A stretch of 35,639 bases of DNA, from NCBI GenBank assembly GCA_040754375.1, contig JBFMCT010000035.1, positions 1 to 35,639 of the forward strand, read 5' to 3'. Positions 1-35,639 of this stretch are shown piece by piece; within the stretch, counting starts at the first letter, position 1; every line of letters starts with the position of its first letter. Under the pieces are notes generated by a model. The model searched no databases, was not told the origin of the DNA, and saw only the letters and a list, made by a program, of their open reading frames with translations. This DNA is from Actinomycetota bacterium (lineage in GTDB: Bacteria > Actinomycetota > Acidimicrobiia > Acidimicrobiales > AC-14). A program made the translations under genes and the position numbers.

Positions 1-636
1 ACTCCGGCCATGCCGGCACGGGGCGTGGGCGCCAACCCCCCAGCCGCGGGCCCCCCCGGGCGCAGTCCAGCGGGCCGCACCGGTACCCGCCCCGCCGGGG
101 CCCGCCTGCCCGGCGCCCTCCCCGACGGCCGCGCCGAAGGGGGCCCCGGTACCGGCAGCGGAGCCCCGCACTGGACGGAGCGGGCGGCCGAGCGCCGACC
201 ACCCCTGGCCGGCCAGCCCCGGCCACGCCGGTTCACGTGGCGGGTGGGCGCCTTTCTGGTGGCCTTCGTGGCCGTGCTCGGCGTGGTCGCGGCCAGCGTG
301 GCCTGGTACGCCCGTAGCGCCTACTTCGTGAGCCTCACCGACGCCGACGAGGTGGCCGTCTACCAAGGACGACCCGGCGGTTTCCTGTGGTTCGAGCCGA
401 CCCTGGTCGAACGAGCCGGGCTCGACCTGGCCGAGGTCCTGCCGGCCAAGCATGACGAGCTGCGGGCCGGCAAGGAGGAACCGTCGCGAGCCGACGCCGA
501 CCGCTACGTCGAGAACCTGCGCAGGACGGCGGTAACCACCACCGTGCTGCCGCCCTTCGACCCGGGACCGGCCACCCCCACCACCACCCCCACAGCCGGC
601 GGGGCGACATCGACGACCCAGGGCCCGCCGCCATGA
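1..636 (+). CDS. pstP: PstP-type PP2C Ser/Thr phosphatase, C-terminal part (partial)
   Basis: The reading frame is open to the left edge, so the N-terminal PP2C catalytic domain lies outside the window. What remains is a Pro/Gly/Arg-rich linker, one membrane helix (about nt 250-315, VGAFLVAFVAVLGVVAASVAW) and a short extracytoplasmic domain containing YFVSLTDADEVAVYQGRPGG and LWFEPTLVE, a signature of the external part of mycobacterial PstP. It ends in a Thr/Pro-rich tail. PstP dephosphorylates PknB and its substrates in cell-wall growth control. The stop overlaps the rodA start by 4 bp (ATGA), so the two genes are probably translationally coupled. An internal ATG at nt 10 could be mistaken for a start, but the context shows this is the 3' end of a longer gene. 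Confidence 0.85.
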   Translation, partial: TPAMPARGVGANPPAAGPPGRSPAGRTGTRPAGARLPGALPDGRAEGGPGTGSGAPHWTERAAERRPPLAGQPRPRRFTWRVGAFLVAFVAVLGVVAASVAWYARSAYFVSLTDADEVAVYQGRPGGFLWFEPTLVERAGLDLAEVLPAKHDELRAGKEEPSRADADRYVENLRRTAVTTTVLPPFDPGPATPTTTPTAGGATSTTQGPPP

Positions 637-1955
637 TGGCCGTCGTCCGTCGCAACACCGAGCTGGGCCTCATCCTGCTGGCCGGGCTGATCACCGCCGG
701 CGGTTACGTGCTGGCCAGCCTGGGCCGCAACGCCTCGCTCCCGGCCAACCTGCTGCCCTTCCTGCTGGTCATCCTCGGGTTGCTGGCCGCGGCCCACATC
801 GCCACCCGGGTGCTGGCACCGGGCGCGGACGGCATCCTGCTCCCCCTGGCCGGCCTCCTCAACGGGATCGGCTACATCTTCATCGCCCGCCTCGACCGCG
901 ACCTGGCGGCCTTGCAGGCGCTGTGGACGGCGGTGGCCATCGGCGGGTTCATCCTGACCTTGTACGTGGTCCGCCGGGCCCGCGACATGGAGCGGTTCCG
1001 CTACACGCTGGCCTTCGTGGGCCTCGCCCTGCTGCTCATGCCCCTGCTGCCCATCGTCGGCCAGAACATCAACGGGGCCCGGCTGTGGGTGCGCCTGGGT
1101 CCCGTGAACTTCCAGCCCGGCGAGCTGGCCAAGATCGCCCTGTGCATCTTCTTCGCCTCCTACCTGGTCGAAAAGCAGATGCTGCTGAGCCATGCCCGCC
1201 TCCAGCTCGGGCCCATCCCCTTCCCCGACCTCAAGCACTTCGGGCCGCTGGTGCTCATGTGGGGCGTGTCACTGGTCGTGATGGTCTTCCAGAAGGACCT
1301 GGGGTCGTCGTTGCTGTTCTTCGCCCTGTTCATCACGCTGCTGTGGGTCGCCACCGGGCGGGTCGCCTACCTGATCGTGGGCGGAGCCCTGTTCAGCGCC
1401 GGGGCCTACCTGGCGTGGTCGATGTTCGGCCACGTTCGCGACCGGGTCAGCATCTGGCTCGACCCATGGCCGGTGGCCACCGAGGAAGGCTTCCAGATCG
1501 TCCAGGCCCTGTTCGCGTTCGCGGCGGGCGGGTTCGCGGGGACCAACCTGTCCCAAGGCAGCCCTGACCGGATCCCGGCGGTAACCACCGACTTTGCCTT
1601 CGCGGCCATCGGCGAGGAGCTGGGCCTGCTGGGGGCGTCGGCCGTCCTGGTCGCTTTCCTGCTCATGGTCGGGGCCGGCCTGCGCATCGCCCTGCGGGCC
1701 GAGCCGCCGTTCGAGAAGCTCCTGGCCACCGGCCTGACGGCCATATTGGGCTTCCAGAGCTTCATCATCGTGGCCGGGGTCATCCGCCTGGTGCCGCTGA
1801 CGGGGATCACGCTGCCGTTCATCTCCTACGGCGGGTCCTCGCTGCTGTCCAACTACGTGCTGCTGGCCCTGCTCATGCGCCTGTCCGACGACCAGGCCAG
1901 CCGGGAGCAGGCCCAGGCCGCCAGCCGTGACCAGACCCAGGTGGGGGCGGCGTGA
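633..1955 (+). CDS. rodA: SEDS-family peptidoglycan glycosyltransferase (RodA/FtsW)
   Basis: This 440-residue polytopic membrane protein has about ten hydrophobic helices, the usual size and composition of FtsW/RodA/SpoVE. Recognisable SEDS segments include NGARLWVRLGPVNFQPGELA, QKDLGSSLLF, FAFAAIGEELGLLG and the C-terminal PLTGITLPFISYGGSSL. SEDS proteins polymerise lipid II glycan strands together with a class B PBP, which is the very next gene. ATG 633 overlaps the pstP stop (ATGA), and the gene's TGA overlaps the GTG of pbpA. In actinobacterial clusters of this order the gene is called rodA; assignment to elongation rather than division rests on gene order, not on sequence alone. Confidence 0.93.
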   Translation: MMAVVRRNTELGLILLAGLITAGGYVLASLGRNASLPANLLPFLLVILGLLAAAHIATRVLAPGADGILLPLAGLLNGIGYIFIARLDRDLAALQALWTAVAIGGFILTLYVVRRARDMERFRYTLAFVGLALLLMPLLPIVGQNINGARLWVRLGPVNFQPGELAKIALCIFFASYLVEKQMLLSHARLQLGPIPFPDLKHFGPLVLMWGVSLVVMVFQKDLGSSLLFFALFITLLWVATGRVAYLIVGGALFSAGAYLAWSMFGHVRDRVSIWLDPWPVATEEGFQIVQALFAFAAGGFAGTNLSQGSPDRIPAVTTDFAFAAIGEELGLLGASAVLVAFLLMVGAGLRIALRAEPPFEKLLATGLTAILGFQSFIIVAGVIRLVPLTGITLPFISYGGSSLLSNYVLLALLMRLSDDQASREQAQAASRDQTQVGAA

Positions 1956-3406
1956 ACCGCCAGGTGAGGGGCCTCGGCATCGGCATCATGGTGCTGTTCG
2001 TGGCCCTCTTCGCCCAGGTCAACTACCTGCAGATCTTCGCGGCCGACGGCCTGAACAACCACCCGGCCAACACCCGGGCCATCGTGCGGGACTTCTCCCG
2101 CCCCCGGGGTGTGGTCCAGACCTCCGACGGGGTCGTGCTGGCCCGTTCGGTCGAGACCGACAACGAGTTCGAGCGCCTGCGGGAGTACCCCGAAGGTGAG
2201 TTGTTCGCCCACCTCACGGGGTTCTTCTCGTTCACCTTCGGCGGAGAGGGCGTCGAGCGCAGCTACAACGCCGAGCTCGTGGGCCGCGACCAGCGCTTCC
2301 AGATCGAGAAGTTGTCGGACCTGCTGGTCACCCGCGAGCGCGTCGGCGACGTGACCCTGACCGTCTCCAAGCGGCTGCAGGAGGTGGCCGCCGCCCAGCT
2401 CGGTGAACGCAAGGGCTCGGTCGTCGCCCTCGACCCCCGCACGGGCGCCATCCTCGCCATGGTCGACTACCCGTCCTACGACCCCAATCGCCTGTCGAGC
2501 CACAACCTCTCCGAGGTGCGGGCCGCGTGGGACGAGCTCAACGCCGACCCCGACAAGCCCCTGCTGCCCCGGTCCTACCGTGAGCGCTACTTCCCGGGGT
2601 CGTCGTTCAAGGTGGTCACGGCGGCGGCCGCCCTGGCCACCGGGGCGGCCACCCCGGGCCAGCCCGTCTACCCGGTGCTGTCCGAGCTGCCCCTGCCCGA
2701 CGCCGGCGGCCAGACGCTGCGCAACTTCGGCGGCTCGAGCTGCGGCGGCAACCTGGCCGACGCCCTGCGGGTGTCGTGCAACACCGCCTTCGCCCAGCTC
2801 GGCCTCGACCTCGGGGCCGAGCGCCTCTCGGGCGGAGCGGCCGACTTCGGCTTCGGGAAGGAGCCTCCCATCGACCTGCCCTTCGCGGTGTCCTCGGTCT
2901 TCCCCGAGGCCAGCGCATTCGCCCAGGACCGGCCTGGCCTGGCCAAGTCGGCCATCGGCCAGCAGGACGTGGCCGCCACCCCCCTGCAGATGGCCATGGT
3001 GGCCGCCGCTATCGCCAACAACGGGGTGATCATGACTCCTCACGTGCTCAAAGAGGTTCGCGACGGCGAGGGCAACCTCGTCGAGACCTATGAGCCCAGC
3101 CAGTGGCTGCGAGCCGTCCCTTCGGGGGTGGCCACGGCCGTGAAGGACATGATGGTGAGCGTCGTGCAGAACGGCACGGGGACGGCGGCCCGCATCGCCG
3201 GCGTCCAGGTCGGGGGCAAGACGGGCACGGCCCAGACGGGGCTCGACACCAACCACGTGTGGTTCATCAGCTTCGCCCCGGCCAACGATCCTCAGATTGC
3301 CGTGGCCGTCATGCTCGAGGACCTGCCGGTAGCCGACGAGGCCACCGGCGGGGGTCTGGCCGCCCCCATCGCCCGGGCCGTGATCCAGGCGGCGTTGGGT
3401 GGCTGA
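1952..3406 (+). CDS. pbpA: Class B penicillin-binding protein (transpeptidase) PbpA
   Basis: A 484-aa protein with an N-terminal signal anchor (residues 7-25), a short PBP dimerisation region and a transpeptidase domain. The three active-site motifs are intact: SxxK as SSFK (Ser217, Lys220), SxN as SCN (275-277) and KTG (423-425, GGKTGTAQ). It forms D,D-crosslinks in peptidoglycan on the outer membrane face and should pair with the upstream SEDS protein. It is a short, PASTA-less PBP, as is usual for actinobacterial PbpA. The GTG start overlaps the rodA stop (GTGA), supporting coupled translation. About 120 bp separate it from pknB. Confidence 0.93.
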   Translation: MNRQVRGLGIGIMVLFVALFAQVNYLQIFAADGLNNHPANTRAIVRDFSRPRGVVQTSDGVVLARSVETDNEFERLREYPEGELFAHLTGFFSFTFGGEGVERSYNAELVGRDQRFQIEKLSDLLVTRERVGDVTLTVSKRLQEVAAAQLGERKGSVVALDPRTGAILAMVDYPSYDPNRLSSHNLSEVRAAWDELNADPDKPLLPRSYRERYFPGSSFKVVTAAAALATGAATPGQPVYPVLSELPLPDAGGQTLRNFGGSSCGGNLADALRVSCNTAFAQLGLDLGAERLSGGAADFGFGKEPPIDLPFAVSSVFPEASAFAQDRPGLAKSAIGQQDVAATPLQMAMVAAAIANNGVIMTPHVLKEVRDGEGNLVETYEPSQWLRAVPSGVATAVKDMMVSVVQNGTGTAARIAGVQVGGKTGTAQTGLDTNHVWFISFAPANDPQIAVAVMLEDLPVADEATGGGLAAPIARAVIQAALGG

Positions 3407-3525
3407 CGCACCCGGCCGCCGGCGATCGGCCTCCCCGCCGGCCCGTCCGGACGCTTTAGGAGGCGGAGCCGGGGGGGCCGTAGGCTTGTGGCTCGTGAGG
3501 CCAATGGTGGGAGGTGCCAGCGAGC

Positions 3526-5385
3526 ATGGCTGAGCGCATCTTCAACGACCGTTACAGGATCGTCCGCCACTTGGCCCGTGGCGGCATGGCCGAGGTCTAC
3601 CTGGCCCACGACCAGCTCCTCGACCGCCCGGTGGCCCTCAAGGTGCTGTTCCCCGAGTTCGCGGCCGACCAGTCGTTCGTCGAGCGCTTCCGGCGGGAGG
3701 CACGCGCCGCCGCCGGTCTAAACCATCCCAACATCGTCTCGATCTACGACTGGGGTGAAGAGTCGGGCACCTACTTCATCGTCATGGAGTACGTCGACGG
3801 GCGCACACTGCGCGAGGTCGTGCGGGCCGACGGTCCCCTTCACCCGACCCGGGCCGCCGAGATCGGGGCCGACATCGCGGCCGCCCTGGGCTTCGCTCAC
3901 CGCAACGGCGTGATCCACCGGGACGTGAAGCCCGGCAACGTGATGATCGCCGGCATGGTCAAGGTGACCGATTTCGGCATCGCCCGGGCGGGTGACCCGG
4001 CCGAGAGCCTCACCCAGACCGGCGCGGTGATGGGCACGGCCACCTACTTCTCCCCCGAACAGGCCCAGGGCCAAGCCATCGACCCCCGCAGCGACGTCTA
4101 CTCCCTGGGGGTCGTCCTCTACGAGATGGTGACCGGACGGCCCCCGTTCACGGGCGACAGCCCGGTGGCCATCGCCTACCAGCACGTCCGCGAACCGGCG
4201 GTGCCGCCCAGCCGCCTCAACCCCGACGTACCCCGGCCGTTCGAGGCCATCGTCATGGCGGCCATGGCCAAGCGGCGGGAGAACCGCTACAGCTCGGCCG
4301 ACTCGTTGCGGGCCGACCTGCTGCGCTTCGCCCAGGGCCGGCCGGTGGCCGCCATGGCCGCGCCCGGCATGGCCCGGCCGAGCCAGGGCGGAGGCCACGG
4401 TGGTCCGCCCGGAGCGGGAGCCGGGGCCGGCGCGGCGGCCGCCACCGGGGTGATGCGCCCGGTCGGCGGCGGCGGCGAACCGGTGGCGGCCGACGGCACG
4501 CGAGTCATGTCCCGGCCAGCCGACGTGCTCGTGGAGGAAGAGGAGTACGAGGACGAGCGCCCGCCCGCCCGCACCAGCACCTACATCGTGATCCTGGCCG
4601 TCCTGCTGGTCATCCTCGGAGGCATGCTCTACCTGCTGGCCCGCACCCTCGGGGTGGGGGGGGTGAGCGAGGTCGTCGTGCCGCCCGTGGTGGGCGACAC
4701 CCAGGCCGTGGCCGAGCGCAAGATCGAAGACGCGGGCCTCGAAGTACGCATCGTCACCGAGCCCAGCGACACGGCCGAGCCAGGCAACGTGTTCCGGCAG
4801 GACCCGGCCAGCGGCGAGCGGGTCCGCCGGGGCTCGACCGTCGAGCTCAGGGTGGCAGCCGGGGCGGAGATGGTGAACGTCCCTGACGTCGTGGGCCAGC
4901 CCCTGGCCGACGCCCGGGCGACGCTCACCAACGCCGAGTTCGTCGTTCAGACCCGCCCGAGAGCCGACGACAACGCGCCCCGCGACCAGGTCCTCGATCA
5001 GAACCCCCGCGATGGCCAGGCCCCCAAGGGCTCGGTCGTCATCCTCACCGTGTCCAGCGGCCCCGAACAGGTGAACGTGCCTTCGCTGTTCAACGTGCCT
5101 GAAGGCGAGGCCGCCAACGAGCTTCGGGGCCTTGGTTTCAACGTCGAACGCACCACCACCACCGACGCATCGGTGGCCAGCGGCAACGTGATCCGCACCG
5201 AACCGGGGGCGGGGACACCGCTGGCCCGGGGCTCGACGGTGACCATGGTCGTGTCCTCGGGCGCACCCGCGACCACCGCCCCGCCCACCACGTCGGCCCC
5301 GACCACGACCGTCGGCCCCACCACCACCGCACCCGTCCAGACGACCACCACCGCGCCCACCACGACCACCACGACGGTCCCCTGA
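3526..5385 (+). CDS. pknB: PknB-type transmembrane Ser/Thr protein kinase with three PASTA repeats
   Basis: The cytoplasmic kinase domain (about residues 8-275) has a glycine loop LARGGMAEVYLA, Lys39 in VALKV, catalytic HRDVKPGN (Asp133), DFG (Asp149) and a Thr-rich activation segment before SPEQA. A Gly/Ala/Pro juxtamembrane linker, one membrane helix (about 353-373), three extracellular PASTA repeats (starting near VPPVVGD, VNVPDVVGQ and VNVPSLFN) and a long Thr/Pro tail follow. PASTA kinases sense muropeptides or lipid II and regulate growth and division. I chose ATG 3526 because GGGAGG at 3509-3514 is then 11 bp upstream; the GTG at 3514 lies inside that ribosome-binding site. It is convergent with pabA. 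Confidence 0.95.
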   Translation: MAERIFNDRYRIVRHLARGGMAEVYLAHDQLLDRPVALKVLFPEFAADQSFVERFRREARAAAGLNHPNIVSIYDWGEESGTYFIVMEYVDGRTLREVVRADGPLHPTRAAEIGADIAAALGFAHRNGVIHRDVKPGNVMIAGMVKVTDFGIARAGDPAESLTQTGAVMGTATYFSPEQAQGQAIDPRSDVYSLGVVLYEMVTGRPPFTGDSPVAIAYQHVREPAVPPSRLNPDVPRPFEAIVMAAMAKRRENRYSSADSLRADLLRFAQGRPVAAMAAPGMARPSQGGGHGGPPGAGAGAGAAAATGVMRPVGGGGEPVAADGTRVMSRPADVLVEEEEYEDERPPARTSTYIVILAVLLVILGGMLYLLARTLGVGGVSEVVVPPVVGDTQAVAERKIEDAGLEVRIVTEPSDTAEPGNVFRQDPASGERVRRGSTVELRVAAGAEMVNVPDVVGQPLADARATLTNAEFVVQTRPRADDNAPRDQVLDQNPRDGQAPKGSVVILTVSSGPEQVNVPSLFNVPEGEAANELRGLGFNVERTTTTDASVASGNVIRTEPGAGTPLARGSTVTMVVSSGAPATTAPPTTSAPTTTVGPTTTAPVQTTTTAPTTTTTTVP

Positions 5386-5409
5386 CGCCGGGCCGGCGCG
5401 GGCCCGGGG

Positions 5410-5991
5410 TCAGGGTCGGGTGAGGTCGAGGAAATTGGTAAGCAGCTGCTTACCGGCGGGGGTAAGGACCGATTCGGGGTGGAACTGCACACCCTCGACC
5501 GGCAGGTCCCGGTGGCGCAGGGCCATGATCACCCCGTCCTCGGTCTCGGCCGTCACCTCCAGGACGGGTGGCAGGGTGGCCCGGTCGACGACCAGTGAGT
5601 GGTAGCGGGTGGCCTCGAAGGGCTGGGGCAGGCCGGCCAGGACGCCTTGGCCGCGGTGGTGGACGAGCGAGGTCTTGCCATGGACGATCTCGGGCGCCCG
5701 CACGACGTCACCCCCGTAGACCTGGCCGATGCACTGGTGGCCCAGGCAGACCCCGAGGATAGGGAACCGCCCGGCCAGGTGCTCGATCACGGCGTTCGAG
5801 ACGCCCGCGTCCTCGGGGCGGCCTGGGCCGGGGGAGATGAGCACGGCGTCGGGAGCGGCGGCCGCTATTTCCTCGACCGTGAGCTCGTCGTGGCGGTGGA
5901 CATCGGGCTCGGCCCCGAGCTCACCCAGGTATTGCACGAGGTTGTAGACGAACGAGTCGTAGTTGTCGATGACCAGCACCCGGGGGCCCAT
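5410..5991 (-). CDS. pabA: Glutamine amidotransferase subunit of aminodeoxychorismate/anthranilate synthase
   Basis: A 193-aa class I glutamine amidotransferase. The start [20 protein letters not shown] is typical of PabA/TrpG. The catalytic triad is visible: Cys82 in [11 protein letters not shown], His171 and Glu173 in FHPESVLT. The [11 protein letters not shown] oxyanion segment is also present. It releases ammonia from glutamine for conversion of chorismate to aminodeoxychorismate (folate) or anthranilate (tryptophan). No synthase partner is in the window, so the two roles cannot be separated. Its location between pknB and crgA matches the mycobacterial trpG/pabA locus. The frame stays open upstream through the crgA promoter, but ATG 5991 matches the family start. 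Confidence 0.93.
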
Positions 5992-6039
5992 GGGTTGCGA
6001 AGGTAGCGCCTGGCCTGCGGGCTCTGCGCCCGAGCAAAC

Positions 6040-6045
6040 TAGGCT
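6040..6045 (+). promoter_or_regulatory. Candidate -10 box for a leaderless crgA transcript
   Basis: TAGGCT fits the actinobacterial TANNNT -10 consensus and ends 7 nt before the crgA ATG at 6053, so the predicted transcription start would fall on or next to the start codon. No Shine-Dalgarno sequence is seen before this ATG. No good -35 element is visible, so support is modest. Confidence 0.35.
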
Positions 6046-6052
6046 GGGCGCC

Positions 6053-6583
6053 ATGGCCAAGGGGAAGAGCAGGAACACGCGCCCGGCCGCCAAGGCGCGG
6101 CCGGCCAAGACCGCGGGCCGCCACGTGGGCGAGACCGACGTGGCCCGCCCCGCCCGCCCGTCGGCCAAAGATGCGGCCGCCAGGGCCGTGGCCAAGGGCT
6201 CGTCGAAGGATGCTCCCGAGCCCGGCACCAAAGGACCAGGCGAGGACGCGGAGGCCAGTACGGGGGCCGGGACGAGCGCCGGTGGCCCGTCTGACACCGA
6301 CCGCGTGGGGGCCAAGAAGCCCGGGCCTCGGCCTCGGCCCGGGCCCACCAAGAGGACTACTCCCCCGGCCAGTTCCCGCTACACGCCCCCTGTCCCCAGG
6401 GCCGAGAAGGTCAGCCCCATCTGGGTGCCGATCGTCATGTTCTCCTGCCTGATCGTGGGCATGCTGATCATCATCCTCAACTACGTGAACGTGCTGCCCG
6501 GGTCCGACCCCAGCAACGTCTACCTCATGGTCGGGCTGGGTCTGATCACAGTCGGGTTCATAACCGCCACCAAGTTCCACTGA
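6053..6583 (+). CDS. crgA: Cell-division inhibitor/regulator CrgA with long low-complexity N-terminus
   Basis: The C-terminal 75 residues are CrgA: a Pro-rich lead-in, [19 protein letters not shown] as the first membrane helix, the NYVNVLPG linker, and a second helix [20 protein letters not shown]. CrgA is a small two-helix actinobacterial membrane protein that binds FtsZ, FtsQ, FtsI and wall-synthesis proteins at the septum. The family is usually about 80-95 aa. Here about 100 residues of Ala/Lys/Pro/Gly-rich, presumably disordered sequence precede the core. ATG 6053 was preferred over an upstream in-frame start that would overlap pabA. It is divergent from pabA with a 61-bp gap. Confidence 0.9.
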
Positions 6584-6594
6584 CATTCCCCACG

Positions 6595-6615
6595 CCGTCC
6601 ACAACCTGTGGATAT
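6595..6615. other. Inverted pair of DnaA-box-like 9-mers
   Basis: CCGTCCACA on the plus strand (6595-6603) and ATATCCACA on the minus strand (6607-6615) form TCCACA-ACC-TGTGGA, a perfect 6-bp inverted repeat, between the convergent ends of crgA and the zinc-ribbon gene. Compared with the DnaA box consensus TTATCCACA/TTGTCCACA the minus copy matches 8 of 9 and the plus copy 7 of 9. The element could equally be a weak bidirectional terminator. Confidence 0.35.
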
Positions 6616-6878
6616 CAGTCGTAGGGATTGGCGATGAGGTCCATCTCGTCCTGGCAGTGGCGGGGCGGAGGAGGCATCTCCTCGCTGGCCTGCACCATCC
6701 GCACCTCGGCGTAGCAGACAGAGCACCGGTACCGGAGGTTCACCTTGCGGACCTCGCCCGGCGCCGGGGGCTCGTGCTTGCGGGCCAGGCCCCCCAGCAT
6801 CATCATCCCGATCCGCATGATCACGACGAAGACGGCCACGGCCATGGCCAGCTTGACAAGGAAGTAGACGACCTCCAT
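6615..6878 (-). CDS. Small membrane protein with cytoplasmic zinc-ribbon-like tail
   Basis: An 87-aa protein. Residues 1-25 (MEVVYFLVKLAMAVAVFVVI) form a membrane helix. They are followed by a basic linker and a Cys cluster, RYRCSVCYAEVR with a third Cys in RHCQDEM, that resembles a small zinc ribbon lacking one canonical ligand. I do not recognise a named family and assign no function. Its ATG overlaps the TGA of the upstream thiolase (ATGA), which fixes the start and implies translational coupling. The longer in-frame ORF starting further upstream is therefore rejected. Confidence 0.75.
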   Translation of the reverse strand: MEVVYFLVKLAMAVAVFVVIMRIGMMMLGGLARKHEPPAPGEVRKVNLRYRCSVCYAEVRMVQASEEMPPPPRHCQDEMDLIANPYD

Positions 6879-8071
6879 CACCGCGGGCCGGTCCTTTCGA
6901 GCGTTTCGATCCTTTCGACGACCAGGGCGCTGGCCATCCCGCCACCCTCGCACATGACCTGGAGCCCGTAACGGGCCTCGCTGCGCTCCAGCTCGTTGAC
7001 CAGGGTGGCCAGGGTGCGGGCACCCGACGCCCCCAGGGGATGGCCGAGGGCGATGGCACCGCCGTTCACGTTGACCTTGCTGAGGTCGGCCCCAGTGTCG
7101 TGTGCCCAGGCCAGTACCACGGGGGCGAAGGCCTCGCTCACCTCGAACAGGTCGATGTCATCGAGACCGAGGCCGGCCCGCTCCAAGACCTTGGTGGTGG
7201 CCGGGGCCGGGCCGGTGAGCATGAGGACGGGGCTCACGCCCGCGGTGGCGAAGGCCACGAACCGGGCGCGCGCCACGAGGCCGAGCTCGGCCGCCCGGGC
7301 CTCGCTCGTCACCAGGACGGCGGCCGCCCCGTCGCTCAGCTGGGACGAGTTGCCGGCGGTCACGACCCCGTCCGGGCGGAACGAGGGCTTCAGCGAGGCC
7401 AGGGCCTCGGCGCTGGTGCCCGGCCGGGGGCCCTCGTCGACCTCGAACCGTTCCTTGCGGCGCTGCCCCTCGACCACGACGGGCACGATCTCCGACCTGA
7501 ACCGGCCCTCGGACGCGGCCTGCACGGCCCGGCGGTGGCTCTCGAGGCTGTAGGCGTCGAGCTCCTCGCGAGACAAGCCCCACTGCTCGGCGATCATCTC
7601 GGCAGAGATGCCCTGGGGCACGAGGCCACCGTCGCGGAGGTAGCGCTCGTTGACCCGGGGACCGAACGGCTTGCCCGGGCCGTGCACGATCGACGACCCC
7701 ATGGGCACCCGGGTCATCGACTCCACACCCGCGGCGATGACCACGTCGTAGACGCCGGCCATCACCCCCTGGGCCGCAAAGTGGAGGGCCTGCTGGGACG
7801 ACCCGCACTGGCGGTCGACGGTCACAGCGGGGACCGACTCGGGGAAGCCGGCGGCCAGCGCGGCGCTGCGTCCGATGTTGAGGGCCTGCTCGCCCGCCTG
7901 GGTCAGACAGCCCATGATCACCTCGTCCACGCACGCCGGGCCCAGGTGGTTGCGCTCGACCAGAGCCTTGAGGGGCTCGGAGGCGAGGTCGACGGGGTGC
8001 CAGTCGCGCAAGCGGCCGTTGCGCTTCCCGATGGCGGTGCGGACGGCGTCCACGATGACGGCGGTTGTCAT
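6878..8071 (-). CDS. Thiolase (acetyl-CoA acyltransferase/acetyltransferase)
   Basis: A full-length 397-aa thiolase. The nucleophilic Cys89 lies in VDRQCGSSQQAL, the catalytic His344 in NGGAIALGHPLGASGAR, and the second active-site Cys374 in MCEGGGMA. The start MTTAVIVDAVRTAIGKRNG is the standard thiolase N-terminus and selects ATG 8071. Thiolases cleave 3-ketoacyl-CoA in beta-oxidation or condense acetyl-CoA in the reverse direction. The MCEGGGMA form is typical of the degradative acyltransferase group, but substrate range cannot be read from sequence. No other beta-oxidation gene is adjacent. It ends in a 4-bp overlap with the small zinc-ribbon gene. Confidence 0.93.
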   Translation of the reverse strand: MTTAVIVDAVRTAIGKRNGRLRDWHPVDLASEPLKALVERNHLGPACVDEVIMGCLTQAGEQALNIGRSAALAAGFPESVPAVTVDRQCGSSQQALHFAAQGVMAGVYDVVIAAGVESMTRVPMGSSIVHGPGKPFGPRVNERYLRDGGLVPQGISAEMIAEQWGLSREELDAYSLESHRRAVQAASEGRFRSEIVPVVVEGQRRKERFEVDEGPRPGTSAEALASLKPSFRPDGVVTAGNSSQLSDGAAAVLVTSEARAAELGLVARARFVAFATAGVSPVLMLTGPAPATTKVLERAGLGLDDIDLFEVSEAFAPVVLAWAHDTGADLSKVNVNGGAIALGHPLGASGARTLATLVNELERSEARYGLQVMCEGGGMASALVVERIETLERTGPR

Positions 8072-8192
8072 TGTCGAGGCCAGCTTGCCACGGTGCCCGC
8101 CCCACGGGGCCCGGGCCCGCCCGCCTCCACCGGCCACCACCGGCCCCTACGCTCTCGGGCTACACCGCCATGGCCCGGAGGACAGCCCGACG

Positions 8193-8597
8193 ATGACCAC
8201 GACCCGCTACCCGATCCGGTTCCACCCGTTCCACGCCGTGCTCATGGGTGCGCTGGGCATGGGCCGGCGGGTCTCATGGGTCGAGGTCACCGACGACCGG
8301 GTCGAGGTACGCATGGGCATCGGCTTTCGGGCCACGGTCCCCCGCGCTTCGATCGTGGGCGCCGCCCGTCACGGGCGGGTGTGGACGGCGTGGGGCGTGC
8401 ACGGGTGGTCGGGCCACTGGATCGTCAACGGCTCGGGCCTCGGGGTCGTAGAGGTGAGGATCGACCCCCGGGCCAGGGCCCGGGTGCTGGGCGTCAAGGT
8501 GACCCTGCGCAAGCTGTGGGTGAGCCTCGACGACCCCGACGGGTTCCTGGCGGCCATCGGTCACCCCCCTCACGGGGCCGGCAACAACGGGCCCTGA
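8193..8597 (+). CDS. Conserved-looking hypothetical protein, 134 aa
   Basis: I do not recognise this family. The protein has no signal peptide or clear membrane helix. It is beta-rich and Trp/Arg-rich (VSWVEVTDDRVEVRMG, HGRVWTAWGVHGWSGHWIV, VEVRIDP), reminiscent of small PH-like beta-barrels, and has a C-terminal helix around DDPDGFLAAIG. ATG 8193 has a GGAGG about 11 bp upstream, and TACGCT at 8148 could serve as a -10. It is divergent from the thiolase. Its last 28 bp overlap the 3' end of the convergent glycosidase gene. A longer in-frame ORF reaches back into the thiolase gene and is not supported. Confidence 0.7.
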   Translation: MTTTRYPIRFHPFHAVLMGALGMGRRVSWVEVTDDRVEVRMGIGFRATVPRASIVGAARHGRVWTAWGVHGWSGHWIVNGSGLGVVEVRIDPRARARVLGVKVTLRKLWVSLDDPDGFLAAIGHPPHGAGNNGP

Positions 8598-10339
8598 GCC
8601 ACCACCACCTCGAACGGCCCGAGCTCGGCCCGGACGGTTGAGGATGCGCCCTGGGCCGGCGAGGGGATGACCGGGCCGCCCCAGACCGGGACCAGGCGGG
8701 CCACCGGAGGGACCTCGATCGATATCTGCTGCGGCTGGCCCGCCGGGTTTCGCAGGCACACGATCACCTGGCCGGCGCCCTCAGCCACGAACCCGTAGGG
8801 CTCACCCGCCTGGGGCCGGCCCCCCACCATGCGGCTGCGGGCCAGGGCCTGCTGGTTGGCCCGGGACCAGCGCAGCACCCGGGCCAAGGCGTCCCACTCG
8901 GGCGGGCGCAGGGAGCCCGGGGCTACGTACAGGTCATGGTGATGGCTCCCCCGGGCGGCCAGCAGCCAGCAGTGCCGCTCCCACTCCTCGGGCCCTTCCC
9001 CCTCCTCCTGGTAGGCCCGGGCCTCGTTCTCCACGACGCTGAAGGTGACTATGGCCGAGACCGGCAGGGCCGTGGGGCGCAGGGCGTCGAGGCACGAGTC
9101 GATGTAGGTCGCGAACCGTTCGTGGCGGCCGCCGTCGAAGCCCGCCGGCGCATCGTCGTCCAGCCCGCCCCGCCACAGGAAGTCGGCGTGGCGCAGCCAC
9201 CACGGGGACGGGTTCGACCCGGTGGTGAAGGCCAGCACCGTGCCAGGAGGCCCGGCCGCCCGTAGCCCGTCGAGCAGGGCCGCGAAGCGGTCCATCTGGT
9301 CGGTCCGCCCCCGGTGGCCGTGGGTGGCCTCGGGACAGTCGAACTGGGCCCCGTCGAGCTTCCAGTAACCCACCCCGGCCGCCCCGAAGCGGCCCAGCGA
9401 GCCCGCCAAGTGGCGCCGGTACGTGTCCCCGGCCGGGCACAGGCAGGGCCAGTCCCCGTCGTGGACCTCGAAGCCTTGGGCACGGCCCCACGCCACCCGC
9501 TGGTCGTGGCGGTCGAAATAGCCCCCGAAGGGGCTGACCCACAGCCCGATCCCGCCCACGCCGACCCGCTGGGCCGTCGCCTGAAGGGCCCCGAGCCCCC
9601 CGGGGAAGCGGGCGGGATCGAGGCGTCCCCACAGGCCGGCCGACGGCTCCCATCCCCCGTCCCACGGGTCGTCGAGGCAGTAGAAGTCGAGGTCGAGGCG
9701 GTGGCGCCGAGCGACCTCTCCGAAGCCCTCCAGCTCGGCGAGGACCGTGGCCTCGGACATGTTGCCGGCGAAGCCGAGCTGGTACCAGTTGTTGGCCAGG
9801 GTCACGACCCGGGGGGGAGCCGGGCGGGCCCGGTCGACCTCGTCCCAGAACCCGGACAGCTCGCGGCCCGGGGGCGTCCGGCCCACCATGGCCGGGGGCG
9901 AGACCCACGGGCCGCTCCCCAGGTCGGTGTCGACGGCCAGCGAGAGGCCCTCGGCCCCCGGATGGGCGACGGTGGCGAACCAGCCCCGGCCCACCTGGGG
10001 CTGGCCCAGCGCCCGGTCGTCGGCTGGTCCCGCCACCGGCGGGAGGGGGCGGCCGCCGACGAGGGGCTCGACCTCGAACCGCTCCAAGTGCCCCGTCCCC
10101 ACGACCCGCAGGCGTCGGCGCACGACTGACGGGTCCGAGGGGACTGCGCCCTCTGCGCCGCCGGGGGCCCGGTCCTCGACCACCTCGACGGTGGCCGTGG
10201 GGTGCGGTTGGCCGGGCTCGACCACGCGCCCATCGACCCACACCCGCCAGCGCCACCCGTCCTCGGGGGCCCGGCCCCCATGAAGCGGAGCGCGAGGGTC
10301 AGCCACGGGCGACCAGTTCGGCGACGCGGGAGCGGGCAC
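8570..10339 (-). CDS. Clan GH-D glycoside hydrolase, GH36-like (alpha-galactosidase/N-acetylgalactosaminidase type)
   Basis: A 589-aa protein with an N-terminal beta-sandwich-like region, a (beta/alpha)8 barrel and a C-terminal beta region. Barrel landmarks follow the GH36 pattern: NNWYQ, FYCLDDPWDGGW, a Phe-Pro-Gly-Gly-Leu segment, GLWVSPFGG and YWKLDGAQ. Asp329 of the last segment is the likely nucleophile, and DFLWRGGLDDD may carry the acid/base. No signal peptide is evident, so it is probably cytoplasmic. It follows the hexosamine-kinase-like gene with overlapping ends, suggesting a shared mRNA. The start is uncertain: GTG 10339 (41-bp overlap) or GTG 10306, which touches the upstream stop; neither has a clear ribosome-binding site. 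Substrate is inferred only. Confidence 0.72.
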   Translation of the reverse strand: MPAPASPNWSPVADPRAPLHGGRAPEDGWRWRVWVDGRVVEPGQPHPTATVEVVEDRAPGGAEGAVPSDPSVVRRRLRVVGTGHLERFEVEPLVGGRPLPPVAGPADDRALGQPQVGRGWFATVAHPGAEGLSLAVDTDLGSGPWVSPPAMVGRTPPGRELSGFWDEVDRARPAPPRVVTLANNWYQLGFAGNMSEATVLAELEGFGEVARRHRLDLDFYCLDDPWDGGWEPSAGLWGRLDPARFPGGLGALQATAQRVGVGGIGLWVSPFGGYFDRHDQRVAWGRAQGFEVHDGDWPCLCPAGDTYRRHLAGSLGRFGAAGVGYWKLDGAQFDCPEATHGHRGRTDQMDRFAALLDGLRAAGPPGTVLAFTTGSNPSPWWLRHADFLWRGGLDDDAPAGFDGGRHERFATYIDSCLDALRPTALPVSAIVTFSVVENEARAYQEEGEGPEEWERHCWLLAARGSHHHDLYVAPGSLRPPEWDALARVLRWSRANQQALARSRMVGGRPQAGEPYGFVAEGAGQVIVCLRNPAGQPQQISIEVPPVARLVPVWGGPVIPSPAQGASSTVRAELGPFEVVVAQGPLLPAP

Positions 10340-11447
10340 CGGCCAGGGCGTCGAGGACCCGGAGCTGGGCCCGTGCCCGGTCGAGGTTGTGACGGGGACG
10401 GTCGGCCCCGAAGTAGCGGTCCCCGTCGAGGTGGTCGGTGAGGAACCGCATGGCGTTCTCGTAGGCCATGAGCGGGCCGGCCAGCGGGACCATCTCCTTC
10501 TCGGTCGTGGTCAGCAGCCGGCCCGCCTCCGAGAGGTAGCCGCGCAGGGCGGCCACCAGGTGGTTGTCGCACACGGCCAGGGAGGGTAGGTCGGTAGTGT
10601 CCTCGGCGACTGTCACGGTCGCCGATCGGAGGAGGTCCCCGATATCGAACAGGACGGTCCCGGGGGCCACCGTGTCGAGGTCGATGACACATACCCCCTC
10701 CCCGGTCGCACTGTCGACGAGCACGTTGGCCGCCTTGGCGTCATTGTGGACCGTCCGGGTGGGTAAGAGCCCTTCGTGGCGCGCCCTCTCCACGGCTTCG
10801 GCCAGGCGGTGACGGGCCCGCACGGCCTCGATCTCCCGGGCGCACAACGCCACCCGCCCGAAGGCGTCCTCCTCCACCGCTCTGTCCAGTTCCCGGCGGC
10901 GGCCCTCGAAGTCCTTGAACCCCCCGATGGGTTCGACCAGGGCCGGGCCCGGAAGGTCGGCGAGGTCCACGGCGAAGCGGCCGAGAGTACGGCCGACCTC
11001 GAAGGCCACCTCGGGGCTCGGGACTACGGGATGGCAGGTGGCACCCCTGACCGCGGCGAAAGCCCTCCATGTCCCCCCCTGGCCGTCGAAGACCAGGACC
11101 TCGCCTTCCCGGGTACGCAGCACCCGCAGGGCCTGCCGAGGGGGCGACGCCGACTCCGCCCGGACGACGAGGTGGGCCGACACCCGGGCCACGTTGGCCG
11201 CCACCAGCTCGCAGTCGGGGAACACCCGGTCGTTGAGCCGCTGGACCACCGCGCAGGCCCCGGTCGAGCCGATGGCGAACCATGTTTGGTGGATATGCCC
11301 GTAGGGGGCTCGTTCGGTCTGGACCACCCGGCCGAGGCCCTCGAAGCGTTCGGCGATCGACTCGACGTCGCCCGGCTCCCTACTAGGAGGCTGGTGTCCT
11401 TCGCGTTCGGCGCTGCGCGCCGAGGCGGCCGACCTGCGTTTGGACAC
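10299..11447 (-). CDS. Phosphotransferase resembling N-acetylhexosamine 1-kinase (NahK)
   Basis: An APH/choline-kinase-fold protein of about 382 aa. The N-terminal part, with YGHIHQTWFAI and VVQRLNDRVFPDCELVAANVARV, closely follows the NahK pattern of a glycine/His loop and an ILQRIN-x-VF-P segment. The catalytic loop is HNDAKAANVLVD (Brenner-type HxD...N) and the metal-binding segment is VIDLDTV. NahK phosphorylates the anomeric carbon of GlcNAc or GalNAc. The frame is open far upstream through the opposite gene. I chose GTG 11447, 3 bp after AGGAGG on the minus strand; GTG 11450 is an alternative. It is divergent from a GH3 hexosaminidase and precedes a GH36-like glycosidase, consistent with amino-sugar salvage. 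Confidence 0.78.
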   Translation of the reverse strand: MSKRRSAASARSAEREGHQPPSREPGDVESIAERFEGLGRVVQTERAPYGHIHQTWFAIGSTGACAVVQRLNDRVFPDCELVAANVARVSAHLVVRAESASPPRQALRVLRTREGEVLVFDGQGGTWRAFAAVRGATCHPVVPSPEVAFEVGRTLGRFAVDLADLPGPALVEPIGGFKDFEGRRRELDRAVEEDAFGRVALCAREIEAVRARHRLAEAVERARHEGLLPTRTVHNDAKAANVLVDSATGEGVCVIDLDTVAPGTVLFDIGDLLRSATVTVAEDTTDLPSLAVCDNHLVAALRGYLSEAGRLLTTTEKEMVPLAGPLMAYENAMRFLTDHLDGDRYFGADRPRHNLDRARAQLRVLDALAGARSRVAELVARG

Positions 11448-11458
11448 CACCCTCCTAG
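11383..11458. promoter_or_regulatory. Long inverted repeat at the hexosamine divergon
   Basis: Left arm 11383-11399 and right arm 11442-11458 are inverted copies of CTAGGAGG(C/G)TGGTGTCC, matching at 16 of 17 positions. A second perfect palindrome, TCGGCGC-TGC-GCGCCGA (11407-11423), lies in the 42-bp interior. The right arm covers the ribosome-binding site and start of the kinase-like gene, and the whole element is 30-40 bp before the GH3 start. It could be a paired operator or an RNA hairpin controlling translation. Confidence 0.5.
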
Positions 11459-11499
11459 GTTCCCACCTTGAGCGCCCGGCCGGGACCGGGGTGGGGTCA

Positions 11500-12726
11500 G
11501 TGACCGGCGGGCGGCGCGCCAGGGTGGCCGCCGTCCTCATGGCGGCCATGGCCGTGGCCGCCCTGGGGACCAGGGGTACCGGGGACCGGACTGCCGGGGC
11601 GGGCTGGCCCGGGCCGTCCTTCGCCCCCCCGACGACGGTGGCCACCCTGGTCGCAGCGGGACGGGGCGAGCGGATGTCGGCGCCCGTCGAGGTCGTGATC
11701 TGCACCCCCGCCTCCTTGGCCGAACGGGCGGCCCGCACCCTGGTCGTCGGCCTGCCCGAGACGACCGGGCCCGACGACCCCCTCGTGGCCGAGGTGACCG
11801 ACGTGGGGGTCGGAGGCGTCCTGCTCACCCATGCCAACGTGGAGAGCACCGACCAGGTCCGCTCCCTGGTATCGGCCCTGCGGGAGCGTTCGCGCCGGCC
11901 CTTGGTCGTGTCGGCCGACGAGGAGCCCGGCCGGGTCAAGACGTTCGGGGCCATCACCGGTCCCGAGCCGTCGGCTCGTCGCATGGCGGCCGAGGGCACG
12001 CCCGACGACGTGCGGGACGCGGCCCGTGCCAGTGCCCAGCTCCTCGACGACCTGGGCGTGGACGTGAACCTGGCCCCGGTGGCCGACCTCGACGCCGGGC
12101 CGTGGGACGGCGTCATAGGCGACCGGTCCTACTCCGACGACCCCGAGACGGCCGCCACCTACGCCCTCGCCTACGCCCGGGGGATGGTCGACGGCGGGGT
12201 CGTGCCCGTGGTCAAGCACTTCCCGGGGCACGGTCGCACAGACGAGGACGACCACTTCACGGCGCCCACCGTCGACACTCCGCTCGAGGACCTGGTGGGC
12301 ACAGACCTGCGGCCCTTCAGCCGCCTCGTCGGCGCCGGTGCCCCTGTGGTCATGATGGGCCACGTGGCCTTCGACGCCATCGAACCGGGCGTGCCTGCCA
12401 GCCTCTCCCAGCCGGCCTACCGGCTCCTGCGGGACCTGGGGTTCGCCGGGGTGGCCATTACCGACTCGATCGGGATGGGGGCCGTCAACTTGCGCTGGGA
12501 CTACGGCCGGGCCACCGTCAAGGCGATTGCGGCAGGTGCCGACGGAGTCCTCGGCACCGACGGGTGGTCGGCTCGCTGGATGCGCGACGCACTGGTGGAA
12601 GCCGTCGAGACGGGCGAACTGCCCGAGGCCCGCCTCGACGAGGCCGCGGCCCGCATGGCCGCCCTCGCCGGCGACGACCCGCGTTCGTTGACCTGCGCGC
12701 CGGCGGCCCTGCCGGCCCTTGAATAG
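11500..12726 (+). CDS. GH3 beta-N-acetylhexosaminidase, NagZ-like, exported
   Basis: A GH3 catalytic domain covers nearly the whole 408 aa. It has the NagZ signatures KHFPGHGRTDEDDH (a His-containing acid/base loop) and TDSIGMGA, whose Asp is the nucleophile. There is no C-terminal GH3 sandwich domain, as expected for NagZ. The N-terminus GRRARVAAVLMAAMAVAALG looks like a signal peptide without a lipobox, so the enzyme is probably secreted and acts on wall muropeptides or external GlcNAc glycans. Start choice is uncertain: GTG 11500 or GTG 11491 both give this signal peptide; a TTG at 11440 is less likely because it adds a non-hydrophobic extension inside the inverted repeat. Confidence 0.85.
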   Translation: MTGGRRARVAAVLMAAMAVAALGTRGTGDRTAGAGWPGPSFAPPTTVATLVAAGRGERMSAPVEVVICTPASLAERAARTLVVGLPETTGPDDPLVAEVTDVGVGGVLLTHANVESTDQVRSLVSALRERSRRPLVVSADEEPGRVKTFGAITGPEPSARRMAAEGTPDDVRDAARASAQLLDDLGVDVNLAPVADLDAGPWDGVIGDRSYSDDPETAATYALAYARGMVDGGVVPVVKHFPGHGRTDEDDHFTAPTVDTPLEDLVGTDLRPFSRLVGAGAPVVMMGHVAFDAIEPGVPASLSQPAYRLLRDLGFAGVAITDSIGMGAVNLRWDYGRATVKAIAAGADGVLGTDGWSARWMRDALVEAVETGELPEARLDEAAARMAALAGDDPRSLTCAPAALPALE

Positions 12727-12807
12727 ACCGCTCGTACCGTCGGCCCGACGGGGCGGGCGGGCCCCCTACTGGCCCGGCGCCACCGACCGGGGGCGACGCC
12801 CGGGCCG

Positions 12808-13842
12808 CTACTCGGCGAGACCCGCGGGGTGGGCTGTGACCACGAGGTCGGCGATCACGGGGCGGTGGTCGCTGCCCGGGCCCCGGCCCTCCCTGGCGGC
12901 CTCCACCGCCAGGCCGGCGGTGACCAGCACGTGGTCGACCCGGAACAGGGCGGGGAACGGGCGGCCGCCCCGGGGCCAAGTGGTGGCCAGGCCCCGACCG
13001 GCCTCCACGTGGGCGTCCCGTAACCCGCCCGCCAGCAGGTGGCGGAACGGGGCATGGCCGTAGGTGGCGTTGAAGTCGCCGGCCACGACGGCGGGAAGCA
13101 CACTGGCTTCCACCTCGGCCCTGATCTCGGCCAATTGGACCTTCCACACCGGCACCCAGCGCCGGCGCATGGGGGCCTTGCAGTGGACGTTGTACACGCG
13201 CACCGCCCGGCCCTCCACGTCGAGGACGGCCCGGGTCATGGGCAGGCCGCCCGGGGCCCACGTCTCGGCCTTCGACAACGGGTAGCGGCTCCAGATCCCC
13301 GAGCCGAACGAACCGTGGCGGGCGTCGACGTAGGAGTACGCAAAGGGGTCGAGCGCCCCCGACGCCTTGATCATGCGCACATGCTCGGGCGACAGCTCCT
13401 GCAGCAGCAGCACGTCGGCACCAGCCGACGCCAGTTCCTCGCCCAGGGCCGTCGAGTCCTCCAGGGGGTAGCGGATGTTGGACGAGACCACCCGGAGGCG
13501 AGGCGCCCCGGCCGCGGCTGCCGGGAGCGGGCGTGGCCCGCTCAGCTCGGGGGCGGTCCATACGGCGTGGGCCGCGCTCACGCTGGCGGCCACCGTGGCC
13601 AGGACGGGGCGGCGGGCGGCGACCCCGACCGCGAAGGCGGCCCACGCCGGCAGGTAGACGAAGGGTGTCCCGGCGTTGGCCATCGACAGCGCAGGATGGC
13701 GGTCGACCCCCGCCAGGCGGGCCCCGGCCAAGCCGGCCAGGGGCACGGTCACCCCCCACGCCGCCCTCACGGCGCGTGCCGACGGTCGCCCGGCCCCGGG
13801 CGTTGCTCGCCGGCGGGTGGAGCCACGGGCCATGACCGCCAT
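12808..13842 (-). CDS. Endonuclease/exonuclease/phosphatase (EEP) family protein with N-terminal membrane segments
   Basis: A 344-aa protein. Residues about 25-95 are hydrophobic (VPLAGLAGARLAG, PFVYLPAWAAFAVGVAA, VLATVAASVSAAHAVW) and probably form two or three membrane helices. They are followed by an EEP domain with the family order: RVVSSNIRY, LLQELS (metal-binding Glu), YNVHCKAP, AGDFNAT (Asp/Asn), FRVDHVLVT and GSDHRPVIADL (Asp-His pair). Members cleave phosphodiesters in nucleic acids, lipids or inositol phosphates; the substrate cannot be told. The architecture matches membrane-anchored actinobacterial EEP proteins with an external active site. Starts at ATG 13842 or ATG 13833 are both possible. 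It is convergent with the GH3 gene. Confidence 0.85.
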   Translation of the reverse strand: MAVMARGSTRRRATPGAGRPSARAVRAAWGVTVPLAGLAGARLAGVDRHPALSMANAGTPFVYLPAWAAFAVGVAARRPVLATVAASVSAAHAVWTAPELSGPRPLPAAAAGAPRLRVVSSNIRYPLEDSTALGEELASAGADVLLLQELSPEHVRMIKASGALDPFAYSYVDARHGSFGSGIWSRYPLSKAETWAPGGLPMTRAVLDVEGRAVRVYNVHCKAPMRRRWVPVWKVQLAEIRAEVEASVLPAVVAGDFNATYGHAPFRHLLAGGLRDAHVEAGRGLATTWPRGGRPFPALFRVDHVLVTAGLAVEAAREGRGPGSDHRPVIADLVVTAHPAGLAE

Positions 13843-13902
13843 ACTGCCCCGCCCCGTCCCCCTAGGGGCGTCAGCGGGAGCGGCCCGGGTGAGCGGTAGG
13901 GC

Positions 13903-14307
13903 TCAGGCGGGTGTCACCTGGGCGGTACAGAACGAACAGCGGCGAGCGCCCCGGGGGATGGAGCTGAGGCACTCGGGGCAGTCCCGGGTGGTCGACTCGA
14001 CCTCGGGCTCGGTCTTGCGTCTGGCCATGAGCCGGTTGATGGGCTTGACCACGAAGAAGAAGACGGCTGCGGCGATCGTGAGGAACGACAGCAGGGCGTT
14101 GACGAACAGTCCGTAGCGGATCTCGCTGCCGCCGACGGTGATGGCCAGGTCTTCGAAGTTGGCCGAACCGGGTATGGCGATGATCGGCGTGATTATGTTC
14201 TCGACCAACGAGGTGACCACTGCCCCGAAGGCCGCCCCGATGACGACCGCCACGGCCAGGTCGACCATGTTGCCCCTGAGGATGAAGGCTCTGAACTCCT
14301 TGACCAC
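13903..14307 (-). CDS. mscL: Large-conductance mechanosensitive channel MscL with C-terminal zinc ribbon
   Basis: The first 95 residues are canonical MscL: an amphipathic N-terminus (VKEFRAFILRGNMVDLAVAV), pore helix TM1 with IGAAFGAVVTSLVENIITP, a periplasmic loop and TM2 (FVNALLSFLTIAAAVFFFVV), followed by KPINRLM. MscL opens under high membrane tension to release solutes on osmotic downshock. Instead of the usual charged cytoplasmic bundle, the tail ends in CPEC...CSFC, a four-Cys zinc-ribbon arrangement (about residues 110-128). The GTG start has GGGAGG 6 bp upstream. It is divergent from the alternative-oxidase-like gene. Confidence 0.93.
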   Translation of the reverse strand: MVKEFRAFILRGNMVDLAVAVVIGAAFGAVVTSLVENIITPIIAIPGSANFEDLAITVGGSEIRYGLFVNALLSFLTIAAAVFFFVVKPINRLMARRKTEPEVESTTRDCPECLSSIPRGARRCSFCTAQVTPA

Positions 14308-14334
14308 GATTACCTCCCGTTCGCCGGAAAACCG

Positions 14335-14363
14335 ATGACAGAGTCGCGCCGACGCGCTACCTT
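14335..14363 (+). promoter_or_regulatory. Predicted promoter of the alternative-oxidase-like gene
   Basis: ATGACA (14335-14340) as -35 and TACCTT (14358-14363) as -10 are separated by exactly 17 bp. Transcription would start near 14370, which is the first base of the GTG start codon, implying a leaderless mRNA. No Shine-Dalgarno sequence precedes that GTG, in agreement. Confidence 0.55.
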
Positions 14364-14367
14364 GGTC

Positions 14368-14385
14368 TTGTGAAAACTTTCACAA
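14368..14385. promoter_or_regulatory. Rex-type redox operator
   Basis: TTGTGAAAACTTTCACAA is a perfect inverted repeat (it extends to 9+2+9 bp at 14367-14386). It fits the operator of the NADH/NAD+-sensing repressor Rex, which has the form TTGTGAA-N4-TTCACAA. In Streptomyces, Rex controls cytochrome bd and NADH dehydrogenase genes through such sites. Here it overlaps the predicted transcription start and the GTG start codon, an ideal position for repression. No rex gene is in the window. Confidence 0.75.
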
Positions 14386-15077
14386 GCTCTCCGGAACCGG
14401 CGACCGCTCTCCCCGAGGGGCCGCCGAAGCTCAGTCCCACCCAGCTCCGCATCGAGCAGGCGCGCACGCTGGCGTCGCCCCGCCGTCGTTACGGCGTGGC
14501 CGCCCGAGGTCTGTTCCTGCTCCTCGACCTCATCTACGGCCGGGCCCGCACGCTCTCGAAGTTCAAGGTCCTCGAGGTCGTGGCCCGGGTGCCCTACCAG
14601 GCCTGGGAGCACGTGGCCTACGTGGCCGTGACCCACCGTTACTCGCGGCCGTCGTTCGCCCGCCGCATCTTCGAGCGCGTACACGAGAGCCGCGAGCAGC
14701 AGGACAACGAGCAGTGGCACCTGCTGATCCTCGAGGAGCTCGTCGACCGTTCGGGCCGGCGGGAGAGCTTCCTGCGCTACCGGGTGTTCCCCCAGCTGCT
14801 GGCCTTCGCTTACTACCAGCTCTCCTGGGCGCTCTACGCCATCAAGCCCCGGTGGAGCTACGGGCTCAACGCCGACTTCGAGGACCACGCCGAGCACGAG
14901 TACGCCCTGTTCGTGCAGGAGAACCCCGAGTTCGAAGACGAGCCCTACGACGGGTTGTTCGCCGAGGAGTACGGCCACTACGAGTCGGTGGCCGACCTGT
15001 TCCGCCAGATCGGTCACGACGAACGGGTCCACAAGAACGAGAGCCTGGCCCGGATGGACGAGCCCCGCTTCAGCTGA
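14370..15077 (+). CDS. Alternative-oxidase-like diiron protein
   Basis: A 235-aa protein whose four helices carry all six expected diiron ligands in alternative oxidase (AOX/PTOX) order: Glu80 (AWEHVAYV), Glu114-x2-His117 (NEQWHLLILEEL, cf. NERMHL), a Glu in the FEDHAEHEY segment (171-177) and Glu218-x2-His221 (HDERVHKN, cf. ADExxH). AOX is an interfacial membrane quinol oxidase that reduces oxygen to water without pumping protons. The length is near that of bacterial AOX. The first 40 residues are variable. GTG 14370 lies within a Rex-like operator and at the predicted transcription start. Low respiratory NAD+ (high NADH) would relieve Rex repression. A non-oxidase role for the diiron fold is possible. 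Confidence 0.78.
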   Translation: MKTFTSSPEPATALPEGPPKLSPTQLRIEQARTLASPRRRYGVAARGLFLLLDLIYGRARTLSKFKVLEVVARVPYQAWEHVAYVAVTHRYSRPSFARRIFERVHESREQQDNEQWHLLILEELVDRSGRRESFLRYRVFPQLLAFAYYQLSWALYAIKPRWSYGLNADFEDHAEHEYALFVQENPEFEDEPYDGLFAEEYGHYESVADLFRQIGHDERVHKNESLARMDEPRFS

Positions 15078-15088
15078 CCCCAAGCTCT

Positions 15089-15141
15089 CCGGTCCCGGCG
15101 CGCCCACGCTCCCCCTTCCGTGGTGAGCGCGCCGGGACCGG
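15089..15141. terminator. Strong bidirectional hairpin between convergent genes
   Basis: A perfect 15-bp stem (15089-15103 with 15127-15141, starting CCGGTCCCGG) continues after a 3-nt bulge into CCACG/CGTGG (15104-15108 with 15119-15123), closing a 10-nt loop. It sits exactly between the stops of the oxidase-like gene and hupB. There is no long T-run on either side, as is common in GC-rich actinobacteria. Confidence 0.75.
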
Positions 15142-15154
15142 TGTTCGTTGCCGG

Positions 15155-15631
15155 TCAGCCCTTGGTGGCCCGAGCCGCCTTGGCCGGGGCTTTGGCCGCC
15201 TTGGCCGCCGGGGCCTTGCGGGCCGCAGGTGCCGCCTTGGCCGGGGCCTTGGCCGCCTTGGCCGGCGCCTTGGCCGCCTTGGCCGGGGCCTTGGCCGCTT
15301 TGGGCGCAGCGGGGGCCGGGGGCCATACGCCCTTGGCCAGCTTGGGGGCGGCCGAGATCGACATCACGCCGTCCTTGTAGCCCTTCAGCGGGGTGATCTT
15401 GGCCCGCTTGGACGCCTTGATCTTCACGGGCTCACCTGTGGCCGGGTTACGGCCGACACGAGCAGGCCGGTCGACCCGGGCGAACTTGGCGAAGCCCGAG
15501 ATCGCCACGGGCTCCCCCTTGGCGTTGACGGCCATGATGACCTCGGTCATGCCCTTGAGGGCCTGATCGACCATCTTCGGTTCCAGGCCGGTGTGGGCCG
15601 CGGTCGCGTTCACCAGCTCTCGTCGGTTCAT
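15155..15631 (-). CDS. hup: HU-family nucleoid protein with histone-H1-like Lys/Ala/Pro tail
   Basis: Residues 1-90 are an HU domain: MNRRELVNATAAHTGLEPKM, GEPVAISGFAKFARVDRPAR and GRNPATGEPVKIKASKRAKI, the DNA-bending arm. The C-terminal 60 residues are repeats of PAKAAKA, as in actinobacterial HupB/HupS. The arm inserts into the minor groove, and the basic tail compacts DNA. Such proteins organise the nucleoid and often respond to stress. ATG 15631 has AGGAG 7 bp upstream. It is divergent from the Tad operon and separated from the oxidase gene by a strong hairpin. After SISAAP a short PKLAKGVWPPAPAAP linker precedes the repeats. Confidence 0.95.
   Translation of the reverse strand: MNRRELVNATAAHTGLEPKMVDQALKGMTEVIMAVNAKGEPVAISGFAKFARVDRPARVGRNPATGEPVKIKASKRAKITPLKGYKDGVMSISAAPKLAKGVWPPAPAAPKAAKAPAKAAKAPAKAAKAPAKAAPAARKAPAAKAAKAPAKAARATKG
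15180..15299 (-). repeat. 21-bp coding tandem repeats in the hup tail
   Basis: Three adjacent 21-bp units at 15237-15257, 15258-15278 and 15279-15299 differ at only one or two bases and encode the seven-residue unit KAAKAPA; a further near-copy is at 15180-15200. Such repeats can change copy number by slippage and so alter tail length. Confidence 0.85.
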
Positions 15632-15688
15632 ACATCACTCCTGTGCCGTAGGCGGATCGCGTGAGAAGTCTTACGTGGCGCCGCCCCC

Positions 15689-15778
15689 AGGTGGCGGATA
15701 CCCCCAGATAGCCACCTCTTCCGCCCCTCCGAGGGGACAACGCCGACCGTCCGGGGCGCCCGACCGGCCCCCCCTCGG
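15689..15778. promoter_or_regulatory. Hairpin-forming segment between hup and the Tad operon
   Basis: Two inverted repeats lie in the 257-bp divergent gap: AGGTGGC (15689-15695) with GCCACCT (15711-15717), and CCGAGGGG (15729-15736) with CCCCTCGG (15771-15778). They may be operators or folded leader RNA; I recognise no known family. Confidence 0.35.
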
Positions 15779-15785
15779 GAAATCC

Positions 15786-15800
15786 GGGACTTTCGGCCCG
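15786..15800. promoter_or_regulatory. DosR/DevR-like box upstream of the Tad operon
   Basis: GGGACTTTCGGCCCG matches 13 of 15 positions of the core of the mycobacterial DosR motif (GGGACTWWAGTCCCS). It lies about 90 bp before the first small ORF of the Tad operon and about 155 bp from hup. The GC-rich background makes chance similarity possible. Confidence 0.35.
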
Positions 15801-15888
15801 GTCCCAGCCTCCGCCGATTGCCGATCATCGGTACAGGAACAGATGGAGGCCGACCAGAAGGCGGGCCACGACCCACATGGAGAAGGAA

Positions 15889-16074
15889 ATGAAGCGCAGG
15901 GCCCTCGACACCCCCAGCGTCGGCGGCCTCGGCATGGCGGCTCTGCTCCAGTCGGCGCGGCTCTCGGTCGCTGGGCCCGTGCACGCCCTCACCACGCCCA
16001 AGACGCGGGCCTTCGCCCCGCCCACGCCGGTCGCGGCCAACGGCGAGCGCGACCAGGTGCTGGTGTCGGCTTGA
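15889..16074 (+). CDS. Small putative first gene of the Tad operon, 61 aa
   Basis: A short ORF with GGAG 6 bp before ATG 15889 (ATG 15877 is also in frame). Its TGA overlaps the TTG start of tadE (TTGA), which suggests it is translated and coupled. The product (MKRRALDTPSVGGLGMAALL...) has a weakly hydrophobic N-terminal half and an Ala/Pro-rich C-terminus. It lacks the Flp prepilin signature (a Gly-containing cleavage site followed by Glu and a long hydrophobic stretch). I do not recognise it; it may be a leader ORF. Confidence 0.45.
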   Translation: MKRRALDTPSVGGLGMAALLQSARLSVAGPVHALTTPKTRAFAPPTPVAANGERDQVLVSA

Positions 16075-16511
16075 ACGCCACCTCGAGGCAGGACGCGACC
16101 AGGGCCCGCCGAGCTGGGGCCTCGCCCCGCCAGGAAGGGGCGGCGGCGGTCGAGCTGGCCCTGGTCCTGCCCGTCCTCGTCCTGATGCTGATGGCCATCA
16201 TCGAGTTCGGGCAGGCCTACAACGCCAAGATCGAGCTGACTGCGGCCGTGCGCGACGGCGCACGGGCCGCCGCCCTCTCCACCGACAGTGCCTCGGTGAC
16301 AGCCGCAGTCACCGAGGCCGTCCGCCAGGCCGCCCCCGGCTTGGACACCGAAGCCATCGCCGTGAGCGTCCTGACCCCCTGCCCGGCCACGCCCTCGGGG
16401 CCCCAGAACGTGACCGTGGTGGCCACCTACCCGTTCACCTACGACGTCCCCTTCTTCCGGGACGGCACGTGGACGATCACCGCCCGCGGCGTCGTCCGCT
16501 GTGGTGGCTGA
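16071..16511 (+). CDS. tadE: TadE-like pilus assembly pseudopilin
   Basis: A 146-aa protein with the TadE motif: a basic N-terminus, QEGAAAVELALVLPVLVLML as the Glu-containing prepilin-like hydrophobic helix, then MAIIEFGQAYNAKIELTAAVRDGARAAA. The remainder is a small external domain with one Cys pair. TadE/F are minor pseudopilins processed by the prepilin peptidase TadV and needed for Flp pilus assembly. The TTG start overlaps the upstream small ORF stop. Its own TGA overlaps the next ATG (TGATG). Confidence 0.88.
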   Translation: MNATSRQDATRARRAGASPRQEGAAAVELALVLPVLVLMLMAIIEFGQAYNAKIELTAAVRDGARAAALSTDSASVTAAVTEAVRQAAPGLDTEAIAVSVLTPCPATPSGPQNVTVVATYPFTYDVPFFRDGTWTITARGVVRCGG

Positions 16512-17479
16512 TGGCACTCCACCCGGTCCCCCGACGCTCCGAGGACGGCGCCACCCTGGTGCTCGTCGCCGTGCTGGCCGTGACGGTCATGATCATGGCC
16601 GCCTTCGTCATCGACGTCGGCGCCCTGCTCCAGGAGCGGCGCGAGCTCCAGAACGGCGCGGACGCGGCCGCGTTGGCGGTGGCCCAGAGCTGCGCCGCCA
16701 GCACGACGACGGGCGAGTGCGCGACTGACGCCAGCGCCGCCCTGGCGGCCGCGCCCTACGCCGACGGCAACGCCCTGGACGGGGCCGCCACCGTCGACTT
16801 CGCCATGGTCGACCGGGCCAACGGGACGGTCACCGTCCGGACGAGCACCCGTGAGCCGGGCGGCAGCCCGCTCGTACCGTTCAGCTTCGCCCGGGTCATC
16901 GGCCTCACGGGCGAGACGGTGAGGGCGAAAGCTACCGCCCGGTGGGGGCCTCCGGCTTCGGCCACCGTCATCCCGTTGGCCATCTCCCCATGCGAGCTGG
17001 CCGCCGCCGGCTTCGGGACGGCCCGCCGGGTGCTGTTCCACAACACCAACTCCAAGGCGCAGACATGCCCCCTCGGGCCCAACGGGTCCGACGTCGCGGG
17101 CGGGTTCGGGTGGCTGGACGGCGACCCTGGCAGAGGGTGCTCGGTGGCCCTCAGCGCCGGCAACGAGGCCTCGGCCCGGACGGGCGCCTCGGTCCCGGCG
17201 GCGTGCGACCTGGCGGCCCTGCTGGGCAAGACCGTGCTGATCCCGGTCTTCGACCGGATCGTCCCTTCGGGCACCAACGCCCTCTACCGGATCGTCGGGT
17301 TCGGCGCCTTCGTACTGGACGGGTACCGCTTCCCAGGGCGGGCCGGAGGCAGCCCCGTGCCTTGCAGTTCCCCCGACACGTGCGTGTCGGGCACCTTCAC
17401 CCACTTCGTCGACGTCAGTGCCGCCGGCCCCATAGGCGGCGGTGACTTCGGCGTGTCGGTTGTCCGACTCGTGTCATAG
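16511..17479 (+). CDS. TadG-like pilus assembly protein
   Basis: A 322-aa protein starting with a basic segment and DGATLVLVAVLAVTVMIMAA, the hydrophobic helix of the Tad/TadG N-terminal domain. It continues FVIDVGALLQERRELQNGADAAALAVAQ, the typical TadG-like signature. The rest is exported, with several Cys residues that may form disulfides and no recognised adhesion domain. TadG-type proteins are membrane-anchored, external parts of the Flp pilus apparatus. ATG 16511 overlaps the tadE stop by one base. The product is shorter than TadG proteins that carry a VWA domain; in this operon the VWA domain is instead fused to TadB. Confidence 0.82.
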   Translation: MALHPVPRRSEDGATLVLVAVLAVTVMIMAAFVIDVGALLQERRELQNGADAAALAVAQSCAASTTTGECATDASAALAAAPYADGNALDGAATVDFAMVDRANGTVTVRTSTREPGGSPLVPFSFARVIGLTGETVRAKATARWGPPASATVIPLAISPCELAAAGFGTARRVLFHNTNSKAQTCPLGPNGSDVAGGFGWLDGDPGRGCSVALSAGNEASARTGASVPAACDLAALLGKTVLIPVFDRIVPSGTNALYRIVGFGAFVLDGYRFPGRAGGSPVPCSSPDTCVSGTFTHFVDVSAAGPIGGGDFGVSVVRLVS

Positions 17480-17489
17480 GAGAGCCCAT

Positions 17490-18209
17490 ATGAACATCGC
17501 CAGGACCAGAGCAGCAGGGGTCGCCGCAGCGGTGGTGCTGGCCGCCGCCGGCACAGTCCTGCTGGCCACGTACGTGAACGACGCCGAGAAGCGTGCGCTC
17601 CAGGGCACGGAGGTGGCCGACGTGCTCGTTCTCACGGCCCCCGCCCCCAAGGGGACCAGGTCGGAGGAACTCCTCCCCTTGGTGAGGGCCGAGTCGGTAC
17701 CGGTCAAGGTCCGAGCCACCGGCGCGGTAGCCGACCTCGGCTCCCTCGCCGGCAAGGTGGCGGCCGTCGACCTCGTGCCCGGCGAGCAGGTGGTCGCGGC
17801 CCGCTTCGCCGACCCCGCCCAGGTGGCCGCGTCGGCCGTCCCCCCAGGCCTGCAGGAGGTGACGGTGGCCCTGGAGGCGGTGCGAGCCCTCGGGGGGACG
17901 CTGAGGGCGGGCGACACGGTCGGTGTCATCGCCTCGTTCGACGGCACGGCCGAGACGACCCACCTCATCCTCCACAAGGTGCTGGTCACCGACGTGAGGT
18001 CCTCGGACGGCAACGCCCCCAAGGCTGCGGCTACCAGCTCGGAGCCCGCCCTGACGGGAACGGTGCTCGTGACATTGGCCGTCGACGCCCCCTCAGCCGA
18101 GCGAGTGGTCTTCGCGGCCGAGCACGGGAGGCTGTGGCTCTCCCGCCAGCCCCTGGCCGCCAGCGAGTCCGGTACGAAAGTTCAGACCCGAGGAGCTGTG
18201 AACGGATGA
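17490..18209 (+). CDS. cpaB: CpaB/RcpC-like Flp pilus assembly protein
   Basis: A 239-aa protein with an N-terminal signal anchor (GVAAAVVLAAAGTVLLATYV). A SAF-like domain follows (VPVKVRATGAVADLGSLAGKVAAVDLVPGEQVVAARF), then the RcpC domain with VALEAVRALGGTLRAGDTVGVIASF. CpaB acts outside the membrane in Flp pilus assembly; in diderms it helps build the secretin channel, while in monoderm actinobacteria its partner is unclear. TAGGAGAG provides a good ribosome-binding site 5-6 bp before ATG 17490. The stop overlaps the cpaE ATG (ATGA). Confidence 0.88.
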   Translation: MNIARTRAAGVAAAVVLAAAGTVLLATYVNDAEKRALQGTEVADVLVLTAPAPKGTRSEELLPLVRAESVPVKVRATGAVADLGSLAGKVAAVDLVPGEQVVAARFADPAQVAASAVPPGLQEVTVALEAVRALGGTLRAGDTVGVIASFDGTAETTHLILHKVLVTDVRSSDGNAPKAAATSSEPALTGTVLVTLAVDAPSAERVVFAAEHGRLWLSRQPLAASESGTKVQTRGAVNG

Positions 18210-19393
18210 ACCCCGTGATCCTGGTCACCCCCGACGCCGAGTTCGAGGCGTCGGTCAAGCAAGCCTTCGACGGCGAGTACGAGGGCGAGCGCGTATGGGA
18301 CCAGCAACTGGCCCGCATGCACCCCCAGCAGGCGGTCGAGGCCGTCGGAGCGCCGGACTCGGCGGTCGTCGTCCTCGGTCCGGGACTGGCCACCGACGAG
18401 GCCATCGACCTGGCCGCCGCCTTCGACCGGGCCAGGCCCGACGTCTGCACGGTGGTCGTGGCCAAACCCTCCCCCCGGACCTACGAACTGGCCCTGCGGG
18501 CCGGGGCCCGCGACCTCGTCGCCCCCGGTTCGTCCGGGCCCGAACTACGCGAGGTCCTGACCCGGGTGGCCGAGGCGGCTGCCCGCCGTCGCCTGTCGGC
18601 CGCCAGAGTGGCCCCCGAGGTGGGGAAGGGCCGCGTCATCACCGTGCTCGGTTCCAAGGGCGGCTCGGGCAAGACCACCCTCGCCACCAACCTGGCCACC
18701 GGGCTGGGCAAGAGCGCCCCCGGCCGGGTGGTGATCGTCGATCTCGACCTGCAGTTCGGTGACGTCGCCAGCGCCCTGTCCCTGCCCGGCCGTTCGACCA
18801 TGGCCGACGTGGCCCGGGCCAACGGCCGGCTCAGCCCGACCGCCCTCAAGGTGTTCCTCGAGGCCCATCCGGACGGCCTCTACGCCCTCTGTGCCCCGGC
18901 CTTCCCGCCCGAGGCGGACGACGTCAAGCCCTCGACGGTCGGTCACGTCATCGACCTGCTGGCCGGGGAGTTCGCCTACGTGGTGGTCGACACCGCGGCC
19001 GGCCTCGACGAGCACGCCCTCACCGCCGTCGAGCACTCGTCGGACATCGTGCTGGTATGCGCGACCGACGTCCCGAGCGTGCGCAGCATGCGCAAGTCGC
19101 TCGACGCCCTCGACCTGCTGGGCATGACCCAGGCCACCCGCCACATCGTCCTGAACCGGTCCGACGCCCGGGTGGGCCTGGCCAAGCGCGACATCGAACA
19201 GACCCTGGGAATGCCCGTCGACATCTCGGTCCCGTCGTCTCGCACCGTCCCCATCTCGATCAACCAGGGTTCCCCGGTGATCACCTCCGACCCCCGGTCC
19301 CCGGCGGCGCGTGCCCTGAGCCAGCTCGTCTACCGGTTCCTGGTCGTGAGCCCGGCACGCCGCAACGGCCAGAGCCAGAGGAGGGAGCCGTGA
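18206..19393 (+). CDS. cpaE: CpaE/TadZ pilus localisation ATPase
   Basis: A 395-aa protein with an N-terminal receiver-like domain (1-125) lacking a clear phosphoacceptor pocket, then a ParA/MinD-type ATPase. The deviant Walker A motif is GSKGGSGKTT (149-158), and VIVDLDLQFGD and YVVVDTAAGLDE match the A' and Walker B regions. TadZ/CpaE proteins localise the Tad machine to a cell pole or focus. AGGAG precedes ATG 18206, which overlaps the cpaB stop. The stop overlaps the GTG of tadA (GTGA). Confidence 0.92.
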   Translation: MNPVILVTPDAEFEASVKQAFDGEYEGERVWDQQLARMHPQQAVEAVGAPDSAVVVLGPGLATDEAIDLAAAFDRARPDVCTVVVAKPSPRTYELALRAGARDLVAPGSSGPELREVLTRVAEAAARRRLSAARVAPEVGKGRVITVLGSKGGSGKTTLATNLATGLGKSAPGRVVIVDLDLQFGDVASALSLPGRSTMADVARANGRLSPTALKVFLEAHPDGLYALCAPAFPPEADDVKPSTVGHVIDLLAGEFAYVVVDTAAGLDEHALTAVEHSSDIVLVCATDVPSVRSMRKSLDALDLLGMTQATRHIVLNRSDARVGLAKRDIEQTLGMPVDISVPSSRTVPISINQGSPVITSDPRSPAARALSQLVYRFLVVSPARRNGQSQRREP

Positions 19394-20808
19394 ACCTCGG
19401 CCAGCGAGTACGCAGCACCGCCGCGGGGGTGCCGGTCCCGGGCGGTGAGCCGCCCCGGACGCGGCCAATGAGAGCCCGGAAGGCAGACAGGTCGAAGGAC
19501 CCCCTCGCCGACCTCAAGCAGCGTGCCCAAGAGGAGCTCTACACGCGGCTGGGGGCGCGGCTCTACCAGCCAGGGACCACGACGGAGCAGCTCCGGGAGC
19601 TGGTGGCCACCCAACTGCAGTCCACCCTCGAGTCCGGGCCTGCGCCCCTGACGACGGCCGAGCGCCAGCGGCTGGTCGACGAGATCAGCGAGGACATCCT
19701 CGGCTACGGGCCGGTGCAGCGGTTCCTCGACGACACCGAGGTGACCGAGATCATGGTCAACGGGACCCGGCCCATCTACGTGGAGAGGGCAGGACGGTTG
19801 TACGCCACGGGCTCACGGTTCACCAACGAGGACCACCTCCGCCAGGTCATCGAGCGCATCGTGGGCGCCGTCGGTCGGCGGGTCGACGAGTCGTCGCCCA
19901 TGGTCGACGCCCGGCTCCCCGACGGCTCCCGCGTCAATGCGGTGATCCCGCCCCTGGCCGTCGACGGGCCCTCGCTCACCATCCGCAAGTTCTCCACCCA
20001 GGCCCTCGAGGTGGCCGACCTCATCCGGTTGAGGTCGTGGACCCGCGAGACGGCCGAACTGCTCGCCCTGTGCGTAGTGGGCAAGCTGAACATCCTCGTG
20101 TCGGGGGGGACCGGCACCGGCAAGACGACCCTGCTCAACGTCTTGTCGTCGTTCATCCCCGAGGAGGAGCGCATCATCACCATCGAGGACGCCGTCGAGC
20201 TCCAGCTCCACCAGGACCACGTCGTGCGCCTGGAGAGCCGGCCGGCCAACATCGAGCAGAGGGGCGAGGTGTCGGTCCGCGACCTGGTCCGCAACGCCTT
20301 GCGTATGCGCCCGGACCGCATAGTGGTCGGGGAGGTCAGAGGGGGCGAGGCCCTCGACATGCTCCAGGCCATGAACACCGGCCACGAGGGTTCCCTGTCC
20401 ACCCTGCACGCCAACTCCCCACGCGATGCCCTGTCCCGGCTGGAGACCATGGTCCTCATGGCCGGCATCGAACTGCCGTCGAGGGCCATCCGGGAGCAGG
20501 CGGTGGCCGCCATCGACCTCATCGTCCAGGTCGCCCGGTTCCGCGACGGCAGCCGGCGGGTCACCCACATCACCGAGGTCAACGGCATGGAGGGCCAGGT
20601 GATCAGCCTGCAGGACATCTACCTGTTCGACTACGGAGCGGGCGTAGACGACGAGGGCCGGTTGAGAGGGAGGCTGGAGCCGACCGGCATCCGCCCCGCC
20701 TTCGCCGACCGGCTGGCCGACATCGGCTTGGCCGTCCCCGCCCGCCTGCTCGGCGGCCCGCCCGACCACCTCGTGCCCGTCCCCGGGCCCAACGGGCGCC
20801 GGCGGTGA
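19390..20808 (+). CDS. tadA: TadA/CpaF secretion ATPase
   Basis: A 472-aa type II/IV secretion ATPase. After a basic N-terminal region it has ILGYGPVQRFLDDTEVTEIMVNG, characteristic of CpaF, the Walker A SGGTGTGKTT (238-247), the Asp box IITIEDAVELQL, Walker B RIVVGEVRGGEALDML and the His box EGSLSTLHANSP. It powers assembly, and perhaps retraction, of the Flp pilus from the cytoplasm, acting on TadB/TadC. GTG 19390 is embedded in the cpaE stop. Its own stop overlaps the GTG of the TadB fusion. Confidence 0.95.
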   Translation: MNLGQRVRSTAAGVPVPGGEPPRTRPMRARKADRSKDPLADLKQRAQEELYTRLGARLYQPGTTTEQLRELVATQLQSTLESGPAPLTTAERQRLVDEISEDILGYGPVQRFLDDTEVTEIMVNGTRPIYVERAGRLYATGSRFTNEDHLRQVIERIVGAVGRRVDESSPMVDARLPDGSRVNAVIPPLAVDGPSLTIRKFSTQALEVADLIRLRSWTRETAELLALCVVGKLNILVSGGTGTGKTTLLNVLSSFIPEEERIITIEDAVELQLHQDHVVRLESRPANIEQRGEVSVRDLVRNALRMRPDRIVVGEVRGGEALDMLQAMNTGHEGSLSTLHANSPRDALSRLETMVLMAGIELPSRAIREQAVAAIDLIVQVARFRDGSRRVTHITEVNGMEGQVISLQDIYLFDYGAGVDDEGRLRGRLEPTGIRPAFADRLADIGLAVPARLLGGPPDHLVPVPGPNGRRR

Positions 20809-22787
20809 CCGGCCCGTCCCCCGCCGCCCGGTACTCCCGGCCCATGGCGACCGCGGTAGCCGCCCTTGGTGCTCTGGCCGTGGCGCTGGCCGCCGTCGCG
20901 CCCCTGGGTGCCCAGGTCACGGGCGGGGCCACCGGTGCCACGGGTGCTCCGGCAGGCGAGCTCACGGTCGTGTCGGTGGATGTGTCCGACCAACCCTTGG
21001 TGCGGATAGTGGCCGCGCCGCCCTCGTCACTGGGTGGCCAACCCATCGACGGCTCCTCCTTCCGGGTCGACGAGCAAGGGCACAGCCCGGTCCTCACGGT
21101 TCGCGAGCTCCCGGCCGACGACCTCGAGATCGCCCTTGTCATCGACACCTCGGGCAGCATGACCGGGGCGGCGCTGACGGCCGCCAAGGCCGCAGCCCGC
21201 TCGCTCGTCGGCCAGTTGCCGCCGACGGCCCCTGTGACCGTCATCGGCTTCGGGGCCGCTCCGAAGTTGCTGAGTGCCCGGACCACCGACCGGGGCGCCA
21301 CCGCCGCGGCCATCGAAGCCCTCGAGGCGGGAGGCCAGACGGCCTTGTACGACGCCGTGGCGCTCGCGCTCACGGTCCTAACCGGTCCGCCACCAGGTGT
21401 ACCGCAGACCGGTGCCGGGCCGCAGGCGCGTCGATCGGTGGTCCTGCTCTCGGACGGCGGGGACACCGGCAGCGCGGCCCTGCTCGACGACGTCGCCCGG
21501 GCCCTGGCGGCCGCCGCGGTTCCCGTCTTCGCCGTCGAGCTGGCCACGGCCGAGGGCCGCAGCCAGCCGCTGGCCGATCTGGCGTCCGCCACCGGTGGCC
21601 GGGTGGCGCCCGCCAGCGACCCGGCCTCGCTGCAAGGCGTCTTCGACGGGATCGTCCGCCAGCTCGTCCGCCAGTTCGAGATCACGTGGACCACGACCGC
21701 CCGCGGCAGTGTCGAGGTGGCCGTCACACTGCAGACGCCCGGTGGCCGAGCCGACGGCCGTGCCCGGCTGGCGTTGGAGGGCGCCGCTCCGGCTACAGTG
21801 GCCGGGCCGGCTGATCGGCCCCAGCCCACCGTTGCCGTACCCGGGAGCAGCCGGTCGTGGGCGTTGACCGCCGGCCTGGGGCTCGTGGCCGCCGCCTTGC
21901 TGGCAGCCTCGGTCCCCATGCTCGCCCTCCACACTCCAAGGTCGAGGGCTCTGGGCGGGGGCCGGAGGGCATCGGCTGGTCGCGCTGTCAGCGGGTTCGC
22001 TGACTGGGGCCGCTCGGTGGCCGACAGAGCCCTCTCGGGCGCCAGCCGGGGGCCGGCCCTGCACGCTGCCCTCGAGCGGGCCGGGCTCGACCTGCGCCCC
22101 TCGGAACTGGTCCTGATGACAGGAGCGGCGGGCACAGTGCTGGGCTTGGGAGGCGCGTTGTTCTCCTCGCCCGCCGCCGGCCTGGCCGGTGCGGTCGCCG
22201 CCCCCGTGGCCGCCTGGGGGGCCCTAAGGGTGCTGGCCTACCGGCGAAGGGAGCAGTTCGTAGCCCAGCTGGGGGACACGTTGCAGACCCTGTCGGGGGC
22301 TCTCAGGGCGGGCTACGGGCTCAACCAGGCCCTCGACGTCGTCGCTCGCGAGGCCGAAGCGCCCACTGCTTCTGAGTTCCGCCGGGTGGTCATCGAAACC
22401 CGCCTCGGGCGGGAACAAGGGGAGGCCATGGAGGCGATGGCCGCGAGGACAGGTTCAGAGGACCTCCGCTGGGTCGTGCAGGCCTTCGAGATCCATCGTG
22501 GAGTGGGCGGGGACCTGGCCGAGGTGCTCGACAACGTGGCCGGGACGATCCGGGAGCGCAACCGGGTCCGGCGCCAGGTTCGTACCCTCTCCGCCGAGGG
22601 TCGCCTCTCGGCCATCGTCTTGTTCCTCCTGCCCGTCGGGCTGGCCCTGGCCATGCGCGCACTGGAGCCGACCTACCTGGGCGAGCTCACCGGTAGCGGT
22701 CAGGGCCTGGCCATGCTGGGCGTCGCCGGCGGGCTGCTTCTCGTCGGCGGCGTTTGGCTCCACCGGATCGTGAAACCGGACTTCTAG
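20805..22787 (+). CDS. tadB: Von Willebrand A domain fused to TadB platform protein
   Basis: A 660-aa fusion. Residues 14-36 form a signal peptide or anchor (MATAVAALGALAVALAAVAP). A VWA domain (about 100-290) has an intact MIDAS motif DTSGS (Asp114), the later conserved Thr in GGQTALYDAV and LLSDGGDTG. A membrane helix (about 347-370) leads to the type II secretion F domain of TadB (about 400-655), with FVAQLGDTLQTLSGALRAGYGLNQAL and three C-terminal membrane helices. TadB is normally about 300 aa and lacks VWA. The predicted topology puts the VWA domain outside the cell. The reading frame is uninterrupted and overlaps tadA by 4 bp, so this is not an assembly artefact of neighbouring genes. 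Confidence 0.9.
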   Translation: MTGPSPAARYSRPMATAVAALGALAVALAAVAPLGAQVTGGATGATGAPAGELTVVSVDVSDQPLVRIVAAPPSSLGGQPIDGSSFRVDEQGHSPVLTVRELPADDLEIALVIDTSGSMTGAALTAAKAAARSLVGQLPPTAPVTVIGFGAAPKLLSARTTDRGATAAAIEALEAGGQTALYDAVALALTVLTGPPPGVPQTGAGPQARRSVVLLSDGGDTGSAALLDDVARALAAAAVPVFAVELATAEGRSQPLADLASATGGRVAPASDPASLQGVFDGIVRQLVRQFEITWTTTARGSVEVAVTLQTPGGRADGRARLALEGAAPATVAGPADRPQPTVAVPGSSRSWALTAGLGLVAAALLAASVPMLALHTPRSRALGGGRRASAGRAVSGFADWGRSVADRALSGASRGPALHAALERAGLDLRPSELVLMTGAAGTVLGLGGALFSSPAAGLAGAVAAPVAAWGALRVLAYRRREQFVAQLGDTLQTLSGALRAGYGLNQALDVVAREAEAPTASEFRRVVIETRLGREQGEAMEAMAARTGSEDLRWVVQAFEIHRGVGGDLAEVLDNVAGTIRERNRVRRQVRTLSAEGRLSAIVLFLLPVGLALAMRALEPTYLGELTGSGQGLAMLGVAGGLLLVGGVWLHRIVKPDF

Positions 22788-22797
22788 GAGGATGGCT

Positions 22798-23706
22798 GTG
22801 TCGCTCGTAGTCGTACTCGGGTCGCTGGCCATCGTCTCGTCGGTGCCCCTGGCCCTCCTGGCTCTTTCGTCGGGACGGGCCCGGGAACGCCGGGCCAGCA
22901 CCAACTTGGCATCGGGCCTGGCCGTGCGCCGGGACATGAGGGCCATGGTGCTGGCCCGGCCGGTGCGCGACCGCGCCGTCGTACCCGTCTTGAAGGCGCT
23001 CGCCAACCGCAGCCGACGGCTCACGCCCGCGGGGGTCCTGGCCGCCATGGAACACCGCCTCCGCCTGGCCGGGCGCCCGGTCACCCCCGAGCAGTTCCTG
23101 GTGGTGAAGCTGGCGGTGAGCGTGGTGGCCGTCGCCGGGGGAGTGGCGTGGGCCGCCGCCCAAGGCACGGCCCAGGCGTTCGTGGTCGTCCCGGCCGCCC
23201 TGGTGGCCGGTGCCCTCCTGCCTGACTACGCCCTGGCCCGCCGCGCCAGGCAGCGCCAGGGCCGCATCCGCAACGCCCTACCCGACACGCTCGACCAACT
23301 GACGATATGCGTCGAAGCAGGTCTGGGGTTCGACGCCGCCCTGGCCAAGGTCGCATCCACCGGTCACGGGCCGCTCAGCGAAGAGTTGCGCCGAGCCCTT
23401 CAGGACGTGCAGCTCGGAGCGTCGCGCAAGGAGGCGCTACGGCGGCTGACCGAGGACACCGACGTGGCCGAGCTCCGCCAGTTCGCCCATGCCGTCTCTC
23501 AGGCCGAGAGCTACGGGGTGCCCATTGCCGCCGTTCTCCGGGCGCAGTCCGTCGAGCAACGGGACAAGCGGTCGTCGCGGGCCGAGGAGCGTGCCCAGAA
23601 GATGCCCGTGAAGCTGGTGTTCCCGCTCGTCTTCTGCATCCTGCCGTCACTCTTCGTGGTCGTCCTGGGCCCTGCGCTGCTGCGCATCACCCGTGGTCTC
23701 GGTTGA
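22798..23706 (+). CDS. tadC: TadC platform protein
   Basis: A 302-aa protein with a type II secretion F domain, an N-terminal membrane helix (SLVVVLGSLAIVSSVPLALLAL), a central helix pair (VVKLAVSVVAVAGGVAW, FVVVPAALVAGALLPDY) and a C-terminal helix (VFPLVFCILPSLFVVVLGPAL). The segment NALPDTLDQLTICVEAGLGFDAAL is the TadC signature. It pairs with TadB as the inner-membrane platform. The AGGAGG at 22786-22791 abuts ATG 22792 but is 6 bp from GTG 22798, so I chose the GTG. It is the last gene of the Tad operon. Confidence 0.92.
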   Translation: MSLVVVLGSLAIVSSVPLALLALSSGRARERRASTNLASGLAVRRDMRAMVLARPVRDRAVVPVLKALANRSRRLTPAGVLAAMEHRLRLAGRPVTPEQFLVVKLAVSVVAVAGGVAWAAAQGTAQAFVVVPAALVAGALLPDYALARRARQRQGRIRNALPDTLDQLTICVEAGLGFDAALAKVASTGHGPLSEELRRALQDVQLGASRKEALRRLTEDTDVAELRQFAHAVSQAESYGVPIAAVLRAQSVEQRDKRSSRAEERAQKMPVKLVFPLVFCILPSLFVVVLGPALLRITRGLG

Positions 23707-23857
23707 CGTCACCCGGCCACCGCCCCGCCACCGGTCCCTGGGTACCATTGCGGGTTGTGACGAAGGACTGTCGCGGCTGGGCGGGCTGACCCCACGAGCC
23801 CATGTGCACGCCTCGTCAGGCCCATCGGGTGGCCTTCCCTGAGTGGCCCCGCGCCCA

Positions 23858-26242
23858 ATGAGCGAGGGTAGCCAGCGCGGCCTGGGGACCGAGGTGCTCC
23901 ACGCGGCCCCGGACGGCATCTTCGCCGTGGACCTCCAGGGCCGCTGCCTCTTCATGAACGAGGCGGCCGCCGAGGCCCTCGGGTACCAGCCGGGTGAGCT
24001 GGAGGGCAGGGACATACACGAGGTCATCCATAGCCGACGGGCCGACGGCTCGCCTTACCCCGCCGAGTTCTGCCCCATGAACCGGGCCATGCGCGACCGG
24101 ACTTCGAGCCGCACGCCCCACGAGGTCCTCTGGCGGTCGGACGGCACGTGCTTCCCCGTCGAATACACCACCGGCCCCATCTGGCGGGACGGCCGGGTCG
24201 CGGGCGCAGTGGTCATGTTCCGGGACACGACCGACCAGCGCCTCTACCTGCTCTCGATGCAGGCGCAGCTGGCCAGGACCGCCGCCCAGGCGGCCTTGCT
24301 CGACCTCACCCCGGTGAGCATCGTCGTACGCGACATCGAGGGCAGAGCCTCGTTCTGGAACGTAGGGGCCGAACGCCTCTTCGGCTGGACGCGGGCCGAG
24401 GCCGTCGGGCAACCGGTGCATGCCCTCCTGCGGACCGAGCTACCGGCGCCCCTGGGGGAGATCCACGAGATGCTCGTCGAGGCGGGCCAGTGGGAGGGTG
24501 AGCTCAGGCACCGGAGCCGGGACGGCCGCTTGGTGGTGGCCGCCAGCCAGTGGTCACTGCGCCGTGACGACCAGGGCCAGCCCGACGCTGTCCTCGAAGT
24601 AAGCGTGGACATGACCAGGGCGGCGGCGGCCGACGCCAAGTTCCGGGGCCTGCTCGAAGCCGCCCCCGACGCCATCTTGGGCGTCGACGGCGAGGGGCGG
24701 ATAGCTCTGGTCAACGCCCAGGCCGAGCACCTGTTCGGGTACTCCCGAGAGGAGCTCATGGGCCAGGACGTCGAGATCCTGGTACCGGAAGCGGCCCGGG
24801 GAGTACACCCCGGGCACCGGGCCGGGTACTTCCTCGAACCGCGGGCGCGGCCCATGGGGGCCGGGATGCAGCTGTCCGCCCGGCGCCGCGACGGCAGTGA
24901 GTTCCCAGCTGAGATCAGCCTCTCGGCTCTCGTCACCGAGCAGGGCGTACTCGTCTCCGCGGCCGTGCGCGACGTCTCCGAACGGATCGAGGCCCAAGCG
25001 GCTCGCGAGCGGCTCAAGGCGGAAGCCGAACGTGCCCGGCTCGAGAGCCAGTTGCGGCAGTCACAGAGGCTCGAGAGCCTCGGGCAGTTGGCGGGAGGGG
25101 TGGCCCACGACTTCAACAACCTCCTGGCGGTGATCCTCAGCTATTCCGGGTTCGTGGCCGAGGAGCTCGAGGCCGAGGTAGCCGAGCGGCCCGAGAGCCG
25201 GTGGGCGGCGGTACGCAACGACGTGGCCCAGATCCAGCGGGCCGCCGAGCGCGCCACCCGCCTCACCCATCAGCTCCTGGCCTTCGGGCGACGAGAGGTG
25301 GTGCGGCCGGAGGTCCTCAGCCTCAACGACCGGGTAGCCGAGACCGAGCAGATGCTGCGGCGCACCATCGGGGAGCACATCAAGCTTCGTACCGCGCTGG
25401 CTCCTGACCTGTGGAGCGTGCTCGCTGACCCCGGACAGATCGACCAGGTGCTGGTGAACCTGGCAGTCAACGCCCGTGACGCAATGACCGCGGGCGGTGA
25501 GCTCACCATCGGGACCGCCAATGTCGAGGTCACCGATGGCCCCGAAGGGCACGACGTCAGCCCGGCCGGGGCCCCCGGTATGCCCCCGGGGCGCTACGCG
25601 TGCCTGCGGGTAGAGGACACGGGTACGGGTATCCCGCGCGAGCACCTCGACCGGGTCTTCGAGCCCTTCTTCACCACCAAACCGAAGGGCCAGGGCACCG
25701 GGCTCGGCCTGGCCACCGTCTACGGGATCATCGCCCAGGCCGGGGGCCACGCCCACATCGCCTCCGAGCCGGGCCGGGGGACGACGGTGTCCGCCCTTCT
25801 GCCCGCCGTCGCGGCCGCACCCGCGTCCGGCGCCGCCGGCCCGGCCGCGTATGCCGGCGGGACCGGCCAGACGGTCCTGGTCGTCGAGGACGAGGACGCC
25901 ATCCGTGAGGTGACGCGCCGGGTGCTGGCCCGCAACGGCTACCGGGTCCTGGAAGCCGCGGGCGGGGCCGAGGCCCTCGCCATCGCTCTCGAGCACGGCG
26001 AGGACATCGACCTGCTGCTGACCGACGTGATCATGCCGAACATGTTGGGCAAGGAGGTTGCCCAGAGAGTGACGGCCTTGCGGCCGACCGCGAAGGTGCT
26101 CTTCATGTCGGGCTACGCCCAGCCGGTCCTTGCCTCTCAGGGCACTCTCGATGAGGGGGTCCGCTTGATCGAGAAGCCGTTCTCGGAAGCCGAACTGCTG
26201 GGAGCCGTCCGAGAGCTGCTGATGGACGGGCCCGCCGCCTAG
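23858..26242 (+). CDS. PAS-rich hybrid sensor histidine kinase with C-terminal receiver
   Basis: A soluble protein of 794 aa. Three PAS domains (about 15-130, 150-260, 265-380) precede a short coiled coil. The HisKA domain follows with [16 protein letters not shown] (His417), then an HATPase domain with N-box [17 protein letters not shown] and GQGTGLGL. A receiver domain at about 670-790 has VEDEDA, phosphoacceptor Asp723 in LLTDVIMP, and Lys in EKPF. The first PAS includes [10 protein letters not shown], often seen in PAS domains of two-component kinases. No membrane helix is visible, so it senses a cytoplasmic cue. GTG 23843 is an alternative start; neither start has a clear ribosome-binding site. 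Confidence 0.92.
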
Positions 26243-26265
26243 CGCCTCCTGGTGCCTCCACGCTC

Positions 26266-26287
26266 AAGGTTCGACTCGGTAAACCTT
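26266..26287. terminator. Weak AT-rich hairpin between convergent signalling genes
   Basis: AAGGTT (26266-26271) pairs with AACCTT (26282-26287) around a 10-nt loop in the 55-bp gap between the hybrid kinase and the convergent GGDEF gene. The stem is only 6 bp; it is supported mainly by its position. Confidence 0.3.
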
Positions 26288-26297
26288 TCCTGAAGCA

Positions 26298-28595
26298 CTA
26301 TGCGGCGACGAGGATGCTGCGCACGAGAGGGACCAGGCGGGTGTGGCTCTCCTGCTTGGGGACGAAGCCGCACCCCTCGGCGCCGGCCCGTTCCTCGGTC
26401 GCCTTGTCTGCCCGCCCGGATACGACGACCACCGGCGTTCCGCCCAGCTCGGAGTCGCTCCGGAGGCGGGACACGAGTGACCAGCCGTCGCGGCCCGGCA
26501 ACCCTAGGTCGAGCAGCACGAGGGCAGGCGGTACCGCCCGGGCCATCTCCCAGGCCTGCTCGACGCTGGTCGCGAAGGCCACCTCGTGGCCCATTCCCGA
26601 GAGGTACCTCTGAAGGATGGCGGCCATGACCGGGTCGTCCTCGACCACAAGCACCGGCCCTGGGCCGGAGGCTGCGCCAGGGGCAAGGGCCTGCACCTCA
26701 GGTCGGGCCAGCAGGGTTGCCACCTCGTCGGCGCTTACCGGCGAGTGGAGCAAGGCCCCCTCCCCCACGCGGGCCCCCAATCCGATCAGGGCCGTCACCT
26801 GGTCGTCACGGTCGACGCCGTCGACGATGGTGGTCAGCCCGATGTAGTCCGCCAGGGCGAACACGGCCGCCGCCACGCGTGCATTGGGCCCGCTGGGAAG
26901 GTCGTCGGTGAACGACTTGTCGATCTTCAGGTGGTCGACCGGCAACTGGGCTAGGTAGGAGAGCGACGAGTAGCCGGTGCCGAAGTTGTCAAGGGCCAAG
27001 CGCACACCCAGCGAGTGCAGTTGCTGCAGGGTCGCCATCTCCGTGGGCTCGCCGGCGACGGATGTCTCGGTGACCTCCAGCATCAGGTTGGCGGCGCCCA
27101 CCCCGGTGGTGGCTAGCGCCGCCTCTACCTCAGCCACCATCGACGCGGAGCGCAGCTGGGACCTGGTTACATTCACGCTGACGTAAAGGGGCCGCCCGCC
27201 TCCGGTGGTGCGCGTCCACTCGGCCAGATCGCCCAAAGCGGTCAGGAGCAACCACCGGCCGATGGTTACGGCCTGGCCGGTCTCCTCGGCCAACGGGAAC
27301 ACGTCGTCCTGCCCCAGCAGACCACGCTCGGGATGGGGCCAGCGGACGTGGGCCTCCAGCCCGACGAGACGCCTGGAGGCCAGTTCCATCACGGGCTGGT
27401 ACTCGACCCGCAGCCGGCCCTGGTCGATGGCCGCCTGGAGCTCGATCTCGAGGTCGAAGCGGGCGACGGCCGCCTCGTGCATAGCCGCGTCGAACACCGA
27501 GTAACCGCCCAGCGGACCGAAGGACTTCTTGGCCACGTACATGGCGACGTCGGCGTTGCGCATCAGGTTGGGAGCGCTCGAACCCGGCTCGGCCAAGGCA
27601 ACCCCCACGCTGGCCGCCACCGACACTTCGCGGTCGCGGAGGGCGAGCGGCTCGCGAAGCAGGGAGTTCACCCGCCGGGCCACCGCCTCGGCCTCGCTCT
27701 GGGAGACACCGAGGAGCAGGAGGGCGAACTCGTCGCCTCCAAAGCGGGCGGCCGAGTCTCCCCGCCGGGCCACGTGGCGCAGGCGACGGGCCACCTCCAC
27801 GAGCACCTCGTCCCCGGCCTCGTGGCCCCAGCTGTCGTTGATCTTCTTGAACCCGCACAAGTCGATGAAGAGCACGGCCAGCCCGGACCTGGGCCCGGCG
27901 GCCAGGGCCCGTTCCAGCCGCTCCGTGAACGCCACCCGGTTGGGCAGGCGGGTGAGGGCGTCACGCACGGCATGGTCCTCGTTGGCCTTCCAGGCCACGA
28001 TGTTGGCCACGCTGGCGGCCACCACGAAGGAGGCGTGGACCACCGCCCAGCGGAGCGGGTGGTCCAGGGCCTCTTGGTGGTTGTAGACGCCGGCCGGGTC
28101 CAGCACCCCTACGACCGCGTGGTGGGCCAGGGTGAAGCCCACGGCCAAGAAGAACTGCCGCCAGTCCTGGTAGAGGGTGATGACCCCGAGGGCGACGAAG
28201 AACAGGAAGTGGGCCTCGATCAGCCCGCTCGACATGTGGACGTAGGAGGCAGCCGCCACGAACAGCCCGACGGTGGTGCAACTACTGCGCCACCGCCGGC
28301 TCGTCCCGAGACGGGCGGCCACGGCTAGGGCGGCGGCGGCCGCCGAATCGCCGACGCTGTGCAACCAGGGCAGTCCACGCAACCCCCCGTAGAGCGGGCC
28401 AAAGGCCACCAAGGCCCAGAGCAGGAGCGTGATGGCGCGGTGACGGCGACGCCAGACGATCTCGTCGAGGCGGTCTCCTCGGGGCAGGGACGACCGGATG
28501 AAGGAGACCAGCGCCCGAGCTCGTGCCCCGAACGGCCCACCCGCCGGCCGCGCCGGTCCCTCCCGGTCCTCCGCTCTGGCTCCCTGTTCCACCAT
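26298..28595 (-). CDS. Membrane GGDEF – degenerate EAL – receiver protein
   Basis: A 765-aa protein. Residues about 50-215 contain several membrane helices, including SSGLIEAHFLFFVALGVITLYQDW, a His-rich sensory segment. GGDEF is intact (286-290). The EAL-type domain (about 390-635) is degraded at several metal or catalytic sites: EAL reads EAH (from Glu414), DDFGTG reads DNFGTG (Asp536, Asn537) and EGVE reads DGVD, so it is probably a poor or inactive phosphodiesterase. A receiver domain with Asp696 (LLDLGLPG) sits at the C-terminus, an uncommon position. ATG 28595 has a GGGGGA-type ribosome-binding site upstream. It is the last gene of the minus-strand signalling run. Confidence 0.9.
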   Translation of the reverse strand: MVEQGARAEDREGPARPAGGPFGARARALVSFIRSSLPRGDRLDEIVWRRRHRAITLLLWALVAFGPLYGGLRGLPWLHSVGDSAAAAALAVAARLGTSRRWRSSCTTVGLFVAAASYVHMSSGLIEAHFLFFVALGVITLYQDWRQFFLAVGFTLAHHAVVGVLDPAGVYNHQEALDHPLRWAVVHASFVVAASVANIVAWKANEDHAVRDALTRLPNRVAFTERLERALAAGPRSGLAVLFIDLCGFKKINDSWGHEAGDEVLVEVARRLRHVARRGDSAARFGGDEFALLLLGVSQSEAEAVARRVNSLLREPLALRDREVSVAASVGVALAEPGSSAPNLMRNADVAMYVAKKSFGPLGGYSVFDAAMHEAAVARFDLEIELQAAIDQGRLRVEYQPVMELASRRLVGLEAHVRWPHPERGLLGQDDVFPLAEETGQAVTIGRWLLLTALGDLAEWTRTTGGGRPLYVSVNVTRSQLRSASMVAEVEAALATTGVGAANLMLEVTETSVAGEPTEMATLQQLHSLGVRLALDNFGTGYSSLSYLAQLPVDHLKIDKSFTDDLPSGPNARVAAAVFALADYIGLTTIVDGVDRDDQVTALIGLGARVGEGALLHSPVSADEVATLLARPEVQALAPGAASGPGPVLVVEDDPVMAAILQRYLSGMGHEVAFATSVEQAWEMARAVPPALVLLDLGLPGRDGWSLVSRLRSDSELGGTPVVVVSGRADKATEERAGAEGCGFVPKQESHTRLVPLVRSILVAA

Positions 28596-28663
28596 GACCG
28601 CATCCCCCACGTCCGTACAGGCGATCTGATGATCGGCGCCCCGGGGCTCCGGGTTTAGCGATT

Positions 28664-28678
28664 GCCGGGCTCCCCGGC
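28664..28678. terminator. Short GC hairpin after the cobalamin-binding gene
   Basis: GCCGGG-CTC-CCCGGC is a perfect 6-bp stem with a 3-nt loop, about 22 bp after the stop of the upstream minus-strand gene and before the next start. It could terminate or attenuate transcription. No T-run follows. Confidence 0.4.
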
Positions 28679-28699
28679 TGGACAAGTCGGCCTCCCGGC

Positions 28700-29323
28700 T
28701 CAGGTGTTCTCTCGGGCCGCGCTCAGAGCCGACCCCGCCCGGCTCTCTTCGAGCAGACCGAGTAGCGAGGGAGGGCACGGGGCATCCGCCAAGGCGTCGA
28801 GGGAAACGGCCAGGGTGCCGGGCGGGAGCCCGCGGGCACAGAGGAGCCCGTCGAGCCAGCCCAGGAACTCGACGAACAACCGCTCGTCACCAGTAAGGAT
28901 GGCGGCTGCCGCGAAGCTGACGATGAACCCGTAGTCCTCGCGGGTGCGAGCCAGCTTCTCCTCGTCGAACTGGGCGAGCAGGGGGAGGCGGTGGACCAAG
29001 GCCTCCATGGCCGCGGCCACGAGCTCGTCACGGCTCAGCGAGAGGGCGAGAGCCGAGCCGAGGTCGGCCGACGGCTCCCGGAAGCGGTCGGGGGCGGGGC
29101 CCTTCAACAGTTCGGCACCGGCCCGCGCCGAGGGCGCCCACAGGTCACAGCCGAGCGTGCGAGCCCGGTGGCCGTCCGGCCCAAGCCCCCGCCCACCGGC
29201 GATCACGGGGACGCCGGCTTCGTGGGCCGACTGCGTACGTACCGATCGAACCGCACGGGCCTGGGCGATGGCGACGTTGGCACCCGGGCGTGGGAGCGGC
29301 GGTGCGCCTCCGAGCGCATCCAC
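28700..29323 (-). CDS. 5'-truncated cobalamin-binding-domain protein (possible gene remnant)
   Basis: The frame encodes the second half of a B12-binding domain (VRTQSAHEAGVPVIAGGRGLGPDG followed by RARTLGCDLWAP). A helical C-terminal domain follows (LVAAAMEALVHRLPLLAQFDEEKLA ... LFVEFLGWLDGLLCARG), as found in actinobacterial cobalamin-binding regulators. The first half of the fold, including the DxHxxG loop that receives the cobalt-ligating His, is missing; upstream sequence in this frame is antisense-like shadow of the ABM gene. GTG 29323 is the best in-frame start but has no ribosome-binding site and overlaps the ABM gene by 121 bp. The gene may be a deletion remnant or expressed by coupling. 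Confidence 0.55.
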   Translation of the reverse strand: MDALGGAPPLPRPGANVAIAQARAVRSVRTQSAHEAGVPVIAGGRGLGPDGHRARTLGCDLWAPSARAGAELLKGPAPDRFREPSADLGSALALSLSRDELVAAAMEALVHRLPLLAQFDEEKLARTREDYGFIVSFAAAAILTGDERLFVEFLGWLDGLLCARGLPPGTLAVSLDALADAPCPPSLLGLLEESRAGSALSAARENT

Positions 29324-29526
29324 GCCGTGAAGGCGTCGCGGCTGTCCCACCACGAGACCATGAGGTAGCGCCCGGGCCGGCGCGGGTCGCGCCAGACCTC
29401 CAGGCGGACGAACCCGGGATGGCCGTCCACCTCTCCGAGCCGGTGCCGGAACGCCTCCTCGAGGGCCTCGGCTCCCTGCGGTTCGACAGCCAGCTCGCTG
29501 ACCATGGCCCACGGCTGCTCAGCCAT
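29203..29526 (-). CDS. Antibiotic biosynthesis monooxygenase (ABM)-domain protein
   Basis: A 107-aa ferredoxin-like ABM domain: MVSELAVEPQGAEALEEAFRHR, HPGFVRLEVWRDPRRPGRYLMVSWWDSRDAFTAWMRSEAHRRSHAR. The SEAHRRSH segment resembles heme-degrading (IsdG/HmoB-like) and quinone-type members, but neither function can be assigned. ATG 29526 overlaps the diguanylate cyclase stop (ATGGCTGA) and has GGAGG 6 bp upstream, which fixes the start. The last 25 residues beyond the ABM fold share DNA with the truncated cobalamin-binding gene, so its natural C-terminus may have been replaced at a junction. Confidence 0.78.
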   Translation of the reverse strand: MAEQPWAMVSELAVEPQGAEALEEAFRHRLGEVDGHPGFVRLEVWRDPRRPGRYLMVSWWDSRDAFTAWMRSEAHRRSHARVPTSPSPRPVRFDRYVRSRPTKPASP

Positions 29527-30298
29527 CTGCGACCTCCACGCGGTCCCGGCCATTGCCCTTGGCCGCGTACAGGGCGGAGTCGGCCCGGGCCAGCGCGGCG
29601 CGAGGCCCCGACGGCCCCACGGCGGCCACGCCGCCCGAGAAGGTCACCTCGTAGGGCCGGACCGCGGCCCATGCCACCCGCAGGCGAGCCAGCAGTTCGA
29701 CGGCCCCCGCCGGTGACGTGTGGGGGAGCAGTAGCACGAACTCCTCCCCGCCGATGCGCCCCGCGGTGTCCGCGGTCCGGACGACGCCCCGAACCGCCCG
29801 GGCGAACGAACGGAGCACGGCGTCGCCCGCGTCGTGGCCATAGGTGTCATTGACCCTCTTGAAGTGGTCGAGGTCGACCATGGCGACCGTGTCCCCGCGA
29901 CCCAGCCTCGCCAGGACCCGCATGGTCGACCGGCGGTTGGCCAACCCGGTGAGGACGTCGGTGGCCGCCGACTCGGCCAGGTGGACCTGGACCCGGGCCC
30001 GCTCCAGCGCCACATGGGCGTCGTCCACGAGCGGGGGCAGCACCTCCGAAAGGGTGGCCAGTACCTCGGGCCTCCCGCTGGGCACGAGGGGACCACCCAG
30101 GCCGAAGGTCACGTCCACGGGGAGCTGGTCCGCTCCGCTCTCGCTCGGGGGGACTATCACCCCCCCGAGGTCGCGAACGACGTCGATCAGGGCGCCGACC
30201 ACTTCCTCCTCGGTCCGAGCGCGCAGCAGCCGGCGCACGGTCCCGAGGACGAGGGGGGTGGCGAGTTCGGCAACGGCGCCCCCGGCGGCCGCTACCAC
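29519..30298 (-). CDS. Diguanylate cyclase (GGEEF)
   Basis: A 259-aa protein. The first 90 residues form a helical or GAF-like region (VRRLLRARTEEEVVGALIDVVRDLGG) without membrane segments. The GGDEF domain (about 110-255) has DHFKRVNDTYGHDAGD, an intact GGEEF active site (183-187) and an RxxD inhibitory site, RTAD, five residues before it. It should synthesise c-di-GMP and be product-inhibited. GTG 30298 overlaps the TAG of the upstream PAS-GGDEF-EAL gene. Its stop overlaps the ABM start, so three genes are chained. The longer in-frame ORF upstream is a shadow of the preceding gene. Confidence 0.88.
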   Translation of the reverse strand: MVAAAGGAVAELATPLVLGTVRRLLRARTEEEVVGALIDVVRDLGGVIVPPSESGADQLPVDVTFGLGGPLVPSGRPEVLATLSEVLPPLVDDAHVALERARVQVHLAESAATDVLTGLANRRSTMRVLARLGRGDTVAMVDLDHFKRVNDTYGHDAGDAVLRSFARAVRGVVRTADTAGRIGGEEFVLLLPHTSPAGAVELLARLRVAWAAVRPYEVTFSGGVAAVGPSGPRAALARADSALYAAKGNGRDRVEVADG

Positions 30299-33200
30299 GA
30301 CGGGACCGCCTCGATGAGCTCGGCGAGTTGGTCGGCTGGTATGGGATGGGACACGTGGAAGCCCTGTATGTACTCGCACCCGATGGCCCGCAGGTGTGCC
30401 AGTTGGGCATCCGTCTCCACGCCCTCGACGACCGTGGGGACCCCCAGGGCGCGGGCCATGCCCACCACGGCGGAGATGATGGCCGAGTCCTTGGGCGACT
30501 CGACGACCTCCTGGATGAACGAACCATCCACCTTGAGGACGTCGAGCGGGAAGCGGCGCAGGTAGGACAGCGACGAGTAGCCCGTGCCGAAGTCGTCGAG
30601 GGCCACCCGCACGCCCCCTGCCTTCACGTCTCCGAGCACGCCCACGAAGAAGTCGGTGTCGTCCATGAAGACCCCCTCGGTCACTTCCAGGACGAGCTGG
30701 GCCGGGTCGACACGATGGCGAGCAACGGTCTCAGCCACCATGGCCGCGAAGCCCGGTACCGAGAGCTGGCGGGCCGAGACGTTCACCGACACGTACACCG
30801 AGCGGTCAGGACCACCCCATCGCGACACGGCGGCACACGCCTCGTCGAGCACGAACATGCCCAGGGGGACGACCAGGCCCGTCTCCTCGGCCAGAGGGAT
30901 GAACTCGGCCGGGGCCAATGCACCCCGCTCGGGATGGTCCCAGCGGACGAGCGCCTCAGCCCCCGCGATCCGCCCCGACCCGAGCGACACGATGGGCTGG
31001 TACAGGACATAGAGCTCGCTCTGGCGCAGCGCCCGGCGCAGGGCGGTGTCGCTCACGACCCGGGCCTCAGCCTGGTCCCGCAGAGAAGTGTCGAACGTCG
31101 CGGCCTGGGCCCCGCCCCGGGACTTGGCCCGGAAGACGGCGGCGTCGGCCGCGCTGAGAAGGGCGTCGGGGCTGTCACCGGCGCGCCCGACGGCCACACC
31201 CACGCTGGCGCTGGCATGGATCTCCGAGCCCCCGACGCGGAAGGGAGCGTCGAACGAGCGGGCGATCCCGGTGCCGATCGCCTCGGCTTCGTCGGCCGAG
31301 CCGACACCGGTCCGCACGACCACGAACTCGTCGCCGCCGAAGCGGGCGACCGTGTCGTCGGGGTGGGTGGTCTCGACCAGGCGGCGGGCCACCGCTTGGA
31401 GTAGAGCATCGCCCACGGGATGGCCCCGGCTGTCGTTCACGAACTTGAACCGGTCCACGTCGCAGAAGAGCACAGCTACCGCCGGCGCCGGTGGGACGCT
31501 CTGGCGCAGGGCCTGCTCCAGGCGGTCCCCCAGCAGCGCCCGGTTGGGCAGCCCGGTCAGGGCATCGTGGAGGGCGAGGTGGGCGAGCTCGTCCTCCACC
31601 CGCTTGCGCTCGGTGATGTCGAGGCAGGTCCCCTGGTAGCCGGCCAAGCCCCCGTCGGGCGCCATCACGGTTTCGACCCGGGAACCCAGCCATCGCACGT
31701 GTCCGTCAGGGAGCAGGACACGCGACTCGTCCTCCCAGGTGGTCGGGGTGCTGGCCGGTGCGGTGGACATGATCACCGCCCGGAGGCGAGATGCGTCCTC
31801 GGGATGGAGGCGAGCCAGGAAGGTCTCGATGCTGGCTTCCACCTCGCCCGGTTCGTAACCGAGAAGGCGGTAGGTCTCGTCCGACCACTCGAGCACGTCC
31901 TGCTCGAGCGAGAGCGACCAGCTGCCGAGGTGGGCGACCCGCTGGGCCTCGGCCAGGCGTTCCTCGCTCTGGCGCAGGGCCTGGGCCGCCCGCTGGAGAT
32001 CAGTCACGTCGAGGGATGTGCCCACATAGCGGTTTGCGCCGGGGGTGGGGCTGGCCGCCGGGGCCCCCCGCCCTTCGAGCCATCGCACCTCACCATCGGG
32101 CCGCCTGATCCTGAAGAGGATGTGGAAAGGCTGGTGCTGGCCCAGCGCTTGCCTGAGGGTGGCATCGATCGCCGAGCGGTCCTCGTCGACCATGGCGGCC
32201 AGCGTCTCCTCGTAGGTGGGCCGGAACGTCGCCCGGTCCCGCCCGAACATGGCGTAAAGCTGGTCCGACCACCGGACATCGTCGGCGGTGCTATCCCACT
32301 CCCAGCTCCCGAGGTGGGCCACGGTCTGGGCCTCGGCCAGGCTGCGTTCGGACGCGGCCAGCGAGCGGCGCTCGGCCTCCCGTTCGGTGACGTCGGTCGA
32401 CGTGCCGATGAAGCCCACGGTATGTCCGTGCTGGTCGAGCACCGAGGATGCCGTCACATCGGCCAGGAACGTCGAGCCGTCACGACGCACCTGCTCCACC
32501 AGAGCAGTCCCGCTCCCGTCCCCGAGCAGACCGGCCCAGGTCTCGGCCAGGGCTCCGGCCGTCTCGGCCGGGGGGGTCACCGAGAGCACCGGCCGCCCCA
32601 GGACCTCGGCCGCTCCCCATCCGTAGAGGGACTCGGCCGCCCGGTTCCAGTAGGTGATCCGGCCCTCGGCGTCGGTGGCGATCACGGCCTGGCCCACGGC
32701 GTCGAGCAGGGCGGCGCGGAACGTCGAGGACTCCATCGCGCCCCGCCAGGCCGTGACGTCGCAGAAGGACGCCACTACCGAATACGGCGGGCGCTGAGGG
32801 CCCGGCACGGGCCGGCTGGACACCTGCGCCCAGCACACGTGGCCCTCGGGGCTGCGCACCCCGAGCACCGTTCCCGAGACGTCGGCCCCCGACCTCGACG
32901 GAGCCGTCACCGGGAACCACAGGCACGGCAGGTCGGTCCCGTCCTCGGCCACGACCGACCATCCGGGCAGCATCGCGGTGAGACCGGTCGACGGGTCCAC
33001 GCCCAGGCCGAGCATGCGTCGGGCCGAGGGGTTGGCGTAGGTGATGGCTCCCGTAGGGTCGTGAAGGACCACGCCCGGGGCCAGCGACCCCAGCACGCTC
33101 CTGTGCTCGGCCTCGGCCCGCTGCAGCCGGTCGCGCGCCTGGCTTAGCTCGATGGCGTGGGCGACCCCCCGGGCCAGCCCGGCGGCCGCCGGTCCGCTGG

Positions 33201-33558
33201 TGCTCACGCACTCGTAGGCCCCCTCGGCCATAGCGGCGCGGCCCGCGGGGCCGGTTGCGTCGCCCGCGGTCAAGGCGACGATGGGGATGCCTGGGGCAGT
33301 CGCTCGCACCCCGGCTACCACCTCGGGCCCGTCGCCAGGCCCACGGTCGAGGTCCACGACGACCCCGGCGAAGGCTTCCGAAGCCAGCCCGACCTGGGCC
33401 TCGGCCAGATCGGTCACCCTGGTCACGTCCAACCCGCCCTCGACGAGAAGCCGGGCGAGGTCGGTAGGCTCGCCCACCGGGCGCTCGACCAGCAGGACGG
33501 GCCACCGCACACGCGAGGTGGCTTCCTCGATCATCTCAGGACGGGTTGGTGCAGCCAT
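30292..33558 (-). CDS. Pseudoreceiver–PAS4–GGDEF–EAL bifunctional c-di-GMP enzyme
   Basis: A 1088-aa soluble protein. Residues 18-130 are receiver-like but lack a proper acidic pocket and the conserved Lys. Four PAS domains follow (about 147-265, 270-390, 395-520, 525-645); the last two share AEAQ-VAHLGSW openings and look duplicated. GGDEF is intact (741-745), although the RxxD inhibitory site is not conserved (HPDD). The EAL domain keeps EAL (from Glu868), NVSARQL, LEVTEG, DDFGTGYSS (Asp988, Asp989) and EGVET, so phosphodiesterase activity is likely. ATG 33558 has GGAG 4 bp upstream. It heads a run of co-directional c-di-GMP genes. Confidence 0.93.
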   Translation of the reverse strand: MAAPTRPEMIEEATSRVRWPVLLVERPVGEPTDLARLLVEGGLDVTRVTDLAEAQVGLASEAFAGVVVDLDRGPGDGPEVVAGVRATAPGIPIVALTAGDATGPAGRAAMAEGAYECVSTSGPAAAGLARGVAHAIELSQARDRLQRAEAEHRSVLGSLAPGVVLHDPTGAITYANPSARRMLGLGVDPSTGLTAMLPGWSVVAEDGTDLPCLWFPVTAPSRSGADVSGTVLGVRSPEGHVCWAQVSSRPVPGPQRPPYSVVASFCDVTAWRGAMESSTFRAALLDAVGQAVIATDAEGRITYWNRAAESLYGWGAAEVLGRPVLSVTPPAETAGALAETWAGLLGDGSGTALVEQVRRDGSTFLADVTASSVLDQHGHTVGFIGTSTDVTEREAERRSLAASERSLAEAQTVAHLGSWEWDSTADDVRWSDQLYAMFGRDRATFRPTYEETLAAMVDEDRSAIDATLRQALGQHQPFHILFRIRRPDGEVRWLEGRGAPAASPTPGANRYVGTSLDVTDLQRAAQALRQSEERLAEAQRVAHLGSWSLSLEQDVLEWSDETYRLLGYEPGEVEASIETFLARLHPEDASRLRAVIMSTAPASTPTTWEDESRVLLPDGHVRWLGSRVETVMAPDGGLAGYQGTCLDITERKRVEDELAHLALHDALTGLPNRALLGDRLEQALRQSVPPAPAVAVLFCDVDRFKFVNDSRGHPVGDALLQAVARRLVETTHPDDTVARFGGDEFVVVRTGVGSADEAEAIGTGIARSFDAPFRVGGSEIHASASVGVAVGRAGDSPDALLSAADAAVFRAKSRGGAQAATFDTSLRDQAEARVVSDTALRRALRQSELYVLYQPIVSLGSGRIAGAEALVRWDHPERGALAPAEFIPLAEETGLVVPLGMFVLDEACAAVSRWGGPDRSVYVSVNVSARQLSVPGFAAMVAETVARHRVDPAQLVLEVTEGVFMDDTDFFVGVLGDVKAGGVRVALDDFGTGYSSLSYLRRFPLDVLKVDGSFIQEVVESPKDSAIISAVVGMARALGVPTVVEGVETDAQLAHLRAIGCEYIQGFHVSHPIPADQLAELIEAVPSW

Positions 33559-33960
33559 CGTCTCCTCGCCGAGGACCGAGAGCTGCGCGCCAGGGCACTG
33601 GTGCGGAACTCACGAACTTGTCGCGGACCTCACGAAAGTTGTCAGTTGAGCGTCGCCGAACGGTGTCGACCTACCGATTGTCGCCAGTCCGCGGCCCCCA
33701 CCGTAGGGCCATTGGTCCCGATCTCCCGAGCTTGGCGGCCTGCTCGGAGCCGGTCTGTGAGCTCGCCAGCGCCGTGCAGCCGCAGGTTCGGGCTCTCGAC
33801 ATCCTGCTGGGAGCGTCCGGAGGTTGTGTGGGGGGAGAGCACCTCGCGTACCTGGGCCGCGACCTCGATCTGCTCCCTCGGGCCCACCAGAGGCCGGCTC
33901 GACGCGTGTCTCTAGACCTCTGGGGTCCAAGGCAACCGGCGCAACCGCGTAGTCCAGCGG
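33559..33960. other. 402-bp gap with no convincing gene
   Basis: This is the upstream region of the PAS-GGDEF-EAL gene and the downstream region of the zinc-finger gene. It holds an imperfect 18-19-bp direct repeat (33605-33643). A short minus-strand frame at 33642-33887 (81 codons) has no ribosome-binding site or recognisable family. No tRNA, terminator or mobile element was identified. Confidence 0.6.
33605..33643. repeat. Tandem direct repeat upstream of the c-di-GMP gene run
   Basis: GGAACTCACGAACTTGTC (33605-33622) and GGACCTCACGAAAGTTGTC (33625-33643) are imperfect copies starting 20 bp apart, about two helical turns. They lie 47-85 bp upstream of the ATG at 33558 (minus strand), where a promoter or operator is expected. 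Confidence 0.45.
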
Positions 33961-34263
33961 TCAGGGGTGAGAGGCACTGGGCGGCGCGCCTTCGACCTCG
34001 AACATGAGGTCGTCGGCATAGCAGTAGAACCACCGCTCACCCGGCTCGTAGGAGCGGACAATCGGGTGGCCGGCCAAGAGGAAATGGGCCCTGGCATGTC
34101 GCCGGGGCGAGCTGTCACAGCAGCCGACATGACCGCACGTCATACACAGCCGCAGGTGGACCCAGCCACGATGTCCCGCGGCCAGGCAGTCGGTACACCC
34201 CCACGACGAAGGAGCGACCCGCTGGACCAGGTCGAGGTGCTCGCATCTGCGCAATGTCGTCAT
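33961..34263 (-). CDS. UBP-type zinc-finger protein
   Basis: A 100-aa protein consisting almost entirely of one ZnF-UBP domain: CEHL, WGCTDCLAAG, WVHLRLCMTCGHVGCCDSSPRRHARAHFLLAGHPIVRSYEPGERWFYCY. The Cys/His spacing matches the ubiquitin-protease zinc finger that binds C-terminal Gly-Gly in eukaryotes; bacterial stand-alone copies have no established ligand. ATG 34263 (MTTLRRCEHLD) is preferred over GTG 34275 because a purine-rich GGATGGGG lies just upstream. A palindromic element with two CACGTG boxes precedes it. Confidence 0.85.
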   Translation of the reverse strand: MTTLRRCEHLDLVQRVAPSSWGCTDCLAAGHRGWVHLRLCMTCGHVGCCDSSPRRHARAHFLLAGHPIVRSYEPGERWFYCYADDLMFEVEGAPPSASHP

Positions 34264-34291
34264 CGCCCCATCCACTCATGCGCGGGACCGA

Positions 34292-34325
34292 GACACATCA
34301 CGTGGCCGCGTAATCACGTGGTGTC
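34292..34325. promoter_or_regulatory. Inverted repeat with two CACGTG boxes
   Basis: GACAC-AT-CACGTG (34292-34304) and CACGTG-GTGTC (34315-34325) are inverted copies apart from a 2-nt insertion, separated by 10 bp. The element ends 29 bp upstream of the zinc-finger ATG, a usual operator position; regulator unknown. Confidence 0.45.
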
Positions 34326-34347
34326 GGGCCCGGAGGCGGCAACGACA

Positions 34348-34385
34348 TGCCGGGACCCTCGCCGACAGCGGCTGAGGGCCCGGCA
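34348..34385 (-). terminator. Hairpin terminator of the tandem-ABM gene
   Basis: TGCCGGG-A-CCCTC (34348-34360) pairs with GAGGGCCCGGCA (34374-34385): a 12-bp GC stem with one bulged base and a 13-nt loop, about 32 bp after the stop codon at 34417. There is no T-run. Confidence 0.6.
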
Positions 34386-34416
34386 GCCGGCGGTGCCGCC
34401 CGCCGCGAGGGGAGGG

Positions 34417-35013
34417 TCAGAGCTTCTGCGCGAGGACGTCGGCGAGAGACATGCTCGGGAGGCCGCGTAGCCACGGCAGGCCGTGCAGGGCCAGTTGCTT
34501 GGGGATGTCACCGGCGAGGTGGGCTCGCCGGCCCCGCTTGTCCGGGAACACGTCGAACACGCCGTAGTCACCGCCCTCGAACCGGATGGCAAACCATGCG
34601 GTCGTGGCCGGCTCTCCCGCCACCACCGCCTGCCCGCTGAGCAGGAACGCCTCGGCGTCATCCGCGTGCGACGCTTTGATCGGGAGGCGCAACAGGAGGC
34701 CTTTCGTTACTGCGCCCGATGAGAGCTTGTCGGCGAGAACGTCGACCGTCTCCAGGACCGGCTCTCCATCGAGGAGGTGGGCATGCTCCTGCAGCGCCGC
34801 GACCACGCCGCCGTCCAGGTGGGCCTGTCGCCCCGCCTCGTCGGGGAAGGCGTCGAAGATGCCGTACTCGCCGTGCCCGAACCGCAGGGCGAACCAGGCC
34901 GTCGTCGCCGGTTCAGCATCGACTATGGAGCGTGCTCCCGCGAGGAGCTTTTCCAGCTCGTCCTCTCTGCCTGGTGCAGCTTCGATGCGAGCAAGTAGCC
35001 CTCGTGTGGTCAT
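34417..35013 (-). CDS. Tandem-duplicated ABM-domain protein
   Basis: A 198-aa protein of two homologous halves (about 1-98 and 102-198). Each has a leading beta strand (TTRGLLARIEAAPG / TKGLLLRLPIKASH), GEPATTAWFA-RF, YG-FD-FPD--GR-AHL and a closing helix. Each half is a ferredoxin-like ABM domain. Single ABM domains usually dimerise to form a barrel, so this is a covalent pseudo-dimer. The members with this EPATTAWFA pattern have no firmly known substrate. ATG 35013 has AGGAGGGAG upstream, and an 8-bp hairpin lies directly before that site. Confidence 0.85.
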   Translation of the reverse strand: MTTRGLLARIEAAPGREDELEKLLAGARSIVDAEPATTAWFALRFGHGEYGIFDAFPDEAGRQAHLDGGVVAALQEHAHLLDGEPVLETVDVLADKLSSGAVTKGLLLRLPIKASHADDAEAFLLSGQAVVAGEPATTAWFAIRFEGGDYGVFDVFPDKRGRRAHLAGDIPKQLALHGLPWLRGLPSMSLADVLAQKL

Positions 35014-35028
35014 GCTGGTCTCCCTCCT

Positions 35029-35047
35029 GGTCGGGCTGAGCCCGACC
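35029..35047 (-). promoter_or_regulatory. Leader hairpin next to the ribosome-binding site of the tandem-ABM gene
   Basis: GGTCGGGC-TGA-GCCCGACC is a perfect 8-bp stem with a 3-nt loop, immediately upstream (minus strand) of AGGAGGGAG. It could be an operator or a 5'-UTR hairpin. Confidence 0.4.
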
Positions 35048-35071
35048 GCCTGTTCGTGCAGGCCAGCATGG

Positions 35072-35087
35072 GGCGCCTTCGGGCGCC
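35072..35087 (+). terminator. UUCG-capped GC hairpin
   Basis: GGCGCC-TTCG-GGCGCC is a perfect 6-bp stem with a C(UUCG)G tetraloop on the plus strand. It lies 33 bp past the end of the minus-strand MEDS remnant, and the strand of action is unclear. No T-run follows. Confidence 0.35.
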
Positions 35088-35119
35088 GCGCCTCCCGTGA
35101 ACGCGTAGCCCTGGCCGCC

Positions 35120-35545
35120 CTACCTCGTGGCGAGGAACTCGTCGGGGGACAGGTAGTACGGGTTGTCGAGCAGCATGCCCCCGAGCAGGAGCTTGGGATG
35201 GGTCTTGAGCATGTCGACGACGATCCCGCCGCCGAACTGCTTCAGGTCATAGAGGCAGAGGACGAGCTGGGGGTACTTGGGCATGTACCGGTTGAGCTCG
35301 GACTCGTAGCCGACCAGCTCCTCGACACCTGGCGCGTCGCGCAGGGCCCACGTCATCTCGCCGACCGCCCGGGCGAACTGGTAGCCCCCCTCGCCGAGGG
35401 CGGCGCCGACGGTCGCGTTCCAGAACTCGACCATGTCGCCGGTCGAGAACGAGCCCCCCGGCAGGTAGGCCTCGCGGGACGGTCGGAACTCGAACTGCTG
35501 GGAGGCGATGCAGCGAGGTTGTCCCGAGCGTCGTAGAACTTGAGT
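35120..35545 (-). pseudogene. Degenerate MEDS-domain gene
   Basis: The C-terminal half of a MEDS (DcmR sensory) domain is clear: FRPSREAYLPGGSF, AVGEMTWALRDAPG, LVGYESELNRYMPKYPQLVLCLYDLKQFGGGIVVDMLKTHPKLLLGGMLLDNPYYLSPDEFL. Upstream in this frame the homology stops at about ASQQFEF. A segment LKFYDARDNLA, resembling the MEDS N-terminal FYD motif, appears in a different frame at 35522-35544, only a few codons away instead of about 60. The simplest reading is an internal deletion plus frameshift. A TTG at 35593 would start the intact frame but gives unrelated N-terminal sequence. MEDS domains sense ligands in DcmR-type regulators and hydrocarbon-related signalling. Confidence 0.6.
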
Positions 35546-35621
35546 GGCGGTCCTCCACCTCGTCCCTGCCGTGAGGCAGGCTCGGGGTGTCAACCAACCG
35601 AGTTGAGAAGGAGGACCACCA
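35546..35621 (+). promoter_or_regulatory. Predicted multi-hairpin leader sequestering a Shine-Dalgarno
   Basis: TGGCGGTCCTCC (35546-35557) pairs with GGAGGACCACCA (35610-35621) at 11 of 12 positions and would cover the AAGGAGG of the following gene. It encloses a hairpin CTGCC-GTGA-GGCAG (35567-35580), whose loop is a GNRA tetraloop, and a hairpin CTCGG/CCGAG (35581-35585 with 35598-35602). The arrangement resembles a three-way-junction regulatory RNA. No known riboswitch class was recognised. Confidence 0.4.
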
Positions 35622-35623
35622 AC

Positions 35624-35639
35624 ATGTCAGCGTCTCACA
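35624..35639 (+). CDS. Start of a gene running off the right edge
   Basis: ATG 35624 is preceded by AAGGAGG (35608-35614) at 9 bp, the best Shine-Dalgarno match in this region. Only five codons (MSASH) are inside the window, so nothing can be said about the product. Confidence 0.5.

Follow-up and report, generated by a model that had tools for sequence, protein, structure and literature searches.

A Rex-type operator at the predicted leaderless start of an alternative oxidase gene in an Actinomycetota bacterium

The alternative oxidase (AOX) of Vibrio fischeri is reportedly controlled by NsrR. It is, like the gene described here, a bacterial AOX with a dedicated regulator, but the signal there is nitric oxide and here is predicted to be the NADH/NAD+ ratio.

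The redox regulator Rex has been studied in Streptomyces avermitilis (PMC5355995; all statements on this species refer to the accessible part of that paper). Binding and regulation by Rex were demonstrated there for wblE, nuoA1-N1, rex-hem, cydA1 and atpI, and the M. tuberculosis homologue of wblE is whiB1 (PMC5355995). The region protected by Rex at cydA1 extends from −3 to +25, and the sites in Table 1 of the paper lie 29–288 nt from the start codon. The underlying scan covered upstream intergenic DNA, so that operators overlapping a start codon would go unlisted. Leaderless genes of actinobacteria carry TANNNT signals about 12 bp upstream of the start codon (Zheng et al. 2011, PMC3160421), and respiration genes are almost devoid of leaderless mRNAs in the M. 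tuberculosis map (PMC3898074), as far as the accessible parts of the two papers go.

The AOX gene lies in a contig stretch of 35,639 nucleotides, which is called the window. Its operator shares the consensus TTGTGAANNNNTTCACAA with the Streptomyces Rex regulon and reaches from about −2 to +16, a position similar to that protected by Rex at cydA1 of S. avermitilis (PMC5355995). Rex operators near or downstream of the transcription start are also found in S. avermitilis, whereas the operator described here contains the start codon itself. The quinol oxidase gene among the targets is that of cytochrome bd in S. avermitilis and that of AOX in the present case. We consider it likely that a Rex operator coincides with the site where both transcription and translation of a leaderless AOX gene begin, with Rex repressing the gene and a high NADH/NAD+ ratio releasing it. 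In the open-licence literature, searched by title and abstract, no description of a Rex-controlled AOX or of a leaderless start fused to a repressor operator was found.

Operator, oxidase and start site

The Rex-type operator TTGTGAAAACTTTCACAA (14368..14385, palindromic and without assigned strand) matches the Rex consensus with 0 mismatches and is kept in AOX orthologues. The inverted repeat read directly comprises 20 bp (14367–14386) with arms of 9 bp. It is the sole match in the window at ≤3 mismatches, compared to a mean of 0.12 in 100 shuffles, which bears out the perfect palindrome over GTG 14370 claimed in an earlier note on this DNA. The genome scan suggested in the same note was applied to the organism's own genome (G000; 3.51 Mb, 97.5% complete) and yielded four sites at ≤2 mismatches versus none for the reversed pattern. 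Two of the four are perfect, namely the AOX operator and a site at C5:102961.

The open reading frame 14370..15077 (+ strand) encodes a predicted diiron protein of 235 aa. It was recognised by the Pfam AOX model (PF01786) with an E value of 1.6e-8 and 34.9 bits, the gathering cut-off being 22.7. The AlphaFold model has a pLDDT of 94 and a pTM of 0.89, with the first 20 residues least confident. Its top fold match is the AOX of T. brucei (Foldseek E 1.5e-4; Z 20.9, 2.7 Å over 204 residues), and the next different protein reached a Z of 12.5. An NCBIfam search assigned no family, and a sequence search against the PDB gave chance-like matches only (best E 0.16 and 0.0081, a ribosomal protein). 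E69, E114, H117, E171/E177, E218 and H221 are invariant in 48/48 alignment rows; we take them to be candidate diiron ligands according to their motif (E, ExxH, E, ExxH). By Pfam score and fold the product is an AOX, as had been claimed from its sequence, and it would act as a quinol oxidase. A second, diverged AOX of the same genome (L027; G000:C13:35069-35698) is 58–61% identical and lacks the operator. Downstream of the AOX gene and convergent to it, 15155-15631 (− strand) encodes an HU-like DNA-binding protein with a long tail rich in lysine and alanine.

The start codon GTG (14370..14372, + strand) lies inside the operator, and the transcription start predicted from the −10 spacing falls on the same base. 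Upstream of this GTG no in-frame ATG, GTG or TTG occurs before a stop codon is reached, and the next start is codon 43, leaving GTG 14370 as the sole in-frame start before that codon. A −10 box of the TANNNT type, TACCTT (14358..14363, + strand), is placed six bases before GTG, a spacing typical of leaderless genes, and such a box is seen at four of five AOX operators. A −35-like hexamer, ATGACA (14335..14340, + strand), precedes the −10 box by 17 bp. Both elements of this previously claimed promoter are present and the −10 box recurs in the orthologues, but the −35 element is not conserved by eye among the five genes. A sigma-70 consensus scan did not report the ATGACA/TACCTT pair, which by hand count scores 8/12 against a threshold of 9. 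No Shine-Dalgarno-like stretch is visible by eye before GTG 14370, which agrees with the absence of a ribosome-binding site stated earlier. The divergent mscL gene (13903..14307, − strand) has its own Shine-Dalgarno-like stretch, GGGAGG, before its GTG. This neighbour is not found beside every AOX copy: among the five loci an adjoining MscL-like ORF was identified (by sequence) at G000 and G008 only, and the AOX copies L048, L049 and L051 have other neighbouring ORFs.

Across the five AOX operators, TANNNT ends 6–7 nt before GTG in four. The fifth, that of G004, has two mismatches in the operator and lacks TANNNT. For comparison, 46 of the 50 Rex-type sites of the family were read in both orientations, giving 92 oriented sites (G005:C505, G007:C17, C404 and C406 were left out). 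TANNNT at 5–8 nt was found at 0/88 of the other oriented sites, a number that includes the G004 AOX site. In the own-genome DNA examined, window included, TANNNT at 6–7 bases precedes 1 of 3266 GTGs, presumably GTG 14370 itself. The AOX gene carries TANNNT about 12 bp before its start, as leaderless actinobacterial genes do (PMC3160421, PMC3898074). An operator that supplies the start codon distinguishes the gene described here; the accessible parts of both papers describe none for leaderless genes, and PMC3898074 does not use the word operator. As respiration genes are almost devoid of leaderless mRNAs in M. tuberculosis, a leaderless AOX would be an exception.

That Rex operators in general provide leaderless starts is unsupported, since TANNNT occurs at the four AOX sites only among the 92 oriented family sites. 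At 28 further loci of the class with perfect sites (L177-L204), 4/58 operator-GTG frames reach 100 aa; TANNNT accompanies 6/58 of the frames, all of them in AT-rich genomes and with a length of ≤24 aa. The operator GTG is also in frame with the gene at G009 rex, G005 nuoA and G001 whiB, but without the −10 pattern. In G009 (L144:1501-1518) the frame enters rex as V-N-R-C-T..., a possible second overlap of operator and start.

rex and the predicted regulon

A rex homologue, for which the earlier note had suggested a search and whose absence it had named as a refutation, is present on contig C41 of G000 (L001:1267-2136) with a Rex-type site upstream. The protein combines the PF06971 DNA-binding part with a Rossmann part, and it matches Rex proteins of the PDB with E values down to 5.7e-49. 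A gene for siroheme synthesis follows rex, an arrangement resembling the rex-hem operons of Streptomyces. Of the four sites of G000, one lies at the AOX gene; the others are upstream of rex, of a nuoF-like gene and, at a distance of 40 bp from the start, of a WhiB gene.

Ten genomes of the family contain 50 sites at ≤2 mismatches versus four matches to the reversed pattern. Among the 46 sites read, several precede nuoA (L149, tested with Pfam; L167 and L153, assigned by sequence) or COX1 (L165, tested with Pfam; L150 and L170, assigned by sequence), and one in L136 precedes an NDH-2 gene. Six of eight rex loci of the family have an upstream site at ≤3 mismatches, versus 0/8 for the reversed pattern. 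Some family sites precede genes without a link to NADH, and some sites with two mismatches look like chance. wblE/WhiB, nuoA, NDH-2 and rex itself are target kinds common to the family and to the Streptomyces Rex regulon, as far as the latter is covered by the accessible text (PMC5355995). From their sequence and context, the sites of G000 and the family constitute a Rex regulon, to which Rex is predicted to bind.

Further sites were noticed beside recurrent genes. A site with two mismatches precedes a gene of about 393–420 aa in three genomes of one genus (L163:1487-1504, L159:1517-1534, L156:1467-1484); the product is a HAD-family hydrolase according to Pfam at L163, with L159 and L156 alike by sequence, and the gene is a candidate Rex target. 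In five family genomes (L004:1501-1518, L157, L158, L162, L173) a site with two mismatches stands before a NuoF-like gene, which adjoins a small gene for a CBS-domain-like protein. A pair of Rex-type sites 98–101 bp apart adjoins a WhiB gene in three congeneric genomes (L137, L138, L139). Small AT-rich genomes of the class (L177-L192) have perfect sites before genes that resemble whiB and nuoA by sequence.

Rex and the AOX operator do not always occur together: G007 has rex and an AOX gene without operator, and in G008, which has a perfect AOX operator and is 85% complete, rex was found neither by HMM nor by protein search. Nor was the siroheme gene adjoining rex in G000 and G004 detected in G008. 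Given the completeness of 85% and the missing siroheme match, the rex region of G008 was probably not assembled, and the absence of rex probably reflects an assembly gap.

Subunit I of cytochrome bd (PF01654) was found in 0/10 family genomes, three of which are less than 90% complete; the same search was positive in 10/14 control genomes. As cytochrome bd was not found in the ten genomes, a Rex-controlled AOX may take its place in this family.

Conservation of the operator and rival explanations

Seven AOX-like genes are distributed over five of the ten family genomes. Five of the seven carry the operator: it is perfect in G000 and G008, has two mismatches in G004, and is present in G002 once perfectly and once with one mismatch (the records of G002, G004 and G008 are metagenome-assembled). 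No operator at ≤3 mismatches was found at the AOX gene of G007 or at the second AOX gene of G000 (L027). In all five operator-bearing genes, from four genomes, the GTG of the operator is in frame and encodes M-(K/N/S)-x-(F/I)-T. Absence of the palindrome from orthologous loci had been named in advance as evidence against the proposal; it is present, with GTG in frame, at the five closest AOX genes. Invariant bases across these loci amount to 11/14 in the arms, 0/4 in the centre, 0/57 upstream and 5/57 downstream in a comparison that was ungapped from GTG and may underrate conservation of the flanks. The ORFs next to the AOX gene vary among most of the five loci. The five genes form one clade (support 97/87), corresponding to one change on the tree of 48 rows.

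We rejected the idea that AOX genes in general carry the operator. Among 91 scanned loci, sites at ≤2 mismatches were found only at L048-L051, which are the same genes as family loci already known to carry the operator; a site with three mismatches at L060 is probably due to chance. The scan comprised 80 named loci (of 184 relatives), 10 class loci and one paralogue, several of the named and class loci being the same place; L036 and L038 (same places as L113 and L114) and the fragments L044 and L045 were left out, and little upstream DNA was available at some loci, e.g. L057, L119 and L060. The AOX operator is restricted to one clade; its absence from distant AOX loci says little about Rex itself there. 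Perfect Rex-type sites occurred in 0/66 genomes of the same order among the matches listed (198 class genomes were drawn), so that, among the matches listed, the family seems unusual within its order.

The invariant bases could in principle serve the peptide. The operator-coded first residues M-K-T-F-T (14370..14385, + strand) make the operator a part of the N-terminus, as had been proposed, and F4 is kept in 4/5 and T5 in 5/5 AOX proteins. However, selection on MKTFT instead of on DNA binding would not account for one invariant base and one 4/5 base before GTG. Codon 3 is free and codon 5 is ACA in 5/5 genes, a codon used for only 10/134 Thr residues in eight ORFs of the window (AOX included). 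Furthermore, the N-terminus is modelled with the lowest confidence and differs in the AOX proteins of L025 and L027. We regard a peptide origin of this conservation as extremely improbable. Because of the ACA usage, the constraint on the two bases before GTG and the low-confidence N-terminus, the conservation at the AOX start likely reflects the DNA operator. That the operator belongs to a regulator of the Crp/Fnr family, so that AOX would respond to cAMP or oxygen, is very unlikely. Mycobacterial whiB1 is Crp-controlled, the palindrome fits TGTGA-N6-TCACA exactly, and this pattern at ≤1 mismatch occurs at 17 places in the genome versus seven for the reversed control. Nevertheless, both perfect TGTGA-N6-TCACA sites are also perfect Rex sites, and within the 18-mer, positions 7 and 12 are each retained at 4/5 AOX sites, with 0/4 centre bases invariant. 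A search of G000 with the Crp-type HTH model PF13545, the sole model used for this family, gave no protein above the cut-off and was positive in 14/14 control genomes; its two weak matches are a DtxR-family protein and, by sequence, an ArsR-like protein. The lack of a PF13545 protein above the cut-off and the location of sites before rex and NADH dehydrogenase genes led us to hold the Crp/Fnr reading unlikely.

The operator may be genuine while the mRNA has a leader, transcription starting further upstream and Rex acting as a roadblock. S. avermitilis cydA1 and wblE have documented Rex operators downstream of the transcription start, according to the accessible part of that study. The lack of −35 conservation points in the same direction, as does one AOX orthologue with a Shine-Dalgarno-like stretch, the second copy of G002, where AAGGTGG before GTG could act as such. 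Against this, TANNNT at 6–7 nt marks four of the five AOX genes and just 1/3266 background GTGs, the other four AOX genes show no Shine-Dalgarno-like stretch by eye, and the gap between the GTG of AOX and mscL measures just 62 bp. A leader with Rex as roadblock appears to us rather unlikely, though less so than a Crp/Fnr site, and we favour Rex control of a leaderless AOX gene.

Proposed mode of control

At low NADH, a Rex dimer occupying about −2 to +16 would block RNA polymerase at the start site. A rise of NADH/NAD+, as when the chain is over-reduced, oxygen is scarce or the main oxidase is blocked, would release Rex, and a leaderless mRNA beginning with GUGAA... would be made. The AOX would then oxidise the quinol pool with oxygen as electron acceptor and pump no protons. 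AOX is supported as a new predicted member of the known Rex regulon, with an unusual fusion of operator and start. The earlier note had put forward just this; it holds as a prediction, but the operator is limited to one clade. The predicted targets of Rex, an NADH sensor, would thereby include a non-pumping AOX, and we suggest that it acts as a redox safety valve replacing cytochrome bd in this family, whose ten genomes yielded no cytochrome bd. Operator, predicted transcription start and start codon are fused in one conserved element, and such elements can escape regulon scans that cover only sequences preceding annotated genes.

Since GTG is part of the Rex consensus, a leaderless promoter that comes to lie over this sequence could acquire start codon and hairpin together. 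In the clade, the palindrome could have three jobs, as Rex operator, as leaderless transcription and translation start, and as a hairpin at the 5′ end of the mRNA (predicted GUGAA/UUCAC, 14370..14385) that masks the start codon and holds basal translation down. We advance this extension very tentatively and hold it to be doubtful. The hairpin is weak evidence because every palindrome forms one. It appears in the predicted minimum-energy structure of 4/5 orthologues. Stretches of 40 nt fold clearly better than shuffles in 2/5 cases (z about −1.7 and −2.1), with values of 0.6, −0.7 and 1.4 for the others. For the first 18 nt of the AOX mRNA described here, −4.2 kcal/mol is predicted.
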